Origin: Sinomonas atrocyanea
GTDB lineage: Bacteria > Actinomycetota > Actinomycetes > Actinomycetales > Micrococcaceae
NCBI RefSeq assembly: GCF_030812675.1
Contig: NZ_JAUSTE010000001.1
Coordinates: forward strand, 558,001 to 622,000
Direction of reading: 5' to 3'
DNA length: 64,000 bases
Both the position numbers and the translations under genes were made by a program. The notes beneath the pieces were generated by a model. The model was not told the origin of the DNA, did not search any database, and saw only the letters and a program-made list of their open reading frames with translations. Below, in pieces: positions 1-64,000 of the stretch; the first letter of the stretch is position 1; each line of letters opens with the position of its first letter.

Positions 1-727
1 CAACAACACCTACCCGGTCGATTTCCTGAGCGAAAACCTGCGCATCCAGACCAACGTCATGGACGCGGCGCTCGAGCACGGTGTGGAGCGCCTGCTGTTC
101 CTCGGCTCGTCCTGCATCTACCCGAAGCTCGCGCCGCAGCCACTGAAGGAGGAGTACCTCCTCACTGGGCATCTGGAGCCTACGAACGACGCCTACGCGA
201 TTGCCAAGATTGCCGGGATCCTCCAGGTCCAGGCCGTGCGCCGCCAGTACGGCCTGCCGTGGATCTCTGCCATGCCCACGAACCTCTACGGCCCGGGCGA
301 CAACTTCTCGCCCACGGGCTCGCACGTGTTGCCCGCGCTGATCCGCCGGTACGAGGAGGCGCGCCTCAGCGGCGCGGAGAGCGTCACCAACTGGGGCACG
401 GGATCGCCGCTGCGGGAGTTCCTGCACGTGGACGACATGGCCGAGGCCTGCCTCTACCTCCTTGAGAACTACGACGGTCCGGAGCAGGTCAACGTGGGGG
501 TGGGAACCGACGTCACCATCAGGGAGCTCGCCCAGACCGTCGCCGACGCGGTCGGCTATCGGGGCGCGATCGAGTGGGAGACCACGAAGCCTGACGGAAC
601 GCCCCGGAAACTCATGGATGTCAGCAAGCTCACCGCCCTGGGCTGGAAGGCCAGCATCGGCCTCGACGAGGGCATCCGGAGCACCGTCGAGTGGTTCCGC
701 GAACACCAGGACGACTTCCGCAAGTAA
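1..727 (+). CDS. fcl: GDP-L-fucose synthase, 5' end outside the window
   Basis: This is an NAD(P)H-dependent epimerase/reductase of the extended short-chain dehydrogenase family. It converts GDP-4-keto-6-deoxy-mannose to GDP-L-fucose for surface polysaccharide. The open frame enters from the left edge (first codon at base 2) and reads NNTYPVDFLSENL, as in Fcl/WcaG proteins. The catalytic Ser-Cys loop (SSCIYP) is followed by the Tyr-x3-Lys pair, with the Tyr codon at 194 and the Lys codon at 206. The Rossmann-fold N-terminus lies outside the window. A GDP-mannose 4,6-dehydratase would be expected just upstream. It is followed after 39 bases by UDP-glucose dehydrogenase on the same strand, so it belongs to a nucleotide-sugar/exopolysaccharide operon. 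Confidence 0.9.
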   Translation, partial: NNTYPVDFLSENLRIQTNVMDAALEHGVERLLFLGSSCIYPKLAPQPLKEEYLLTGHLEPTNDAYAIAKIAGILQVQAVRRQYGLPWISAMPTNLYGPGDNFSPTGSHVLPALIRRYEEARLSGAESVTNWGTGSPLREFLHVDDMAEACLYLLENYDGPEQVNVGVGTDVTIRELAQTVADAVGYRGAIEWETTKPDGTPRKLMDVSKLTALGWKASIGLDEGIRSTVEWFREHQDDFRK

Positions 728-766
728 TGGGCGGCTACGCACCGCAGGTCCGATTCAGGGGGGAAC

Positions 767-2116
767 ATGAGGATCAGCGTCATCGGGACCGGCTACCTCG
801 GAGCTACGCACGCGGCGTGCATGGCCGAGCTTGGCTTCGAGGTGCTCGGGGTGGACATCGATCCGGGCAAGATCGAGGCACTCGCGAACGGGGTGCTTCC
901 GTTCCACGAACCGGGACTCCCGGAGCTGCTCCGCAAGCACGTGGCCTCAGGACGGCTGCGCTTCACCACCTCCTTGGAGGAGGCGGGCGCGTGGGCTGAC
1001 CTCCACTTCATCGGCGTCGGCACGCCGCAGCGGGCCGGCGAGCACGCGGCCGACCTCAGCTTCGTCGACGCGGCCGTGCGCTCGCTCGCCGAGAGCATCA
1101 CCAAGGATGCGCTCATCGTCGGCAAGTCGACCGTCCCCGTGGGGACGGCGCGGCGCCTGCGTGAACTGATCGACCGGCATGCGGATCCGTCGCTGCGCGT
1201 CGGCCTCGCCTGGAACCCCGAGTTTCTCCGCGAGGGCTTCGCCGTCCGCGACACTCTCTCCCCTGACAGGCTCGTCTTCGGGGTGGACAGCGCCGAGGAT
1301 GAGGACCTGCTGCGCGCCGTCTACGCCGACGCCCTCGCCGCGGATACTCCGCTCATCGTCACCGACTTCGAGACGGCCGAGCTCGTGAAGGTGGCCGCGA
1401 ACGCCTTCCTGGCCACCAAGATCTCCTTCATCAACGCCTTCTCCGAGATCACCGAGACGGTGGGCGGCGACATCCGAACGCTCGCCGACGCGATCGGCTA
1501 CGACGCGCGGATCGGCCGGCGCTTCCTCAATGCCGGCGTGGGCTTCGGCGGCGGCTGCCTGCCGAAGGACATCCGGGCGCTCCAGGCGCGGGCCAGCGAA
1601 CTCGGGCTCGACCGCACCATGCGGTTCCTGTCCGAGATGGACCTGATCAACCTGCGGCGCCGCGACCGGGTGGTGCACCTCGCCGAGACCATGCTCGGCC
1701 CCCTGCTGGGGAAGAAGGTCGCCGTGCTGGGCGTCGCCTTCAAACCTGACAGCGACGACGTGCGCGACTCCCCCGCCCTCGACATTGCGGTGCGCCTCTT
1801 CAACAGCGGAGCCGACGTGGCCGTCTACGACCCCCAGGGCAACGCCAACGCCGCAAAGCGCTTCCCGCGACTGGGCTACGTCGACTCCCTCGAGACAGCC
1901 GTTACCGATGCGGACCTCGTGCTCCTCCTGACCGAGTGGAGCGAGTTCCGCCGGCTCAAGCCGGCGGACATCGTGCACCTCACCGAGGGGCGCCGGATCA
2001 TCGACGGCCGCAACGTCTTGGACACGGCGGAGTGGGAGGACGCGGGCTGGGACTTCGCGGCCTTGGGCAAGCGCTTCATTCCCGCCGGTGATCTGGCCGA
2101 GGCCTTCGCGGAATGA
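767..2116 (+). CDS. ugd: UDP-glucose 6-dehydrogenase
   Basis: The 449-residue enzyme oxidises UDP-glucose to UDP-glucuronate with two NAD+, supplying uronic acid for exopolysaccharide. It has the N-terminal dinucleotide-binding GTGYLG motif, the central dimerisation helix region and the active-site loop GGGCLPKD with the nucleophilic cysteine at about residue 264. Length is normal for the family. ManNAc dehydrogenases share the fold, but the motifs and neighbours favour Ugd. A GGGGGGA ribosome-binding site sits just before the ATG. Its stop overlaps the start of the next gene (ATGA), which implies translational coupling. Confidence 0.93.
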   Translation: MRISVIGTGYLGATHAACMAELGFEVLGVDIDPGKIEALANGVLPFHEPGLPELLRKHVASGRLRFTTSLEEAGAWADLHFIGVGTPQRAGEHAADLSFVDAAVRSLAESITKDALIVGKSTVPVGTARRLRELIDRHADPSLRVGLAWNPEFLREGFAVRDTLSPDRLVFGVDSAEDEDLLRAVYADALAADTPLIVTDFETAELVKVAANAFLATKISFINAFSEITETVGGDIRTLADAIGYDARIGRRFLNAGVGFGGGCLPKDIRALQARASELGLDRTMRFLSEMDLINLRRRDRVVHLAETMLGPLLGKKVAVLGVAFKPDSDDVRDSPALDIAVRLFNSGADVAVYDPQGNANAAKRFPRLGYVDSLETAVTDADLVLLLTEWSEFRRLKPADIVHLTEGRRIIDGRNVLDTAEWEDAGWDFAALGKRFIPAGDLAEAFAE

Positions 2117-3582
2117 CTGCCCGGGACACTGCCCCCCGGATGACCTCTGCCGCTGTTCCGCGCCCGACGAAGCACCTCAGTCTGGTCGGGTTGGCCGATC
2201 TCGTCTGCATCGTGTGGGCCACCGCCGGGGCGCAGATGCTCCGCTTCGGGTCCGATGACACCTCGATCCAGGTGAGCCACCGGTGGCATGCCCCGTACGC
2301 CCTGGTGACGGTCGTAGTGATTGTGGCCTGGTGGTTCGTCCTGGCAGCGGGAGGCGCAAGGGAAGCCACAATCCAGGGCCACGGCCCGGAGGAGTACAAG
2401 CGCGTCGTCACCTCGTCGCTGTGGCTCTTCGGGGCGATCGCCATCCTCTCCTACGTCTTCGGCCTCGACACCGCCCGCGGCTACGTGGCCGTGGCGCTCC
2501 CCCTCGGCGTCATCTCCCTGCTGATCTCCCGCTGGGTCCTGCGGAGCGTCCTGGTCCAGTCCCGCAGCGACGGCCGCAACCTCCGCCGCGTCCTGGTGCT
2601 CGGAGCCCCGAGCAGCGCTCGCCACCTGGCCCGACAGCTCGCCAACAACCCGGGGGCGGGATACCGGGCCGCCGCGGCCTACCTGCCGGGATACCCAGGA
2701 GTGGTCGTCACCGGTGTGGGCCATGAGATCCCTGTCCTGGGGCACCTCGATGACGTCTCCGACATCCTCAGCGCTGTCGCCGAATCCGGCGTGGACACCG
2801 TCGCGATCTCCGGATCGGCCCTGGCACCCGATGACCTCCGCAGACTCGGCTGGGACCTCGCCGCCCGCAACGTGGGGATGATCATGGCGCCGGCGCTGAC
2901 GGACGTGGCCGGCCCACGCATCCACATGCAGCCCGTCGGCGGCCTGCCCCTCATCCACGTCACCACCCCCAAGCTCGAGGGCGGCAAGGCCGCGCTCAAG
3001 CGCGGCCTGGACATCGTGGCATCGCTCGTGCTCCTGGCGCTCCTCGGCATTCCGATGCTCATCGTCGCCGCCGCCGTGAAGCTGGACAGCCCCGGAACGG
3101 CGCTCTTCAGGCAGACCCGGATCGGCCGCGCGGGCATCTCCTTCAAGATGCTCAAGTTCCGCTCCATGGTGGTGGACGCCGAGGCCCGGCTCTCCACGCT
3201 CCGCAGCCTCAACGAGGGCGCCGGCCTGCTGTTCAAGATGAAGCACGATCCGCGCGTGACCCGGCTCGGCCGGATCCTGCGCAGGTTCTCCATCGACGAG
3301 CTCCCGCAGCTCATCAATGTGCTCCGCGGCGAGATGAGCCTCGTGGGCCCCCGCCCGCCGCTGCCCGCCGAGGTGGCCGGGTACGACGACTTCGCCCACC
3401 GCCGCCTCCTCGTCAAGCCCGGTGTCACCGGCCTGTGGCAGGTCTCCGGCCGCAGCGACCTGAGCTGGGAGGAAGCCATCCGGCTGGACCTCTCCTACGT
3501 GGAGAACTGGTCCCTGGCCCAGGACCTGGTGATCCTGCTCCGTACCGCACGGGCCGTGCTCGGCAAGACCGGAGCCTACTAG
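2113..3582 (+). CDS. Exopolysaccharide polyprenyl glycosylphosphotransferase
   Basis: This 489-residue membrane protein is the initiating phosphoglycosyltransferase. It moves a sugar-1-phosphate from a nucleotide sugar to undecaprenyl phosphate. The N-terminal half holds about four to five hydrophobic helices and a CoA-binding-like domain. After residue ~295 comes the bacterial sugar transferase domain: a re-entrant hydrophobic helix, the FRQTRIGR stretch, the KFRSM motif and DELPQL...GEMSLVGPRPP. This is the WbaP/WcaJ/CpsE architecture. The sugar specificity (glucose, galactose or a fucose-type sugar) cannot be read. It overlaps the ugd stop by four bases and converges on the glycosyltransferase gene, with the two stops overlapping by four bases. 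Confidence 0.92.
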   Translation: MTARDTAPRMTSAAVPRPTKHLSLVGLADLVCIVWATAGAQMLRFGSDDTSIQVSHRWHAPYALVTVVVIVAWWFVLAAGGAREATIQGHGPEEYKRVVTSSLWLFGAIAILSYVFGLDTARGYVAVALPLGVISLLISRWVLRSVLVQSRSDGRNLRRVLVLGAPSSARHLARQLANNPGAGYRAAAAYLPGYPGVVVTGVGHEIPVLGHLDDVSDILSAVAESGVDTVAISGSALAPDDLRRLGWDLAARNVGMIMAPALTDVAGPRIHMQPVGGLPLIHVTTPKLEGGKAALKRGLDIVASLVLLALLGIPMLIVAAAVKLDSPGTALFRQTRIGRAGISFKMLKFRSMVVDAEARLSTLRSLNEGAGLLFKMKHDPRVTRLGRILRRFSIDELPQLINVLRGEMSLVGPRPPLPAEVAGYDDFAHRRLLVKPGVTGLWQVSGRSDLSWEEAIRLDLSYVENWSLAQDLVILLRTARAVLGKTGAY

Positions 3583-4652
3583 GCTCCCGCGGCCGCCGCA
3601 GGCTCCCCGGCGCCGCTGCGCGTTGGCCCGAGCCCGAGCTCCTCGAGCAGCGCGGTGAGCGACCTCCGGCCCGCCTCCGGCGAGTAGGCGGCCTCCCAGC
3701 GGTGGCGGGCGGCAGCCACGGCGTCGTACGCCGGCAGCGCCGCGGCCGCGGCCGTGATCATCTCGGCGAGGTGGCCGGGATCGCCCGCCCTCGCCACCCA
3801 CGGGTGGTCCGGGCCCACCACCTCTGGCAGCGCCCCGGCGTCGCTGACCACCACGGGCACTCCCGAGGCCATCGCCGTCACGGCCGGGAAGCAGAAGCCC
3901 CGGGGCGCGACGGCCGGGCAGACCAGCAGGTCCACGGACCCGAGGAACTCGTCCGCCGGCATGCTGTGCACGCTCTGGACCATCGCGCCCAGGGAGCGGA
4001 GCCGACCCTCCACCACCACCCGCTCGCGGGCGTCGGCGTAGCGGGTGGGCCCCGTGATGCGGAGCCGGTACCCTTCGGGTGCCCAGCGCCTGAGTTCCCT
4101 GAGGGTGTCCGCGAGGACCAGCACCCCGTCCCGCTCCGAGACCGGGCCCATGAAGCCGATCCGCAGCGGGCCGGCGCCGCGCCCGTGGCGGACGAGCTCG
4201 AGGGCGGGGACCGAGGGGGCGAGCACGTGCGCGTTCCTCAGCCGTCCGGCGTCGGCCGCGGAGGGGACGATGGTGGCGAGCGCGCGGGCACGCGCCGCGG
4301 CCCTCCGGACGCTCTTCAGGGGGCCGGGCGCCGCGGTGTCGAAGGCGAGGACCCGCCGCTGCATCCCGGCCGTCGCGAGGGCGGGCAGCGTCCCCTCGCA
4401 CCACAGCACGCCGTCCGGGTTCGCCCGGCGCCACCGGAGCAGATCGAGCGCGTACTGCGCAGGGTGGGCCGAGGCCAGCGTGTGGACGGGGAGGCCGAGC
4501 GCGGCGGCGCGGGCCATGAGGGGGCTGCGGGCCGGCGGCCCGACCACGAGGACGTCCTCGCCGAGCGCGGAGAGGCCCTCCGCGACCGAGGCCAGCAGGC
4601 CCTCCCCGTTCCCGCGCCGGATGCCCGCGGCGATGACATGCCTGGCCGTCAT
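3579..4652 (-). CDS. Glycosyltransferase, GT4-like
   Basis: A predicted cytoplasmic glycosyltransferase of about 357 residues with the GT-B fold. The C-terminal half carries the GT4-type signature region (LRIGFMGPVSERDGV followed by AMASGVPVVVSDAGALPEVVG), where the donor nucleotide binds. The N-terminal acceptor domain is short and diverged. The ATG at 4652 is preferred because AAGGAG lies about nine bases upstream; the ATG at 4661 would sit almost on top of that site. It lies convergent to the polyprenyl transferase, so it probably adds a sugar in the same polysaccharide but from a separate transcript. The substrate is unknown. Confidence 0.78.
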   Translation of the reverse strand: MTARHVIAAGIRRGNGEGLLASVAEGLSALGEDVLVVGPPARSPLMARAAALGLPVHTLASAHPAQYALDLLRWRRANPDGVLWCEGTLPALATAGMQRRVLAFDTAAPGPLKSVRRAAARARALATIVPSAADAGRLRNAHVLAPSVPALELVRHGRGAGPLRIGFMGPVSERDGVLVLADTLRELRRWAPEGYRLRITGPTRYADARERVVVEGRLRSLGAMVQSVHSMPADEFLGSVDLLVCPAVAPRGFCFPAVTAMASGVPVVVSDAGALPEVVGPDHPWVARAGDPGHLAEMITAAAAALPAYDAVAAARHRWEAAYSPEAGRRSLTALLEELGLGPTRSGAGEPAAAAGA

Positions 4653-4772
4653 ATCCCCCATGCTCCTTGCCCGTACGTAGTGTCTGGATCCAAGGCTAGG
4701 GGCGCCGCGGCACGGCCCGGTGGCGGCACGCCGGGTGCGCCGGTGTGGCCTGTGTGACTCCCGCAGGCCCGG

Positions 4773-4910
4773 CTACCGGTGGAGGTTGAGCGCGATGAAC
4801 AGCACGGTGGCCACGGCCGCGACCGCCAGGAGCGCGGTCTGCGCCCTGCTGACGAGCCGCTCGTTCCTCAGCCACCACTGCCGGCGCCGATACTTGCTCT
4901 TCCAGCCCAT
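4773..4910 (-). CDS. Small single-pass membrane protein
   Basis: A 45-residue open frame beginning MGWKSKYRRRQWWLRN, with a strongly basic and aromatic N-terminus and one hydrophobic helix near the C-terminus (TALLAVAAVATVLFIALN). The pattern is that of a small inner-membrane protein with its N-terminus inside. A longer frame reaches 5018, but its extra part has no protein-like character. No family was recognised. It lies between the glycosyltransferase and the monooxygenase. Confidence 0.5.
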   Translation of the reverse strand: MGWKSKYRRRQWWLRNERLVSRAQTALLAVAAVATVLFIALNLHR

Positions 4911-5148
4911 GAGTAGCCCCCATCGCATCACCGAGCGCGGCAACGGAACGCCGCGGCTGCCTCTGTGCACCCCCACCATGGCAGAGGCAGGCACGAAGTC
5001 CAAAAAGGTGCAAGTCACATGGCCTCATGCGGGCGGAAGAGGCGATTTCCGGCGGAAATCCGGGACTTGGGGCACTAGTGGGGCACGGGGTTTCGACTCC
5101 GCCCAACCACCGAGGGTTTCGACCCCTCTGCGCTCCGCTCAACACCGT

Positions 5149-5154
5149 TAGCCT
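5149..5154 (+). promoter_or_regulatory. Candidate -10 element of a leaderless promoter
   Basis: TAGCCT fits the actinobacterial TANNNT -10 pattern and ends six bases before the ATG of the monooxygenase gene. No ribosome-binding site is visible. The spacing suggests that transcription starts at or next to the start codon. Confidence 0.4.
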
Positions 5155-5160
5155 GAGCCC

Positions 5161-6213
5161 ATGAAGGGCACCGCTGTGATCGTCGGGGCCGGGATCGCGG
5201 GGCTCGCCGCGGCCCGCTCGCTCGCCGAGGGCGGCTGGGAGGTAGAGGTCCACGAGCGCCACCCGCAGCTCTCCACCGCCGGCACGCTGCTGGGCCTGTG
5301 GCCCGCTGCGTGGTCCGCGCTCGAGCGCCTCGGCGCCGCCGCAGGGCTGGAGACCGTGAGCATCGCCTCGGGCGAGCTCCTCCGCCCCGACGGGCGCGTG
5401 CTGGGCCGCCTGTCCCTGCCCGAGACCTCCCGCGGCGTGGGCCGGATGGACCTGCTCGAGACCCTCCTCGCCGGGCTGCCCGAGGGCACCGTCCGCTGGG
5501 GCTCCCCCGTCGCCTCCCCCGCGCAGCTGCCGGACGCGGACGTGGTGGTCGCGGCGGACGGCGTCCACTCCGCCCTGCGCGCCCACGCCTTCCCGGCCGC
5601 GCGGCTCCGCGACGCCAAGGTGGTGGCGTTCCGCGGCGTGGCCCCGCTCGAGACCCGGGACGGGTTCGAGGCCTGGGGCGCCGGGCTGATCTTCGGCCGG
5701 GCCCCGTTCCCCGGCGGCGGAACCAACTGGTACGCCGGCGTCCGCACAGACCTCGCCGGCACCCGCGAGGACGATCCGCTCGGGCTCCTCGGCGCCCTCT
5801 ACCGGGGCTGGACCCCGCGGGTCCACGAGGTGCTCACCACCCTTGCCCCCGAGGCGGTGGACCGGCGCCGCATCGAGGACCTCGCCCCGCTGAAGAGCTA
5901 CGTGGCCGGGAACCTCGCCCTCGTGGGCGACGCCGCCCACGCCATGGCCCCGCACCTGGGCCGCGGCGGCGGCGAGTCCCTCATGGACGGGCTCGCCCTC
6001 GCCGACGCCCTGGTCGCCGCCCCCAGCGTCGCCGAGGGCCTCGCGCGGTACGACGCCGCCCGGCGCCGCCCCTCCCAGCGCGCCGTGGCCGGCTCCCGGC
6101 TCATGAACCGGATCAGCAACCAGCTGCGCCATCCCTGGCTCCGTGACACCCTCGTCACCGCCGCCGGCAAGGCGGCAGCGCGGCGCCGCCCCACGCCGTC
6201 GTCCGCGGAGTGA
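5161..6213 (+). CDS. FAD-dependent monooxygenase
   Basis: A 350-residue flavoprotein of the PheA/PHBH-like (FAD_binding_3) group. The N-terminal VIVGAGIAGLAAARSL motif binds the ADP part of FAD, and a glutamate-containing strand (VEVHERHP) follows. The second FAD motif, LVGDAAHAMAPHLGRGGGES, lies near residue 258 and contacts the ribityl chain. Such enzymes hydroxylate aromatic or polyketide-like compounds using NAD(P)H and O2, but the substrate here is unknown. It stands alone between oppositely oriented or unrelated genes and appears to have its own leaderless promoter. Confidence 0.85.
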   Translation: MKGTAVIVGAGIAGLAAARSLAEGGWEVEVHERHPQLSTAGTLLGLWPAAWSALERLGAAAGLETVSIASGELLRPDGRVLGRLSLPETSRGVGRMDLLETLLAGLPEGTVRWGSPVASPAQLPDADVVVAADGVHSALRAHAFPAARLRDAKVVAFRGVAPLETRDGFEAWGAGLIFGRAPFPGGGTNWYAGVRTDLAGTREDDPLGLLGALYRGWTPRVHEVLTTLAPEAVDRRRIEDLAPLKSYVAGNLALVGDAAHAMAPHLGRGGGESLMDGLALADALVAAPSVAEGLARYDAARRRPSQRAVAGSRLMNRISNQLRHPWLRDTLVTAAGKAAARRRPTPSSAE

Positions 6214-6345
6214 GACGGGCCGCCGCACGCGGCCGGAGCACTCTGTTGGACATGTAAAATCTCGGTAGCCCGGTCCGCTGGCCCTCTACGCGGCCAGCCG
6301 ACCGGGCCTCCACTTCGCACCTTCTCGATGAACACTGGGGGCTCC

Positions 6346-6927
6346 ATGGAAGCATCGTCGCTTCGGCAGACCACGGGGAGCAGGCTCCTCGGCAAGGGCG
6401 GCATCGCCGCACTCGTGCTCGGCCTGCTGCTCGCACTCACCACCACCGGCCTCGCGCCGCAGGCCGCCACCGCCGGCGGCTACTCCGCGATAGACGCCAA
6501 GTACCAGGCCGTGGGCGGCTCCCGCCTCCTCGGCGCGGCGCGCGGCCCCGAGGTCCGCACCAGCACCGGCGCGCACCGCGACTACGCCCGCGGCGCCATC
6601 TACTGGTCCTCGCGGACCGGGGCGCACCCGAACGCGGGCGCCATCCGGGCCGTCTACGCCTCGAAGGGCTGGGAGCGCGGGTACCTCGGCTACCCGACCA
6701 CGGACGAGTACAACTACCAGGGCGGCCGCGCCCAGAACTTCCAGAACGGCTACATCACCTGGTCCCCGCGCGGCGGCACCGCGGCCGTGGTCAACGGGCG
6801 CGTCATCCCCGGCGGGTTCTGCGCCAACAGCCAGGTGTGGATGAAGGGCCTGGCCAGCAACGGCCGCTGGTACACCTGCGGCAGCAAGGGCCGGGACGCC
6901 AACGGCCACTACCACTGGAACAGCTGA
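6346..6927 (+). CDS. Secreted LGFP-repeat protein
   Basis: A 193-residue exported protein. A signal peptide with a hydrophobic core (GIAALVLGLLLALTTTGLAPQA) is followed by LGFP-type modules: one clear LGYPTTDE unit plus weaker flanking units (SRLLGAARG and a W-rich segment). LGFP repeats are thought to attach proteins to the actinobacterial cell wall. The C-terminal 50 residues, with two cysteines (GFCANS and YTCGSK), match no domain known to me. The ATG at 6346 follows GGGGG; an in-frame ATG at 6328 is possible. Two larger proteins in this window (29.2 kb and 44.2 kb) use the same repeat. Confidence 0.75.
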   Translation: MEASSLRQTTGSRLLGKGGIAALVLGLLLALTTTGLAPQAATAGGYSAIDAKYQAVGGSRLLGAARGPEVRTSTGAHRDYARGAIYWSSRTGAHPNAGAIRAVYASKGWERGYLGYPTTDEYNYQGGRAQNFQNGYITWSPRGGTAAVVNGRVIPGGFCANSQVWMKGLASNGRWYTCGSKGRDANGHYHWNS

Positions 6928-6973
6928 TACCTGAAGCCCGGCAGGCCCCTCCAAACAGGGGTACGCCAGCAAC

Positions 6974-7008
6974 GAACGGGGTCCGCGAACACTTCGCGGG
7001 CCCCGTTC
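6974..7008 (+). terminator. Strong hairpin after the LGFP gene
   Basis: Two 16-base arms (6974-6989 and 6993-7008) pair with one G-T wobble around a three-base loop. No U-run follows. It lies between the LGFP gene and the DUF3467 gene and ends about 20 bases before the latter's start, so it could be a terminator or an mRNA structure near that ribosome-binding site. Confidence 0.6.
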
Positions 7009-7028
7009 GTCGCGCAATGATGGGGGTC

Positions 7029-7418
7029 ATGACCCTGCCAGAGCCAGAGATCCCCGAGCCCGAGATGCCCAAGGTCTTCCAGATCTCCCTCCCCGAGGAG
7101 AACATCGAGGGCCGCTTCGCCGACTTCGCCAACCTCTGGCACACGCCCAACGTGTTCGTGCTGGACTTCGTGGCCCTCACCCAGCCCCCGCAGGTGGGCG
7201 AGACCGAGGACGGCGGCCACGCCGAGGTGATCCCCGGCCGCGTGGTGAGCCGCATCCGCATCCCCCCGGAGCAGGTGTTCGAGCTCGCCGCGGCCCTCAC
7301 CCGCCAGCTCGGCGTCTGGGAGCACGAGACCGGACGCAAGCCCCCGGCCAAGCCCCTCTACGACTCCCAGGGCCGCCAGATCCACATCGACGACGAGGGC
7401 GTGGAAGGCCCCGAATGA
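7029..7418 (+). CDS. DUF3467 domain protein
   Basis: A 129-residue acidic protein. After a PE-rich leader (MTLPEPEIPEPEMP) comes the DUF3467 core: FADFANLWHTPNVFVLDF, a central V-x-S-R-I-R-I-P strand and a helix ending ALTRQLGVWE. DUF3467 proteins are small, widespread and of unknown function. ATGs at 7017, 7020 and 7029 are in frame; 7029 has GGGGG just upstream. The stop overlaps the start of the lipoprotein gene (ATGA), so the two are translated together. Confidence 0.78.
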   Translation: MTLPEPEIPEPEMPKVFQISLPEENIEGRFADFANLWHTPNVFVLDFVALTQPPQVGETEDGGHAEVIPGRVVSRIRIPPEQVFELAAALTRQLGVWEHETGRKPPAKPLYDSQGRQIHIDDEGVEGPE

Positions 7419-8182
7419 GGACCGCCCTCGCGCGGTCCCTCGCGGTGCTCCCCGCCGTCCTGCTGCTCGCCGCCTGCTCGGTGCTGGGGACGCACGACGC
7501 CGGCCCCTCGCCGCACGCCGCCGCCTCCCCCGGCGCCGGGGCGCCCGGCGGGGAGGCGACGCAGTCGGTGCCCTCCGCGCCGGCGAGCCCGGGGGCCTCG
7601 GCCAGCGCCGGCACCCCGGCCGCGGCGACGGTGCCCGCGGCCCCGACCGTGGTGAGCGTCCTGGGCGACTCCCACTCGGGCGCCCCCGACTCCTGGTACC
7701 GGCTCTCGGTGGCCGACTCCCTCGTGCCCGGGGCCTCCCCCGGCGTCCTGTCCTCCCACGCCGGGCGCACCTCGCTGGAGCTGCGGGCGTGGGTCGGTGA
7801 GGCCACCGCCCGCGGCGGCGTGGTCCTCGTCCAGGCCGGCACCAACGACATCCTGCGCGACGGCGCCCCGCCGGCCGGGGCCGCGGCCGGCGTGGAGCTC
7901 CTGGTCCGGGACGTGCTGGCCCGGCACGTCCGGGCCGTGCTGGTCTCGGTGCCGCCCTCCGCCGTCCACGGGACCTCCACCGCGCAGCTGAACACAATCC
8001 TGCGTTCCTGGGCGCGCGTGCACGGGGTGCCGTGGCTCGACGTCACGAGCCCGGTCACCGCCCCGGACGGCACCTGGCTGCCGGGCCTCTCGAGCGACGG
8101 CGTGCACGCCAACGAGGCCGGCGGCGCCCTCATGGCCCTCGCCGTGCGGGACCAACTCCCCGGCCTGCTCGGGAAGTCCTGA
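7415..8182 (+). CDS. SGNH/GDSL-hydrolase lipoprotein
   Basis: A 255-residue protein with a lipoprotein signal (LLLAACS lipobox, cysteine at residue 22), an Ala/Pro/Gly-rich linker to about residue 80 and an SGNH hydrolase domain. Block I is GDSHS with the nucleophilic serine, block III is AGTND, and the Asp-His pair is in DGVHAN. It should be an extracytoplasmic, membrane-anchored esterase or deacetylase acting on lipid or wall ester substrates. It is coupled to the DUF3467 gene by a four-base overlap. Confidence 0.85.
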   Translation: MRTALARSLAVLPAVLLLAACSVLGTHDAGPSPHAAASPGAGAPGGEATQSVPSAPASPGASASAGTPAAATVPAAPTVVSVLGDSHSGAPDSWYRLSVADSLVPGASPGVLSSHAGRTSLELRAWVGEATARGGVVLVQAGTNDILRDGAPPAGAAAGVELLVRDVLARHVRAVLVSVPPSAVHGTSTAQLNTILRSWARVHGVPWLDVTSPVTAPDGTWLPGLSSDGVHANEAGGALMALAVRDQLPGLLGKS

Positions 8183-8452
8183 CGCAACCCGCGGGGCCAA
8201 TTGACAATTCCCTTCCCGGAGCGTGTCACGCACGGCGCAATTCCCCGGCCGCCTTCCCGACGCTGCCCTGCGCTGCCCGCGCCGGCGGGAGCGGGGAGCA
8301 CGTGACAGCGCATTGTCACACGGTCGCAGCGCGCCGATAAGGCCCTCCAGCCCCTTGTCCGGGCGCGATGGCGGTGAATATGGTCGCCCCTGTCAGGCCA
8401 TTTCTCGAAAAGCCATCCTGACGCACCTGTGAATATCAATATTGGGGGAAAA

Positions 8453-9052
8453 GTGAATACACGGAAGAAGTCTGCGCCCCTGCGCCTGTGGGCGTCGGCC
8501 GCCTTCGGAGCGGCCCTTCTCAGCACGAGCATCTTCACGGGGGTCGGCGCCGCGAACGCGGCCGTCACGGCGCCCGCGCAGAGCGCACCGCTCACGGTCA
8601 TCGCCGAGACCGGTCCCATCAGCACTGAGACGGCGACGCCCTCGCCCACCGGCGATCCTGGGGGCGACGCGGGCTGCGGCGGCTGCACCGGCACGCCCAC
8701 GCCGACTCCCACCGAAAGCACCCCGTGGGACGAGTCGTGCGGCTGCACGGGCACGCCCACGCCCACGCCGACCGAGAACGCCCCGGAGGAGGAGTGGTGC
8801 GGGTGCACGCCGGCTCCCTCGCCGAGCGAGTCCGAGGCCGCGCCGGCTCCGAGCGAGTCCGAGGCGGCGCCGCTGCCCGAGTCGGGCGGTCCCGGCCGCG
8901 GCCTCGCCGTGCAGACAGCGGTCGACGCCCGGTCCGGTGAGGCAGGAACCCAGGCAGCCCTGACCCTGTGGAGCGCCGCCACGGGCATCCTTGGCCTTGG
9001 CTGCGCCGCCGCCTTCGTGGCCCTCTTCCGCCGCGCGAGGCGCGAGTCCTAG
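8453..9052 (+). CDS. Cys-Gly repeat surface protein with LPESG sorting-like tail
   Basis: A 199-residue exported protein of unknown function. A signal peptide ends near GAANA. The middle is a Thr/Pro/Ser/Glu-rich stalk with repeated CGGC-T-G, CGC-T-G and CGC-T-P units separated by TPTPTPTE stretches. A tail with LPESGG, a hydrophobic helix (AATGILGLGCAAAFVALF) and the basic end RRARRES resembles a sortase signal, although about 30 residues separate the motif from the helix. The GTG at 8453 follows GGGGGAA; a GTG at 8429 is in frame but lacks such a site. The next gene is a sortase. Confidence 0.65.
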   Translation: MNTRKKSAPLRLWASAAFGAALLSTSIFTGVGAANAAVTAPAQSAPLTVIAETGPISTETATPSPTGDPGGDAGCGGCTGTPTPTPTESTPWDESCGCTGTPTPTPTENAPEEEWCGCTPAPSPSESEAAPAPSESEAAPLPESGGPGRGLAVQTAVDARSGEAGTQAALTLWSAATGILGLGCAAAFVALFRRARRES

Positions 9053-9066
9053 GCGGAGCCCAGCCC

Positions 9067-9109
9067 GCGTCCCCCACCCGATGGCCCGAAAACGTCGGGT
9101 GGGGGACGC
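9067..9109 (+). terminator. Hairpin between surface protein and sortase genes
   Basis: Perfect 15-base arms (9067-9081 and 9095-9109) around a 13-base loop, just after the surface-protein stop. There is no U-run. It may reduce read-through into the sortase gene, so that substrate is made in excess over enzyme. Confidence 0.65.
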
Positions 9110-9168
9110 GCCTGTCCGGGGCCGCCGGGACCCCGGTTCACCAGATAGAGCAGCCCACGAGGAAGACT

Positions 9169-9891
9169 GTGAGACCCGCACGCATCGGAGCGCGGCACGA
9201 GCGCCAGGCCGAGAGGGCCCCCCGCGGCACGCTCGGCGCCCTCGCCGTGGCCGTGGCCGCCGGCGCGCTCCTCTCCGCGGCCGCCGTGGCCGATATGCGC
9301 CCGGGGCTGCCGCTGGCACCGGCAGCGACGGCGAGCGCGGCCGCCCCGGCGACCGGGCCGACGTCGTCCGCCTCCGCCTCCCCCGCCCCGTCTGCCTCCC
9401 GCACCACGTCGACAAAGGCCTCCGCGCCGGCCCGGGCGACTCCCGCAGCCGCGGCGCCGCGGCGGCTCGACTACCCGGGCGCGCAGGCGAGCGTGGCGGT
9501 CCTCCCCCTGACGCCGACGGCGGCCGACCTCGCCGCCCGCTCCCTCACGCCGCCGGACACCATGGACGCCTACTGGCTCACCAACTACGGCAGGCCCGGC
9601 GCCGGCTCCGCGGACACCACGTACATCGTGGCCCACCGCTGGGTCGGGGCGGACGCGCCCTTCAACCGGGTCGGCGAGCGCGCCAGGGCCGGGGACGCCT
9701 TCACTCTCGCCACGGCCGCCGGCACGCTCAGCTACCGCGTCACCGCCGTGGCCGACTACGGCAAGGCCGCCCTGAGCACCTCCCGCGTGTGGGACGCCGT
9801 GCCCGGGAGGGTGGTGCTCATCACCTGCGACTTCGCCGACCCGTGGGGGACGAACACGGTGATCACTGCGGAGCCGCAGCCCGGGACGTAA
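9169..9891 (+). CDS. Class F-like sortase with unusual active site
   Basis: A 240-residue membrane-anchored protein: one N-terminal helix (residues 21-41), a Ser/Ala/Pro linker to about 95 and a sortase domain. The candidate catalytic His156 lies in TYIVAHRW and the catalytic Cys220 in VVLITC. In sortases an Arg follows the Cys by several residues; here the segment after Cys220 reads DFADPWGTNTVITAE and contains no Arg. The GTG start has GAGGAAG upstream. It lies between an LPESG surface protein and a Pro-rich membrane protein, its likely substrates or partners. Activity is uncertain because of the missing Arg. Confidence 0.75.
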   Translation: MRPARIGARHERQAERAPRGTLGALAVAVAAGALLSAAAVADMRPGLPLAPAATASAAAPATGPTSSASASPAPSASRTTSTKASAPARATPAAAAPRRLDYPGAQASVAVLPLTPTAADLAARSLTPPDTMDAYWLTNYGRPGAGSADTTYIVAHRWVGADAPFNRVGERARAGDAFTLATAAGTLSYRVTAVADYGKAALSTSRVWDAVPGRVVLITCDFADPWGTNTVITAEPQPGT

Positions 9892-9902
9892 CGCTGCCCC
9901 GG

Positions 9903-9908
9903 TAGGAT
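9903..9908 (+). promoter_or_regulatory. Candidate -10 element of a leaderless promoter
   Basis: TAGGAT fits TANNNT and ends nine bases before the ATG at 9918. There is no purine-rich ribosome-binding site between them. Confidence 0.4.
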
Positions 9909-9917
9909 CTGCTGTCC

Positions 9918-10622
9918 ATGGGCACATCACGTCTGCGGGGCCGGGCACCGGCAGCGGCGATGCTCGCAGCCCTGGCGGCCGTCCTCGCCGTGTTCCTGGC
10001 GGCTCCGGCTGCGGGGGCGTCGGCCGCGCCGAGCTCGCTGGGCCGGCCGCTGGCCGTGCCCGCCGGGTGCCTGCTCACGCTCTTCTGCCCTCCCAGCCGC
10101 CCCTCGCCCTCGCCGACCCCCTCCACGGCTCCCCAGCCCGGGACCGGAGGGACGCCGGCACCGAGCCCTGGCACGGGCGGCGGAACGGGAGGCGGCGCCG
10201 CCCCGAACCCGGCGCCCCCGCCACAGGCACCGGCGCCCGCGGCCCCCGCCCCCGCCCCCGGGTCCCCTGCGCCCAGCGCGCCCGCGTCGGCGGGTTCCGG
10301 GGCGGCGGCTTCCGGGCCAGCGGGATCGGGCACCACGCCGTCTGGGGCGGGACGCGGCGGGCCAGCATCGCCGGCGGCAGCACCGCCGTCGTCCGTGCCG
10401 AGCGCCAGCCCGAGCACGGCGGGCTACCCCGAGTCCACGGTGTCCCCGGTGGCGGCGCTTCGGGCGGGCGGCGGCGCAGCGGGGCCCTCCCCCGACGGCT
10501 CCGGCCTCCCGGGCCCGTACCTCCTGCTGGGCCTCGGCCTGCTCCTCACGGCCGCCTCGGCGCTCGGGCTGCGCCGGAACGCGCGGGTCCGTGCGGCGCT
10601 CCGGGAGGACCCGGGGGCCTAG
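9918..10622 (+). CDS. Pro/Ala/Ser-rich exported membrane-anchored protein
   Basis: A 234-residue low-complexity protein. A signal sequence (AAMLAALAAVLAVFLAAPAAGASA) is followed by about 130 residues of Pro/Ala/Gly/Ser-rich stalk, then a hydrophobic helix (YLLLGLGLLLTAASALGL) and the basic tail RRNARVRAALREDPGA. The tail has the layout of a sortase signal, but no LPxTG-type pentapeptide is visible, only GSGLPGP. The stalk would span the wall. The function is unknown. Its position after the sortase suggests a shared envelope role. Confidence 0.6.
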   Translation: MGTSRLRGRAPAAAMLAALAAVLAVFLAAPAAGASAAPSSLGRPLAVPAGCLLTLFCPPSRPSPSPTPSTAPQPGTGGTPAPSPGTGGGTGGGAAPNPAPPPQAPAPAAPAPAPGSPAPSAPASAGSGAAASGPAGSGTTPSGAGRGGPASPAAAPPSSVPSASPSTAGYPESTVSPVAALRAGGGAAGPSPDGSGLPGPYLLLGLGLLLTAASALGLRRNARVRAALREDPGA

Positions 10623-10796
10623 CAGCGCCCCGTTGCCGCCGGCGAGCGCCCTGGAGTGCGCGTAATGCCCGTCCCTTGGGATGATGGGACCAGGCGGGAT
10701 CGACAACGGCCGCTACCGGGTAAGACGAGCAGTGCCCCGGGCAGCAGCGGTCCAGGCCGTCCCCTTAACTCCGGTCCGCATGGAAGGACACACGCA

Positions 10797-12353
10797 ATGA
10801 CACCCCCTCACGGGACCAGCCCCAAGGAGGTCCGGCCCTGGCCGGCCCTCTGGGCGCTGGTCATCGGCTTCTTCATGATCCTCATCGACACGACCATCGT
10901 CTCGGTGGCGAACCCGTCCATCCAGGCGGGGCTCTCCACGACCACGGACAACGTCATCTGGGTCACGAGCGCCTACCTGCTCACCTACGCCGTCCCGCTG
11001 CTCGTGACCGGGCGGCTCGGCGACCGGTTCGGGCCGAAGAACATCTACCTGATCGGCCTCGTGGTCTTCACGCTGGCCTCGCTGTGGTGCGGCCTGTCCG
11101 ACCTCCTGCCGGGCAGCGGCATCGCGAACCTGATCATCGCCCGGGCCGTGCAGGGCCTCGGCGCCGCGCTCATGACCCCGCAGACCATGGCCGTCATCAC
11201 CCGCACCTTCGCCCCCGAGAAGCGCGGCACCGCCATGGCCCTGTGGGGTGCGACGGCGGGCTTCGCCACGCTCGTGGGCCCGGTCCTGGGCGGCCTGATC
11301 GTGGACACCCTCGGGTGGGAGTGGATCTTCTTCATCAACGTCCCGATCGGGGTGGTGGCCTTCGTGATGGCGGCGGCCCTGGTCCCCCAGCTCGAGACGC
11401 ACAGCCACACCTTCGACTGGCTCGGGGTGCTGCTCTCGGCCGCCGGCATGTTCTTCCTCGTCTTCGGCCTGCAGGAGTCCAACACCTACAACTGGAACGG
11501 CTGGGTGTGGGCCTCCGTGGCCGCCGGCGTCGCCTTCCTCGTGCTGTTCGTCATCTGGCAGGCCCTGAACAAGAAGGAGCCGCTGCTTCCGCTCGGGCTG
11601 TTCAAGGACAGGAACTTCTCCCTCGCGAACGCCGCGATCTCCGCCGTGGGCTTCTCCATCACCGCGATGTTCATCCCGGTCGTGTACTTCTTCCAGGCCG
11701 TGCGGGGGATGACCCCGCTCGAGTCGGCCCTGATGGGAACGCCCTCGGCGGTCCTGACGATGGTGCTCGCCCCGCTGGCCGGCCGCCTCACCGACAGGGT
11801 GCACCCCCGCTACCTCGTGGTGCCCGGCGCCCTCCTGGTCGGCGCGGGCATGTGGCTCTACTCGGTGATGATCTCCCCGACCATCGCGTGGCCCCTGCTG
11901 CTCATCCCTTCCTTCGTGATGGGCCTGGGCAGCGCGTTCATGTGGGGCCCCACCGCGACCACCGCGAACCGGAACCTGCCGCTGCGCGCCGCCGGCGCCG
12001 GCTCGGGCGTGTTCAACACGACCCGGCAGGTCGGGGCCGTGATCGGCTCGGCAGCCCTCGCAGCACTCATGACCGGCCGCATCAGCGCCGAGATCACGGC
12101 CGCCCTGCCGCCGGGGAGCAAGGGCGCGGGCGGCCAGCTGGGCAAGTCGAACTCCACCGTCCTGCCCCCGTTCCTCCACGACGCGTTCACGCACGCCATG
12201 AGCCAGACGCTCATCCTGCCCGCGTCCGTGGTGCTGGTCGCCGCGGTGTGCGCGCTCTTCTTCGCCACGCCGCACCACCTGCGCGCCCAGCCCGCCGAAT
12301 CCGGCGAGGCGCAGGCCAGCCACGCCGAACGGGACTCCTCGGTCAGCGGCTGA
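10797..12353 (+). CDS. MFS multidrug exporter, DHA2/14-TMS type
   Basis: A 518-residue proton-driven exporter of the EmrB/QacA family. The first helix carries the DHA2 signature FFMILIDTTIVSVANPSI with its acidic residue, and motif A follows as GRLGDRFGPKN. The motif C region GPVLGGLIVD is present. About 14 hydrophobic segments follow and the cytoplasmic tail is short and polar. Probable role: efflux of drugs, dyes or biocides; the substrate is unknown. The ATG at 10797 has GGAAGGA upstream. A clear terminator follows 54 bases after the stop. No regulator gene is adjacent. Confidence 0.88.
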   Translation: MTPPHGTSPKEVRPWPALWALVIGFFMILIDTTIVSVANPSIQAGLSTTTDNVIWVTSAYLLTYAVPLLVTGRLGDRFGPKNIYLIGLVVFTLASLWCGLSDLLPGSGIANLIIARAVQGLGAALMTPQTMAVITRTFAPEKRGTAMALWGATAGFATLVGPVLGGLIVDTLGWEWIFFINVPIGVVAFVMAAALVPQLETHSHTFDWLGVLLSAAGMFFLVFGLQESNTYNWNGWVWASVAAGVAFLVLFVIWQALNKKEPLLPLGLFKDRNFSLANAAISAVGFSITAMFIPVVYFFQAVRGMTPLESALMGTPSAVLTMVLAPLAGRLTDRVHPRYLVVPGALLVGAGMWLYSVMISPTIAWPLLLIPSFVMGLGSAFMWGPTATTANRNLPLRAAGAGSGVFNTTRQVGAVIGSAALAALMTGRISAEITAALPPGSKGAGGQLGKSNSTVLPPFLHDAFTHAMSQTLILPASVVLVAAVCALFFATPHHLRAQPAESGEAQASHAERDSSVSG

Positions 12354-12407
12354 GCTGTGCCTTCCCTTTTGAGCTGACACTCAGGCGGGCGCCCTAGACT
12401 CAAGAAC

Positions 12408-12449
12408 GCAGTGCCCCGGCCATCCCCCATGGACCGGGGCACTGCTTTG
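12408..12449 (+). terminator. Intrinsic terminator after the MFS gene
   Basis: A 12-base perfect stem (12408-12419 with 12434-12445) closes a 14-base loop and is followed by TTTGT. Confidence 0.75.
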
Positions 12450-12570
12450 TCCGACGCGGGTTCGGGCCTTTTGGCTCCTTTCAGGGCCTGTACGCGCCGT
12501 CATCATTGCCTGTGAGACAGCCCGCCTTTCTCTGCAGATCCAGGCCATCAGCCACCTGAAAGGGCCTCCT

Positions 12571-13101
12571 ATGTCGCGGAACCATCGACTCGGCGCCCGG
12601 TTGGCCGCGCTCGGCGCGGCGCTCATGCTGGTGGCAGGGTGCAGCAGCACGCCCGGCCCGTCGGCGACCACCACGTCCAGCCCGTCGGGAGGCGCCTCGA
12701 GCCAGTCGGCGACCACCACGCCCACTGCGTCGGCAGGCACCGAGAGCCCGTCGGAGACGCCCACGCCCAGCCCGTCGTCGACCGCCGCCTGCACCGCCGC
12801 CAGCGCCTTCGGCGACGCCCTCGCCAGCTTCAAAGACGACCTCCAGACCGGTGCGGCGGTAGAGGATGTCCGCGCCGCCCGTGACCAGATCGTCAAGGCC
12901 CTCACCGCCCTGAATGCAACGCCCGGCGATGTCTCCCCCGCCCACCTCGACGCGCTCCAGGCCGCTGCGACCCGTCTCGACACGGCCGTGAAAGGCATTG
13001 CCAACGACGACATGCTGGCGCCGGCGCTCGGTTCTCTCAACCAGGTGGCAGGCACCGTCCAGGCCGCGTTCAACAACGTCCTCGCGGACATCAGCTGCTA
13101 G
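12571..13101 (+). CDS. Lipoprotein of unknown function
   Basis: A 176-residue secreted lipoprotein. The lipobox LVAGC places the lipidated cysteine near residue 24. A Ser/Thr/Pro linker to about residue 70 is followed by a helical, mostly polar domain with two further cysteines (one in TAACTAASAF, one as the last residue, ISC), which could form a disulfide. No family was recognised. The linker repeats short PSATTTSSPSG-like units. It is transcribed toward the arr operon, and the two genes converge with only ten bases between their stops. Confidence 0.65.
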   Translation: MSRNHRLGARLAALGAALMLVAGCSSTPGPSATTTSSPSGGASSQSATTTPTASAGTESPSETPTPSPSSTAACTAASAFGDALASFKDDLQTGAAVEDVRAARDQIVKALTALNATPGDVSPAHLDALQAAATRLDTAVKGIANDDMLAPALGSLNQVAGTVQAAFNNVLADISC

Positions 13102-13111
13102 GCAGCCGTTC

Positions 13112-13549
13112 TCAGTTGATGATGTCGCCTCGCCCGCTCGTGCGGAGCACCGACAGCCGTTCCCGCCATGCCTGCAGCTGCTCCGGTGTCAGCCGCGCCC
13201 ACTCGGTGATCTCGCCGACGATCCGCAGCGGGTCGCTGCTCCGGTACGACCGGGTGGGGTTGCCGGGGAACTTCTTGTCCGTCACGTTGGGGTCGTCCTC
13301 GAACGCTCCGATGGGCTCGACGATGTACACCCGCGGAGTCGCTGCTCCCCCCGCCAGTTCCGCGGCGATCTCGGCCGCCAGGCCTGCCCCGTCGGGGCGT
13401 GCCGTGAAGTAGATGTGGTTCATCACGACGTCGGGGCGGTAGTTCGATGGGCGGCCGGCCGTCAGCAGGTCGCCCACCTTCAGGTCGGCGACCGTGCCGT
13501 GGAAGAACGGCCCGTCGTCGAGCGGCGACGCGGTCGAATTCTCACTCAT
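13112..13549 (-). CDS. arr: Rifampin ADP-ribosyltransferase
   Basis: A 145-residue cytosolic enzyme that transfers ADP-ribose from NAD+ to the C23 hydroxyl of rifampin and inactivates it. The family signature is strong along the whole length: PFFHGT, SNYRP, NHIYFTA, VYIVEP, FEDDPNVTDKKFPGNPTRSYRS. The residues matching the known Arr active-site His, Tyr and Asp are His17, Tyr47 and Asp85 or Asp86. Length is typical. The start overlaps the end of the DUF1254 gene, so arr is the last gene of a three-gene unit. It may be intrinsic resistance or have a physiological ADP-ribosylation role. Confidence 0.93.
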   Translation of the reverse strand: MSENSTASPLDDGPFFHGTVADLKVGDLLTAGRPSNYRPDVVMNHIYFTARPDGAGLAAEIAAELAGGAATPRVYIVEPIGAFEDDPNVTDKKFPGNPTRSYRSSDPLRIVGEITEWARLTPEQLQAWRERLSVLRTSGRGDIIN

Positions 13550-14216
13550 GATCGTGCTCCTCGGGTGCTGGCGTGAGCTGCACCAGCTTCGCGAGTTCAT
13601 AGGCCGTGCGGCGGTCAGCGTCGTCGGCGACGAAGGCGCGGCCGATCAGCAGGGCCGCCTTGTGGGGCACATCGATCCGGGTCATGCCGGCAGGCGTCGC
13701 GCCGCGCCAGGCGGGTTCACAGAGGAAGAAGTCGCCGGCGGCGGTTCCGGTGGTCCGTTTCCCCACGTAGGCGAAGTTGGCGCCGCTGCTCGGGTCGGTG
13801 AACTGCACGCTGTAGTAGCGCCGGTGCATCTCGGGCACGTGCAGCACGCGTGGGCCGGCGCCGACATCCAGCCAGCCGCCGAAGTAGAGGACATCGTCGG
13901 TCCCGGTCGCAATGACGCTGCCGGACAGAGCGGACTGCGACGGGCTCTCCGGCACCGCATAGATGGTGTTCACAGGGATCGGTCCTCCACCCAGCCCCCG
14001 CCGGACAAAGGTCCGCTTGAAGCCGCCCACCGTGATCCGCGGCCAGAAGCAGATGAAGACGACCGTACCGATCACCCAGACGGCCACAGCTGTTCCTGCG
14101 AGCAGATCGATGGAGCCCAGGCCGCCGGCCGCGATCCGCCTGGTGGTCACCCACGCGAAGACCGCGAGGATGGCGATCGTCACGGGCGTGCCGTACTTCA
14201 GGATCAGGCGATTCAT
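13542..14216 (-). CDS. DUF1254 domain membrane protein
   Basis: A 224-residue protein with two N-terminal hydrophobic helices (TIAILAVFAWVT and a longer one ending VVFICFW), then a domain resembling DUF1254: NTIYAVPESP, DVLYFGGWLD, RYYSVQFTD and a late VPHKAALLIGR. DUF1254 and DUF1214 often occur fused in one protein of about 450 residues. Here each half has its own membrane anchor and its own gene. The function is unknown. It overlaps both neighbours by a few bases (DUF1214 upstream, arr downstream). Confidence 0.75.
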   Translation of the reverse strand: MNRLILKYGTPVTIAILAVFAWVTTRRIAAGGLGSIDLLAGTAVAVWVIGTVVFICFWPRITVGGFKRTFVRRGLGGGPIPVNTIYAVPESPSQSALSGSVIATGTDDVLYFGGWLDVGAGPRVLHVPEMHRRYYSVQFTDPSSGANFAYVGKRTTGTAAGDFFLCEPAWRGATPAGMTRIDVPHKAALLIGRAFVADDADRRTAYELAKLVQLTPAPEEHDHE

Positions 14217-14818
14217 GGCTGCACCCGTACGACCGGCGGGACCTCGTACCGCCCCTCCACGATGGCCGCCCCGGGGAGATAGGCGCGGAGCATGAGCTTG
14301 AACCGACCAGAAGGCGTCGCCACCCAGTTCTGCGCAGCGCCGGATGGCCGATGCGGCTGGAGCAGGATGTCGACTGAGCCATCGGCGTTCGCCACGAGAC
14401 CAGAGTGGTCGTTCACGCTGGCCCGCCCGGTGGGGGCATCGGCCATGTAGCCGACGGCGTCGGTCGCGGTCAGCGACCAGAAGGCATCATTCGGTGGGAG
14501 CTGGCCTGCCGGGAAGTGCAGGCGGTACGCATGCTCGCCACTGAGGCGGTTCCCCTGGTCATCTGTGGTCGCCGTCCAGTAGGCGGCCTCTTCGAACACG
14601 TTGACCACCGGGAGCGCCTTCTGCAGGGCCGCACGGACCAGCAGCCCATTGCCGGGCTGGCCGGCTCTGCGAATCGCGCTCCAGCCGTTGACGGTCTCCG
14701 TCTCGGACCTCGCCACGGCGTTCAGGACCAGGACGGTGGTCAGGTACGCGAAGGTCAGACCCATGATCAGCCCCTGCACCACGCCGGAACCCGCGACCCA
14801 GGCCAGGAAGCCGTTCAC
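14213..14818 (-). CDS. DUF1214 domain membrane protein
   Basis: A protein of about 201 residues with one N-terminal helix (VVQGLIMGLTFAYLTTVLVL) and a DUF1214 domain: YRLHFPAGQLPPNDAFWSLTATD, then DGSVDILLQP and a final FKLMLRAYLPG strand. The GTG at 14818 gives the shortest sensible membrane protein; an open frame continues to 15001, but that extension is Arg/Cys-rich and unlike the family. It is the first gene of the DUF1214-DUF1254-arr unit, overlapping the next by four bases. Confidence 0.7.
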   Translation of the reverse strand: MNGFLAWVAGSGVVQGLIMGLTFAYLTTVLVLNAVARSETETVNGWSAIRRAGQPGNGLLVRAALQKALPVVNVFEEAAYWTATTDDQGNRLSGEHAYRLHFPAGQLPPNDAFWSLTATDAVGYMADAPTGRASVNDHSGLVANADGSVDILLQPHRPSGAAQNWVATPSGRFKLMLRAYLPGAAIVEGRYEVPPVVRVQP

Positions 14819-15492
14819 GGGGGCGCCTGCATCACAGCACTCCGGTTCCGGACAGCACCGCAACGCAACGGTACGGAACCCGCGGCGTCCACGTCTGAGG
14901 ATCCATAGGCGAAAATCTAGCCTGATTCCCAGCGGGGCGGCTGGGGCCCGGCCCATGTCCTCGCGCCCGCGCGGAACAATGGGAGTGGGTGCCGCGTACA
15001 TGAAGCAAGGGCCCCAAGTCCTCTGAACCGAGACGCCGCCCTTTCTGGATTTGCCTCATCCCGTCACGTTACCGACCAGGAAACTCCGACCTCGGCGGAA
15101 AGTCGATAAACGGCGGCAAAATGCCCTTGACCCGACCATAACCCGGTGGTCAAATCATATCTGCCGGACCCGCCCACCTAACTTTTGATCCTCTCCTCCA
15201 ACTCACCGGCAGCCCCACTCCGCGATGCCGCCTGCAGGAATAGTCCATTGAGCACGAGTGGAGCATCAGGGATTCCTTCTGGCGCCAGAAAGGGCCGCCC
15301 TCGATCCCTGTCCCTGAAGGCCGACGACACGCGGCATGAACGTCGACCCCTCCTGCCCTGACCCATTCACAGAATTTCGTTGCCGCTGCCGCGGGACGGC
15401 TTTGTGGATTCGTGCACTGCAGCCCGTCACTCCTTGAATATTCGGTCCAGAATCGACCACACGCGATGCGTCACAACAACTGAGGAGTTGTC
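14819..15492. other. Long intergenic region, no convincing gene
   Basis: About 670 bases between the divergent DUF1214 gene and the secreted-protein gene. It must hold promoters for both. The part from about 15050 to 15480 looks less GC-rich than its surroundings. Open frames on the minus strand (15178-15366) have no start signal or recognisable domain. No repeat or RNA structure was recognised. Confidence 0.4.
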
Positions 15493-16053
15493 ATGGCAAA
15501 CATGATCGATCATTCCGCCCAAAACACGAGCGCGAACGCCGCCGAGGAAGAACGGCGCGAACGGCCGAGAACCAGAAAAGGTTGGCTCTCCACACTCCTT
15601 CGGAAAATAGGCACCACCTTCGGCCTGGTTGCCCTCATCGTCACCGGAGGAGCGGTCACTGCCGCCGCTCCGGCGCAAGCCGAGGCACTCACGTACTCGG
15701 TGTACGCACCGCATAAGATCGGCCCGACCACCGCCGAGGGGTGGGCCTACCTCAGCCGCAACTGCCACGGCACCTACGGATGCGCGAACTATATGAAGAT
15801 CGAGAAGCGAGAGTGGTGGGGTTGGTCCTACCGGGGCGGGGGCTGGGTCTACAACAACGGCTGGAACACCGCTCGAGGGAGCCTGACTCGCGGCTGCGCC
15901 TCTTACCGCACGACGGTCGACAGCTACAACGACCTCGCGGGGAGGCATCACAGCGGCACGAACCTCGGACCGGTCGGCCACACTCGGAACGGAACCACGA
16001 TCTACCGCTACAGGACGACAAAGTCCTCGGGGACGGTGTGGCTGTGCCGGTAG
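15493..16053 (+). CDS. Secreted Trp/Tyr/Gly-rich protein, unknown family
   Basis: A 186-residue exported protein. A long charged N-region (about 38 residues, Arg/Glu-rich) precedes a hydrophobic signal helix (FGLVALIVTGGAVTAAA) and a likely cleavage after APAQA. The mature part has four cysteines (NCHGTYGC, RGCASY, WLCR) and many Trp, Tyr and Gly residues, suggesting a compact disulfide-bonded extracellular domain. The unusually long N-region resembles extended signal peptides. TGAGGAG lies before the ATG. I recognise no family. A bacteriocin, lectin or inhibitor role would be speculation. Confidence 0.65.
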   Translation: MANMIDHSAQNTSANAAEEERRERPRTRKGWLSTLLRKIGTTFGLVALIVTGGAVTAAAPAQAEALTYSVYAPHKIGPTTAEGWAYLSRNCHGTYGCANYMKIEKREWWGWSYRGGGWVYNNGWNTARGSLTRGCASYRTTVDSYNDLAGRHHSGTNLGPVGHTRNGTTIYRYRTTKSSGTVWLCR

Positions 16054-16075
16054 GCAGACGGTAGACACATCATCA

Positions 16076-16246
16076 TCATCGGCTGGGCCAGGCACGGGTG
16101 TCTGGCTCAGCCAACCGCGTTCCGATCTCGATGTAGAGCGGCCTGCCCCCGAGGCGCCTGGCGAGGGCGCGGTCGGTCGGGACGTGCGGCACGTAGCGGT
16201 GGCCGAAGGGGTCCGCCACGACCAGCGCTCCGGTGGGGTGGGCCAT
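16076..16246 (-). CDS. Possible small protein of unknown function
   Basis: A 56-residue frame beginning MAHPTGALVVADPFGHRYVP and ending in a Pro/Ser/Arg tail. The core has alternating hydrophobic strands and looks protein-like. Longer in-frame extensions toward 16525 are Arg/Ser/Cys-rich and unlikely to be translated. There is no clear ribosome-binding site and no family match. Confidence 0.35.
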   Translation of the reverse strand: MAHPTGALVVADPFGHRYVPHVPTDRALARRLGGRPLYIEIGTRLAEPDTRAWPSR

Positions 16247-16497
16247 CTGCTCGTCGACGGCAAGGAGCCCCGCACAGGAGCTGGCGCCCGCGCCAGCCTG
16301 GACGGTCCAGCCCTGCCTGTCCGAGGGGACGCTGACGCGGCCCGGGCAAGCCTTGACGGAATCTTGATGGCCGGATGAACGGCACGGCCGGCGGACGGTC
16401 ATGTTTGCCCGGCGCCGGGGCGGGCAAGGAACCGCACATCCCTCAAGAAAGCGGGGCGAGCAGTATGCGGATCCACAACCTGAGGAGAAGAGACACG

Positions 16498-17406
16498 ATG
16501 ATCGGACGCGAGAAGATCGAGACACTCGGACGCAACGGCGGAAACGTCGTCGGACAGGACGGGGAGAAGATCGGCGGCATCGGTGAACTCTACGTCGACG
16601 ACGACACCAACCAGCCCACCTGGGTGACCGTCAAGACCGGCCTGTTCGGCACGAAGGAGACCTTCGTCCCCCTCGACGGGGCGGACCTCCGGGGCGACGA
16701 CCTCGTGGTCCCGTACACGAAGGACCAGGTCAAGGACGCCCCCCGCGTCGACCCCGACGGGCATCTCGAGCCCGGCGAGGAAGACCGCCTCTACAAGCAC
16801 TACGGCCGCTCCGACGGGGCAGCCCGGAACGTGGGAGGAACCTCTGGCCTCCGGGACGCCGCCTCGGAGCCCGGCGCCGGCGACACCGGCACCGTCTACG
16901 GCGCGGGCGGCTCGGCCTACGGCGGCACCGGGGAGTCCGCTGGCCTGGCCGGCACCGACACCGAGCAGACCGAGACCGCCAGCGAGGTCTCGGGCACGCC
17001 CCGCAGGAGGGACTCGGGCACCGCGGCGGACGACGCGATGACCCGCTCCGAGGAGCGGCTCAACGTCGGCACCGAGAAGCAGGAGGTCGGCCGCGCCAGG
17101 CTGCGCAAGTACGTCACCACGGAGAACGTCACCAAGACCGTCCCGGTCCAGCGGGAGGAGGTCCGCGTGGAGCGCGAGCCGATCACGGACGAGAACCGCG
17201 GCTCCGCCCTGGACGGCCCCAACCTCACCGAGGACGAGCACGAGGTCACCCTCCACGAGGAGCGCCCCGTCGTCGACAAGGAGACCGTGCCCGTTGAACG
17301 CGTCCGTCTCGGGACCGAGACGCGCACCGATGAGGAGACCGTGAACGAGGAGGTCTCCAAGGAGCACATCGACACCGAGGGGACCGAGGGCGGCCGCCGG
17401 CCCTGA
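16498..17406 (+). CDS. PRC-barrel and DUF2382 stress-type protein
   Basis: A 302-residue soluble protein. Residues 1-80 form a PRC-barrel (GREKIETLGRNGG..., then GELYVDDDTNQPTWVTVKTG and FVPLDGA). A Gly/Ser/Thr linker to about 170 leads to a DUF2382 (YsnF/AvaK-like) domain rich in alternating Val, Glu and Arg (EERLNVGTEKQEVGRARLRKYV and later HEERPVV). Proteins with this pairing are common in actinobacteria and are often linked to general stress. The ATG has GAGGAGA ten bases upstream. A perfect 14-base hairpin follows the stop. Confidence 0.85.
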   Translation: MIGREKIETLGRNGGNVVGQDGEKIGGIGELYVDDDTNQPTWVTVKTGLFGTKETFVPLDGADLRGDDLVVPYTKDQVKDAPRVDPDGHLEPGEEDRLYKHYGRSDGAARNVGGTSGLRDAASEPGAGDTGTVYGAGGSAYGGTGESAGLAGTDTEQTETASEVSGTPRRRDSGTAADDAMTRSEERLNVGTEKQEVGRARLRKYVTTENVTKTVPVQREEVRVEREPITDENRGSALDGPNLTEDEHEVTLHEERPVVDKETVPVERVRLGTETRTDEETVNEEVSKEHIDTEGTEGGRRP

Positions 17407-17428
17407 CCCGCAGAGCCCACGCGGCACA

Positions 17429-17464
17429 GGGGATGGGGAGGACGGATTCGTCCTCCCCATCCCC
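17429..17464. terminator. Perfect-stem hairpin between convergent genes
   Basis: Arms 17429-17442 and 17451-17464 are exact reverse complements with an eight-base loop. It can serve both the DUF2382 gene and the convergent gene at 17488. Confidence 0.7.
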
Positions 17465-17487
17465 GTGTCCGGCCGGACGGGTTCTCC

Positions 17488-17835
17488 TCAGCCGGGCGTG
17501 TTCCCGTCCTGCCGGCGGGTGCACTCGACGGGACAGTCGAAGGACACCAGATTGCGCCAATTGAGGGGGATGGGCTGCTCGGGCCTGATGCCGACGGCGT
17601 CGAGCCATTCGGGCAGCTGACTCGGGTAGTCCAACTCGAACAGGACGCACGCGCCGCCCTCCCCTGAGAACGCCGTGCCGGTCTGCCCCCGCCTGCCGAC
17701 GGCCGCCTTCCACCGCGAACCTGGCGCCTGCCGGGCGCTCCGGACCTCGAACCACAGCGGCTCGTCCGGGCCGAGCTCCGCCGCCATTGCCTCGATGCGT
17801 GCCCTCTGCAGCTGTGCCGAATGCCTGTCGATCAC
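17488..17835 (-). CDS. Hypothetical protein
   Basis: A 115-residue soluble acidic/basic protein. It shows a helix-rich start (HSAQLQRARIEAMAAELG), strands (LWFEVRSARQ, CVLFELDYP) and a segment with paired cysteines near the end (FDCPVECTRR). No family was recognised. It lies with the 105-residue helicase-associated-type gene on the same strand, 96 bases downstream of it. The Cys-x3-Cys pair might bind a metal, but there is no second pair. Confidence 0.5.
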   Translation of the reverse strand: MIDRHSAQLQRARIEAMAAELGPDEPLWFEVRSARQAPGSRWKAAVGRRGQTGTAFSGEGGACVLFELDYPSQLPEWLDAVGIRPEQPIPLNWRNLVSFDCPVECTRRQDGNTPG

Positions 17836-17931
17836 GCTCCCACCCCCTTGTGTGGGGTAGTTGATTCCCCGCCAGCGGTGCGGTCACACAAGAAGCTGGG
17901 GGACCCGGGCGGCGTGTGGAGGCGAGCGTCC

Positions 17932-18249
17932 TCAGTGGTACGGCAGAGGCGGCCTGCCGCCGTCCTGCCCGTTCCACCACATGGATCCCAGAGCGCGGGA
18001 GAGCTCGTTGTCCTTCCACGGCGGCAGCTTTTCCTCGGTGCGCCGGTGCCGCTGGTGTTCCAGCCATGCGCCGAGGATGGGCTCGTCCGGCTCGTCCCCG
18101 CCTGCGGCCTCCGGGAGCCTTCCGTGCACAGCCCGGAAGGCCCGGACCCGCTCCAGCGCCCGACCGAAGAGCATTTCAGCTTCCTCCGCGCCCGCGGCGG
18201 CTGCGCCGCTCCCCCAGTCCGGTCTGGGCGCAGCGTATGCGTCCTCCAT
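17932..18249 (-). CDS. Small protein with a helicase-associated (HA) type repeat
   Basis: A 105-residue protein. Residues 30-90 match one HA repeat: RVRAFRAVHGRLPE, then LGAWLEHQRHRR and a closing leucine/tryptophan helix (ALGSMWWN). HA repeats occur in tandem in helicase-like and stand-alone actinobacterial proteins and probably bind nucleic acid; here there is only one. The ATG at 18249 is chosen because GAGGAGG lies seven bases upstream. The function is unknown. Confidence 0.6.
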   Translation of the reverse strand: MEDAYAAPRPDWGSGAAAAGAEEAEMLFGRALERVRAFRAVHGRLPEAAGGDEPDEPILGAWLEHQRHRRTEEKLPPWKDNELSRALGSMWWNGQDGGRPPLPYH

Positions 18250-18447
18250 CTTCGCCCTCCTCTTCCGAGCGGTTGCACCGAACACGCATCAGGTTGAGGC
18301 AATGCCGGGTGGACCGACCAGAGGAAGAGGACCCTGACCCCGTGGCGGGCAGGGCGGCGTAGGCGGCCGGCCGTTTGTCCCCACCGAGCACCGGGTAGCT
18401 CTGCCTACCGACGGGCCGGACCTCCCGGCCCTGGACAGGAGCTTCCC

Positions 18448-19272
18448 ATGGCACATCCCGTCACCCGCCGCACCGTGGAGGTCGACGGCACAGAGCTGTC
18501 CTACCTCACCGCCGGCGAAGGCGACAGCCCGCCGTTGCTGCTCCTGCACGGAACCTTCTGGAGCCGGGTCTGGGCTCCCGTCCTGCCCCAGCTGGCCCAG
18601 ACCACCCGTTGCATAGCGCTGGACCTCCCCGGCTTCGGCGCCAGCGCAGGCGAGCTCAGCCCGGAGCAGGCCACCGTCCCCGCCCTGGCCGAGACGGTCC
18701 TGCACGCCGCCCGGGCACTGGGCCTCGACACCTTCGACGTGGCTGCGCATGACATCGGCGGCGGCATCGCCCAGCAACTGGCCGCCACCACCGGCTCGGT
18801 GCGGAGGATGGCGCTGATGAACTCGGTGATGTTCGACTCCTGGCCGGTGCCCGCCGTCGAACGCTTCCGCGACCCGCAGGTGCGTGAGGCCACGAGCCAG
18901 GACGAGCTGCTCACGGCGCGCGCGACCTCGACCCGTGGCAGCACCCACCGGACGCTGGGCGAGGACGAGCTCGCCGACTACCTCAGCCCCTGGCAGGACC
19001 CGGCGCGGGTCCGGTCCTGGATGGCCATGGCGGCGGCAGCGGACGCCCGCTACACCCTGGACCTGGTCCCCGCCCTCCAGGAGGCCGCCATCCCCACGCG
19101 GCTCGTCTGGGGCCGGGACGACGACTTCCAGAAGATCGAGTACGCCCGCCGGTACGTGGCCGAGATCCCCGGCTCCGACCTGGTCGTGGTCGAGGGCAAG
19201 CACATCCCGACGGAGGACTCCCCCGATGAGGTGGCGCGGGCCATCGCCGAGCATCTGGCCGCGAGGTCCTAG
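18448..19272 (+). CDS. Alpha/beta hydrolase with Asp nucleophile
   Basis: A 274-residue cytosolic hydrolase. The oxyanion motif is HGTFWS. The nucleophile elbow reads AHDIGG, with Asp in place of the usual Ser, as in epoxide hydrolases and haloalkane/haloacetate dehalogenases. A charge-relay Asp is in WGRDDDF and the His is in EGKHIPTEDSPDEV. Cap residues that would separate a dehalogenase from an epoxide hydrolase cannot be assigned by eye. ACAGGAG precedes the ATG. The stop overlaps that of the convergent FUSC gene by four bases. Confidence 0.85.
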   Translation: MAHPVTRRTVEVDGTELSYLTAGEGDSPPLLLLHGTFWSRVWAPVLPQLAQTTRCIALDLPGFGASAGELSPEQATVPALAETVLHAARALGLDTFDVAAHDIGGGIAQQLAATTGSVRRMALMNSVMFDSWPVPAVERFRDPQVREATSQDELLTARATSTRGSTHRTLGEDELADYLSPWQDPARVRSWMAMAAAADARYTLDLVPALQEAAIPTRLVWGRDDDFQKIEYARRYVAEIPGSDLVVVEGKHIPTEDSPDEVARAIAEHLAARS

Positions 19273-21443
19273 GCGATCTCCCGGATCAGGGCCTGCAGGC
19301 GGTCGAGCGCGGCATGGGCCCGCAGGGGCAGGTTCTGGGTGATGGCGCGGGCACTGGGGTCGAGCGGCTCTCCCGCGAGCACCGGCACGGCCGCGGATCC
19401 TGCCTCGTCCCGGTCGGTGCCGGCCGCGGTGCGCGCCAGGTCGGCCACCTTCGCGACCTCGGCGGCGAGCTCGGCGTCGGCCTCGTCCAGCCTGCACGCG
19501 GCGTCGCTCAGCGACCGCGCCGTCGCGACGATGTTCGCCACGAGGGTGAGGCGGCGACGGATGGCGCGGGGCCGGTTCTCCCAGATCTGGTACCGGGTGA
19601 GCGGCTCGCCGACGAGGACGAGCCGGCGCAGCTGGTTGTCCGCGGCGATGACCCGCTCGTCGAGCGCGTCGGCGCTCACCGAGCCCGGGTCGAGGGCGCG
19701 CTCGCGCAGCGTGCCGAGCAGATCGGCGACTGCCGCGAGCACGGAGCCCTGGACGAGCCTGATCGTGTCGCGGGTGCTCACCGGGGTGACGAGAAGGGCG
19801 ACGGCGATGCCGACCGCCGCTCCGGCGGCCGTCTCGTCGAGGCGCAGCAGCAGGAGCTCGTCCGAGAACTGGCCGAGGATGGCATACAGCTCGCTGAGCA
19901 TGATCGTGAGGAAGAAGATCATGTACGCGTAGGAGATGCGCATGAGGTAGTTGCCGCAGAAGATGCTCGCCACGATCACGGCGAGGGCGGCGAAGAGGTT
20001 CCCGTTGGTGAGGCGGGCGACGACGACTCCGGCGACGAGGCCGCCCAGGGTTCCCGCCACCCGCAGCAGCGACTTGCGGGTGGTGTCGAAACGGGTGCCG
20101 GTCCCTGCGAAGGAGACGAACGCGGCGATGACCGCCCAGTAGTAGCGCTGCCCGCTGATGAGGCTTCCGACGACGATCGCCAGGGTTCCGGCGACCGCGA
20201 CCTGCACCGCCTGCCGGGTGGCGAACTGCAGGCGGGTGAGCGGATTCCACGAGGCGCCGCGGGGATCGACCTCGGACGCGACGCTGGGGATTCCCGGCAG
20301 CTGGCCCAGGACGAGGCCGGCCGCGGGCACGAACTCGGGCTCGTTCTCCTGCACGGTGCGGCTCAGCACCGGCCGGTTGGGCACGGACGCGACGATGCTG
20401 ATGCCCCGGTGCAGGTCGGCGGCCGCGGCCTGGACGCTGCGGGGCGCCGCTGAGGCCAGCTCGGGGAGTGCCGCTGCGGCCTCGCGGGCGCGGGCCGGGT
20501 TCGCGGCGGCGAGTGCGCCCAGGGCCTCAGCGGCGGCGCTGCGGAGGGCCGGGCCGGCGTCGCTCGCGGCGAGCTGCCGGGTTCCGAGGGTGAGGCGGTC
20601 GAGGCCGAGCTGCAGTTCGAGCAGGCGCGCGCGCAGCGTGGACGCAGTCCAGCCCTCGGGGAGCGCCGGAGCGTGGGCGGCCCAGCCGTCGCTCATCAGG
20701 GCCGCCTCGGTGGCCAGAGCGCGGGCGCGGAAGATCGCCAGCGAGGCGCGGTCGGCGGCAGGGCTGCCCGGATCGGACTCGAGCAGCGCGATGCAGGCCC
20801 GGGCGAGGCCGCGCTGCCGGGCGCCCATGCTCCGGAAGACGGCGGCGAGGGTGCGGCGCGGATGCCGGCGGAACACCGTGCAGCTCAGCAGCAGCACCAC
20901 CGCCGTCGCGACGACGATGGCCACGAGCATCGCGGGGATGGCGGGGAGCGTGGTCTTGAGGAAGGACGCGAAGAAGTAGCCGTTCCACAGCATGAAGCCG
21001 TAGAAGAAGTAGCCGAGCCCGAACCGGCGCATCCACACGGCCAGGAACATCACCACGACGAAGCCGACCAGGGAGGCCGGTTGATTCGGGGCGAGCAGCG
21101 TGCCCGCCGTGATGCCCGCGCCCATGGCCAGCGGGAAGTACGCAGCCGTGATCGCGTTGGACTTGATGCGGTGGTCGACCAGCGCGTTGGTGCCGATCAT
21201 CGCCACCACGCTGCTGAGCAGCATGAACACGAAGGTGCCCTGGGCATTCGCGTGGAGCAGCCGCGCGAGCCCGTAGCCCACGGCCATGCACACCGCCACG
21301 TTGCCGGCGCCGGCCAGACCGAGGTGGAGCCTTCCGAGCCCCGGGTCCGAGGCGACCGCGATGTCTGCGATCCGGCGCAGGAAGCCGGGGCGGGAGGCCG
21401 TCGCGGCCTCTTCTGGCTCCGGCGACGTAGGTGTCCCGCCCAC
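19269..21443 (-). CDS. FUSC family membrane protein, aromatic-acid exporter type
   Basis: A protein of about 724 residues with two blocks of roughly six hydrophobic helices, each followed by a cytoplasmic helical region, as in YccS/AaeB-like FUSC proteins. The second block contains the family motif region RQAVQVAVAGTLAIVVGSLI and RYYWAVIAAFVSF...GTGTRFDTTRKSLLRVAGT. It may export small aromatic or organic acids. The GTG at 21443 is a guess based on the stop of the upstream gene at 21449; the frame is open to 21641. Confidence 0.85.
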   Translation of the reverse strand: MGGTPTSPEPEEAATASRPGFLRRIADIAVASDPGLGRLHLGLAGAGNVAVCMAVGYGLARLLHANAQGTFVFMLLSSVVAMIGTNALVDHRIKSNAITAAYFPLAMGAGITAGTLLAPNQPASLVGFVVVMFLAVWMRRFGLGYFFYGFMLWNGYFFASFLKTTLPAIPAMLVAIVVATAVVLLLSCTVFRRHPRRTLAAVFRSMGARQRGLARACIALLESDPGSPAADRASLAIFRARALATEAALMSDGWAAHAPALPEGWTASTLRARLLELQLGLDRLTLGTRQLAASDAGPALRSAAAEALGALAAANPARAREAAAALPELASAAPRSVQAAAADLHRGISIVASVPNRPVLSRTVQENEPEFVPAAGLVLGQLPGIPSVASEVDPRGASWNPLTRLQFATRQAVQVAVAGTLAIVVGSLISGQRYYWAVIAAFVSFAGTGTRFDTTRKSLLRVAGTLGGLVAGVVVARLTNGNLFAALAVIVASIFCGNYLMRISYAYMIFFLTIMLSELYAILGQFSDELLLLRLDETAAGAAVGIAVALLVTPVSTRDTIRLVQGSVLAAVADLLGTLRERALDPGSVSADALDERVIAADNQLRRLVLVGEPLTRYQIWENRPRAIRRRLTLVANIVATARSLSDAACRLDEADAELAAEVAKVADLARTAAGTDRDEAGSAAVPVLAGEPLDPSARAITQNLPLRAHAALDRLQALIREIA

Positions 21444-21448
21444 GGGAT

Positions 21449-21856
21449 TCAGGCTGCGTGGTCGGAGCTGGCTGCCCAGGGCGAATGGCCCGGGGCGCGC
21501 TTCTCCTGCGTCATCGCATGGGCTTGGGCGGACTGCGCCTGGGCGGCATGGGTATGGGCAGCATGGGTCTGGACTGCATGCGTCCGGGCGGCGCGGGCCG
21601 CGAGTCGGAGCCCGTCGTCGCTGATCGGCACTCCTGCCCACTGCTGTGCATGGGCCGGGATGAACACGTCCTCGGCAGGGAAGGCCCTCCTACGGTGCCG
21701 CCCGGACGCAACGGCCCAGACGACCTCGATGGATCCGTCCGTTTCCCCGACCGCGTAGCCGTGCACTTCCCGGCTGCCGTCGTGGACAATAACCTTCTGC
21801 CCGCCGCCCGGCACGTGGCCGGCTCTGGAATCGATGTCCCTGTCACGCTGTCGCAT
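21449..21856 (-). CDS. Hypothetical protein with His/Ala/Gln repeat tail
   Basis: A 135-residue protein. The first 85 residues form a beta-rich core (GGGQKVIVHDGSREVHGYAVGE, IEVVWAVASGRHRRRAFPAEDVF). The tail repeats short T-H-A-x units (THAVQTHAAHTHAAQAQSAQAHA) and could bind metal through its histidines or simply be disordered. The ATG at 21856 has GGAGG five bases upstream. It is the gene just before the FUSC exporter and probably co-transcribed with it. No family was recognised. Confidence 0.55.
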   Translation of the reverse strand: MRQRDRDIDSRAGHVPGGGQKVIVHDGSREVHGYAVGETDGSIEVVWAVASGRHRRRAFPAEDVFIPAHAQQWAGVPISDDGLRLAARAARTHAVQTHAAHTHAAQAQSAQAHAMTQEKRAPGHSPWAASSDHAA

Positions 21857-21978
21857 TCTGACCTCCACTACCGCTTGCTCCTCATACCCTGCGACGGCGT
21901 ATCCATTCACCTGTGCTGCCCCGCTGTATGGGGTCCAGCGTCTCCGATCGTGGTCTGGATGTGGTCCGTTCGGTGGGG

Positions 21979-22818
21979 TCAGGCGGCCATGGTGCGGCGC
22001 ATGCGGTCCAGGAGCCGGCGCAGCAGGCGCGAGACCTGCATCTGCGACACCCCCAGCTCCGCGGCGATCTCGCTCTGGCTCATCTCGTCGAAGAACCGCA
22101 TCTTGACCAGGCGCCGCTCGTAGTCCGTCGCGCCCTCGAGGGCGGCGGCGACCATCTGGCGTTCCTCGACCTGCTCGAACCCTGGGTCGACCACGGGCAG
22201 GACGTGCACCGACCGCGCCTCGTCGTCCTCCGCAGAGGAGTCCAGGGACTCGATCGGCGCAGCCGCCATCGCAGCACCGAGGGTGCGCGCCTCCGCGGCC
22301 TGCTCCGGGCTGCACCCGGCCGCCTCGCCCAGCTCCGCCAGCGACGGCTCCCGGCCCAGCTCCTGCACCAGACGCCCCCGGGCCTCCTTCACCCCCAGCC
22401 GCAGCTCCTGCAGCGACCGCGGCGGACGCACCACCCACGACTGATCCCGCAGGTACCGCTTGATCGTCCCCGAGATCGTCGGCACCGCGAACTGCACGAA
22501 CCCGTGCCCGGCACCCTCCCGGTACCGCTGCGCCGCCATCACCAGCCCCAGCCGCGCCACCTGCCGCAGATCCTCGAAATCATGCCCCGGCACCCGATAC
22601 CGACGCGCCAAAGCATCCGCCAGCCCCAGATGCTCCACCACCAGAGCCCCCGCCCCAGCATCCACAGCGGCACCCGCGGCGCCCCCAGCAGAACCTGCAG
22701 CGCCAGCAGGAGCGCCGGCGGCAGCACCGCCGTCGGCCTCCACGCCCGGCTCCCCGGCCCGGCCCCCGGCCACGACCGCCAACCGGCTCTCCCGCTCCAT
22801 CACAGCTGACTCACTCAC
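21979..22818 (-). CDS. SigB/SigF-family sigma factor, copy 1
   Basis: A 279-residue alternative sigma factor. After a variable Gly/Ala-rich N-terminal stretch (residues 15-55) come region 2 (DALARRYRVPGHDFEDLRQVARLGL then VPTISGTIKRYLRDQSWVVRPPRSLQEL), region 3 and region 4 with its helix-turn-helix (MSQSEIAAELGVSQMQVSRLLRRLL). Such factors direct general-stress, envelope or sporulation-type regulons. No anti-sigma factor gene (RsbW type) lies next to it. A divergent TetR gene and two palindromic operators sit upstream. A second copy lies at 62611-63429. Confidence 0.9.
   Translation of the reverse strand: MSESAVMERESRLAVVAGGRAGEPGVEADGGAAAGAPAGAAGSAGGAAGAAVDAGAGALVVEHLGLADALARRYRVPGHDFEDLRQVARLGLVMAAQRYREGAGHGFVQFAVPTISGTIKRYLRDQSWVVRPPRSLQELRLGVKEARGRLVQELGREPSLAELGEAAGCSPEQAAEARTLGAAMAAAPIESLDSSAEDDEARSVHVLPVVDPGFEQVEERQMVAAALEGATDYERRLVKMRFFDEMSQSEIAAELGVSQMQVSRLLRRLLDRMRRTMAA
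22001..22661 (-). repeat. Sigma-gene DNA shared with 62638-63281
   Basis: Two blocks are almost identical at the DNA level to the second sigma gene: about 22001-22080 (region 4) and about 22381-22661 (regions 2 and 3). In the longer block only about three differences were counted by eye. The DNA between them (about 22090-22370) is clearly diverged. This mosaic pattern suggests gene conversion between paralogues. Confidence 0.7.
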
Positions 22819-22890
22819 AGCGACCTACCCTCCCTGCACCGCCAGGCGGTGCCCGGTGTTGATGCCGGCTACCTCGAAGTCTTCAACGAG

Positions 22891-22904
22891 ACAGACCTGT
22901 CTGT
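22891..22904. promoter_or_regulatory. TetR-type operator, distal copy, module 1
   Basis: ACAGACCTGTCTGT is an inverted repeat (ACAGAC-N2-GTCTGT) in the gap between the divergent sigma and TetR genes. Its twin starts 39 bases further on. It is 73 bases from the sigma start codon. Confidence 0.65.
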
Positions 22905-22929
22905 TCCGTCATGAGGAGTATGCACCGAG

Positions 22930-22943
22930 ACAGACCTGTCTGT
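22930..22943. promoter_or_regulatory. TetR-type operator, proximal copy, module 1
   Basis: A second exact ACAGACCTGTCTGT, placed where a -35 element for the TetR gene would lie, since a candidate TAGGAT -10 is at 22953-22958. This is consistent with autorepression by the TetR protein. Confidence 0.65.
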
Positions 22944-22964
22944 CCAGAGGGCTAGGATGGGCCC

Positions 22965-23633
22965 ATGATGGGTGGAGATGAGGGGCAGGCGGGCAGGGGT
23001 GCCGTGCGGAAGCCGGCCAAGGAGCGGATCCTGGAGACCGCCTACGGCCTCTTCGCGAGGGGTGGCGTCCGCGCCGTGGGGGTCGACGAGATCATCGCCC
23101 ATTCCGGGGTCGCCAAGGCGACGTTCTACCGGAACTTCCCCTCGAAGGACGCCCTCGTGCTGGCCTACATGGACCGCTGGTACCAGGTGCGCCACGACGC
23201 CATTGAGGACGCGATCGCGCACGCCCACGCCCCCGATGACGCACTTCTGGCGGCCTTCAACGTCCTCGACGACTGGTTCAGCCGCGGCGCGGCCGAGGTC
23301 AACACCTTCCTCCACGTGGTGATCGAGTTCGGTCCGGACCATCCCCTCGGTCAGGCCGCCATGGCGCACCTGGCGAACATCCGCGGGCGCCTCGCCGCAC
23401 TGGCCGAGGGTGCGGGCCTGAGCGACCCCGACGGCTTCGCCTGGTCCTTCCACATCCTCACCAAGGGCGCCATGGTCGCCTCCATCGAAGGGGACCAGCG
23501 CGCCGCCCTCCGCGCCCGGGCCCTCGCGCGGGCCCTCATCGACCTCCACCGCCCCGACACGCCCGGGCGACCGCAATCACAGCAGGAAGAAGACGACGAG
23601 GTCGAGGTCCTTCGGAAGCGCGGCCGAGACTGA
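22965..23633 (+). CDS. TetR family regulator, copy 1
   Basis: A 222-residue repressor-type protein. The N-terminal helix-turn-helix is typical (RILETAYGLFARGGVRAVGVDEIIAHSGVAKATFYRNFPSKD, residues 19-60) and the rest is a helical ligand-binding domain that includes DDWFSRGAAEVNTFLHVVIE. TANNNT (TAGGAT) ends six bases before the first ATG, so the mRNA may be leaderless. It is divergent from the sigma factor, and the two palindromes between them are its probable operators. A close homologue lies at 63578. The inducer is unknown. The C-terminal 25 residues are highly polar. Confidence 0.88.
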   Translation: MMGGDEGQAGRGAVRKPAKERILETAYGLFARGGVRAVGVDEIIAHSGVAKATFYRNFPSKDALVLAYMDRWYQVRHDAIEDAIAHAHAPDDALLAAFNVLDDWFSRGAAEVNTFLHVVIEFGPDHPLGQAAMAHLANIRGRLAALAEGAGLSDPDGFAWSFHILTKGAMVASIEGDQRAALRARALARALIDLHRPDTPGRPQSQQEEDDEVEVLRKRGRD

Positions 23634-23712
23634 GGGCTCACCCCTCCTGGGAGGCCTCGCTGACCTGAACGGCAACCCAAGGTTCGGCATGTATCATGAC
23701 CGCGCAAGGTGC

Positions 23713-23876
23713 CGTTCGTTAGCTGAGGCTCCTTCGCGGACACAAGCCAGCGACCCCCAACGTCGAGAGACGCCACAGGTCAGGACAGGCTGCCCCGGGC
23801 TAAGGGGCAACCCCGATTGGCTCCCCGGGTCCTCCCCGGGGTCACGACGCGAAGTGCCAAAGGTCTTACGAGGAAG
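23713..23876 (+). ncRNA. M-box magnesium riboswitch (ykoK leader)
   Basis: The stretch matches the M-box aptamer consensus in order: TTCGTTAGCTGAGGCTCC at 23715, GGACACAAGCC, GTCGAGAGACGCC and the closing AAGTGCCAAAGG...TTACGAGGAAGG. M-boxes sense Mg2+ and lower expression of Mg2+ transporters when it is plentiful. A CGGCC/GGCCG hairpin at 23881-23897 follows the aptamer and may be part of the switch. The gene downstream is an Nramp-related transporter, so the leader predicts Mg2+ rather than Mn2+ control. Confidence 0.85.
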
Positions 23877-23940
23877 GGCCCGGCCTCTCTGGCCGGCCGT
23901 CTGAAGGCACGCGAACTGCGTCCGGAGGAGGTGGCCCGCC

Positions 23941-23982
23941 GTGTCCAGCGGTGACAGTAGTCCCTCCCCGCATACCTGCTGA
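23941..23982 (+). CDS. Possible 13-residue leader peptide after the M-box
   Basis: A GTG with GGAGGAGG nine bases upstream opens a frame for VSSGDSSPSPHTC and stops at 23980-23982, 130 bases before the transporter start and out of its frame. Pro/Asp-containing leader peptides tune some Mg2+ transporter genes, so it could be regulatory. It could also be chance. Confidence 0.3.
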   Translation: MSSGDSSPSPHTC

Positions 23983-24112
23983 GCCGCGCTCAGCCCCTCC
24001 GCCAACGCCGCGCGCCCACGCCGCGGCCGCGCTGACCCCAGCCCGGCCCGGCGTGCCCGGACGCGCCCGCTTCACGATCCCCGGCCACCGCCGGGAGGAA
24101 GCAGGTCCTCCC

Positions 24113-25804
24113 ATGCCCAAGACCCCCATGCCCACCGCCCCCACGCCCGAGGTCCCCACGCCGGGCGTCCCCTCGTCCAAGGACTCGGCGGTCCTCGACT
24201 CCGCCCACGTCGGCGACATCCAGGGCGCCTTCGGCACCATCCGCCTGGGCGATTCCTCGTCGCAGTCGAGTTGGAAGCGGCGCCTGAAGACGCTGCTGGC
24301 CATCGTGGGACCCGGCCTGATCGTGATGGTCGGCGACAACGACGCCGGCGCGTTCGGCACCTACACCCAGGCCGGCCAGAACTACGGCACGTCCCTCCTG
24401 TGGACCCTCCTGCTGCTGGTCCCGGTCCTGTACGTGAACCAGGAGATGGTGCTGCGCCTCGGCGTGGTCACCGGCGTGGGGCACGCCCGCCTCATCCTCG
24501 AGCGGTTCGGGAAGTTCTGGGGCGCCTTCAGCGCGATCGACCTGTTCATCCTCAACGCCCTCACCATCGTCACCGAGTTCATCGGCATCTCGATCGGCCT
24601 CGACTACCTCGGCGTGCCCAAGATCCCGGGCGTGCTGATCTCCGCGCTGTTCGTGATCGGCGCGGCCAGCACGGGCTCGTTCCAGCGCTTCGAGCGGGTC
24701 TGCATGGCCCTCGTGGCCGGCTCGCTCCTGCTCGTGCCGGTCTTCTTCCTGGCCGGCCCGGACTACGGGCAGATGGCGCACGACTTCGTGGTGCCCGGCA
24801 TCCCGGCCGGCTCCGACATCGCCGACGTCACGCTGCTCGTCATCGCGATCGTGGGCACCACCATCGCCCCGTGGCAGCTGTTCTTCCAGCAGTCCTACGT
24901 GATCGACAAGCGCATCACCCCGCGCTACATGAAGTACGAGCGGGTGGACCTCTGGCTCGGGATCGTGATCGTGGTGCTCGGCGCCGCAGCGATCATCGGC
25001 TTCACCGCCGCCACGTTCGCTCACCGGCCCGAGTTCGGCCACTTCACCGACGCCGGCGGCGTGGCGGAGGGCCTGGGCACGCACGTGGGCCACCTTGCCG
25101 GGATCCTGTTCGCGCTCGCCCTCATCGACGCCTCGATCATCGGCGCGGCCGCCGTGGGCCTCTCCACCTCCTACGCGCTCGGCGACGTCCTCGGCCTCAA
25201 GCACTCCCTGCACCGCAAGGTCTCCGACGCGAAGGGCTTCTACGCCGCCTTCGCCGGGATCATCGCCCTCTCGGCCGTGATCGTCATCATCCCGGGAAGC
25301 CCGCTGGGCCTGCTCACGGTGGGCGTGCAGGTCCTTGCCGGGGTGCTGCTGCCCTCGGCCACGGTGTTCCTGCTCCTGCTCTGCAACGACAAGGAGGTCA
25401 TGGGTCCCTGGGTCAACGGGCGCGGGATGAACATCTTCACCTCCGCGGTCATCGCCGTCCTCGTGATCCTCTCCGTGGTGCTCACCGCCGCCGTGCTGTT
25501 CCCGGACATCAGCGGCACCGCGATCCTGGCGATCCTCGGCGGCGGGGCACTCGTTGCCCTGCTCGCGGCGGCAGGGCTCGCCGTCGTGCGCCTCCGCACC
25601 GCGGCGAGCGGGAAGGCGGCCTCCGCCGCGCCCGTGGACCGCTCCCAGCGGGCCACGTGGCGAATGCCGCCGCTGGCGCTGCTGCAGCGGCCGCAGCTCT
25701 CCGCGGCCCGGCGGGCGGGGCTGGGCGTGCTGCGCCTGTACCTGCTCGTGGCGATGATCCTCGTGATCGTCCGCGTGGTCCAGCTCGCCCTCGCCGGCGC
25801 CTGA
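24113..25804 (+). CDS. Nramp-related divalent metal transporter, probably Mg2+
   Basis: A 563-residue membrane protein with about 11 helices after a Pro-rich, polar N-terminus of 55 residues. It belongs to the SLC11/Nramp superfamily, but helix 1 reads GDNDAGAFGTYTQAG (residues 74-88) instead of the canonical DPGN, and helix 6 reads TTIAPWQLFFQQS without the metal-selective methionine of classical Nramps. Loss of that methionine is known for Nramp-related Mg2+ transporters. The M-box upstream and the MgtE-N/CBS gene downstream support Mg2+ uptake. The ATG at 24113 follows GGGAGGAAG at a rather long spacing. Confidence 0.85.
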   Translation: MPKTPMPTAPTPEVPTPGVPSSKDSAVLDSAHVGDIQGAFGTIRLGDSSSQSSWKRRLKTLLAIVGPGLIVMVGDNDAGAFGTYTQAGQNYGTSLLWTLLLLVPVLYVNQEMVLRLGVVTGVGHARLILERFGKFWGAFSAIDLFILNALTIVTEFIGISIGLDYLGVPKIPGVLISALFVIGAASTGSFQRFERVCMALVAGSLLLVPVFFLAGPDYGQMAHDFVVPGIPAGSDIADVTLLVIAIVGTTIAPWQLFFQQSYVIDKRITPRYMKYERVDLWLGIVIVVLGAAAIIGFTAATFAHRPEFGHFTDAGGVAEGLGTHVGHLAGILFALALIDASIIGAAAVGLSTSYALGDVLGLKHSLHRKVSDAKGFYAAFAGIIALSAVIVIIPGSPLGLLTVGVQVLAGVLLPSATVFLLLLCNDKEVMGPWVNGRGMNIFTSAVIAVLVILSVVLTAAVLFPDISGTAILAILGGGALVALLAAAGLAVVRLRTAASGKAASAAPVDRSQRATWRMPPLALLQRPQLSAARRAGLGVLRLYLLVAMILVIVRVVQLALAGA

Positions 25805-25885
25805 CCCGTCCCCTCTCCCCCACCCCCCGGGGGTGACGTACAGTCGCCCCGAGACGCCGATGCCCTGCGCACCGAAAGGCCCCCG

Positions 25886-27151
25886 ATGACCACCGCCGCC
25901 CCGGCAGCCTCCCTCTCCCTCTTCACCCTCCTGCGCCAGCCCGTCACGGACTCCGAAGGGCACCGCATGGGCGTGCTCGCCGACCTCATCGTCCGGCTCC
26001 GCCACGGCGACTACCCGCTCGTGACCGGGCTCGTCGTCGCCGTGGGCGGCACCCGGGCGTTCGTCACGGCGGCCGACCTCGCCGCCCTCGAGCCCGGACG
26101 CGTCCAGCTCGCCGTGAGCACGGTGGACCTGCGCGAGTTCCGCCGCCGGGAGGGCGAGGTGCTCCTGTCCGAGGACGTGCTGGGCCACCGGCTCATCGAC
26201 GTCACGCGCGCCGCATTCGTGCGGGCCTACGACGTCCAGCTCTCCCCTGTCCTGGACGGCTGGGCCGCCACCGGCCTGGACGTCCACCGGCGCCGGTGGC
26301 TCAGCCTCGGCGCCCGCCACGCCGCGCACGCGCCGCGGGACTGGAAGGACTTCGAACCGCTGATCGGCCACGCCGCCTCGGCTGACGTCCGGGCCGTCAG
26401 CGCCCGTATCCCCGAGCTGAAGCCGGCGCAGATCGCGGACATCATCGAAGAGGCCACCGAGCGCGAGCAGCACGAGCTGCTCGCCCAGGTGCACGAGGAC
26501 CCCGAGCTCGAGGCGGACGTCTTCGAGGAGCTGGACGAGGACCGCCAGTCGGAGCTCTTCCGGGACCGCACCGACGCGGAGGTCGCCGAGGTGCTCGGGC
26601 GGATGCAGGCCGACGACGCCGCCGACGCCCTCATGGACCTGCCCCAGGAGCGGCGCGCCCCCGTCCTGGGCCTCCTGCCCGAACCCCAGCGGTCCCGCGT
26701 CCACCGGCTCCTGGGCTACCACGACCTCACCGCCGGCGGCCTCATGGGCACCGACTTCCTCGCCCTGCCCGCCACCTCCACCATTGCCGACGCCCTCACG
26801 GCCGTCCGCGGCGCGGTACTCCTCCAGCCCCAGTCGCTCAGCGTGATCTACACCCTCGCCCCGGATGGGGCGCTGGAGGGGGCGCTCAGCCTTGTCCACG
26901 CCGTCCAGGCCGACCCGGCCCGGCCGCTGTCCGAGGTCGCCGACCGTGACGTGGTCTCTGCTGCGCCGGGGGACGACGTCATCGACGTCACCACCCGCAT
27001 GGCCGACTTCAACCTCCTGGCCATGCCGGTACTGGCCGAGGACCGGCGCATCCTCGGGGTCATCACGGTCGACGACGCTCTCGAGGCCGCGATCCCCGAG
27101 GACTGGTCCCGGCGCGAGTCCAACCATCACGAGACCGGGTCGGAGGCCTGA
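25886..27151 (+). CDS. MgtE N-domain and CBS-pair protein
   Basis: A 421-residue soluble protein. Residues 10-110 resemble PRC-barrel-like domains (DSEGHRMGVLADLIVRL...). Residues 170-280 match the superhelical MgtE N domain (AQIADIIEEATEREQHELL, DRTDAEVAEVLGRMQADDAADALMDL). Residues 285-410 form two CBS motifs. In MgtE these parts sense cytosolic Mg2+, but the membrane domain of MgtE is missing. It starts 81 bases after the Nramp-related gene and is probably its regulatory or gating partner. Confidence 0.85.
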   Translation: MTTAAPAASLSLFTLLRQPVTDSEGHRMGVLADLIVRLRHGDYPLVTGLVVAVGGTRAFVTAADLAALEPGRVQLAVSTVDLREFRRREGEVLLSEDVLGHRLIDVTRAAFVRAYDVQLSPVLDGWAATGLDVHRRRWLSLGARHAAHAPRDWKDFEPLIGHAASADVRAVSARIPELKPAQIADIIEEATEREQHELLAQVHEDPELEADVFEELDEDRQSELFRDRTDAEVAEVLGRMQADDAADALMDLPQERRAPVLGLLPEPQRSRVHRLLGYHDLTAGGLMGTDFLALPATSTIADALTAVRGAVLLQPQSLSVIYTLAPDGALEGALSLVHAVQADPARPLSEVADRDVVSAAPGDDVIDVTTRMADFNLLAMPVLAEDRRILGVITVDDALEAAIPEDWSRRESNHHETGSEA

Positions 27152-27170
27152 CCGGCGGGAGGGGTCTCGG

Positions 27171-28397
27171 CTAGGCGCGCCGGAGGCGGCGCAGCACGAG
27201 GGCCAGGCCCGCGAAGGCCAGGGCGTTGGCGGCCAGGATCACCGTGACGGCCGCGGCCGGGCTGGCCGCGTAGGCCGCGCCGAGGATGCCGCCGGCGGCG
27301 AGCAGCCCGACGCCGCGGACGAGGGCGAGCCAGCCGAAGGCCACCGCGCGCGAGTGCGAGGGGACGAGCTCGGTGACCACGGCCTTGACGGTGGAGTCCA
27401 GCACGCCGTTGACGATCCCCCACACCGCCGCGCCTGTCCAGACGAGCGCCACGCTGCCGCCGAAGGAGATCGCGGCGACCGCGGCGGCCACCGGCACCGC
27501 GAGGAGCACGAGTGGGCCGCGGCGGTCGTAGAGCCGTCCGACCACGAACCCGCTGAGCCCGTCCACGGCCATCGCCACGGCGAAGACCACCGGGACGAGG
27601 GCATCGCCGAGGAGCCCGGTGCTCTGGGCGTGGAAGGCCATGAGCGGGAACGGCGCCACGCCGCAGGACAGCACGGCCACCGCGGCCGTGTACTGCCAGA
27701 ACCGGGCCGGCAGGTGCGCCCGTGCCATGCCCTTCGCGTCCGGGCCGCGGGCGGGGGCGGGAGCACCGCCGTCGTGCTCGTAGACGGCGGGATCCGGCAC
27801 CCGGGTGCGCAGCCACGCCAGCAGGCCCAGGACGAGCACGCCGGGGACGGCGAGCACGGCGAAGGCGAGCCGGTAGTCGCCCTCGCTCCAGGCCAGGACG
27901 GCCGCCAGGAGCAGCGGTCCGAGCATGGCCCCGGTCTGGTCGAGCGCCTGGTGGACGCCGAACGCGCTGCCGCGGCCGGTCCTCGTCGAGGCGCGGGAGA
28001 GGAGGGTGTCCTTGGCCGGTGAGCGGACGGCCTTGCCGAGCCGCTCGGTGCCGTAGAGCAGCAGCGCCGGGGCGATCAGGCCGGTGGCGCCGATGAGGGG
28101 CACGCTCAGCACGGTGAGGGCGTAGCCGGTGATGGTCCAGGCCCAGTAGTGCTGGGTGCGGCGCACCGCGAGACCGGAGAGCACGCGCAGGCCGTAGCCG
28201 ATGAACTCCCCCGCCCCCGCCACCAGCCCCACCACGGTGGCGCTCGCCCCGAGCGTGCCGAGGTAGGGGCCGATGATGCTGCGGGCGCCCTCGTAGACCA
28301 TGTCCGCCAGCAGGCTGACGATGCCGAAGGCGAGGATGAAGTGCCAGGGACGCAGCAGGGGCGAGCGCTCCTGCGCCGCGGGGCTGCCGTTCGCCAT
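27171..28397 (-). CDS. MFS transporter
   Basis: A 408-residue protein with 12 hydrophobic segments. The first helix reads FILAFGIVSLLADMVYEGARSIIGPYLG; loop 2-3 holds a diverged motif A, and helices 4-5 carry PAKDTLLSRAS...GSAFGVHQALDQTGAMLGPL, a pattern seen in uncharacterised actinobacterial MFS proteins. The substrate is unknown. The ATG at 28397 has AAGGAGA upstream; an open frame continues to 28670 but lacks membrane-protein features. It converges on the MgtE-N/CBS gene, with 19 bases between stops. Confidence 0.82.
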   Translation of the reverse strand: MANGSPAAQERSPLLRPWHFILAFGIVSLLADMVYEGARSIIGPYLGTLGASATVVGLVAGAGEFIGYGLRVLSGLAVRRTQHYWAWTITGYALTVLSVPLIGATGLIAPALLLYGTERLGKAVRSPAKDTLLSRASTRTGRGSAFGVHQALDQTGAMLGPLLLAAVLAWSEGDYRLAFAVLAVPGVLVLGLLAWLRTRVPDPAVYEHDGGAPAPARGPDAKGMARAHLPARFWQYTAAVAVLSCGVAPFPLMAFHAQSTGLLGDALVPVVFAVAMAVDGLSGFVVGRLYDRRGPLVLLAVPVAAAVAAISFGGSVALVWTGAAVWGIVNGVLDSTVKAVVTELVPSHSRAVAFGWLALVRGVGLLAAGGILGAAYAASPAAAVTVILAANALAFAGLALVLRRLRRA

Positions 28398-28719
28398 GGG
28401 GGATCTCCTTGGGGCAAGGGTATGGGGCTGGCCGGGGCCGCAGGCCAGACTACCGCGCGCACCCGAGGAGATGCTGCGCTGGGGCGGGACGGGCCGCGCG
28501 CTTCCCCAGGGGTGTGGGGACCTCGTGCGTTCCTGCTCACTTTGGCCGCCGCGAGGCGCGTGGGCGCGGCGTGTCGCCGCGCGACACGCCGCCGGCTGCC
28601 CGGCAAAGAGAGCAGGAAGGTACGCGCCCCTCCTGCCACCCCACGCCTGCCGGGCTGCCGCCCTCCCCACAGGCTAAGTTGTACATGTACAACGCTCATC
28701 TTCTTGGGGGGACACCATC
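28398..28719. other. Divergent intergenic region with hairpin and palindrome
   Basis: About 320 bases between divergent genes. It holds an 11-base-pair hairpin (arms 28566-28576 and 28582-28592) and, closer to the lipoprotein gene, a perfect 16-base palindrome at 28678. No gene is apparent. Confidence 0.5.
28678..28693. promoter_or_regulatory. Perfect 16-base palindromic operator
   Basis: GTTGTACATGTACAAC is identical to its reverse complement and ends 26 bases before the lipoprotein GTG. The size and position fit the binding site of a dimeric regulator acting on the lipoprotein-LGFP/YkuD operon. The regulator is not identifiable from the window. Confidence 0.55.
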
Positions 28720-29217
28720 GTGAGAACCACACCCGGGCCATGGACCCTGCCCGCGGCCGGGCTCCTGCTGTTCGCCGGCCTCGCCGGATGCTCGGCGACG
28801 GGCGGCGCCGTGGCGACCGGCCCGGCGTCGTTCGCCGCAGTGCCTGGAGCGGGCCCGGCCTCGACCAGCCCGTCCCCGATCGGCGCGGCCTCGACCGCCG
28901 CGGCGCCGCAGGCCTCCGTGGCACCACCGGTCGCCTCCGCGATGGCGGACGGCGCGCTGGGCCAGGAGCGCTGCCAGAAGTCTCCCGACGGGACCTGGAG
29001 CTACGCGGCCCGGCTCACCAACCACGGCTCGGGGCGGGCGGCCTTCACGGTGGCCATCGGCCTCACGCGGGCCACCGCAGTCCTCGACCACGCGATGGTG
29101 CAGAAGACCCTCGGGCCCGGCGAGAGCGCTGACATCTCCGCCACGGGCTTCGGCAAGGACGCTCCCTCCGCGGGGACCGACTGCGGCGCCGCCGTCTCCA
29201 AGGAGAGTGCCGAATGA
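28720..29217 (+). CDS. Small lipoprotein of unknown function
   Basis: A 165-residue exported protein with the lipobox LAGCS (cysteine near residue 24), an Ala/Ser/Pro linker and a C-terminal beta-rich domain (WSYAARLTNHGSGRAAFTVAIGLTR, VLDHAMVQKTLGPGESADIS) that resembles an Ig-like or FxLYD-type fold. Two cysteines (ERCQK and TDCGA) could pair. The GTG start follows GGGGGG. It overlaps the next gene by four bases, so it is made together with the LGFP wall protein. Confidence 0.65.
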   Translation: MRTTPGPWTLPAAGLLLFAGLAGCSATGGAVATGPASFAAVPGAGPASTSPSPIGAASTAAAPQASVAPPVASAMADGALGQERCQKSPDGTWSYAARLTNHGSGRAAFTVAIGLTRATAVLDHAMVQKTLGPGESADISATGFGKDAPSAGTDCGAAVSKESAE

Positions 29218-30938
29218 GGCCCCTCCGCCGAGGCGGGTGGGCGGCGGCCCTGGCCCTGGCCGCGCTGCTCGCGGCAGCCGGCCCGTCCCAGGCCGGTCCC
29301 GCCCCGTCCCCGACCGACTCCGCGAGCCCCGCGCCGACGTCGACCGATACCCCGAGCGCGGCGGCCACGGCATCGCCGTCCGCGACGCCGTCCCCCACGG
29401 ACCCGGCGCAGGCCGGCACCGCGAGCGCCGCGCCCACCGGCGCCCCGCCAGCGAGCGCCCCGCCCACCGACCCGCCCACCGCGACCGACACTGCACCCGC
29501 GCCGCTCTCCCCGATCCAGGCCAAGTACGCCGCGCTGGGCGGGGCGGCCGGCTGGCTCGGCGCGTCCGTCTCCGCGGAGGACTGCGCCGCACCTCCGGCC
29601 GGCGGATGCGCCGCGGCCTTCAGGAACGGGGCGGTCTACTGGTCGGCGGCGTCGGGAGCCCACACGGTTGGGGGCGCCATCCGTGCCCGGTGGGCGGCGG
29701 CCGGGGCAGCCGGCGGCCTCCTCGGCTACCCGACCACGGACGAGGTGCCCATCCGCAGCGGCGGCGTCTACCAGCTCTACCAGGGCGGGGCCATCTACTG
29801 GTCCCCGGCCACCGGGGCCCACACCTCCCGCGGGGCGATCCGCGCCGAGTACGCCGCGGCGGGCTGGGAGAACGGGTTCCTCGGGTACCCGACCACGGAC
29901 GAGGTGCCCATCCGCAGCGGGGGCGTCTACCAGCTCTACCAGGGCGGGGCGATCCTGTGGTCCCCGGCGAGCGGCGCCCACACTTCCGGCGGCGCCATCC
30001 GCGGCGCGTGGGCGGCCACCGGGTACGAGAACGGGCCCCTCGGCTACCCGACCACGGACGAGCTCCCGATCCGCAGCGGCGGCGTCTACCAGCTCTACCA
30101 GGGCGGGGCCATGTACTGGTCCCCCGGCACGGGCGCCCGCGCCTCCCGCGGCGGGATCCGCGCGGTCTGGGCGGGCACCGGGTACGAGAACGGGTCGCTG
30201 GGCTACCCGGTCACCAACGAGCTCTGCTCGGGGTCGTCCTGCATCCAGAAGTTCCAGGGCGGGACCATCACGTGGATCGCCGGCGCCACCGGCGTGCACC
30301 CCTACAACGAGTGCGAGTCCCTCAACAACGGCCGCTCGAACTACCCCAGCTACGGCGCGTCCGCCGTCTCGTTCGCGATCGCCGAGTCCTACGGGTCCTA
30401 CCGGGCCACGTTCGTCCGCTGCCAGAACACGGCCGGGGTGTACTGGCCGGACTGGAGCGCGGGCGCCACGGTCGGCCGGTCCGGGTTCAAGCCGCCGGGC
30501 GTGGCGTCGGGCCCGACCCGCTACGAGTACTCGCCCACCGGGGACTACTCGGTCACGCAGGCCTTCGGCCTCGGCAACCCGGGCACGGAGCTGCCGTACC
30601 AGACGCTCAATCCCAACTCACGCTGGGGCGGCAACCCGTGGAGCGGTACCTACAACCAGTACTTCGAGTCCTCGAGCTGGGTGGGGTACGACGAGAACAT
30701 GTGGTACTTCGCCACCCGGTCCACGCACGACTACCGCCAGGGCGCGGTCCTCAACTACAACCGGCCGCCCGATGCGGGCATCGTGCAGGACGCGGGGTTC
30801 GCGATCTTCCTCCACGAGAACACTTCCCCGACCGCCGGCTGCATCGCCCTGCCCGACTGGAACCTGGTCGACTGGCTGCAGAAGGCCCGCAGCGGTGACC
30901 GGATCATCATGGGGGTGCGCTCCGCCCTGTTCCGCTGA
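29214..30938 (+). CDS. LGFP-repeat wall protein with YkuD-like L,D-transpeptidase domain
   Basis: A 574-residue secreted protein. After a signal peptide and an 80-residue Pro/Thr/Ala stalk come about five LGFP modules (residues 100-345), three of them nearly identical in DNA. The C-terminal domain of about 200 residues ends with HENTSPTAGCIALPDWN; His534 and Cys543 sit in a pattern like the actinobacterial YkuD-type active site (H-x-N/G...T-A-G-C). It would be held in the wall by the LGFP modules and may cross-link or trim peptidoglycan. The enzymatic call is from this motif alone. Confidence 0.8.
   Translation: MRPLRRGGWAAALALAALLAAAGPSQAGPAPSPTDSASPAPTSTDTPSAAATASPSATPSPTDPAQAGTASAAPTGAPPASAPPTDPPTATDTAPAPLSPIQAKYAALGGAAGWLGASVSAEDCAAPPAGGCAAAFRNGAVYWSAASGAHTVGGAIRARWAAAGAAGGLLGYPTTDEVPIRSGGVYQLYQGGAIYWSPATGAHTSRGAIRAEYAAAGWENGFLGYPTTDEVPIRSGGVYQLYQGGAILWSPASGAHTSGGAIRGAWAATGYENGPLGYPTTDELPIRSGGVYQLYQGGAMYWSPGTGARASRGGIRAVWAGTGYENGSLGYPVTNELCSGSSCIQKFQGGTITWIAGATGVHPYNECESLNNGRSNYPSYGASAVSFAIAESYGSYRATFVRCQNTAGVYWPDWSAGATVGRSGFKPPGVASGPTRYEYSPTGDYSVTQAFGLGNPGTELPYQTLNPNSRWGGNPWSGTYNQYFESSSWVGYDENMWYFATRSTHDYRQGAVLNYNRPPDAGIVQDAGFAIFLHENTSPTAGCIALPDWNLVDWLQKARSGDRIIMGVRSALFR
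29732..30208 (+). repeat. Three LGFP DNA repeats of 159 bases
   Basis: Units begin at 29732, 29891 and 30050, exactly 159 bases (53 residues) apart. The segments encoding RSGGVYQLYQGGA are almost identical between units, pointing to recent duplication or conversion within the gene. Confidence 0.8.
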
Positions 30939-30980
30939 GCGCACCGTTTGCGCTGGACGCACCGTTTGCGCTGGACGCAC
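30933..30980 (+). repeat. Short tandem repeat across the stop codon
   Basis: An 18-base unit (CGCTGGACGCACCGTTTG, first copy with one or two changes) occurs 2.6 times at 30933, 30951 and 30969. The stop codon of the LGFP/YkuD gene lies inside the first copy. Confidence 0.7.
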
Positions 30981-31005
30981 GACGGCGCGTGGCACCTCGT
31001 GCGGC

Positions 31006-31035
31006 GAAGGCCGCCCCCAGGCGGGGGCGGCCTTC
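31006..31035. terminator. Bidirectional terminator
   Basis: A perfect 13-base-pair stem (31006-31018 with 31023-31035) has a four-base loop and lies between the convergent LGFP/YkuD and phosphoesterase genes. Confidence 0.75.
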
Positions 31036-31074
31036 AGCATTCCCGGCGTCGTGGACGGTCGCCGGCTCTGGCGC

Positions 31075-33972
31075 TCAGCCGTCCTCGTGGCTCGTCGAGC
31101 CGGCGGGGATGCCCGGCACGTCGTTCGGACCGTAGACCTTGGCGTCGCCCGGGTACGGGCTCGTCCAGTGGTGGGCCTGGTACCAGGTCCAGCGGTTGAA
31201 CAGGTACGGGTTCGCGAAGTCCTCCTTCGCACCGTTGCCGGTCAGGTGCTGCTGCTCCCCCCACGTGTCCCACTGCTCCGCGATGTCCTGCATCGACGGC
31301 GGGACGGCCGCCGCCTGGGCCGCGGCGCTGTTCACCCCAGCGGCTGCGGCGCCGGTCTTGCCCAGGGTGTCCGTGCCGCAGGCCGGGGCGGTCTTGACGC
31401 CCTCGGTCAGGGGCACCTGGTTGGGGACCGCGCTGTACGGGGTCAGGTCCGGCTTGTCGGTGAAGGCGTCGAACATCGGCGTGGCGGCCGCGACCTTCTG
31501 GTTCAGCGGCTGGGCCCCGAGGATCTGCTGGATGGTGCGGACCATGTTGATCTGCGAGTAGAACGTGCTGACGGTCTTGCCGTGGACGGCGTACGGGCTG
31601 ATGACCTGGACCGGGGCGCGGTGGCCGTCCACGTGGTCGGCGCCGTCCTGGCTGTCGTCCTCGGCGATGAAGATCGCGGAGTCCTTCCAGTACTGCGAGT
31701 GCGAGATCTCGTCGACGATCTTGCCCACCGCGAGGTCGTTGTCCGCGACCTGGGCCTCGGGGTCGACCGTGCCGCCCGTGTGGTCGCTGGAGAGCCAGGT
31801 CATCTGGAAGTTCTTCGGGCCGTTCTTCTCGAAGTCCTGCTTCCAGGTCGCGTACCGGTAGATGTCCGGCACGGCGGTGTCGAACGGTGCCGCGTTGGGG
31901 TCGGCGATCGCGTTCAGCGAGGGAATGGCCGAGCTGGCGTGCATCTGGAGTGCCGGCGTGAACAGCTGCGCCGGATCGCCGCCGGCCATGGTGCTCGTCG
32001 CCGCGCAGTAGTAGTCCTGCCAGGTCGCCCCGGCGGGCTTGCCTTCGCCGTACTCGAACTCGCCGTAGTTGCGGGCGGTATTCCCTGCCGCCTGGATCGA
32101 GGTCCAGAGGAATCCGGTGCGCTGGTGGCCCAGGACGTCCTCCTCGGTGTCGTAGGAGCGCTTGTACTCGCCGGCGCTGGTCTCGCTGTAGGCAGGGTTG
32201 TCGCCCTGCATCATCCAGTTGTGCCCCTCGGCGGAGTTGGTGCCGATGTCATAGGTGTTGTCGTAGAGGCCGAACTGCGTGGCGAGGGCGTGCTGGTTCG
32301 GGGTCACCTTAGCGCCGAACTGCGCCAGCGACGGGTCTCCGTTGCCCTGCTTCATGTCGCCGTAGACCTGGTCGTAGGTGCGGTTCTCCTTGACGATCAG
32401 GAAGACGTGCTTGATGGCCGAGGGGTCCCCGATCCGCCGGGGCACCGCCACCGCGGGGACCTTGGCCGCATCCGCGGCGACCGACTGCTTGACCGAGGCG
32501 GCGTCCCAGCCGTTCTGCTGGAACACGGTCTCCGTGTACTTGCGGATCTGGTCATCGCCCGGGAGCGCGAACCTGGTCAGCGACGCGGTCGTGGAGTGGG
32601 TCCCGTGGCCGGTGGCCGGCGATGTGCCCGGGCCCTTGCTGAAGCTCAGCTCCGGGCCGCGGGCGTCGATGCCGCGGATGTTGGTGACGACGATCTGGCC
32701 GCCCACCGCCGTGACGTTGCCCGGGTAGTAGTCGGTGGGCAGGAGGCCGATGTAACTGGCCGGGTCCCGCGGGTCCTTCCGGTTGACCTTGTAGACGGCG
32801 ACCGCGTTCGCGCGGCCCAGCGAAACCAGCAGGTGGTCCCCCTGCATGGTGATGCCGGTGGGCTCGTAGCCGGCCTGCGAGGAGGCCCACGGCTGGGTCG
32901 CAATGGTCTGCACGACCTTGTTGCCCGCCGTGTCCACGACCGAGACCGTGTCGCTGTTGGTGTTCGCGACGTACAGGGTGGAGCCGTCCAGGTGCATCGC
33001 GGTGGGGTGGAGCTGGACGTCGACCGAGGACGGCGCGGCTGCGGCGTTGGCGGTGTCGATGACGCTGAGCGTTCCGGTGGTGGAGGTGCCGAGCGTCGTG
33101 TCCGCCGGGACCTGTGTGCCGTAGGAGCCCATGGTGGCCTCGCCGGCGGCCGCCTGGCGGCCTCCCTCGTTGGAGACGTACAGCTTGGTGCCTGCGAAGG
33201 CCAGCTGGCGCGGGGCGATGCCGGTGGGGAAGGTCTGCTTGACGGTACCGCTGGCGGGGTCGATGGCCACGACCGTGTTCTGGCCGTTCACGGCGGCGTA
33301 CAGCGTGGCGCCGTCGGGCGAGAAGGCCATGCCAGCCGTCAGCGCCTGCTTGCCGCCCACCGTGGGGATGCTGATCTTCGTGCCGGCCCCGAGCGAGCCG
33401 TCCGCGTTGAATGGGTACCGGACCAGCCCCGTGGCGACGGGAGCGTAGAGGAACTTGCCGTCGGGCGAGAACACGGGGCCCTCCTGCCCCACTGAACCGT
33501 CTGTGATCTGCTGGTAGGCCATCCCCCCGTAGCCCGCGTCGGCGGCCGCTGCGGCGAACGAGGTGGCGGCGAGCGTTCCCGCGGCGGCCACGGGCTTGTA
33601 GGCCTTGAGGTCGAAGACCTGCAGGGCGACGGACCGGTCGGCGCTCGTGCCGACCAGGTAGCGGCCGTCGGGGCTGACCGTCGAGCCCATGATCTTGCCG
33701 AAGGGCGTCATCAGACGGTCGCCGATGGGCTTGATGACCTGGTTCGACGCGATCTGCTCGCCGTTCTCGTACTGGGAGCCGACCTGATGCTGCCCGAACT
33801 CGAGGGTCGAGGCTGCGGCGATTCCGCCGCCCACGAGGACGAGCGCGCAGCTGGCGGCCGCGATCGAGAGCGGCGTCCGGCTGCGGACGCACCTCGAGAG
33901 CCGACGCAGGGCGCCCGCACGCGGCGGCGCCGGGTGCGGCGGTCGTGAGGCGGACGGTGACGGTGCGGCCAT
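31075..33972 (-). CDS. Secreted beta-propeller phosphoesterase
   Basis: A 965-residue exported protein. An N-terminal membrane helix (TPLSIAAASCALVLVGGGIAA) is followed by a YncE-like beta-propeller (residues 70-430) with repeated FSPDG and VIDTAN units, then a phosphoesterase domain of the phospholipase C/acid phosphatase family beginning at VFLIVKENRTYDQVYGDM and continuing with SAEGHNWMMQGD and FIAEDDSQDGADHVDGHR. It should act outside the membrane on phosphate esters, for example in phosphate scavenging. The ATG at 33972 has AGAGGAG upstream. Confidence 0.87.
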   Translation of the reverse strand: MAAPSPSASRPPHPAPPRAGALRRLSRCVRSRTPLSIAAASCALVLVGGGIAAASTLEFGQHQVGSQYENGEQIASNQVIKPIGDRLMTPFGKIMGSTVSPDGRYLVGTSADRSVALQVFDLKAYKPVAAAGTLAATSFAAAAADAGYGGMAYQQITDGSVGQEGPVFSPDGKFLYAPVATGLVRYPFNADGSLGAGTKISIPTVGGKQALTAGMAFSPDGATLYAAVNGQNTVVAIDPASGTVKQTFPTGIAPRQLAFAGTKLYVSNEGGRQAAAGEATMGSYGTQVPADTTLGTSTTGTLSVIDTANAAAAPSSVDVQLHPTAMHLDGSTLYVANTNSDTVSVVDTAGNKVVQTIATQPWASSQAGYEPTGITMQGDHLLVSLGRANAVAVYKVNRKDPRDPASYIGLLPTDYYPGNVTAVGGQIVVTNIRGIDARGPELSFSKGPGTSPATGHGTHSTTASLTRFALPGDDQIRKYTETVFQQNGWDAASVKQSVAADAAKVPAVAVPRRIGDPSAIKHVFLIVKENRTYDQVYGDMKQGNGDPSLAQFGAKVTPNQHALATQFGLYDNTYDIGTNSAEGHNWMMQGDNPAYSETSAGEYKRSYDTEEDVLGHQRTGFLWTSIQAAGNTARNYGEFEYGEGKPAGATWQDYYCAATSTMAGGDPAQLFTPALQMHASSAIPSLNAIADPNAAPFDTAVPDIYRYATWKQDFEKNGPKNFQMTWLSSDHTGGTVDPEAQVADNDLAVGKIVDEISHSQYWKDSAIFIAEDDSQDGADHVDGHRAPVQVISPYAVHGKTVSTFYSQINMVRTIQQILGAQPLNQKVAAATPMFDAFTDKPDLTPYSAVPNQVPLTEGVKTAPACGTDTLGKTGAAAAGVNSAAAQAAAVPPSMQDIAEQWDTWGEQQHLTGNGAKEDFANPYLFNRWTWYQAHHWTSPYPGDAKVYGPNDVPGIPAGSTSHEDG

Positions 33973-34144
33973 GGCGGTTCTCCTCTTGTTGGCCCAGAAC
34001 GCTGCCTCCACAGCCTTCACTCCTCGCTTTACGGTCCTGTAAATCGACTGTGATGTTCTGTTGAACGCGGGGGGAATTGCCCCCTCCCGCACGCCGTAGG
34101 ATGGGAGACGGTCCCCGAGCGAGCGAGGAAAGGCGGGTGGGAGC

Positions 34145-34732
34145 GTGCGCGCAGCGTTCAGGCTCTCCCGCGCCGCGGTGGTCACCACGGCCACCGTGCT
34201 GCTCGCCGTCGCCGCGCACACCGCCGCCGGCGGGGCGCTGCCGGACCCGCTGATCCTGCTCGGGCTGCTGGCCCTGACGCTGCTGCCCACCGCGTGGCTG
34301 TCCGGCAAGCGGCTCACGCCCACCACGGTGCTCGGGCTCCTGGGCACCGGCCAGTTCGTCCTGCACACCGCGTTCGACGGGCTCTCGGAGTCCGCGGCGT
34401 CCCTGCAGCTCTCCCCCGCGGCCGGCCACGTCCACGTCCTCGGAGCAGCCTCGCAGGGCGCCCCGGCCGGCCACGTCCACGGGTACAGCCCGGCGATGTT
34501 CGTTGCCCACGCGCTCGCGACCCTCGCGGTCGGCCTCCTGATCGCCAGGGGCGAGGCCGCCCTGTGGGCGCTGCTGGCGTGGCTGGGCCCGCTCGCCCGG
34601 CTGTTCCTCCTCCCGGCGATGCCGCCCGCGCCCAGCCTTCCGGCCTACGCCCCGCGGGCGTTCCCGAAGGTCTGGCGCGCCCTGCGGCTGCCAGCCCTCC
34701 GCGGCCCGCCGGTGCCCTCCGCCGCCTGCTGA
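34145..34732 (+). CDS. His-rich small membrane protein of a copper-type cluster
   Basis: A 195-residue protein with about four to five hydrophobic helices. Predicted loops carry GHVHV and GHVHGY, and a helix contains FVAHAL, so eight or so residues could bind copper. The GTG at 34145 follows GGGAG. It lies 104 bases before the YcnI gene and then CopC on the same strand; similar membrane genes occur with them in related bacteria. A role in copper handling is inferred from context and the histidines. No named family was recognised. Confidence 0.6.
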   Translation: MRAAFRLSRAAVVTTATVLLAVAAHTAAGGALPDPLILLGLLALTLLPTAWLSGKRLTPTTVLGLLGTGQFVLHTAFDGLSESAASLQLSPAAGHVHVLGAASQGAPAGHVHGYSPAMFVAHALATLAVGLLIARGEAALWALLAWLGPLARLFLLPAMPPAPSLPAYAPRAFPKVWRALRLPALRGPPVPSAAC

Positions 34733-34836
34733 GGCGGCCTCCGGACACCCGCACACCCGGCGGGCAGCTATCCCCTGCCCGCCTCCGCCCGGCGCGAGCG
34801 CGCCCGGGCGGGACCAGACGAAGGCCAAGACCACCC

Positions 34837-35553
34837 ATGAAGACCTCCCTCCGCTGTACCCTCAAGGCCGCGGCCACCACCGCAGCGACCACCGCCCTGA
34901 TCGCCACCGGCGCCGCCGCCGCCAGCGCCCACGTCTCCGTCAACCCGGACGACACCGGCGCCAACGGCTTCTCGCACCTCACCTTCAACATCCCCAATGA
35001 GTCCCCCACTGCGAAGACCAAGAAGGTCGAGGTCAGGCTCCCCACCGACACCCCGTTCACCTCGGTTTCCGTCAAGCCGGTCGAGGGCTGGACCGCCCAG
35101 GTCGTCACCGCGGCCCTGCCGAAGCCGGTCACCGTGGCCGGCGCGACCGTGACCAAGGCCCCCACCGAGGTGGTCTGGACGGCCGACGCCGCCCACGAGA
35201 TCGGCCCCAACCAGTACCAGGCGTTCTCGCTCTCGGTGGGCCGGCTCCCCGCCGCCGGCACCACGGTGGTGCTGCCCGCAACCCAGACGTACACCGACGG
35301 AAAGGTGGTCAGCTGGGACCAGAAGGCGGAGGCGGGCCAGGAAGAACCGGAGCACCCCGCGCCGTCGTTCGTCACCACCGCGGCCGACGACGCCGCCCCG
35401 AGCCCGTCCGCATCGCCCCAGACCGCGGCCCCGGCCTCCCAGACCACGGACGCCACGGGGGCCTGGGGCCTCGGGCTCGGCGCGCTTGGGGCGGTCCTCG
35501 GTGCCACCGCCCTCGGCCTCGTCCTGGCCGGCCGCCGCCGGGCCGCGAAGTGA
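34837..35553 (+). CDS. YcnI-family copper-binding protein (DUF1775)
   Basis: A 238-residue exported protein. The signal peptide ends at AAASA and the mature protein starts HVSVNPDD, placing a histidine at position 1 as in YcnI copper sites. The DUF1775 beta-sandwich follows (FNIPNESPTAKTKKVEVRLP, WTADAAHEIGPNQYQAFSLSVG). A Pro/Ala/Ser stalk leads to a C-terminal helix and RRRAAK tail that anchor it in the membrane. It probably passes copper to or from CopC outside the cell. Confidence 0.88.
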   Translation: MKTSLRCTLKAAATTAATTALIATGAAAASAHVSVNPDDTGANGFSHLTFNIPNESPTAKTKKVEVRLPTDTPFTSVSVKPVEGWTAQVVTAALPKPVTVAGATVTKAPTEVVWTADAAHEIGPNQYQAFSLSVGRLPAAGTTVVLPATQTYTDGKVVSWDQKAEAGQEEPEHPAPSFVTTAADDAAPSPSASPQTAAPASQTTDATGAWGLGLGALGAVLGATALGLVLAGRRRAAK

Positions 35554-35564
35554 GGGGACAAGCC

Positions 35565-36173
35565 ATGCGCACCTCTGCGCGGAGCCGTCTCCTGCGCGCC
35601 GCCGCCAGTGTCCTCGTGACCGCGGCCGCCCTCCTCCCGGGCGCCGCGGCCCAGGCGCACGACGTCATCGAGTCCGCCAGTCCGGCGGACGGGTCCACGG
35701 TGGCGACCGTGCCGGCATCGGTGGTCCTGACCTTCGACCACACCCCCATCGAGGTGGGCACCGAGATCCTGGTCAAGGACCCCACCGGCACCAACCAGGC
35801 CGACGGCCCCGCCAAGATCGTGGACACCAACGTCACCCAGGCCCTCAAGCCCGGCGCGCCGGCCGGGAAGTACACGGTCGTGTGGCGGGTCGTCTCGGCG
35901 GACTCGCACCCAATCGAGGGCACGTTCACCTTCACGGCCAAGGCCCCGGGGAGCGGCACCGCCGCCGCCTCCGGTGCCCAGAGCACAGCCGGCGTCCCGG
36001 CCGCCGCCCAGTCCGCTCCCGCGCAGGCCGCCCCCGCGCAGGCCTCCTCGACGTCGGGCTCTTCCGGCGGCGGGATCGGCGTGTGGATCGGGATCGGCGT
36101 GGCCGTCCTCCTCGTGGTCGCGCTGGGGGCGTTCTTGGTCCGCCGGGCGCTCAGGCCCGGCCGCGAGGAGTAG
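35565..36173 (+). CDS. copC: CopC-family copper resistance protein
   Basis: A 202-residue exported protein. After the signal peptide (ending AAQA) the mature N-terminus is HDVIESASPADGS, with His1 as the expected copper ligand; Asp and His ligands come later in VVSADSHPIEGTFTF. The CopC sandwich covers about 95 residues. A Ser/Ala/Gln stalk and a C-terminal helix with RRALRPGREE follow. The ATG at 35565 has GAGGGGA upstream and starts 11 bases after the YcnI stop. Confidence 0.88.
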   Translation: MRTSARSRLLRAAASVLVTAAALLPGAAAQAHDVIESASPADGSTVATVPASVVLTFDHTPIEVGTEILVKDPTGTNQADGPAKIVDTNVTQALKPGAPAGKYTVVWRVVSADSHPIEGTFTFTAKAPGSGTAAASGAQSTAGVPAAAQSAPAQAAPAQASSTSGSSGGGIGVWIGIGVAVLLVVALGAFLVRRALRPGREE

Positions 36174-36194
36174 GCGCGAGGGGTGCAGGCGCTG

Positions 36195-36220
36195 CGGCCG
36201 GCGGGATGCCCCGCCGGCCG
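36195..36220 (+). terminator. Terminator after the copper-type genes
   Basis: An 11-base-pair perfect GC stem (36195-36205 with 36210-36220) has a four-base loop and lies 21 bases after the copC stop. Confidence 0.65.
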
Positions 36221-36243
36221 TTCCGCTGCGGGGCACCGGGGTC

Positions 36244-36249
36244 TACGCT
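36244..36249 (+). promoter_or_regulatory. Candidate -10 element of a leaderless promoter
   Basis: TACGCT fits TANNNT and ends seven bases before the GTG of the amidohydrolase gene. No ribosome-binding site is visible. Confidence 0.4.
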
Positions 36250-36256
36250 GGGCCCC

Positions 36257-37498
36257 GTGGTGGGCGCAACGGTGCTGGTCTGCGGGTCCGTGTTCGACGG
36301 CGTGGGGGAAGAGCTGGGCGGACCCTGCGAGATCCTCGTCGAGGACGGGAAGATCACCGAGATGACGCGGAAGGTCCACAGGCCGGACGGTGCGGAAGTC
36401 GTCGACCTGTCCGATCGGGCGGTCTCCCCCGGCTTCATCGACTGCCACGTGCACCTGACCATGGATGCCTCGGCCCTTCCGACCCAGACCCTGACGTCCT
36501 CCGCCGCCAAGGCGCTCACAGCCCTGAGCACCGCGCGGCAGTACCTGCTCCGGGGTTTCACGACGCTGCGGGACCTGGGGACGATGGACCCCGACTTCCC
36601 CACGGTGGACCTGCGCAACGCGATCGACGCCGGCCTGGTCGAGGGCCCGCGTCTCGTGGTCGCCGCGCACCTGATCAGCTCCACCGGAGGCCATGCCGAC
36701 ATCCGCCCTTTCTACGCCCCGCGCTGGGACCTGCCGCTGGCCGCGGCGGCGGACAGCGTGGGAGAGATCCGCCAGCTCGTGCGCCGGGAGCACGCCTACG
36801 GGTCGGACTGGATCAAGGCAACGAACGCGGGCGGCTACTTCAGCCCCGGGGACGATCCGGCCCGGTGCACCTGGTTCGACGAAGAGTTCGAAGCCCTCAC
36901 CTCCGCCGCGGCCCTGCTGGGGATGCCCGTCGCCGTGCACACGGGCGCCGCCGACGCCTGCCGACAGGCCCTGAGGGCCGGCGCCCGCAGCCTCGAGCAC
37001 GCCTACCTAATCGACGAGGAGGGCATCGCAATGGCGGTGGAGCGGGGCGCCTTCATCGTCCCGACCATGCAGATGACCCAGGAGGACCTCGCCGCGCTCG
37101 AGGCCGGTGCCCTGCCCGACCAGGCGGTCTGGAAGTTCCGCCGCGACAGCGGGCGGATCCTGTCCTCCCAGCGGCTCATCGCCGAAAGCGAGGCGAAGGT
37201 CGCCTTCGGCACGGACTGCGGGATGTTCCCGTTCGAGCACGGAGTCCTGGAGTTCCAGGCGCTCGTCGCCGCCGGGCTGGCCCCCGCCCGCGCCCTGCGG
37301 GCAGCCACGTCGGTGGCGGCCGAACTCCTGGGGCGAGACGACCTCGGGGTCCTCGAACCCGACAGGGCCGCGGACATCGTCGCCATGCCCGGGGACCCCC
37401 TGGCTGACATCGCCGCGACGGAATCGGTGGACTTCGTCATGAAGGGCGGCACGATCCACAGGCGTCCGGATGCGCCCACCGCGCTGCCCTCTCCTTAG
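36257..37498 (+). CDS. Amidohydrolase family metalloenzyme
   Basis: A 413-residue cytosolic hydrolase with the binuclear amidohydrolase layout: HVH after the first strand (FIDCHVHL), a Lys likely to be carbamylated (DWIKATNAGG), His in AVHTG and LEHAY, and the final Asp in FGTDCG. It resembles the imidazolonepropionase/prolidase-like branch that cleaves dipeptides or related amides. The exact substrate cannot be read. A second GTG (36260) directly follows the first. It stands after the copper-type cluster but behind a terminator, so it is a separate transcript. Confidence 0.88.
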   Translation: MVGATVLVCGSVFDGVGEELGGPCEILVEDGKITEMTRKVHRPDGAEVVDLSDRAVSPGFIDCHVHLTMDASALPTQTLTSSAAKALTALSTARQYLLRGFTTLRDLGTMDPDFPTVDLRNAIDAGLVEGPRLVVAAHLISSTGGHADIRPFYAPRWDLPLAAAADSVGEIRQLVRREHAYGSDWIKATNAGGYFSPGDDPARCTWFDEEFEALTSAAALLGMPVAVHTGAADACRQALRAGARSLEHAYLIDEEGIAMAVERGAFIVPTMQMTQEDLAALEAGALPDQAVWKFRRDSGRILSSQRLIAESEAKVAFGTDCGMFPFEHGVLEFQALVAAGLAPARALRAATSVAAELLGRDDLGVLEPDRAADIVAMPGDPLADIAATESVDFVMKGGTIHRRPDAPTALPSP

Positions 37499-37548
37499 GG
37501 CCTGCAGGCCCAGGAGGCCGCAGCCGAGGGTCGCCGGACCGCGGGCCG

Positions 37549-38025
37549 CTAGCGCCCGTCGGGCCAGTCTTCCTCCCGCCCTTGCGGGCGCTGGGGGCCT
37601 GGGTCCGCTTGGGGGCCCTGGTCAAGGAGGCCGGTGAGGGAAGGCCCGTCGTAGCCGTACTGGTCCAGGTCCTTTCCGTCGGTGAAGACGGTGCGGGCGC
37701 TGACCTCAGCCTGGACGATGGGCCAGTCCCGGGCGGCGACGTCATCTCGCATTGCGTGCTGGCGGGCGTAGTCCTTGGAGAGGGTTACCCAGTCCCCGCG
37801 GTTGATCTGGCCGAGCCCGGGCGGCAGGGCCCGGTAGATGCGCACCTTGGCCTGCGGATCCTGGCGCACGCGGCGCAGCTGCTCCATGGTCTCCTCGTCG
37901 CACTCCCCGAATCCGTACTCCTCGGGGTGGCTGTAGAAATCCTCCCCGAACACATCGCCCAGCGCGGTGAGGGGAAGCGCCCGGCCCCCGCCCCTGGGCG
38001 CCCGGGGCGAACCGGTGTAGTCCAT
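37549..38025 (-). CDS. ADP-ribosyltransferase-like (ART) small protein
   Basis: A 158-residue protein. The segment VRIYRALPPGLGQINRGDWVTLSKDYARQHA followed by FTDGKDLDQYGYDG resembles ART-fold domains found in phage and polyvalent proteins (R in YRA, S in the T-L-S strand, an acidic or Gln residue before GY). The usual E at the last position seems to be Q here. It could be an enzyme, an inactive relative, or a structural protein of an old mobile element. Its N-terminus is Gly/Arg-rich. There is no partner toxin or antitoxin gene next to it. Confidence 0.5.
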   Translation of the reverse strand: MDYTGSPRAPRGGGRALPLTALGDVFGEDFYSHPEEYGFGECDEETMEQLRRVRQDPQAKVRIYRALPPGLGQINRGDWVTLSKDYARQHAMRDDVAARDWPIVQAEVSARTVFTDGKDLDQYGYDGPSLTGLLDQGPQADPGPQRPQGREEDWPDGR

Positions 38026-38312
38026 GCCCCCAGCGTACTGCCGGACCCGCGGCGCACCCTCCCCGGGCCTGACCGCTGCTGCCTGAAGCGGGCCTCCGAT
38101 CCTGCCCTTCCGTGATGCGGAAAGCGCGTAGACTGGGATACGGGAGCCCGCCGTCCTTCTGCCTCCACCTCTTCCGGGGGCGCCGGCAGGCGCCCGACGA
38201 CACGTCTCCAGCGAAACCTCCAGCCGTGAATCCTCCGGCACCCCTGCCGCGAGCGACCGCCCCGCGCTCCCGTGCGGGCATCCCGAGAACGACTGAAGGA
38301 CATTGAACAATC

Positions 38313-38771
38313 ATGGACACCACCAGGGAATCCATCACCGAGCGTGCCCCCCGCCTGCCCGAGCAGGCCATTGGCCTGAACGCGATCGTCGCCAGTGCCC
38401 TGCCCTGGAATCTGGGCACCGCCCGCGGCCCTTCGAAGTACACCGTCATGGTCGCATTGAGCAGGCGGGCCGAGCCGTACGAGATCGACCTGATCCAGGA
38501 TCCCTCCAGCGTGCGGCGGCTGCGCGACGCCGGCTACGAAGGCGTCAGCGTCGCCATCGCTGGCCGGCGCCTGCTCGTGGAGCACACCAACCTCGAACAG
38601 CTCAGGTCAGGCCTGGCGGGCGAGCTTGCCCGCCTGTTCCGGGACGTCTCGATCGCAGCCCTGGCACAGCACGGCCAGCGGCGCGCCGAGCTCGAAGCCC
38701 TGGTACTGCTCGAACGGGACCGCAGGGAGGCCGTGGAGGCCCTCGCCGCAGAGGTCCGATTCACCTGCTGA
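38313..38771 (+). CDS. Hypothetical protein, paralogue of the gene at 40618
   Basis: A 152-residue soluble protein. A central beta-rich part (SKYTVMVALSRRAEPYEID, VSVAIAGRRLLVEHTNLEQL) is followed by a long charged helix (IAALAQHGQRRAELEALVLLERDRREAVEAL). The same plan and many identical residues occur in the 157-residue protein at 40618: YTV-x-x-x-LSRR, RRLL, LRxGLA, ALAQ. The function is unknown. The C-terminal helix looks like a coiled coil. Confidence 0.6.
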   Translation: MDTTRESITERAPRLPEQAIGLNAIVASALPWNLGTARGPSKYTVMVALSRRAEPYEIDLIQDPSSVRRLRDAGYEGVSVAIAGRRLLVEHTNLEQLRSGLAGELARLFRDVSIAALAQHGQRRAELEALVLLERDRREAVEALAAEVRFTC

Positions 38772-38888
38772 AACTGGGCGCCCTCTGCGGAGAGCCTGCG
38801 GACCGCCCCAACAGACCCCTGGAGAGGACCCCGGCATCCGTCGCAGCCCTCTCCCCCTCCCCGGCGCGGAACCGGAGGCACAGGGCGG

Positions 38889-39968
38889 TCAGTTGGGGCG
38901 GTGCTGGGTGGCGAGGGGGCATTCGAAGACGGTGCCGAGGCCGTAGCCGACGGCGTTGAGGTATCTGATGATGATCCCGTAGGAGGCCACGAGGCTCGTC
39001 GCGGTGTAGGGGATGCCCTGCTGGGCGCACTGGGCCCGGATCAGGCTCTCGGCGTGGGCCAGGGCCGGGCGGGGCATGGTCGGGAAGAGGTGGTGCTCGA
39101 TCTGGTGGTTGAGGCCGCCCATGAGGACGTCCATGATGCGCCCGCCCCGGATGTTGCGCGAGGACATGACCTGCCGGGTGAGGAAGTCCGCCCGTGCCGA
39201 CGCCGAGAAGATCTTCATGCCCTTGTGGTTGGGGGCGAAGGTGGCGCCCATGTAGAAGCCGAAGACGCCCTGCTGCACTCCGACGAACGCCGCGGCGATG
39301 CCCGGGGGGAGGAGCCAGAATGCCAGGGCAGGCACCGCCAGCACCCGGCCGGTGAGGATCGCCAGCTCGACCGCCCTGCGCTGCACGGGGGCCCGTCGGA
39401 GCAGGAACCTGAACGAGTCGACCTGCAGGGCGAAGCCGAGGAACGGCAGGATCGGGAAGAGCAGGTAGCCCTGGTGCCGGGTGATGAATCCGAGCCAGCG
39501 GGGCCGCGCGGCGGCAGCCGCGTCGTGGAAGGCGATCGTCCCGGGCTTGATGTCCGGATCCTTGCCGATCACGTTCGGGTTGGAGTGGTGCCGCGAGTGC
39601 TTCTGCTGCCACATGGCATAGCTGATTCCCGTGAGCCCGTTGCCGATGAGGCGGGCGGACCATTCGTTGGCCGCCCAGGAGGCGAAGACCTGGCTGTGCG
39701 CGGCCTCGTGGGCGAGGAATCCGAACTGGGTCATCAGGATCCCGAGTCCAGCCGCGATCAGCAGCTGGTACCACGAGGCTCCGATGAGCGCGAATCCGGT
39801 CCAGCCGCCGGCCCAGGCGGTCGCCAGGATCGTGAAGAGCGCAATGTAGTACCGGCGTCGCCGGTTGAGCAGGCCAGCGTCCCGCACTTGCCTCTGGAGG
39901 GCCGCATAGCTGTTGACCACGCGGTTCGGGCGAATGGCCCGGGCGTCTGGATCGCTGTTCTGGGCCAT
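38889..39968 (-). CDS. Fatty-acid desaturase
   Basis: A 359-residue membrane di-iron enzyme that inserts a double bond into acyl chains and so controls membrane fluidity. All three histidine boxes are present: HEAAH (about residue 92), HSRHH and HQIEHH, with four or so hydrophobic helices between them. The HQIEHH third box with a Gln is typical of the acyl-lipid/front-end-like group (DesA3-type in actinobacteria), which often uses ferredoxin or a flavodoxin reductase; no reductase gene is adjacent. The ATG at 39968 is chosen by fit to family length. Confidence 0.9.
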   Translation of the reverse strand: MAQNSDPDARAIRPNRVVNSYAALQRQVRDAGLLNRRRRYYIALFTILATAWAGGWTGFALIGASWYQLLIAAGLGILMTQFGFLAHEAAHSQVFASWAANEWSARLIGNGLTGISYAMWQQKHSRHHSNPNVIGKDPDIKPGTIAFHDAAAAARPRWLGFITRHQGYLLFPILPFLGFALQVDSFRFLLRRAPVQRRAVELAILTGRVLAVPALAFWLLPPGIAAAFVGVQQGVFGFYMGATFAPNHKGMKIFSASARADFLTRQVMSSRNIRGGRIMDVLMGGLNHQIEHHLFPTMPRPALAHAESLIRAQCAQQGIPYTATSLVASYGIIIRYLNAVGYGLGTVFECPLATQHRPN

Positions 39969-40206
39969 GGTTCCTCGGATCCGCTGGGGGCACCGCCCCG
40001 ATCGAGACTCCTGCACCGGACGCCTGCCCTCCTTTCAGGGTACGGCGGCCCAGCACCCGTGTCACGGCCCCGCGCAGCCCTGACGGACCAGGTCCTTTCT
40101 ACCCTGCCGGCGGCCGCGCTGCCGGCGTAGCCTGAAAGACAGCGGATCGGGACCCCAGGAGCCGCAGACCGGCCCGGGTCCCGGCCCCTCAGAAGGGCTG
40201 AATGCC

Positions 40207-40581
40207 ATGACCTCTCTACCGGTCAACCCCCAGAGCCCCGCAGGACGAGAAGGCCCACCCCCAGAGGACCGCACAGTTCCCGGGGCTCTCCAGAGCCCCT
40301 CCTCGACCGCCAAGAAGCCCAGGACCACCAGGGCCGGCATGGTGTGGGCCGCCGTCGTCGTCGCACTGCTGGCCCTGGTGCTGCTGATCATCTTCATCCT
40401 GCAGAACCAGCAGCCTGCCAAGGTACTGTTCCTCGGGCTGGAAGGCACCGTCACCCTGGGCATGGCGCTTCTCATGGCGGCAGTCGGCGGCGGCATCCTC
40501 GTCGCCGCGGCGGGCGCTGCGCGCATCGTCCAGCTCCGATCCAATGCCCGCAGGACCCGCAAGGCCGGCGCCAGGGCGTGA
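40207..40581 (+). CDS. LapA-domain (DUF1049) small membrane protein
   Basis: A 124-residue protein with a Pro-rich cytosolic start, two hydrophobic helices (VWAAVVVALLALVLLIIFIL and LGMALLMAAVGGGILVAAA) and a basic tail. Between them lies the LapA/YciS motif NQQPAKVLFLG. Proteins of this domain influence envelope assembly in proteobacteria; the role in actinobacteria is unknown. AGAAGGG precedes the ATG. It starts a four-gene unit running to the lipid kinase. Confidence 0.78.
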   Translation: MTSLPVNPQSPAGREGPPPEDRTVPGALQSPSSTAKKPRTTRAGMVWAAVVVALLALVLLIIFILQNQQPAKVLFLGLEGTVTLGMALLMAAVGGGILVAAAGAARIVQLRSNARRTRKAGARA

Positions 40582-40617
40582 TCCTGCCGCAACCGGAACC
40601 ACGCCCGAGGAGAGACC

Positions 40618-41091
40618 ATGAACAGCACTCCACAACGCACCGAGGACCTCTCCGCCAAGGCAGGTGACCTCACCGGGCCGGAGGATCCCCTCCGGGTGAC
40701 CGGGATCGTCCTCAGCTCGCTGCCCGCCGACACCCTCACCTCCGAGGGGCCGCAGCGGTACACCGTCACAGCATCCCTCTCGCGGCGCCCGGACCCGCTC
40801 GAGATCGAAGCCGTCCACGCGGAATCCACCCGCAGGAAACTGGAGGAGGCCGGCTTCGGCCACGCGGGCCTGCAGATCGCGGACCGGCGGCTCCTGATCA
40901 GCGACACCAGCCTCCAGGAGCTGAGGGACGGCCTCGCGCAGGTCGTGGGAGCCATCGTGCGCACTGCCACCCTGAAGGCGCTGGCGCAGAAGGACCTCGC
41001 GCGCCAGGCCCGCGCCGACCTGGACGAGGCAGAGCACGAACGCTTCCTGCGCGTCGCCGAGACAGCGGCCGCCATCGACTTCGGCCCGTGA
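40618..41091 (+). CDS. Hypothetical protein, paralogue of the gene at 38313
   Basis: A 157-residue soluble protein. The core (QRYTVTASLSRRPDPLEIEAVH, LQIADRRLLISDTSLQELRDGLAQ) and the terminal coiled-coil-like helix (ALAQKDLARQARADLDEAEHERFLRVAE) match the layout and key residues of the protein at 38313. It lies in a tight run: LapA-like protein, this gene, a 40-residue protein and a lipid kinase. CGAGGAGAGACC leads to its ATG. Confidence 0.62.
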   Translation: MNSTPQRTEDLSAKAGDLTGPEDPLRVTGIVLSSLPADTLTSEGPQRYTVTASLSRRPDPLEIEAVHAESTRRKLEEAGFGHAGLQIADRRLLISDTSLQELRDGLAQVVGAIVRTATLKALAQKDLARQARADLDEAEHERFLRVAETAAAIDFGP

Positions 41092-41101
41092 GGAGGCCAC
41101 C

Positions 41102-41224
41102 GTGAGTGACATCTACAGGACCCGCCACGACCCGCCGCCCGCTCGGGTCCCCCACGCGGAGGCCGAGGAAGAAGCCGAGAACGAGGTCTGGGACGACGAC
41201 GGCGGCCACCTCGGAGCGCGATGA
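41102..41224 (+). CDS. 40-residue acidic microprotein
   Basis: GTG-initiated small gene with an exact GAGGAGG ribosome-binding site eight bases upstream. The product is VSDIYRTRHDPPPARVPHAE followed by a run rich in Glu and Asp and ending DDGGHLGAR. Its stop overlaps the lipid kinase start (ATGA), so at least one role is likely to be translational coupling. No family was recognised. Confidence 0.6.
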   Translation: MSDIYRTRHDPPPARVPHAEAEEEAENEVWDDDGGHLGAR

Positions 41225-42108
41225 GGGCTCGGGGTGACGGGGCACCCTTCGACAGGATCCTCCTGATCTACAACCCGTCCGGCCCGGCCCCGGCCCTCCT
41301 GGCCGAGGAGCTGCGGGCCGAGCTGGGCGCCCGCCTGCCCGGCACGCCGCTGAGCCTGCGCCCCACAGCCTTCCCCGGCCATGGACGCGCCCTGGCGGCT
41401 GCCGAGGGCGGACGCCCGCTGCTGGTCTCCATCAGCGGCGACGGCGGGTACAACGACGTCGTCAATGGCGCCATGGACGCCGGCGGCCAAGCCGTCTGCG
41501 CTGTCATGGGCGCCGGCAACGCCAACGACCACCGGCGAAGCACCCGCACCCTGCCCATCATCGACGCGATCGTCCGCGGCGACGTCCGCCGCATCGACCT
41601 CCTCCGACTCACCGTCGGGGAAGGGCCCGGTCAGTGGTCCCGCTACGCCCATTCCTACGTCGGGTTCGGGCTCACGCCCCTGATGGCCATCGGCATCGAA
41701 GCAGGCGTCAAGGGACGCTTCACCGAACTGCTCTCCGTGGCCCGCGCCCTGCGCGGCCTCACACCCCTGGAGATCACCCGCGCGGACGGCGCGCGGGCCG
41801 TGCTGGACAGCCTGATCCTGGCCAACATCACCCGGATCGCCAAGTACGGCCGCATCAGCGCGGCAGGCTTCCCGGACGACGGGATGCTCGAAGTCGTCAT
41901 CCTGCCCCACGGAGCCAAGTGGCGCATCGCACTCATGGCCCTGCAGGCCGTCACCGTCGGACTCGGGGTCCAGGCCAGCGTGCCGAGCTACAGGTTCACC
42001 AGCACCGACCCGATCCCGCTCCAGATCGACGGCGAGGTCATGACAGTCGGAACCGGCACACCCGTGCTCGTCGAATCCCGGCGCCAGACACTGGCAACCC
42101 TCGGCTAG
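41221..42108 (+). CDS. Diacylglycerol-kinase-like lipid kinase
   Basis: A 295-residue cytosolic/peripheral enzyme of the DAGK catalytic family, which phosphorylates diacylglycerol or related lipids using ATP. It has the start FDRILLIYNPSGPAP, the nucleotide loop VSISGDGGYNDVVNGAM (a GGDGT-type motif with Ser first), and GAGNANDHRRS. The C-terminal half has the expected beta-sandwich ending with IDGEVMTVGTGTPV. It is the last gene of the LapA-like unit and may recycle lipids. Confidence 0.82.
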   Translation: MRARGDGAPFDRILLIYNPSGPAPALLAEELRAELGARLPGTPLSLRPTAFPGHGRALAAAEGGRPLLVSISGDGGYNDVVNGAMDAGGQAVCAVMGAGNANDHRRSTRTLPIIDAIVRGDVRRIDLLRLTVGEGPGQWSRYAHSYVGFGLTPLMAIGIEAGVKGRFTELLSVARALRGLTPLEITRADGARAVLDSLILANITRIAKYGRISAAGFPDDGMLEVVILPHGAKWRIALMALQAVTVGLGVQASVPSYRFTSTDPIPLQIDGEVMTVGTGTPVLVESRRQTLATLG

Positions 42109-42217
42109 GGACAAGAGTCCCGCTCAGGCGTGCTGCCGCGTTGCCTGCAGCGGTGTCTTCGCGCGCAGCAGCCGTCCCCAGACGCATCATCCGGCCCAAC
42201 AAGGTTGGGGGACACCC

Positions 42218-42454
42218 CTAGTCCTCGTCGAGAGAGTCGGCCACTCTACGCAGGTCCTGCGCCCAGCCGAGCGAACGGTTGGGCTCGGCCGACCCGGCCT
42301 CGAAGTTGACGAGGGCAGCCGCGAGGGCATTCAGGGCGGCCGCGAGGTTCTCCTTGACCGCGGCGTAGCCCTGGTCCGACCGCGGGTCCGAGGATGCGCC
42401 CATGAGCAGTTGGGCGCCCGCCCGGATGATCAGCGACGCTTCGAGCTCGTTCAT
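42218..42454 (-). CDS. Hypothetical helical protein
   Basis: A 78-residue frame beginning MNELEASLIIRAGAQLLMGA and continuing with long amphipathic helices (YAAVKENLAAALNALAAALVNFE). It is the last gene of a three-gene unit and overlaps the gene upstream by four bases. No family was recognised. It may form a complex with the 134-residue product of the neighbouring gene. Confidence 0.5.
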   Translation of the reverse strand: MNELEASLIIRAGAQLLMGASSDPRSDQGYAAVKENLAAALNALAAALVNFEAGSAEPNRSLGWAQDLRRVADSLDED

Positions 42455-42855
42455 GGGCGCGTCCAGGACGTCGACGGCACCAGATGATAGGCGCCGTCCT
42501 CCGGACCGAGCATGTAGCCCAGGAATTCCTGGTCGAACGTGGTGATGCCCGAGTCCACGGCGTCCAGCTTTGCGCGAATCAGAAGCGAGAGCTGCCGCCA
42601 ACGCTGGCGGGCTAGGTCCTGAGGGCTCTTGGGGAACGCGTACGGCGTGCTGCGGGGAGGCAGACCCGCCGCCGTATGCGGCAGGGCTAGGATGATCCGG
42701 AACCGGCGCGGTCCCGCTCTGAAGGAGATCGCCGCCCTGCCGTCCTCCCGGCTCCACCTCAAGCCGGTGGCTCCGGAGGCCATGAGCATCTGCTGGATCT
42801 CCGACTGGGATTCCGCAGCAGTGATCGAAGCGCCGCGGACGTAGTTGGTGTTCAT
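42451..42855 (-). CDS. Hypothetical protein between a response regulator and a helical protein
   Basis: A 134-residue soluble protein with a basic, beta-containing middle (AAISFRAGPRRFRIILALPH) and a helical stretch (LARQRWRQLSLLIRAKLDAV) followed by ITTFDQEFLGYML. The organisation resembles small phage- or plasmid-borne proteins, but no family was recognised. It is translated with the response regulator (ATGA overlap upstream) and with the 78-residue gene (ATGA downstream). Confidence 0.5.
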   Translation of the reverse strand: MNTNYVRGASITAAESQSEIQQMLMASGATGLRWSREDGRAAISFRAGPRRFRIILALPHTAAGLPPRSTPYAFPKSPQDLARQRWRQLSLLIRAKLDAVDSGITTFDQEFLGYMLGPEDGAYHLVPSTSWTRP

Positions 42856-43745
42856 GTTTGAGGCCCTCCTGAGGCGTGCTGGCTGATGCTGGTGTGAGGC
42901 ACAGTGCGGGCGTCATCCAGGGCGCGGCCCAGTCTCCGCGTGAGCTCTGCGCCCTCGCTGCCCTCCGAGAGAGGGCCGTCGGTTTCGTCCACGCAGTCCA
43001 GCAGGACCATGGTCACCGCCTCGGTGGAGCCCTCCGGTTGGCCAGGCCGGAGTCGGCGATGGATCTCGGCAGACCGGTCGAGCTCCCTGGTGACCAGCAG
43101 GGCGGCCTGGGTCCGATTGCTGACACCGAGCTTCTGCAGCAGGACCGATGTCATGTTCTTGATGGTCTTCTCCGCAAGGCCGGTCGTGGCGGCGATCTCG
43201 CGGCCGGCGAGCCCGCGCCCGATCAGCAGCAGCACCTTGAGCTCCTGGGGCGCCAGCCCCGGAAGCTCCTGCTCCAGAAAGGGCGCCTGCGGCGGCTCAA
43301 GCAGCATGGCCCGGAACGATTGGCTGTAGGCGGTCTGCCCCCCCAGCACGCGGCGCACCAGTCGGACGGTCTCGATCCCGTCGTCCTGCTTGGACAGGCA
43401 TCCCCAGGCCCCCGACATGACAGCCCCGATCAGGGCGCCCTCGTCATGCTCGTCCGTGATGATCACGCACCGTATCCGCGGGTCGACGGCCAGCACCGCC
43501 CGGCACACCTCGGCGCCTGTTCCGTCGGGCAGCTGATCGTCGAGCACAGCGAGCGCCGGCATCAGCGCGGGAATCCGCCGGGCTGCCTCCCGCGCTGAAC
43601 CAGATGACCCTGCGACGTCGATGCCCGCCGAACGCAGGAGGCCCTGCAACCCGGTACGGACCAGCTCGTGGTCATCGAGGACGAAAACGCCCTCGGGGAC
43701 GCGAACCGGACGTGCCTGTGCCACCGGCTCGCCCGACCAGATCAT
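42852..43745 (-). CDS. LuxR-type response regulator
   Basis: A 297-residue transcription factor. The receiver domain has the acidic pair Asp24-Asp25 (FVLDDHELVR), the phospho-acceptor Asp69 (AVLDDQLPDG) and Lys119 (CLSKQDD). A LuxR/GerE helix-turn-helix follows at about 155-210 (GREIAATTGLAEKTIKNMTSVLLQKLGVSNRTQ). The last 80 residues are an unusual extension. It should act after phosphorylation by an unlinked kinase, since no histidine kinase gene lies in the window. The start is uncertain because several ATG/GTG codons are available upstream. Confidence 0.8.
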   Translation of the reverse strand: MIWSGEPVAQARPVRVPEGVFVLDDHELVRTGLQGLLRSAGIDVAGSSGSAREAARRIPALMPALAVLDDQLPDGTGAEVCRAVLAVDPRIRCVIITDEHDEGALIGAVMSGAWGCLSKQDDGIETVRLVRRVLGGQTAYSQSFRAMLLEPPQAPFLEQELPGLAPQELKVLLLIGRGLAGREIAATTGLAEKTIKNMTSVLLQKLGVSNRTQAALLVTRELDRSAEIHRRLRPGQPEGSTEAVTMVLLDCVDETDGPLSEGSEGAELTRRLGRALDDARTVPHTSISQHASGGPQT

Positions 43746-44179
43746 GGCCGGCCGGCTGTCGGCGCGATGCGGAGGCTGGGGGCTACGGTGATGGGAAACC
43801 GTTCGATCGGCTGCTGGCGCCCGTGAAGGCGCTACCAGAAAGCGGAAAGCCAGGGGCAAGATTGCCGATCGCTTCTTTGATTCTAAGCCTTCTGGCGCCC
43901 CTGCGGCCATGGCCGGTGAGCAATCGGGGGGCCGGCCGACCGCCCAGGATTGAGAGACGCGCCACAGCCCCCGCCGCCCGCCCGGCCTGCGTACACCGCC
44001 AGTGTCGCCCCGTCGACGCTCTGAGTACCCCTTCTGGGATTTCCGGTAAGAGAGCCTGAGAAGCTCCTGAAAAGACGGGTATGGATTACTCGGGCGCCTC
44101 ATGGGCCCCAATTTTTACGCTCCTACTACCACGCTGCCGGCACCCGGCCAGCGGCGGCGAGGGTAGGGGGGACCTGCTC
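43746..44179. other. Divergent promoter region, no gene seen
   Basis: About 430 bases separate the response regulator from the oppositely oriented PQQ/LGFP gene. It should hold both promoters. A short minus-strand frame (43783-43965) has no start signal or domain and was not accepted. No strong palindrome was found. Confidence 0.4.
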
Positions 44180-47100
44180 ATGGAGCCCAGTGGAAGACCG
44201 AGTATTCGCGGTGCGCGCGGCGCCCTGCGTGACGTGCTCCGGAGGCCGCCCCGGGCGCTGGCCGTGGTCCTGGCAGGAGCCCTCGCCGGCGCGGCACTGC
44301 TCGCCGGACCGACCGCCACGGCCGACGTCGGGACCATCGCCCACGACACCCTGCGGACCGGGTGGGACAGCAACGAGAGCGCCCTCTCCCCGGCCGGGGT
44401 GGCCTCACCCAGCTTCGGCAAGCTGTTCTCCACCGCAGTCGACGGGCAGGTGTACGCGCAGCCGCTCGTGGTGGGCCAGACCGTCATCGCGGCCACGGAG
44501 AACAACGCGGTCTACGGCCTGGACGCGACGACCGGCGCGGTGAAGTGGAGCCGCTCCGTGGGCCCGGCGTGGCCGGCGTCCGCCATCGGGTGCGGGGACC
44601 TCGTCCCCAACATCGGCATCACCTCCACCCCGGTCTATGACGCAGCGACGAACAGCGTCTTCCTCACTGCGAAGAAGAACGACGGCGGGAACACGCAGGT
44701 GCCGCATTGGTACATGCACTCGATCGACGTCGCGACCGGCGCCGAGCGCGCCGGGTTCCCGGTGCTGATCGACGGGGCCCCGACCAACGACCCGACGAGG
44801 CCCTTCAACGCGTTCACGGCGATGCAACGGCCGGGACTGCTGCTCATGGGCGGTGTCGTCTACGCCGGGTTCGCGAGCCACTGCGACCACAGCCCCTTCG
44901 TGGGCTACGTCGTCGGCGTCTCGACCGCCGGGAAGCAGACCACCATGTGGGCCACCGAGACCGGGGTCAGCAACGCAGAGGGCGGCATCTGGCAGTCCGG
45001 CGGCGGCCTCGTCTCCGACGGCCCCGGCCGCATCCTCTTCGCCACCGGCAACGGCATCGCCCCGCAGAAGTCCCCCGGCACCTCCCCGCCGACGACCCTG
45101 GCCGAGTCCGTGGTCCGGCTGCAGGTCGGTTCGGACGGCAGCCTGACGGCGAAGGACTTCTTCAGCCCGGCCGCCAACGTCAAGATGAACCAGGACGACG
45201 CCGACCTCGGCTCCGGCGCACCGATCGCCATCCCCGACGGGTACGGCACCTCGGCGCATCCGCACCTGATGGTGCAGACCGGCAAGGACGGCCACATCTA
45301 CCTCCTCGACCGCGATGCCCTGGGCGGCATGGCGCAGGGCGCCGGCGGCACGGACGCCGTGGTCGACACTGCCGGCCCCTACAACGGGGTCTGGGGGCGC
45401 TCCGCGTTCCTCGGCACCACCCAGGGCGGGTACGTCTACCAGGTCGAGAACAAGGGCTATCTGAGGGCATCCAAGCTCGTCCCCAACAGCTCGGGCGGGG
45501 TCAAGCTCGCCTCCGTGGGCACCTCCCCCGGCACCTTCGGCTACACGTCCGGGTCTCCGGTGGTCACCTCCTCCGGCACCGACGCCTCCTCCGCTCTGGT
45601 CTGGGTCATCTACACCGACAACAACACCGGCGCCAACGGGCAGCTGCGCGCTTACCGCGCCATCCCGGACAGCACGGGCAAGCTCGCCCAGGTCTTCAGC
45701 GCCCCGATCGGCACCGCCTCGAAGTTCACCTCGCCGGCGACCAACGGCGGCAAGGTGTACGTGGGCACCCGGGACGGACACATCCTCGGCTTCGGCATCC
45801 CGACGACGGCCGCGGTGGGCTCGACCAGCGGTGACCTGGGCCAGACGGCGGTCGGCACGAGCTCCACCACGACCGTGACCATCAAGGCCACCCGCGCGGT
45901 GACGATCAGCTCGATCACCACGAGCGCCCCGTTCGGGATCGGCTCAATGGCCCTCCCCAAGGCCCTGGCCTCCGGCGCGAGCCTCGGCGTCCCCGTCACC
46001 TTCGCCCCCACGGAGGCCGGCGAGTCGGACGGCACATTGACCGTGAAGACCTCCGACGGTGAGACCGTCCTGCTGGGCGTCCACGGCGTCGGCACGAAGG
46101 ACGGCCTCGGCGCCACCCCGACGTCGCTCGCCTTCGCCAACGTCCCGACCGGGACGGTCAGCCAGCAGACGGTGAACATCGTCAACACCGGCACGACGGC
46201 GGTCACGGTCACCGCGGTGACGCTGCCCGCCGACCCGAGCCTCGTCACCGATCCGACCACCGTGCCGGCGCTGGGAACCACCATCCAGCCGCTGGCCTCG
46301 GTCCCGGTCTCGATCGCCTTCAAGCCGACCGTGGCCTCCTCGATCACGGACTCGATCACGGTGACGAGCAACCTCGGCGGCGTGACCGTCCCGGTGACAG
46401 CGACAGCCATCTCGGGCGCATCCCACCTGCAGATGCCCAAGACGCTCGACTTCGGCGACGTGGCGGTCGGGACCTCCTCGACCCGCTCGTTCCAGATCCA
46501 GAACACCGGCAACATCCCGATGACGATCACCAAGGCGAAGGCCCCCCAGGGCGTGTTCACCACCACGACCCCGGTGTCCGAAGGGCTGACCGTCCCACCG
46601 GGTGACTCCGTGTTCCAGAGCGTGACGTTCACGCCCACGGCGTTCGGGCAGGCCGGCACCGCGGACACGTACTACCTGATCACGGCCGACGACGGCTCCG
46701 GCGCCCAGCAGGTCATGCTCACCGGCAACGGCATCGACGATCCGATCGCGGCATATGCGGCGAAGATCGGCGCGGGCCGGTGGGCCTCCCCGCTGGGGCA
46801 GTCCCTGTCGACCCAGTACACGGTGGGCACCGGCAAATGCCAGGACTACACCTCCGGCATCATCTGCTGGTCCCCGACCACCGGGGTGCACGAAGTCCAC
46901 GGGTCCATCTATTCGCGCTACGCGGCGGCCGGCGGCCCCAGGGGCTTCCTCGGGTTCCCGACCACGGACGAGACCAAGACCCCGGACGGCATCGGCGCCT
47001 ACAACCACTTCTCCGGCTCCGGAGGGGGTTCGATCTACTGGACCTCGACGCTCGGCGCGCACGAGGTGCACGGCTCGATCCGCGCCCGGTGGGCGGCATC

Positions 47101-47740
47101 GGGCTGGGAGAAGGGACCCCTGGGCTACCCGACCACGGACGAGCTGGGCACCCCGGACGGCGTCGGCCGCTACAACCACTTCAACGGCTCCGGCGGCGCC
47201 TCGATCTACTCGTCGCCGAAGACCGGCGCCCACTCGATCCAGGGCGCGATCCGGGCCAAGTGGGCCCAGAAGGGCTGGGAGCGGGGCCCGCTGGGCTACC
47301 CGACCACGGACGAGAGCAAGACGGCCGACGGCGTGGGCCGCTACAACCACTTCTCCGGCTCCAGCGGCGCCTCGATCTTCTGGTCCCCGTCGACGGGCGC
47401 GCACTCGATCCGCGGCGCGATCCGGGTCAAGTGGGCCGCGTCCGGGTGGGAGAAGGGGCCCCTGGGCTACCCGACCACGGACGAGATGGGCACGCCGGAC
47501 GGCTCGGGCCGGTACAACCACTTCTCCAAGGGTGCGTCGATCTACTGGACTCCGTGGACGGGCGCGCATTCGGTGCTCGGCGCGATCCGGGCCACGTGGG
47601 CCTCGATGGGCTGGGAGCGCGGCTGGCTCGGCTACCCGACCTCCGACGAGTACTCCGTCCCCGTGGGCCGGGCCGAGGACTTCGAGAGCGGAAGCCTGAC
47701 GTGGAGCGCCTCCACCGGGAGGGTGAACGCCGGCGGCTGA
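44180..47740 (+). CDS. Giant secreted protein: PQQ-like propeller, Ig-like domains, LGFP repeats
   Basis: A 1186-residue exported protein. A signal/anchor helix (ALAVVLAGALAGAALLAG) is followed by a PQQ-type beta-propeller (to about residue 545, with YGLDATTGAVKW-like units), three ASPM/HYDIN-type Ig-like domains with V-G-T-S-S motifs (about 550-850: FGDVAVGTSSTRSFQIQNTGN), and five or six LGFP modules to the C-terminus. It probably stands on the wall through the LGFP modules and displays the propeller outside. Quinone binding or enzyme activity is not shown. The ATG at 44180 follows GGGGG. Confidence 0.85.
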   Translation: MEPSGRPSIRGARGALRDVLRRPPRALAVVLAGALAGAALLAGPTATADVGTIAHDTLRTGWDSNESALSPAGVASPSFGKLFSTAVDGQVYAQPLVVGQTVIAATENNAVYGLDATTGAVKWSRSVGPAWPASAIGCGDLVPNIGITSTPVYDAATNSVFLTAKKNDGGNTQVPHWYMHSIDVATGAERAGFPVLIDGAPTNDPTRPFNAFTAMQRPGLLLMGGVVYAGFASHCDHSPFVGYVVGVSTAGKQTTMWATETGVSNAEGGIWQSGGGLVSDGPGRILFATGNGIAPQKSPGTSPPTTLAESVVRLQVGSDGSLTAKDFFSPAANVKMNQDDADLGSGAPIAIPDGYGTSAHPHLMVQTGKDGHIYLLDRDALGGMAQGAGGTDAVVDTAGPYNGVWGRSAFLGTTQGGYVYQVENKGYLRASKLVPNSSGGVKLASVGTSPGTFGYTSGSPVVTSSGTDASSALVWVIYTDNNTGANGQLRAYRAIPDSTGKLAQVFSAPIGTASKFTSPATNGGKVYVGTRDGHILGFGIPTTAAVGSTSGDLGQTAVGTSSTTTVTIKATRAVTISSITTSAPFGIGSMALPKALASGASLGVPVTFAPTEAGESDGTLTVKTSDGETVLLGVHGVGTKDGLGATPTSLAFANVPTGTVSQQTVNIVNTGTTAVTVTAVTLPADPSLVTDPTTVPALGTTIQPLASVPVSIAFKPTVASSITDSITVTSNLGGVTVPVTATAISGASHLQMPKTLDFGDVAVGTSSTRSFQIQNTGNIPMTITKAKAPQGVFTTTTPVSEGLTVPPGDSVFQSVTFTPTAFGQAGTADTYYLITADDGSGAQQVMLTGNGIDDPIAAYAAKIGAGRWASPLGQSLSTQYTVGTGKCQDYTSGIICWSPTTGVHEVHGSIYSRYAAAGGPRGFLGFPTTDETKTPDGIGAYNHFSGSGGGSIYWTSTLGAHEVHGSIRARWAASGWEKGPLGYPTTDELGTPDGVGRYNHFNGSGGASIYSSPKTGAHSIQGAIRAKWAQKGWERGPLGYPTTDESKTADGVGRYNHFSGSSGASIFWSPSTGAHSIRGAIRVKWAASGWEKGPLGYPTTDEMGTPDGSGRYNHFSKGASIYWTPWTGAHSVLGAIRATWASMGWERGWLGYPTSDEYSVPVGRAEDFESGSLTWSASTGRVNAGG
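46960..47637 (+). repeat. LGFP DNA repeats of 171 bases
   Basis: Units start at 46960, 47131, 47302 and 47473, exactly 171 bases (57 residues) apart, and the next begins at 47638 after 165 bases. Each encodes an LGYPTTDE-type element and a YNHFSGS segment. The unit length differs from the 159-base units of the LGFP/YkuD gene, so the two arrays grew separately. Confidence 0.8.
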
Positions 47741-47758
47741 GCCGGCGGGCGGCGCGGC

Positions 47759-48184
47759 TCAGGAGAGCTCCGACATCCTCGAGCTGCGCCGCCACCGGAC
47801 GGCGTCCCTCAGCGCCCTCGCAAGGCGGTCGCCCGTGATGCTGGCCAGGACATAGCCGGACGCCCCGGCCCGGAAGGAGGCCGTGATCTCACCAGGGCGG
47901 TCGCGAAGCGAGAGCATGACGCACGCGATCATGGGCGCGGCCTCGGTGACCGCCCTGCAGATGTCGATCATGCTCTCCCCCACAAGGCCCAAGGAGAGCA
48001 GGCACACATCCGGGGCCGCGGCGGCGACGGTCCGCACCGTCGCCGCCGCAGCCGGGCACCGGCCGACCACCTCGAAGCCGGCGTCCTCGAGCACGTCCCT
48101 GAGGGTGTCCCGTGTCAGGGCGTGGTCCTCGACGATGAAAACCTTCAGCCGGGCCCCCTCTGGCCGATCATGTTGCGGGCCCAT
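47759..48184 (-). CDS. Stand-alone pseudo-receiver protein
   Basis: A 141-residue single receiver domain without an output domain. It keeps the acidic pair (Glu19-Asp20 in FIVEDHALTRD) and the overall fold signature (GASGYVL), but the phospho-acceptor position is Ser64 (CLLSLGLVGES; usual pattern LLDLGLPG) and the beta-5 Lys is Ala114 (YVLAS). Phosphorylation of the usual kind is therefore not expected. It could act as a constitutive or dominant partner of related regulators nearby. An open frame extends to 48700, but the ATG at 48184 fits the receiver N-terminus. Confidence 0.75.
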   Translation of the reverse strand: MGPQHDRPEGARLKVFIVEDHALTRDTLRDVLEDAGFEVVGRCPAAAATVRTVAAAAPDVCLLSLGLVGESMIDICRAVTEAAPMIACVMLSLRDRPGEITASFRAGASGYVLASITGDRLARALRDAVRWRRSSRMSELS

Positions 48185-48421
48185 ACGGCTCTCCGTCTCA
48201 CTCTGCAGAAGCGCGTGCCCCGACCCCCACACCACAGCCTGCCCCCGTCGCCGGATACCAGTCAGAGCCAAACGTCCCCTCCACCGCCGCCCGAAAACTC
48301 CTATGCCAAAGGCGTGGTTCGGAGGGAGAATGGGATGAGCGCAATGGCCTCGAGCATCCGGGACCTCCCCGCGCAGTGAGCAGACACCCTGGGCAACGCC
48401 CGCGGACCAAGGAAGACGACC

Positions 48422-48646
48422 ATGCTTCCCCGAAGCAGACAGTCCCGCACCACCCTCCACATCAGCAACGCCACGGCGTGGCCCGAACACGAGCACGACC
48501 TCCCAGAACCCCCGGCGCGCTTCGCTCCGGCCCCGCACGACCAGCGCCCGCGCCTGCTGCGGGAACTGAGGCAGGTCGGCCTCGGGGACGCCGAGGCCCA
48601 GGCCGAGGCGGACCGGCTCCTGGCCGGAGACATCTGGAGCGGCTGA
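48422..48646 (+). CDS. Small hypothetical protein
   Basis: A 74-residue frame with AGGAAG eight bases before its ATG. The N-terminus is basic (MLPRSRQSRTTLHISNATAW), the middle His/Pro/Glu-rich, and the last 30 residues form an acidic helix (LLRELRQVGLGDAEAQAEADRLLAG). It lies between the divergent pseudo-receiver gene and the helical-protein gene. No family was recognised. Confidence 0.5.
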   Translation: MLPRSRQSRTTLHISNATAWPEHEHDLPEPPARFAPAPHDQRPRLLRELRQVGLGDAEAQAEADRLLAGDIWSG

Positions 48647-48721
48647 ACACAGGCCGTCACTGCTTGGGCCCTGCCTGCGCGGGTAAGGGTGGGTCGCCAT
48701 CCCATCCCGTCAGGAGGACCC

Positions 48722-49249
48722 ATGACCGACACCCCGCGGACGCCGCGGCTCGACGACGACGCGCTCGCGAAGTACCTGCACAGTCACCTGATCGCCGGGA
48801 ACTCGGGCAAGAGGCTCTTCGAGGAGGCGGCGAAGGCCTGGGAGGGAACCTTCTACGCCTCTGCCCTGAGCAGGCTCGCACGAGAAGTCGGCGAGGACGC
48901 CGACGAGCTCGAGCGAATCGTCCAGGCCCTCGGGCTGGAGCCCCCTGCCCACCGGAAGGCCATGGCGTGGGCCGCGGAGCAGACCGCGAAGCTCGATCCC
49001 CTCAATCCGGCGCACGCTGCGCCTGGACGGGCGGCCCAGCTCGAACTCGAGTCGCTCCTCACCGCCGTGGCCGGGAAGTCCCTCCTGTGGAAGGCGCTGC
49101 TCCTCCTCGCGGACGAGGGGCTGGGCGTCGACGCGGCACGCCTGGAGCAGCTGCACGACCGCGCACTGCACCAGATCAGCACCCTCTCCGAAATCCTCCG
49201 CTCTGCAACGGCGGCCAACTTCCGGGCTGACGGGATGACGCAGCACTAG
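48722..49249 (+). CDS. Helical protein, possibly ferritin-like
   Basis: A 175-residue soluble protein predicted to be almost entirely helical. The segment YLHSHLIAGNSGKRLFEEAAKAWEGTFYASALSRLAREVGEDADELERIV has the spacing of a four-helix bundle, and a second helical pair follows (LELESLLTAVAGKSLLWKALLLLAD). Glu and His residues are present, but I cannot place a di-iron site with confidence. AGGAGGACCC precedes the ATG. It ends 16 bases before the PLP enzyme gene and may be in its operon. Confidence 0.55.
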   Translation: MTDTPRTPRLDDDALAKYLHSHLIAGNSGKRLFEEAAKAWEGTFYASALSRLAREVGEDADELERIVQALGLEPPAHRKAMAWAAEQTAKLDPLNPAHAAPGRAAQLELESLLTAVAGKSLLWKALLLLADEGLGVDAARLEQLHDRALHQISTLSEILRSATAANFRADGMTQH

Positions 49250-49265
49250 GGAAGGGAAACCGCCC

Positions 49266-50741
49266 ATGGAGCACAAGAAGTCCGACCAGAGCAGTGCCCC
49301 GATACTCGAGGCCATCGAGGAGTACCACCGGCTCGACCGCTACGGCTTCACCCCGCCCGGACACCGTCAGGGCCGCGGGGTGGACCGCCGGACCCTCGAC
49401 GCCCTGGGCCTCGACACGTTCCGGTCCGACCTCCTCGCCACGGCGGGGCTGGACGACAGGCTCTCCCGTGGCGGCGTCCTCAGCCGTGCCGAAGACCTCA
49501 TGGCCCAGGCCGTCGGGGCGGACAAGGCCTTCTTCTCCACGTGCGGGAGCTCGCTCTCCGTCAAGGCGGCCATCCTGGCGGTCACCCGGGGCCGGGGCGA
49601 GATCCTCATTTCTCGGGACGCCCACAAGTCCGTCACGGCCGGCCTGCTGTTCTCCGGGCTGCAGCCGTGCTGGATCCCTGTCCGCTACGACGAGGACCTG
49701 CACATCGCGCATCCGCCGTCGCCGGAGAGTGTGGAGGAGATGTGGCAGCGGCACCCCGACGCGATGGCCGCCGTCGTCGTCAGCCCAACCCCCTACGGGA
49801 CCTGCGCAGACCTCGAGTCCATCGCGCAGATCTGCCACAGCCGCGGCAAGCCCCTCATCGTCGACGAGGCGTGGGGCGCGCACCTGCCCTTCCACGACGG
49901 CCTGCCCACCTGGGCGATGGACGCCGGGGCGGACATCTGCGTGGTGAGCATCCACAAGATGGGCCTCGGCTTCGAGCAGGGTTCGGTCTACCACCTGCGG
50001 GGCCCCTTGGTGGATCCCGTGCGGCTCCAGCAGTGCGCCGACTTGCTCGCCAGCACGAGCTCGAACGTGATCCTGTACGCCGGCATCGACGGCTGGCGCC
50101 GGCAGATGGCCGCCCAGGGCCACGAGCTGCTCGATGCGGCCCTGAAGCTCGCGGACCGGGTCCGCGCCGACATCGGTGCTCTCCCCGGCTTCCATGTCCC
50201 CCGCGACGAGCTGCTCGGCGCGGAGGCCTCCCACGACCTCGACCCGCTGCACGTCCTCATCGACGTCTCGGGGCTGGGGATCAGCGGCTACCAGGCCTCC
50301 GACTGGCTCCGCGCGGAGCAGCGCATCGACATGGGGCTGGTGGACCACCGGCGGGTCGAGGCGACGCTGAGCACTGCGGACGACGACGGGACCGCGCAGC
50401 GGCTGCTCCGGGCCCTCGAAGCGCTGGGCCGCGCAGCCGAGGACTTCCCCACTCCGCCGCCGCTCAGCCTCCCGCGGGGGAGCGACTTCCAGCCCGAAAT
50501 GGCCCTGCAGCCGCGCGATGCCTTCTTCGGCCCCGTTGACTCCGTCCCCATCGCGGACGCCGTGGGGCGGATCGCCGCCGAGCAGGTCACGCCCTATCCG
50601 CCGGGGATTCCCGCCCTGCTCCCCGGGGAACGGGTCACCGCCGCCATCCTCGAATACCTCCGCAGCGGCGTGGAAGCCGGAATGAACCTCCCCGATCCCG
50701 CCGACCCGGCGTTCAAGACCATCCGCGTGGTGGTCGAGTGA
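49266..50741 (+). CDS. Orn/Lys/Arg decarboxylase-family PLP enzyme
   Basis: A 491-residue fold-type I PLP protein. It opens with FTPPGHRQGRG, then KAFFSTCGSS (phosphate-binding turn), RDAHKSV, VVVSPTPYGTCADLE and the PLP lysine in VVSIHKMGLGFEQGS. This is the major domain of bacterial Orn/Lys/Arg decarboxylases; the C-terminal part ends IPALLPGERVTAAILEYL as in that family. It may make a diamine or polyamine, but the substrate is not readable. The gene is convergent with a response-regulator gene and the coding ends overlap by 29 bases. Confidence 0.87.
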   Translation: MEHKKSDQSSAPILEAIEEYHRLDRYGFTPPGHRQGRGVDRRTLDALGLDTFRSDLLATAGLDDRLSRGGVLSRAEDLMAQAVGADKAFFSTCGSSLSVKAAILAVTRGRGEILISRDAHKSVTAGLLFSGLQPCWIPVRYDEDLHIAHPPSPESVEEMWQRHPDAMAAVVVSPTPYGTCADLESIAQICHSRGKPLIVDEAWGAHLPFHDGLPTWAMDAGADICVVSIHKMGLGFEQGSVYHLRGPLVDPVRLQQCADLLASTSSNVILYAGIDGWRRQMAAQGHELLDAALKLADRVRADIGALPGFHVPRDELLGAEASHDLDPLHVLIDVSGLGISGYQASDWLRAEQRIDMGLVDHRRVEATLSTADDDGTAQRLLRALEALGRAAEDFPTPPPLSLPRGSDFQPEMALQPRDAFFGPVDSVPIADAVGRIAAEQVTPYPPGIPALLPGERVTAAILEYLRSGVEAGMNLPDPADPAFKTIRVVVE

Positions 50742-51384
50742 GCGCCGGCGCCGCTGCCCCGGTTGCCGTGGGCGTGGGCCGGTACCCGAGCTTGGCCAGC
50801 AGGGAGGAGAGGTGACCGGCGAGGGCGCCCTGCTGCAGGCCCAGCTCCTGGCAGATCTGCACGTTGGTCCTGCCGTGCAGAATCAGGGCCAGGATCGTGT
50901 TCTCGAGGGCAGTGGCGCCCAGGACGGCCTCGGCGGCCAGGGCAGACCGGGCTGCGCGTGCCGCATCCGATGAGTGCAGCTCGGCACCCGTGGCCGCTCG
51001 CCTGATGGCCTCAGGCAGCCCGGCGGCGCGGGCGCTGTGCAGCACGAACCCCGCGGCACCGGACAGGACCAGGCTGCGCAGGGCCTTGTGCTCCTCGTAG
51101 GTCGTCAGGATGACGCACCGGGTCCGCGGGGCTGTCCCGCGCAGCGCCCGGCAGGCCTCGATTGCCGTCCCATCGGGCAAGCGGTTCTCCACGAGCGCCA
51201 CGTCCGGAGCGAGCTCAGACACCCTCCCGAGCGCGGACGCGATCCGGTCCGCCTCCCCCACGACGTCGAAGCCCTCGTCGCTCAGCAACTCCGACAGCGC
51301 CTGCCTGATGAGCGCATGGCCACTGAGGAGGAACACCCGGGCGGCATCGCACCCGGTTCCTGGCCCCGTCATCGGAGGGTTCAT
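50713..51384 (-). CDS. Degenerate LuxR-type response regulator
   Basis: A 223-residue regulator. The receiver part has Glu66 where the phospho-acceptor Asp should be (DVALVENRLPDG), Ser-Gly in place of the first acidic pair (FLLSGHALIR), and His116 in place of the beta-5 Lys (GFVLHSARA). A LuxR-type helix-turn-helix covers about 155-200 (NVQICQELGLQQGALAGHLSSLLAKLG). Asp-to-Glu changes often mimic phosphorylation, so it may be permanently active. The ATG at 51384 is chosen because it begins the receiver with a short leader. Confidence 0.75.
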   Translation of the reverse strand: MNPPMTGPGTGCDAARVFLLSGHALIRQALSELLSDEGFDVVGEADRIASALGRVSELAPDVALVENRLPDGTAIEACRALRGTAPRTRCVILTTYEEHKALRSLVLSGAAGFVLHSARAAGLPEAIRRAATGAELHSSDAARAARSALAAEAVLGATALENTILALILHGRTNVQICQELGLQQGALAGHLSSLLAKLGYRPTPTATGAAAPALTRPPRGWS

Positions 51385-51653
51385 TCGACGCCTCCTGCCC
51401 GCAACAGTCCGCTGCCTCGCCACTGCGCTGCTGTCTCAACGCCGACCTTTGGGGACCAGAGTCGCTGAATCGGTGCCTCCGGCGCCAGAGCCGAGCGGCC
51501 CTAATCCGCGCGTTCCGGGGGGCGTGCTGGCGCTCGCCTCCCGGGCGTGGATGGAGTGCTCCTTTTGAAAAGTGGCATCCGGGGTACCACTTCGACAGAT
51601 CCGACAGCTGTGCGCTCTGACAGCTGCGTACAAGAGGAGGCAGGAGGCCGTTC

Positions 51654-52979
51654 GTGGCAAACGCGCGGGAGCGGGCCCGGAAGATGCCGACGCGGCTCGG
51701 GTGGCGGGGCTGGCTCAAGGCCCTCGGGCCGGGCCTGGTGACCGGTTCGGCCGACGACGACCCCTCCGGCGTCGCGACCTATGCCCAGGCCGGCGCCCAG
51801 TACGGCTACGCGGCGGTATGGACTGCCCCGGTCGTGCTGCCGATGATGATCGCGGTCCAGGAGATGTGCGACCGCACCGCCACCGCCACCGGTGACACGC
51901 TCGGGAAGCTCGCCCGGCGCCGGTTCGGCAGGGCGGGGACGATCGTGGTCGGGCTCCTGCTGCTGTGCCTGCTCGTGGCGAACATCGTCAATGTGGGCGC
52001 CGACCTCATGGCCGTGGGAAAGGGCATGGAACTGCTCGGGGCCGGCCCGTCCCAGGTCTGGGCCCCCATCGCAGGACTAGGCCTGGGAGTGCTGCTGATG
52101 ACCGGCTCCTACAAGCTCGTCTCCAAGATCTTCATCTGGCTCTGCCTCGCCCTGTTCGCCTACGTCTTCGTCCTGTTCCTCGCCGGAGTCCAGTGGGGCG
52201 AGGTCCTCGCCGGGCTCACCTTCCAACGCCTCGACCTCAGCCTGCAGTTCTGGGGCCTCGTCGCCGCGGTCTTCGGCACCTCGATCTCCCCCTACCTCTT
52301 CTTCTGGGAGAGCGGCCAGCGCATCGAGGAGATGCGGGACCGCCCGGAGAAGGGCGGCCGCCCGGCCGCCGACACGGACATCCCCGACTACAAGGCCATC
52401 CGGCGCCGCCGCCAGCAGCGCATCGACGTGGTGACCGGAATGACGGTCTCGGTGGTGGTGATGTTCGCGATCATCGTGGGCACCGGCGCCACCATCGGCC
52501 GGCACCCCACGGACATCAATTCGGCCGCCGATGCGGCCCAGGCCCTCAAGCCACTCGCCGGGCCCCTCGCCGGGGCGGTGTTCGCGCTCGGGTTCATCGG
52601 CACGGGGCTGCTGGGCGTCCCCGTCCTGGCCTCGGCAGCGTGCATCGGTTTCAGCGGCCTGACGGGCAAGAACTGGGGCTTCGACCGCAGCCCCCGCAGG
52701 GCACCCCTCTTCTACGGACTGCTCGTCCTAGGGCTCGTCGTCGGGACCCTCCTGTCGGCACTGTTCACGGACGCGATCGCCCTCCTGGTGCTCTCTGCCA
52801 TGATCAACGCCATCGCTGCCGCGCCGTTCCTGATCGTCGTGCTCCTGATTGCCGGGAACCGGACCATCATGGGCGAACGGGCCAACCGCGCCCTCTCCAA
52901 CACCGTCGGCTGGGCCACGGCCGTGATCATGGCAGTCGCCGGGGCCATGGCCATCTGGGCCCAGTCCGCGGGCCGCTGA
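51654..52979 (+). CDS. Second Nramp-family metal transporter, atypical
   Basis: A 441-residue membrane protein with about 11 helices. Helix 1 reads GSADDDPSGVATYAQAGAQYG (residues 31-51); the canonical DPGN is changed to DPSG with extra Asp residues before it. Helix 6 reads GTSISPYLFFWESGQ and has no canonical M-P-H. A long polar loop (EMRDRPEKGGRPAADTD) precedes helix 7. The metal is not predictable from this. The GTG start has AGGAGG upstream. There is no M-box here, unlike the transporter at 24113. Confidence 0.85.
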   Translation: MANARERARKMPTRLGWRGWLKALGPGLVTGSADDDPSGVATYAQAGAQYGYAAVWTAPVVLPMMIAVQEMCDRTATATGDTLGKLARRRFGRAGTIVVGLLLLCLLVANIVNVGADLMAVGKGMELLGAGPSQVWAPIAGLGLGVLLMTGSYKLVSKIFIWLCLALFAYVFVLFLAGVQWGEVLAGLTFQRLDLSLQFWGLVAAVFGTSISPYLFFWESGQRIEEMRDRPEKGGRPAADTDIPDYKAIRRRRQQRIDVVTGMTVSVVVMFAIIVGTGATIGRHPTDINSAADAAQALKPLAGPLAGAVFALGFIGTGLLGVPVLASAACIGFSGLTGKNWGFDRSPRRAPLFYGLLVLGLVVGTLLSALFTDAIALLVLSAMINAIAAAPFLIVVLLIAGNRTIMGERANRALSNTVGWATAVIMAVAGAMAIWAQSAGR

Positions 52980-52995
52980 CATTCCAGCTGCACCC

Positions 52996-53355
52996 TCAGC
53001 CCGCCGTCGGGGTCTGCTGGCGCTCCTTCTGCCACGGCCACCGGCCCGTGATCTCCAGTTCCAGGGAGAAGCTGAGGAAGGTCCGGATCACCACGATGAC
53101 CGCCAGCACGGCGACGCTCTGCAGCGTGGGCGTGACCGCAACGGTCCGGATGATGTCCGCGGCGACGAGGAGCTCGAGCCCGAGGAGGATCGAGCGGCCC
53201 AGGAGCTGCCGGTAGGACCGGTAGAGGGTCGCGCTGCCGTCCCCACGGCGGCGCAGGGCCAGGGGAATGGAGATCAGCGCCCCGATGACCACCGTTGCCA
53301 CCCCGGCCAGGTCCACCCATTGGCCCGCGGCCTCGATCGCTGCCTTGAAGTCCAT
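52996..53355 (-). CDS. DUF1622 membrane protein
   Basis: A 119-residue protein with three hydrophobic helices. The second half is the DUF1622 signature: LYRSYRQLLGRSILLGLELLVAADIIRTV and VLAVIVVIRTFLSFSLELEITGRWPW. The domain is widespread and uncharacterised. GAGGAGCG lies before the ATG. It follows the DUF421 gene on the same strand, 34 bases downstream, so the pair may be co-transcribed. Confidence 0.82.
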   Translation of the reverse strand: MDFKAAIEAAGQWVDLAGVATVVIGALISIPLALRRRGDGSATLYRSYRQLLGRSILLGLELLVAADIIRTVAVTPTLQSVAVLAVIVVIRTFLSFSLELEITGRWPWQKERQQTPTAG

Positions 53356-53389
53356 CCACGCTCCTCCTCGTTGGTGGGATGTGCGCCGC

Positions 53390-53920
53390 TCAGGCCAGGT
53401 CTTTGCCCTGACGGCGCGCCCGCTGGTCCTTCAGGATGATGCTCATCTGCCCATCGCCTTCGAGCGCCACGAGCTCCACTTCCTCCAGGCTCGTCATCCC
53501 CTGGAGGCGGACCTCCTGCATGATCTCCTCGAAGGTGATGTTCTCGGAGCGCATGGCCCGTCGGTTCAGCTTCCCCTTGCTGTAGAGCATCAGGGGCGGC
53601 GGAGAGAGGAACCTCTGTACCAGCGGGAACCGGTAGCCGAGCCAGTCGAGGAACGCCGCCCAGCCGACGATGACCGCGACGAGGAGCAGCCCATCTGGGA
53701 GCGAGGTGTACTGCCCGGCCATCGCGTTCTGGGCCGCGTCCGCGATGAGGACGATCACCAGCAGGTCGGTGACCCCTACCCCGCCCCTCTGACGCCGGAG
53801 CACCAGCCGCAGGAGGATGTAGAGGCAGAGGTAGACCAGACTGCCACGGAGGAAGATCTCCAGCAGTGCGGTGTGCGGGACGAGGAGGTCCTTCCAGTCC
53901 ACATCCGTGAGCCAAGCCAT
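53390..53920 (-). CDS. YetF/DUF421-family membrane protein
   Basis: A 176-residue protein: N-terminal helices (LEIFLRGSLVYLCLYILLRLVL; LLVIVLIADAAQNAMAG; LLLVAVIVGWAAFLDWLGYRF) and a cytoplasmic C-terminal domain (PPLMLYSKGKLNRRAMRSENITFEEIMQEVRLQGMTSLEEVELVALEGDGQMSIIL) that is the conserved YetF part. Family members are linked to stress and spore or envelope functions, but the mechanism is unknown. A broken relative lies 360 bases upstream (54279-54580). Confidence 0.83.
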   Translation of the reverse strand: MAWLTDVDWKDLLVPHTALLEIFLRGSLVYLCLYILLRLVLRRQRGGVGVTDLLVIVLIADAAQNAMAGQYTSLPDGLLLVAVIVGWAAFLDWLGYRFPLVQRFLSPPPLMLYSKGKLNRRAMRSENITFEEIMQEVRLQGMTSLEEVELVALEGDGQMSIILKDQRARRQGKDLA

Positions 53921-53961
53921 GTCCGTCTAGTCCCATCGCGCGCCGAGTGTCTCCTGGTCGG

Positions 53962-54159
53962 TCAGTCCGATCCTTCGCTGATCCGCCCGTACGCCGTCGC
54001 CTCGTCGATGACGGCCTGGACGCCGTCCGGGATGGACCGGATCCGCACCCCGTGGCGCCCTTCCGCCGCGGACTGCTCCATCACCGGCCGAACGGCCTCG
54101 ACGACCGCAGGATCCTTCCCGTCCAGGTACCGCGCGTACCTCCTCGGCAGATCGGCCAT
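53962..54159 (-). CDS. Small hypothetical protein
   Basis: A 65-residue frame beginning MADLPRRYARYLDGKDPAVV and ending IDEATAYGRISEGSD, with GGGGGAG three bases or so before the ATG. It is helical, charged and soluble in appearance. It lies between the intact and broken DUF421 genes and may belong to the same old unit. No family was recognised. Confidence 0.5.
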   Translation of the reverse strand: MADLPRRYARYLDGKDPAVVEAVRPVMEQSAAEGRHGVRIRSIPDGVQAVIDEATAYGRISEGSD

Positions 54160-54278
54160 GGGCTCCCCCTCGTGTCAGCCAGTTGATATGGACCACGTCC
54201 CTTGCTGGTTTCCCTACCCATCCGCGGCGCTACCGAACAGAAACGGCGGGGCCGGCCCGGAGGGTGGCCCGCCCCGGG

Positions 54279-54580
54279 CTACCCTGCCGCACCGAAGAGG
54301 GAATCGAGGTGCTCCGCTCCACGTACGTCTTCGAAGGCCCTGCGATCGAAGCGGGCGCCCTTCCTCAGGACGCTGATCTCCCCGGTGGGCTCGAGGACCA
54401 CGCAGGCGACGTCGGCCGGGTCCGCGATACGAGCGCGTGCATGAGGAACGCGTCACGAGGGCCAGGGCGCCCCCCTGCCAGGTCGGGAGTGTAGCCGAGG
54501 GCAGCACGCCCCACCACGGACCCGGCGGCGACCGCACTGGCCAGACCGTAGCTCGAGACCCTGGCTCCACATCGTCGTCC
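54279..54580 (-). pseudogene. Broken YetF/DUF421-type gene
   Basis: Pieces of one protein lie in different frames on the minus strand. One frame gives YGLASAVAAGSVVGRAALGYTPD, another GGALALVT, the first again FLMHALVSR, and a third (54279-54431) DPADVACVVLEPTGEISVLRKG followed by a stop. Together they resemble the membrane and C-terminal parts of a DUF421 protein with at least two frameshifts and some loss. AAGGAGG lies at the expected start. No single intact frame was found. Sequencing error cannot be excluded. Confidence 0.55.
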
Positions 54581-54832
54581 TCCTTCTGGCGACGGGCAGT
54601 CCCACGCGGGGCGCCCCTCGCAGTAGCTACCCGCATCCGCTCAGGGGACACGAGCGCGTGGGCCACCCGTGCGGCGCGCGATGCCGGAAGCCCCTAGCGG
54701 AAGGTCCCGGACCGGCCTAGCCTCGGCGGCATCGTCCTCGTGCTCGCCCCAGCGACCGGACCTGCTGCCCGCGGGCAGGGCCGCGAGGACGCAGCGCGGC
54801 ACGTCAAGGATCCCGGCGGAAGGAACAGTTCC

Positions 54833-55276
54833 ATGAGCGAGTACAGGATCGTGGTCGGGGTGGACGGTTCCCCCGCCTCGGGGAAGGCACTCGAGTGGGC
54901 GATCGAGGAGGCCCGGCTCCGCGGGGGAAGCCTTCGCGTCATCACGGCATGGCACTATCCGGTCCTCGGCGACGCCGCCGGCGCCGCCCCTGACGCAGAG
55001 GTGTTCCGGCAGAGCGCGGCGGATGACCAGGCCGCGCTGCTCTCGGCGGCAGGCGGCGAGGGCAGCGGGCTCCGCGGGGAGGTGATCGAGGGCAGCGCGG
55101 TCACGGTCCTCCTCGACGCGGCGCGGGAGGCGGACCTGCTGGTCGTCGGGTCACGCGGCCACGGCGGCTTCGCCGGGCTGCTGCTGGGCTCGGTGTCGGC
55201 GCAGCTCGTCCACCACGCTCCGTGTCCGGTGCTCGTGGTTCGGGAGAAGGAGGGCGGGCGCGGGGCCCGGTCCTGA
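54833..55276 (+). CDS. Universal stress protein (UspA family)
   Basis: A 147-residue cytosolic protein. The first strand carries IVVGVDGSPASGKAL and the C-terminus the nucleotide-binding motif VVGSRGHGGFAGLLLGSVS (G-x2-G-x9-G-S), so it should bind ATP. Length is that of a single-domain Usp. It lies with DUF1622 and DUF421 genes, a combination often seen in general-stress regions. It is the last plus-strand gene before a very strong bidirectional terminator. Confidence 0.88.
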   Translation: MSEYRIVVGVDGSPASGKALEWAIEEARLRGGSLRVITAWHYPVLGDAAGAAPDAEVFRQSAADDQAALLSAAGGEGSGLRGEVIEGSAVTVLLDAAREADLLVVGSRGHGGFAGLLLGSVSAQLVHHAPCPVLVVREKEGGRGARS

Positions 55277-55295
55277 GCGCGTGGTGCGGACGCAG

Positions 55296-55342
55296 CACGG
55301 CCGCGGGCCGACGGCGGGTGGCGCCGTCGGCCCGCGGCCGTG
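55296..55342. terminator. Very strong bidirectional hairpin
   Basis: Perfect 21-base arms (55296-55316 and 55322-55342) around a five-base loop separate the universal stress gene from the convergent sulfur operon. Confidence 0.8.
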
Positions 55343-55360
55343 GTCAGGGTGCTTCGGGGC

Positions 55361-55528
55361 TCAGCGTCCGAAGATGCGGGAGAAGAACGCCGAGACGGCG
55401 CTGGGCTCGTTCTCGTGGCCCTGGCAGCGCTGGGAGTTCGGGACTCCGCGCATCACCTGCTGGACGTGCTGGCCGCAGCCGGCCCAGGTGACTTTTCCGC
55501 ATTTCCTGCAGGTGACCTGACGGCACAT
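55361..55528 (-). CDS. Small CxxC-type zinc-ribbon-like protein
   Basis: A 55-residue protein too short for most gene callers. It starts MCRQVTCRKCGKVTWAGCGQ and holds Cys-x-x-Cys plus further cysteines and His (GCGQH, RCQGHE), then an Arg/Phe-rich tail. Similar short Cys-rich proteins occur next to sulfur and stress genes in actinobacteria. AGAAGGAGA lies about nine bases upstream. It is the last gene of the sulfur operon, 42 bases after the sulfite-exporter gene. It may bind zinc or be a persulfide target. Confidence 0.65.
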   Translation of the reverse strand: MCRQVTCRKCGKVTWAGCGQHVQQVMRGVPNSQRCQGHENEPSAVSAFFSRIFGR

Positions 55529-55570
55529 GGGGTGTTCTCCTTCTCTAGGGTTCCTGCCGTAGCAGGGGGA

Positions 55571-56335
55571 CTACTTGGTGATGGCCTGGATGGCGACATA
55601 GACGGCCACGAGCAGGACCAGGCCCGCGAAGCCGCGCTTGAGGACGTGCTCCGGCAGCCTCCGGCCGAAGCGGCCGGCCACGAGCGAGGCGGCCATGGCG
55701 GCGACGGCGAAGGCGCCGATCACCGCCCAGTCGAAGTGCATCTCGCCGAGGTGGGCGGCGAGGCCCGCGAGCGAGTTGATGACGATGATGACGAGCGAGG
55801 TGCCCACGGTCATCGCCATGGGGAGCCCGAGCACGAGGGCCAGGGCGGGGACGATGAGGAAGCCGCCGCCCACCCCGAGGAGCCCCGTGAGGAACCCCAC
55901 CACGGCGCCGGTCGCGATCGCCTTGGGCAGGCAGGACCGCCAGTTCACCCCGCCCGTGGGAAGTGCGCAGGATCCGCCCACGGCCTCGGTCTTGCGGAGC
56001 ATCCTCAGGCCCGCCACGATCATGATCACGGAGAACGCGAGCAGGAGGACCTTCTGGTCCATGATCCGGTTCACGGCCGCGCCGAGGTAGGCGGTGGCGG
56101 TGCCGGCTGCCCCGATGATCAGGGCCAGCCGCCAGTTGACGCCGCGGCGGACCCTCGGCAGGACGGCTACGGCGGAGGACGCGCCGACCACCACGAGGGA
56201 GCCGGGGATCGCGGCCGCGAGCGGCACGCCGACCCCGTACACGAGGGCGGGCACGGCGAGGATCGACCCGCCGCCGCCGACGAGCCCGAGGAGCCCGCCG
56301 ACGACGGCGCCGAACGCGAGCGCGGTCAGGATCAC
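55571..56335 (-). CDS. TauE/SafE sulfite exporter-type protein
   Basis: A 254-residue membrane protein with eight or so hydrophobic helices. It has the family repeats FGAVVGGLLGLVGGGGSILAVPALVYG near the N-terminus and GAVVGFLTGLLGVGGGFLIVPALAL in the second half. TauE proteins export sulfite, sulfoacetate or related sulfur anions. The GTG start overlaps the stop of the rhodanese gene. In the operon it would remove sulfite formed by persulfide oxidation. Confidence 0.85.
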   Translation of the reverse strand: MILTALAFGAVVGGLLGLVGGGGSILAVPALVYGVGVPLAAAIPGSLVVVGASSAVAVLPRVRRGVNWRLALIIGAAGTATAYLGAAVNRIMDQKVLLLAFSVIMIVAGLRMLRKTEAVGGSCALPTGGVNWRSCLPKAIATGAVVGFLTGLLGVGGGFLIVPALALVLGLPMAMTVGTSLVIIVINSLAGLAAHLGEMHFDWAVIGAFAVAAMAASLVAGRFGRRLPEHVLKRGFAGLVLLVAVYVAIQAITK

Positions 56336-56925
56336 CGGCTGTCTCCGAGCCGCTGGAGCGCCTGGTGTGCCGTGGGCTCGCTCGCGGAGCGGTTCCACGG
56401 CATCTTCGAGAGCATCGCGCCCATCGCGCAGCTGTTGGTTGCCGCGGAGAAGGTGAGGCCGGCGCCGATGCCGCCGGCCACGAGCCGGAGCTTGGGCGAG
56501 ACGAACCGGCCGCCGAGGATGCTGGCCAGCACGAGCGAGCCGGCGGTCATCCGCACCTGCCGCTCGAGCGCCCACGTCTGGGTTCCGCGGACGACGTCGC
56601 CTCCGGCCGCGGCGAAGGCCGGGACACCGCCCTCGAGGACGCTGGCTCCGGAGAGGCCGACGGCGGCGAGCCGCTTGCGGGCCTGCTCGGCCCGTGCCCC
56701 GGACTGGCAGACCAGGACGACGCGCGTGCCCATCCGGCTGGCGAACTCCTCGGTGTGCTCGCTCAGGAGGGGCAGCGGCACGTGGTAGGAGCCCCGGATG
56801 TGGAGCGAGTCGAACTCGGCGCCGCTGCGGACGTCCACGACCATGAGGTCGTCATGGCGGGCGGCCCACTCCTTCAGGGTGGCGGGTGCGACGGTGGCGG
56901 GCATGGCGGTGGTGCTGTCGGTCAT
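56332..56925 (-). CDS. Rhodanese with C-terminal DUF2892 membrane part
   Basis: A 197-residue protein. The rhodanese domain (residues 15-110) has the catalytic loop VCQSGARA with the persulfide-carrying cysteine. Two helices follow with the DUF2892 signature (NSCAMGAMLSKMPWNR), as in YgaP. It should carry or transfer sulfane sulfur at the membrane. It is translationally coupled to the sulfite exporter, which begins inside its stop. Confidence 0.85.
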   Translation of the reverse strand: MTDSTTAMPATVAPATLKEWAARHDDLMVVDVRSGAEFDSLHIRGSYHVPLPLLSEHTEEFASRMGTRVVLVCQSGARAEQARKRLAAVGLSGASVLEGGVPAFAAAGGDVVRGTQTWALERQVRMTAGSLVLASILGGRFVSPKLRLVAGGIGAGLTFSAATNSCAMGAMLSKMPWNRSASEPTAHQALQRLGDSR

Positions 56926-56986
56926 GTCTACTTTCGTTCTGGTGTGCTGGGCGCCTCGGCTCGAGGCGGTGTGCCGGGGGGGTGGA

Positions 56987-57283
56987 TCAGGTGGTGGGCA
57001 GGCCGGCCGACTGCCAGGCGAGCATGCCGCCGACCATCGTCTGCGCGGAGTAGCCGGCTGCTGTGAGCTGGTCGGCCGCGGCGGCGCTGCGCCGGCCGCT
57101 GCGGCAGACGGCGATCACGGGCCGGGAGCGGTCGAGCTCGTCCAGGCGCGCGCCCAGGTCGCCGAGCGGGATGTGCCGGGCGCCCGGGATCATGCCGTCG
57201 GCGAGCTCTGCTGCCTCGCGCACGTCGAGGATCTGGGTGTCGCCGTCGAGCTTCTCGGCGGTCTGCTGGGGGGTGATGTCCAT
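56987..57283 (-). CDS. Single-domain rhodanese
   Basis: A 98-residue cytosolic rhodanese with the active-site loop VCRSGRRSAAAADQL. It moves sulfane sulfur between donor and acceptor thiols. It stands between the NiCoT-type transporter and the YgaP-like rhodanese in the sulfur operon. Length is typical for a stand-alone domain. Confidence 0.88.
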   Translation of the reverse strand: MDITPQQTAEKLDGDTQILDVREAAELADGMIPGARHIPLGDLGARLDELDRSRPVIAVCRSGRRSAAAADQLTAAGYSAQTMVGGMLAWQSAGLPTT

Positions 57284-57314
57284 GGGTCTGTCCTCTCGAA
57301 GGGGAAGGTGTGTG

Positions 57315-58370
57315 TCAGCGGCAGGGTTGGGAGGCCGCGCGCGGGGCGCGGAGGGTCAGTGCGTAGAGGCCGAACGCCGCGAAGACCGCGACGAGCCCCA
57401 CGCCGACGAGCCCGGTGTCCAGGCCGGCCAGCACGGCCAGCGGCCCGCTGTGGACCTCGAGCAGCTGCGCGGCGACCGAGGCGATGCCGGCGGCGCCGAC
57501 CACGAAGGCGACTGCGACGGACACTGCCGTCACGGCCAGGTTGTAGGCGGCCTTGCGGACCGCGTCCCCCGCCGCCCAGCGGTAGATCCGGCTCATGGCG
57601 ATGCCGTCGGCGCTGTCGAAGAGCGTCATGCCGGCGGTGAAGAGCAGCGGCAGGGCCAGGGCCGCAGCCGGCGGCACGCCGGGGCCGAGGGAGCCCGCCG
57701 CGAGCAGCCCCACCGAGGCCGCGGTGTCCAGTCCGAGGCCGAACAGCAGCCCGGTCGGGTACATCTTCCACGGGGCGTCCACAAGGCGGGCCAGCGGGCC
57801 CAGGACGCGGAAGACGACGCCGCGGGAGTCGAGCTGGCGCTCCAGCTCGGCGGCGTCCACCGCCCCGCGGCGCGCCCTGCGCAGGAGTGCACCCAGACCC
57901 CGGAGGGCGGGGATGTTGAGCGCGCCTGCCAGGAGCAGGAATCCCCCGGAGACGGCCGCGCCCCACAGCGAGGCGCCCTGGCGCAGCGGGGACCCCTCGT
58001 CGGAGAGCCCGTCGGAGAAGGCACCGACCCCGGCCAGGACGAGCGCCACGACGCCGACGACGACCGTCGAATGGCCCAGCGCGAACCAGAAGCCGGCCGA
58101 GACGGGAGCCCGTCCCGAAGCGACCAGACGCCGGGTGGCGTTGTCGATCGCGGCGATGTGGTCGGCGTCGAACGCGTGCCGGATCCCGAGCGCGTAGGCG
58201 CCCGCCCCGAGCCCTGCAACGAGGGCCGCGCTGCCGCCCCCGCTCCGGAGGGCGGGCAGCGCGATCGCGGCGAGGAGCCCCCACCCGGCCACGTGCAGGG
58301 CGAGGACTGCCAGGCCCATCCGGGCCAGAGGCGCCCGGTGCCCGCTCGTGCGCTGTGCAGGAGTCGGCAT
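57315..58370 (-). CDS. NiCoT-family Ni2+/Co2+ transporter
   Basis: A 351-residue membrane protein with about eight helices. The signature RHAFDADHIAAIDN is in helix 2, followed by FWFALGHSTVVV, GLLFGLGLDTA and LLFTAGMTLFDSADG. These are the HoxN/NixA motifs for nickel or cobalt uptake. GAGGAAG lies before the ATG. Its place inside a sulfide/persulfide operon is unusual, because no nickel enzyme is encoded nearby. A role in transport of another substrate is possible but not supported by the motifs. Confidence 0.87.
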   Translation of the reverse strand: MPTPAQRTSGHRAPLARMGLAVLALHVAGWGLLAAIALPALRSGGGSAALVAGLGAGAYALGIRHAFDADHIAAIDNATRRLVASGRAPVSAGFWFALGHSTVVVGVVALVLAGVGAFSDGLSDEGSPLRQGASLWGAAVSGGFLLLAGALNIPALRGLGALLRRARRGAVDAAELERQLDSRGVVFRVLGPLARLVDAPWKMYPTGLLFGLGLDTAASVGLLAAGSLGPGVPPAAALALPLLFTAGMTLFDSADGIAMSRIYRWAAGDAVRKAAYNLAVTAVSVAVAFVVGAAGIASVAAQLLEVHSGPLAVLAGLDTGLVGVGLVAVFAAFGLYALTLRAPRAASQPCR

Positions 58371-58407
58371 GGTCTTCCTCTCGGTTCTCGTCCTCGCGGT
58401 CAGGGGG

Positions 58408-59760
58408 CTAGGCCGCGACGGGGAGGCCCGCGGCGGCCGCTCGGTCGAAGGCGTCGTCGATCTGGACGACATCGTGGCCGGCGCGCTCGAGCAGGCTGGC
58501 CGCCACGCCGGAGCGGTAGCCCGAGCCGCAGTGGACCCAGAGGCGCCCGGACGGGACCTCGTCGAGGCGGGTGAGGAGCTCGTGCAGCGGGATGTTGACG
58601 GCGCCCTCGATGCGGGAAGCCTTGTGCTCGTCGGCGCGGCGTACGTCGAGGATCACCTCGTCCGGCTGGCGCTCGGCCAGCATGCCCTCCCAGTCCACGC
58701 GGGGGTACGAGGACACCGCCGCGTCCGGGGCGAGGGCCCGCGGGTCCTCGCCGAGGGCCGCGTCCGGGGAGTCGATGCCGATCCTGGACAGGTCGCGGAT
58801 GGCGTTCTCCACGTCCTCGCGGGAGCCCACGAGGGTGAGCTTCCTGTCGTAGGGGAAGAGCCAGCCGAGGTAGGTGCTGAAGCTGCCGCCCGTGCCGTAC
58901 TCGAAGCTGATGGTGCCCTTGAGGTGCTCGGAGGCGTAGGCGACCCGGTTGCGCAGGTCGACCACCCACTCGCCGGCCTCCAGCCGCGCGCGCAGTTCCT
59001 CGGGATCGAGGGACTCGGGCACGCTCAGGTCCGGCTCGCCCGGCCCGGCGGAGTTGCCGGGGCCCATGTGCACGTAGTAGCTGGGGTAGGCGGTCAGATT
59101 GGCAATGAGGTCGCTGACGAAGTGCTCCTCGTCGGAGTCCGTGTAGACGTGGTTGGTCTGGAACTGCTCGCCGAGGGTCGAACCGCCGGCCCCGGTCGCC
59201 GGACCGGAGGAGCAGAACGAGCCGAAGCCATGCGTCGGGTACAGCTCAGCCTTGGCATCCGCCTCGTCGGCCAGGCGCCGGGCGGACGCGTACTGGTCGT
59301 GCGTCAGCCCCACCATGTGCTCGCGGCCCAGGAGGTCCGTCCGGCCCACCGAGCCGTAGAGGACGCTGCCGCCCGAGAAGACGGCCTGCTGGTCGCCGTG
59401 CGAGACGACGAAGGAGAGGTGGTTGTGGGTGTGGCCCGGGGTCGCCACGGCCTTGACCGTCAGCTCGCCGACCGCGACCGTCTCGCCATCCGCGATGGGG
59501 GTGCGCTCGAAGGAGACCTCGTCGGCGGCGTTCACCAGGTAGGCGACGCCGTGCTTGCGCGCGTAGACCAGTCCGCCCGTGAGGTAGTCGTTGTGCATGT
59601 GGGTCTCGGCAACGTGCGTGACCTCGACGCCGGCCTCGGCGGCGGCGGCCTCGACGCGGTCGATGTCCCGCTGGGCGTCGATCACGAGGGCGCTCTTGCC
59701 GTCGTGCACGAGGTAGCTGCGGTCGCCGAGCTGCGGGGTGTCGATGACGATGACGTCCAT
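58408..59760 (-). CDS. CstB-like persulfide dioxygenase-rhodanese
   Basis: A 450-residue fusion. Residues 1-250 form a metallo-beta-lactamase fold with ETHMHNDYLTGG (His54, His56, Asp58), ATPGHTHNH and a GGSVLYGSVGRTDL segment, the CstB/Blh type of iron-dependent persulfide dioxygenase. Two rhodanese domains follow: the first is degenerate (EWVVDLRN, no catalytic Cys), the second has WVHCGSGYRS. It should oxidise glutathione- or small-thiol persulfides and pass sulfur on. A CstR-type operator lies upstream. Confidence 0.9.
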   Translation of the reverse strand: MDVIVIDTPQLGDRSYLVHDGKSALVIDAQRDIDRVEAAAAEAGVEVTHVAETHMHNDYLTGGLVYARKHGVAYLVNAADEVSFERTPIADGETVAVGELTVKAVATPGHTHNHLSFVVSHGDQQAVFSGGSVLYGSVGRTDLLGREHMVGLTHDQYASARRLADEADAKAELYPTHGFGSFCSSGPATGAGGSTLGEQFQTNHVYTDSDEEHFVSDLIANLTAYPSYYVHMGPGNSAGPGEPDLSVPESLDPEELRARLEAGEWVVDLRNRVAYASEHLKGTISFEYGTGGSFSTYLGWLFPYDRKLTLVGSREDVENAIRDLSRIGIDSPDAALGEDPRALAPDAAVSSYPRVDWEGMLAERQPDEVILDVRRADEHKASRIEGAVNIPLHELLTRLDEVPSGRLWVHCGSGYRSGVAASLLERAGHDVVQIDDAFDRAAAAGLPVAA

Positions 59761-59810
59761 GGTTCGTTCCTCCCTGAAGTCCGTGGGGCCGTTTCCGGCC
59801 TATACCCAAA

Positions 59811-59826
59811 ATACCTAGGGGGGTAT
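59811..59826. promoter_or_regulatory. CstR-type operator upstream of the dioxygenase gene
   Basis: ATACCTAGGGGGGTAT is an imperfect ATACC/GGTAT inverted repeat 51 bases before the gene start. It resembles the operator at 60259 and the known GC-centred CsoR/CstR sites. Confidence 0.65.
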
Positions 59827-59899
59827 TTCGAAGTCAAACGGCACGCGGGTGGAGTGAGGTGATCCTGCTGCCCAGCCGGGCGCCGATGACTGGTGCAGC

Positions 59900-60205
59900 T
59901 CAGGCAAGGGTGAGGAACAGCCGGCGCAGCTCCTCCATGCTCAGGGCGGTGCCGTCCGGGCTACCCGGGGTCCTCGCGCACTCGCGCATCGCCCCGGAGA
60001 TCAGCTCGAAGCCGGCCTTGTCCAGGGCGCCGCGCACCGCGGCGAGCTGCGTGACGACGGCCCGGCAGTTCGCCCCCGACTCGACCGCGTCGATGACGGC
60101 CCGGAGCTGCCCATGGGCACGCTTGAGCCGGTTAGCGAGCCGATGCAGCTCGACGGACTGGGGCAGATCCTGCGCAGCAGGCCCGTCGACCGAGACGCCC
60201 TTCAT
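59900..60205 (-). CDS. CstR/CsoR-family thiol-sensing repressor
   Basis: A 101-residue helical repressor (DUF156). The two conserved cysteines are Cys47 (GANCRAVVTQLAAVRGAL) and Cys76 (AMRECAR). The histidine that completes the copper site of CsoR is missing from GFELISGAMREC, which points to the persulfide-sensing CstR branch rather than copper sensing. The neighbouring persulfide dioxygenase, rhodaneses and two matching operators support that. The ATG at 60205 fits family length. Confidence 0.85.
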   Translation of the reverse strand: MKGVSVDGPAAQDLPQSVELHRLANRLKRAHGQLRAVIDAVESGANCRAVVTQLAAVRGALDKAGFELISGAMRECARTPGSPDGTALSMEELRRLFLTLA

Positions 60206-60258
60206 GGTGGTTCCCCTTCCCGTGCGGCGCCGGACAGCCCGGCGCCTTTCACAGGATA

Positions 60259-60274
60259 ATACCCAGTGGGGTAT
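60259..60274. promoter_or_regulatory. CstR-type operator upstream of the repressor gene
   Basis: ATACCCAGTGGGGTAT is an inverted repeat (ATACCC-N4-GGGTAT) 53 bases before the CstR-like start, so the repressor probably controls its own gene. Confidence 0.7.
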
Positions 60275-60298
60275 CCTGACCAACCTCTCGGACAGCGG

Positions 60299-62461
60299 TC
60301 AGTGCGAGCCCGGCTTGATCAGGCTCTGCGGTGGAGCATCGAAGTCGCCGTGGTCGTAGAACCCGAGGACCTTCTTCATGTAGACCGCCCACTGGGGGCC
60401 GGCGATGTACGCCCCGTCGACGACGGGGTAGTACTTGCCGTTGACCGTCACGTTCCGCCCGAGGCGGGCGGCGCTTCCGTTGAAGGGGTCGCCGAAGAAC
60501 GACGCCGTCGCGAGGCCCTTGGTGTAGCCGACAACCCAGGTCTGGTTGTTGTACTGGTTGGTACCGGTCTTCGCCGCGTCCGGGACGCCGAGCTTCTGGG
60601 GGATCAGTAGCCCTGAGCCCTTCTTGATGACGTCCTGGAGCACGTTGGTGGCCGCCTTCGCGGCGTCGGGCTTCAGCGCGCCGGGCTGGCAGGACGGGTC
60701 CCGGCCGCCGATCCTGGTGCCCTTGGCGTCGTCGACCTCGGTGACGGACAGCGGCGCGCAGTAGGTGCCGTCCGCAGCGAAGGTCGCGAACGCGTCCGCC
60801 ATCGTCAGGGGCGCGACATTGGAGGCCCCCAGGATGTTGCCGAGCGTGGACAGGTCCAGCTTCTTCCCGCCGCCCGCACCGTCGTGCAGGCCCATGGCGT
60901 CCGCCGCGCGCTGGATGTCGCAGAAGTCGTCAAGCGCCGCGGCGGAGGCGAAGGTGGCGGTGTTGATCGACTGGTAGATGCCCTCGCGGACGGTCATGGG
61001 GCGGTACCAGCCGGGCTCGTCGTTCTGGAGGTCGACCGACCCGGGCACCGCGGAATCGAAGGATCCGCTCACGTGCCCGCAGGTGGTCTTCCACGGGTAC
61101 CCTGGCGGGTACCGGCGCTGGGCCGCATTGACGATCTGGTCCGTGGGCTTGCCCTCGTCGAGCCATGCCGCGAGCGTGGCGGGCTTCATGGTCGAGCCCG
61201 GCTGCATCCCGCCCACGCCCCCGAGCGGGCCGCCGGAGGGGTCCGTGCGGTCCACGTTGAAGTTGTAGGCCGTGACGAATCCGGTGCCCTGGCCGGCGAG
61301 CACCCGCGAATTCTGCGCCATGGCCAAGACCTTGCCGGTGCCCGGCTGCACGGTGACGAGGGAGGCCCCCCACTTGTCCGGGTTCGCCCCCGCGGTCGCA
61401 TCAGCCTGGGCCTGCGCCGGCCCCTGCAGGCGGGGATCGAGGGTGGTCCGGATCGTGAGGCCCCCGCGCTCGACCTTCTGCCTGCGGTCCTCGGCGGTGG
61501 CGCCGTAGGCGGGGTCATTGAGGACCTGATGGAGCACGTAGTCGCAGAAGTAGGGGGCCTGCGCCGCGTAGGCACAACCCTGCTGCGGCGGGCTCAGCTT
61601 GAGCTTCAAGGGCGCCTTGACTGCGGAGTCGTGCTGGGCCTTGTCTATGTACCCATGCTGGAGCATCGCGTCGAGGACGAGGTTCCGCCTGCCCGCGGCC
61701 CGGTCCGGGTAGGCCACCGGGTCGTAGTACCCGGGACCGTTCACCAGCCCGGCGAGAAGGGCCGACTGGGGCAGGGTGAGGTCCTTGGCGTCCTCGGAGA
61801 AGAAGTACCGGCTGGCAGCCTGGACGCCGTAGGCGCTGCTGCTGAAGGAGACGATGTTCAGGTAGCCCTGGAGGATTTTGTCCTTCGATTCCTTCTTCTC
61901 CAGCGAGATGGCGAGCTTCATCTCGCGCAGCTTGTCGCCCACGCCCTTCTGGCCGTTCAGGACGACGTCGGAACCCTGGCCCTGCGCCACGAGGTCTTCG
62001 TTGAGCACGTTCGTGACGTACTGCTGTGTGAGCGTCGACGCTCCCTGATGGCCTCCCCCGACGTCGCTCGCCAACGCGCGCAGGATCCCCATCGGGTCGA
62101 TCCCGCCGTGCTGGTAGAACCGGTAGTCCTCGATGGCGACGATCGCGTCGCGCATGCTCTGCGAGACCTGGTCGAGGGGCACACTGGTGCGGTTCTCGCT
62201 GAAGACGTTGCCGATCAGGGAGCCGTCCGCGGCAAGGATCCTCGTCACCTGCGCCGGCGGTGTGACCTCGAGTTCGCTCGGAAGGCTGTCGAAGAACTGA
62301 ACCGATCCCTCCGCCGCCCCGCCTGCGAGAGCCACGGCGGGCGACATCAGGCCGGCAGTCAGGACTCCGCAGAGGAGGCTCACCGCCAGGAAGGACAGGA
62401 TCCTCCCCACGCCGATCGAGGTGGAGCGGAGCACTTTCCTGCCAGAAGCCATGGGCGCCAT
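60299..62461 (-). CDS. Class A penicillin-binding protein
   Basis: A 720-residue bifunctional wall synthase anchored by one N-terminal helix. The glycosyltransferase (GT51) domain has EDYRFYQHGGIDP and GASTLTQQYVTN. The transpeptidase domain has the SxxK serine in GSTMKPATL, SIN in YQSINTATF and KTG in DAAKTGTNQYNN. It polymerises and cross-links peptidoglycan. Starts at 62461 and 62452 are both possible. Its stop lies 94 bases before the CstR-like gene on the same strand, so some read-through is possible, but the operator there suggests separate control. Confidence 0.92.
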   Translation of the reverse strand: MAPMASGRKVLRSTSIGVGRILSFLAVSLLCGVLTAGLMSPAVALAGGAAEGSVQFFDSLPSELEVTPPAQVTRILAADGSLIGNVFSENRTSVPLDQVSQSMRDAIVAIEDYRFYQHGGIDPMGILRALASDVGGGHQGASTLTQQYVTNVLNEDLVAQGQGSDVVLNGQKGVGDKLREMKLAISLEKKESKDKILQGYLNIVSFSSSAYGVQAASRYFFSEDAKDLTLPQSALLAGLVNGPGYYDPVAYPDRAAGRRNLVLDAMLQHGYIDKAQHDSAVKAPLKLKLSPPQQGCAYAAQAPYFCDYVLHQVLNDPAYGATAEDRRQKVERGGLTIRTTLDPRLQGPAQAQADATAGANPDKWGASLVTVQPGTGKVLAMAQNSRVLAGQGTGFVTAYNFNVDRTDPSGGPLGGVGGMQPGSTMKPATLAAWLDEGKPTDQIVNAAQRRYPPGYPWKTTCGHVSGSFDSAVPGSVDLQNDEPGWYRPMTVREGIYQSINTATFASAAALDDFCDIQRAADAMGLHDGAGGGKKLDLSTLGNILGASNVAPLTMADAFATFAADGTYCAPLSVTEVDDAKGTRIGGRDPSCQPGALKPDAAKAATNVLQDVIKKGSGLLIPQKLGVPDAAKTGTNQYNNQTWVVGYTKGLATASFFGDPFNGSAARLGRNVTVNGKYYPVVDGAYIAGPQWAVYMKKVLGFYDHGDFDAPPQSLIKPGSH

Positions 62462-62610
62462 GCTAGCGGCGTCTCATGGGAGCAACGCTGTGTGTCTTCC
62501 CGGCCGTGGCGGGGTGCCGTGGTCGGGCGGGCTGCCCCGCTGTGTGGGGTCCAGCGCTCCCGGTCGGGTCCTCGGGTGCCTGTCGGCCGCGGGTGATGGC
62601 TGTTGGGGTG

Positions 62611-63429
62611 TCAGGCGGCCATCTTGCGGCGCATGCGGTCCAGGAGCCGGCGCAGCAGGCGCGAGACCTGCATCTGGGACACCCCCAGCTCCGCGGCGAT
62701 CTCCGACTGGCTCATCTCCTCCACGAACCGGAGCCGCACCAGCCGCCGCTCCTGCTCGCTCGCCCCCTCCAGCGCGCACGCGACCATCTGCCGCAGCTCC
62801 ACCTGCTCGAACCCCGCATCGACCACCGGCACCAGATGCGCCGTCCGCTCCCCCTCCGCATCCGAGGACGCATCCAGCGGCTCGATCGCCACCGCCGTCA
62901 TCGCCGACTCCACCGACCGCGCCTCCGCGACCTGCTCGGCCGTGGCGCCGGTCGCCTCGGCCAGCTCTCCCAGCGACGGCTCCCGGCCCAGCTCCTGCAC
63001 CAGCCGCCCCCGGGCCTCCTTCACCCCCAGCCGCAGCTCCTGCAGCGACCGCGGCGGACGCACCACCCACGACTGGTCCCGCAGGTACCGCTTGATCGTC
63101 CCCGAGATCGTCGGCACCGCGAACTGCACGAACCCGTGCCCGGCACCCTCCCGGTACCGCTGCGCCGCCATCACCAGCCCCAGCCGCGCCACCTGCCGCA
63201 GATCCTCGAAATCATGCCCCGGCACCCGGAACCGACGCGCCAAAGCATCCGCCAGCCCCAGATGCTCCACCACCAGAGCCCCCGCCCTGGCATCCACGGC
63301 GGCACCCGCAGCAGAACCGGCACCGCCAGCAGAAGCGCCGGCGGCAGCACCGCCGTCGGCCTCCACACCAGGCTCCCCGGCGACGACCGCCAACCGGCTC
63401 TCCCGCTCCATCACAGCTGACTCGCCCAC
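62611..63429 (-). CDS. SigB/SigF-family sigma factor, copy 2
   Basis: A 272-residue sigma factor with the same plan as copy 1: variable Ala/Gly-rich N-terminus, region 2 ending VVRPPRSLQEL, region 3 and a region 4 helix-turn-helix (SEIAAELGVSQMQVSRLLRRLL). DNA for regions 2 and 3 and the end of region 4 is nearly identical to copy 1, while the segment encoding SATGATAEQVAEARSVESAM is diverged. Two operators and a divergent TetR gene follow the same layout. No anti-sigma gene is adjacent. Confidence 0.9.
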   Translation of the reverse strand: MGESAVMERESRLAVVAGEPGVEADGGAAAGASAGGAGSAAGAAVDARAGALVVEHLGLADALARRFRVPGHDFEDLRQVARLGLVMAAQRYREGAGHGFVQFAVPTISGTIKRYLRDQSWVVRPPRSLQELRLGVKEARGRLVQELGREPSLGELAEATGATAEQVAEARSVESAMTAVAIEPLDASSDAEGERTAHLVPVVDAGFEQVELRQMVACALEGASEQERRLVRLRFVEEMSQSEIAAELGVSQMQVSRLLRRLLDRMRRKMAA

Positions 63430-63502
63430 AGCGACCTACCCTCTCTCACCGCCCCACGGCGGCTCCCGATGATGATGCTGGCTACCTCGAAGTCCTTACG
63501 AG

Positions 63503-63516
63503 ACAGACCTGTCTGT
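63503..63516. promoter_or_regulatory. TetR-type operator, distal copy, module 2
   Basis: ACAGACCTGTCTGT, identical to the two sites of module 1, 74 bases from the sigma start codon. Confidence 0.65.
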
Positions 63517-63541
63517 TCCGTCTGAGACGTATATATATGAG

Positions 63542-63555
63542 ACAGACCAGTCTGT
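63542..63555. promoter_or_regulatory. TetR-type operator, proximal copy, module 2
   Basis: ACAGACCAGTCTGT differs from the other three sites only at the central two bases. It starts 39 bases after its twin, as in module 1. A candidate TACGAT -10 lies at 63565-63570. A TATATATA run lies between the two sites. Confidence 0.65.
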
Positions 63556-63577
63556 CTACCGTGCTACGATCCTGATC

Positions 63578-64000
63578 ATGGTCGGTCCTACTGACGGCCG
63601 GGCCCCCGAGGCCGCGGCACGCAAACCTGCCCGAGAACGGATCCTTGAGACCGCCTACGGGCTCTTCGCCAGACGCGGCATACGAGACGTCGGCGTCGAC
63701 GAGATCATCGCCCATTCCGGGGTCGCCAAGGCGACGTTCTACCGGCACTTCCCCTCGAAGGAAGCCCTCGTGCTCGCCTACATGGACCGCTGGTACCAAG
63801 TGCGCGAAGACGCGATCGAGGAGGCCATCGCCCACGCGCACAATCCCGACGACGCGATCCTGGCGGCGTTCACGGTGCTGGACGACTGGTTCAGCCGAGG
63901 CGCGGCCGAGGTCAACACGTTCCTCCACGTGGTGATCGAGTTCGGGCCGGGCCACCTTGTCGGCCGGGCGGCGATGAGGCACCTTACCGACATCCGCGAG
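63578..64000 (+). CDS. TetR family regulator, copy 2, 3' end outside the window
   Basis: The first 141 codons of a TetR repressor. The helix-turn-helix (GVDEIIAHSGVAKATFYRHFPSKE) and the ligand-domain segment DDWFSRGAAEVNTFLHVVIEFG are very similar to copy 1 at 22965, with scattered substitutions. TACGAT ends seven bases before the ATG, so the message may be leaderless. Divergent from sigma copy 2 across two operators. The reading frame is open at the window edge. Confidence 0.87.
   Translation, partial: MVGPTDGRAPEAAARKPARERILETAYGLFARRGIRDVGVDEIIAHSGVAKATFYRHFPSKEALVLAYMDRWYQVREDAIEEAIAHAHNPDDAILAAFTVLDDWFSRGAAEVNTFLHVVIEFGPGHLVGRAAMRHLTDIRE

Follow-up and report, generated by a model that had tools for sequence, protein, structure and literature searches.

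Paired TetR-type operators at promoter-like elements ahead of SigB/SigF/SigG-type sigma factor genes in Sinomonas

Genomes of Sinomonas, a soil bacterium, carry a recurring module in which a stress-type sigma factor gene (SigB/SigF/SigG type) and a divergent TetR-family regulator gene are separated by a short gap holding two nearly identical palindromes. The operator pair was present in all 23 sigma/TetR modules examined, drawn from 14 of 15 Sinomonas genomes (each site with at most two mismatches; sigma-TetR adjacency was labelled by hand). We think it likely, from the layout of the sequences, that TetR represses both the sigma gene and its own gene, each module acting as a ligand-responsive switch in which operator spacing follows promoter geometry. 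Conserved sites, a promoter-like geometry, recurrence of the module and mosaic relationships among its copies all emerge from computation; TetR binding, repression, release by a ligand, freedom from post-translational control and a leaderless tetR mRNA are predictions.

Two modules in the window and their copies in the genome

The window, meaning the whole stretch of Sinomonas atrocyanea DNA analyzed (64,000 nucleotides), contains two modules, M1 and M2, with the following features.

21979-22818, minus strand: M1 SigB/SigF/SigG-type sigma factor gene, 279 aa, GTG start (ORF and profile matches)
22891-22904, no strand: M1 distal operator, ACAGACCTGTCTGT, immediately past the predicted sigma -10 (pattern match)
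22917-22922, minus strand: M1 predicted sigma -10, CATACT (consensus scan; prediction only)
22930-22943, no strand: M1 proximal operator, ACAGACCTGTCTGT, sharing bases with the predicted sigma -35; the possible tetR -10 lies downstream of it
22941-22946, minus strand: M1 predicted sigma -35, TGGACA, spacer 18 (consensus scan)
22953-22958, plus strand: M1 possible tetR -10, TAGGAT, 6 bp before the ATG (read from sequence)
22965-23633, plus strand: M1 TetR-family regulator gene, 222 aa (ORF and profile matches)
62611-63429, minus strand: M2 SigB/SigF/SigG-type sigma factor gene, 272 aa (ORF and profile matches)
63503-63516, no strand: M2 distal operator, ACAGACCTGTCTGT (pattern match)
63529-63535, minus strand: M2 predicted sigma -10 region in TATATATAC, exact hexamer ambiguous, spacer 17-19
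63542-63555, no strand: M2 proximal operator, ACAGACCAGTCTGT (pattern match)
63553-63558, minus strand: M2 predicted sigma -35, TAGACA (read from sequence geometry)
63565-63570, plus strand: M2 possible tetR -10, TACGAT, 7 bp before the ATG (read from sequence)
63578-64000, plus strand, cut by the window end: M2 TetR-family regulator gene, 225 aa in the genome (ORF and profile matches)

Perfect ACAGACNNGTCTGT sites start at 22891, 22930, 63503 and 63542 on the plus strand, 39 bp apart in each pair, and the ACAGAC-N2-GTCTGT palindromes are exact in both sigma/TetR gaps, just as a sequence-only reading of this DNA had described them. The M1 gap, 22819-22964, exactly fills the space between its two open reading frames. 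A single further window match with at most two mismatches to the operator occurs, at 33491, and five or more matches at that tolerance appeared in 2 of 100 window shuffles.

Open reading frames and profile matches agree that each gap separates a SigB/SigF-type sigma gene from a divergent TetR gene, as had been claimed. Sigma regions 2, 3 and 4 are present in both window copies (PF04542, PF04539 and PF04545, above cut-offs). The best NCBIfam model for the M1 and M2 sigma proteins is TIGR02980, with 202.8 and 203.9 bits; these scores fall below the curated cut-off of 234.35, and the genes are therefore filed only as SigB/F/G-type. Both TetR proteins match the TetR_N DNA-binding domain, PF00440, at 55.3 and 61.3 bits against a cut-off of 24, the second as a copy cut by the window. 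A second TetR gene (L009 6880-7560, plus strand), 42% identical to the M1 TetR, lies just past the window end and directly 3' of the M2 TetR gene, with tandem counterparts in genomes G162 and G104. Elsewhere in the window, an M-box riboswitch (RF00380, 107.7 bits) at 23708-23882 on the plus strand stands upstream of an ORF (23951-25804) for an Nramp transporter.

Searched for the pattern, the whole 4.12-Mb genome yielded five operator pairs, spaced 39, 39, 40, 39 and 39 bp, and one further perfect single site. Five sigma paralogues stand at the five pairs, the other four being 78-86% identical to M1, and a TetR paralogue adjoins four of the five. The fifth copy, at C13:60124, has no TetR match beside its sigma gene and keeps both the operator pair and the promoter; a short stretch in the TetR place resembles, by eye, the start of tetR, and a LuxR-type regulator gene lies upstream on the sigma strand. 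Near this TetR-less copy is a sigma-like fragment (C13:61293-61538; 46% over 82 residues) with two stops in the open frame.

The copies have not evolved separately throughout their length. At the nucleotide level the two window sigma genes are 86% identical and their gaps 80% identical. Identity among the sigma genes of M2, M3 and M4 stays at 85-100% across all 20-codon windows, and at 93-100% beginning with alignment codon 60; M1 compared with these three shows 87-100% to alignment codon 160, 65-87% across codons 160-260, and 95-97% in the last window. Agreement within the stretches shared among M1-M4 extends to most synonymous positions. Gene conversion is the best, and a probable, explanation of this mosaic, which rules out the use of the two window modules, which had been called diverged, as independent witnesses. 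Their equal spacing is probably due mostly to common descent, with probable gene conversion among paralogues added. Given the mosaic, and given that one inter-operator sequence is common to the pairs at C13:60124 and C1:580891, the equal spacing in the window is weak evidence for selection on spacing. The same two observations, near-identity in mosaic fashion and a shared inter-operator sequence, favor a further reading in which identical spacing is a mere relic of recent duplication and gene conversion and the second operator has no function, but pairs with diverged inter-operator sequences persist across the genus (27 distinct sequences among the 31 pairs described below), and we regard a functionless second operator as very improbable.

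Operator spacing and promoter-like geometry across Sinomonas

A search for the exact pair pattern (gap 10-40) across 295 genomes of the family matched 25 times, in 12 genomes of a single genus, against no match for a reversed-pattern control, so the pair is commoner than chance would give. The Sinomonas sample comprised 15 genomes, from which we took the upstream DNA of 33 of 70 TetR matches (mostly the closest) together with that of the TetR-less copy. ORFs in the fetched loci were picked by a simple greedy script that missed some genes, the sigma gene of L006 for example. The ten TetR genes outside the 23 modules comprise two at a contig edge with a pair, four with a pair and no full sigma match, and four with a single site; G121:C1:3528562 and 3529338, where a TetR match stands beside a partial sigma match, also lie outside the 23-module count.

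Counting neighboring sites 35-48 bp apart as pairs gave 31 of them in 14 Sinomonas genomes and left out three spacings seen in three-site gaps, 34 bp once and 58 bp twice. Spacing ranges from 36 to 46 bp, with 39 bp in fourteen pairs, 40 in seven, 38 in five, 46 in two, and 36, 37 and 43 in one each. Orthologues of M1, identified by synteny, are spaced 39, 39 and 36 bp; those of M2 are spaced 39 and 40 bp by synteny, and 38 bp in a G104 copy grouped by the TetR tree (read without row G104_C12_39). Spacing thus shifts by up to 3 bp between orthologues.

The sequence-only reading had taken the shared 39-bp spacing as a sign that spacing itself is selected, with two TetR dimers binding cooperatively, or looping the DNA, at a fixed helical phase. 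Two observations favor this: a spacing of 39 or 40 bp in 21 of the 31 pairs, and the retention of both operators in species where TetR identity is about 60%. The proposal had also counted 39 bases as close to four helical turns, but with 10.5 bp to a turn the spacing makes 3.7 turns, and the spacings of 36, 37, 38, 43 and 46 bp cover most of a turn, so that we reject helical phasing at exactly 39 bp. Random draws of two pairs out of the 31 give equal spacings 26% of the time, and pairs in other taxa are spaced otherwise, from 24 to 53 bp and most often 26 among the matches listed. Extending the search for the palindromes to sigma genes of relatives, as had been suggested, thus upheld the pair and not its spacing. 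With the window copies probably linked by gene conversion, and with a feature inside the gap that varies less than the operator spacing does, a selected spacing appears unlikely.

That feature is a promoter-like element directed toward the sigma gene. The consensus scan picked up TGGACA-18-CATACT in M1; it reported none in the M2 gap, where the -10 within TATATATAC is ambiguous. Across the genus, T[A/G]GACA, read toward sigma, lies in the outer arm of the TetR-proximal operator in 30 of 31 pairs, and a -10-like hexamer (TATAAC, TATAAA, CATACT, TAGAAA and others) lies between the operators. The proximal operator therefore overlaps the predicted sigma promoter. The spacer between the two hexamers is 18 bp in 24 of 31 pairs and 17-20 bp in the rest, a count somewhat favored by taking the best -10 over spacers 14-23 with ties going toward 18. 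A test at a fixed spacer of 18 is independent of this choice: the mean -10 match was 3.89 of 6 over the 27 distinct sequences, while the largest mean at any spacer in base shuffles was 2.56 and none of 2000 shuffles reached 3.89, where the shuffle keeps base content only and the 27 sequences, coming from related modules, are not independent. Between the -10 and the distal operator lie 9-17 bp; the -35/-10 spacer is more constant than the operator spacing. Both 46-bp pairs fit the promoter poorly (spacer 20, 3-4 of 6 matches), and one of them sits in a three-operator gap whose other pair fits well.

Predicted control of the sigma genes and relation to described systems

TetR regulators commonly autorepress, which lends some appeal to a reading in which the operators serve tetR autorepression only, and a bystander sigma gene is transcribed from a separate promoter closer to its start. 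Such a reading also draws on 15 TetR loci from other Micrococcaceae genera, 12 of which have an operator-like site (at most two mismatches) within about 200 bp of the TetR gene, with no sigma match in the fetched flanks of any. In nearly all modules, however, the distal operator lies on the sigma side of the sigma-directed promoter-like element, and the copy with no TetR match retains both sites. Of 11 more distant sigma paralogues (L187 and L192-L201), five (L196-L200) also have operator-like sites upstream, with no TetR match in their 1.5-kb flanks. Pure autorepression is, in our judgment, about as improbable as a selected spacing, and slightly more so.

Joint repression of sigma and tetR, the reading we prefer, accommodates the geometry as follows. 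A TetR dimer on the proximal operator would cover the sigma -35 and sit at the -35 region of the divergent tetR promoter; another, bound to the distal operator immediately beyond the sigma -10, would block escape, giving a double blockade. A small-molecule ligand would presumably release TetR and turn on both sigma and tetR, the sigma factor being made without need for an adjacent anti-sigma factor and perhaps without post-translational control. The operator spacing of about 39 bp would then be the sum of the 18-bp -35/-10 spacer, the -10 itself and an initial stretch of 9-17 bp. On the other strand, the -10-like hexamer 6-7 bp before the ATG in the two window modules suggests that tetR mRNA may be leaderless. 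For the earlier claim that TetR controls the sigma gene, it is the transcriptional part that stands, as the most economical reading of paired TetR-type operators at a probable sigma promoter. Reporters could test such control directly, given the conserved promoter-like layout.

Alternative sigma factors of the SigB/SigF/SigG family are usually discussed as held by anti-sigma factors, through partner-switching control of the RsbW/RsbV type. The Sinomonas proteins resemble that family by profile, TIGR02980 being their best NCBIfam match, but they score under its cut-off and their modules have no PF13581 match nearby. The anti-sigma search covered the RsbW-type family PF13581 (HATPase_c_2) and gave no match less than 15 kb from any of the five modules, in line with the earlier remark that no RsbW-type gene adjoins either window copy, and the match nearest any module is at C13:43382-43648, versus a sigma gene at C13:59236. 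An unlinked anti-sigma factor is possible, because PF13581 proteins occur elsewhere in the genome (12 matches, 8 over cut-off).

TetR influence on sigma genes has precedents, demonstrated or predicted. Sigma genes of the ECF203 family lack an anti-sigma factor and may instead be under the TetR repressor that is conserved in their neighborhood (PMC8999054). In the Sinomonas modules, too, TetR adjoins a sigma gene that has no RsbW-type gene beside it, but the ECF203 family is ECF rather than SigB/F/G, and the available part of that source gives no operator or promoter architecture. A further literature search for ECF203 with TetR returned only the same paper. In Pseudomonas, the TetR-family protein PsrA binds a palindrome at the stress sigma gene rpoS and represses its own gene (PMC13104628). 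PsrA, however, activates rpoS, its site is TTCAAAC-N4-GTTTGAA, and the accessible text describes no divergent module with paired operators. Deletion of the TetR-family gene sp1418 in Saccharopolyspora pogona raised the sigF transcript, although the discussion of Sp1418 in the same paper gives the direction differently (PMC7011500). There, too, TetR influences a gene named like the SigB/SigF/SigG family, but the change in expression came with that of several developmental genes, and the portion available reports no operator at sigF and no sigF beside sp1418 (PMC7011500). In Mycobacterium tuberculosis the TetR repressor Rv0078 and its divergent target Rv0077c share a short gap where two dimers bind (PMC6016246); there, both dimers occupy one 21-bp operator and the target is not a sigma factor. 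Open-access full texts contained no paired-operator SigB/F/G-TetR module, an absence that is weak evidence there, and open-access literature gave nothing for the operator sequence; this much agrees with the earlier impression that the arrangement is not a described system. A multi-copy, paired-operator SigB/F/G version of TetR-sigma control would, as far as these searches reach, be new.

Across the four intact copies the TetR stretch GVAKATFYR[H/N]FPSK is nearly invariant, and this, with the near-identity of the operators, makes cross-regulation among the copies likely. More tentatively, and as a possibility we rate well below joint repression itself, the modules may form a shared-operator network in which several TetR sensors with nearly the same recognition helix control nearly interchangeable sigma genes, so that different ligands could feed one stress regulon in place of partner switching; a short sigma-fragment ORF, described next, might in that case be an RNA-polymerase-binding decoy. 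Several sigma copies under one-component repressors would, if true, be a natural case of transcription-level control replacing protein-level control of a sigma factor.

In three Sinomonas species (G135, G186 and G216) the sigma place is taken by an ORF of about 62 aa, preceded by an operator pair spaced 38-39 bp with one mismatch in one site.

L204 3307-3495, L205 ending about 2127, and L206 3395-3583, plus strand: ORF of about 62 aa (similarity to sigma; start codon checked in G135 and G216)

The encoded sequence (ELREVARLALAMAIRRYRE) resembles what we take to be sigma region 2.1/2.2. A Pfam search of two copies returned no family match. For codons 31-62, dN/dS estimates (NG86, on few codons) are about 0.07, 0.19 and 0.25; codons 2-30 give about 0.6-1.7. 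The second half thus looks to be under purifying selection, and the ORF may encode a sigma-derived microprotein.

Operators and sigma homologues beyond the module

A scan of bacteria at one genome per species found at least 115 pair loci; among the matches listed, a TetR homologue is present in 107 and a sigma homologue in 8, and these 8 are all from Sinomonas. The 116 neighboring pairs in these loci, 11 of them from Sinomonas, are spaced 24-53 bp, most often 26, among the matches listed, under a search pattern that allowed 24-54. In a class-wide sample the pair occurred in 3 of 394 genomes, our own included; in the two others the fetched flanks held a TetR gene but nothing matching sigma. Pairs of this operator are thus widespread at TetR loci, and in the samples searched Sinomonas alone was seen to use one on a sigma gene.

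Sigma-TetR pairing outside the genus was sought from both sides and is rejected for these samples: the 15 other-genus Micrococcaceae TetR loci mentioned above (a single locus per genome, in 15 of the 38 matching genomes from other genera) had no sigma match in the fetched flanks, seven other-genus sigma loci had a response regulator and no TetR match, and the sigma-bearing pairs among the matches listed are all from Sinomonas. The sigma homologues in question (L238-L244, 48-52%) belong to two other Micrococcaceae genera and have a LuxR-type response regulator gene close by, perhaps the older neighborhood.

In two close species a perfect single operator stands upstream of a LuxR-type response-regulator-like gene (L008 7921-7934 and L246 1443-1456). 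Membership of this gene in a regular regulon was considered and rejected, with a perfect single site upstream in only 2 of 13 loci (L245 and L246) and none such in the other 11 homologues; a third of the 13 loci, L257, has the pair of a neighboring sigma copy. The operator-like sites ahead of distant sigma paralogues (ACAGAACGTTCTGT, ACAGAACGGTCTGT) come from five genomes and are located at L196 1128, L197 1126, L198 1177, L199 1116, and L200 1297 and 1345.
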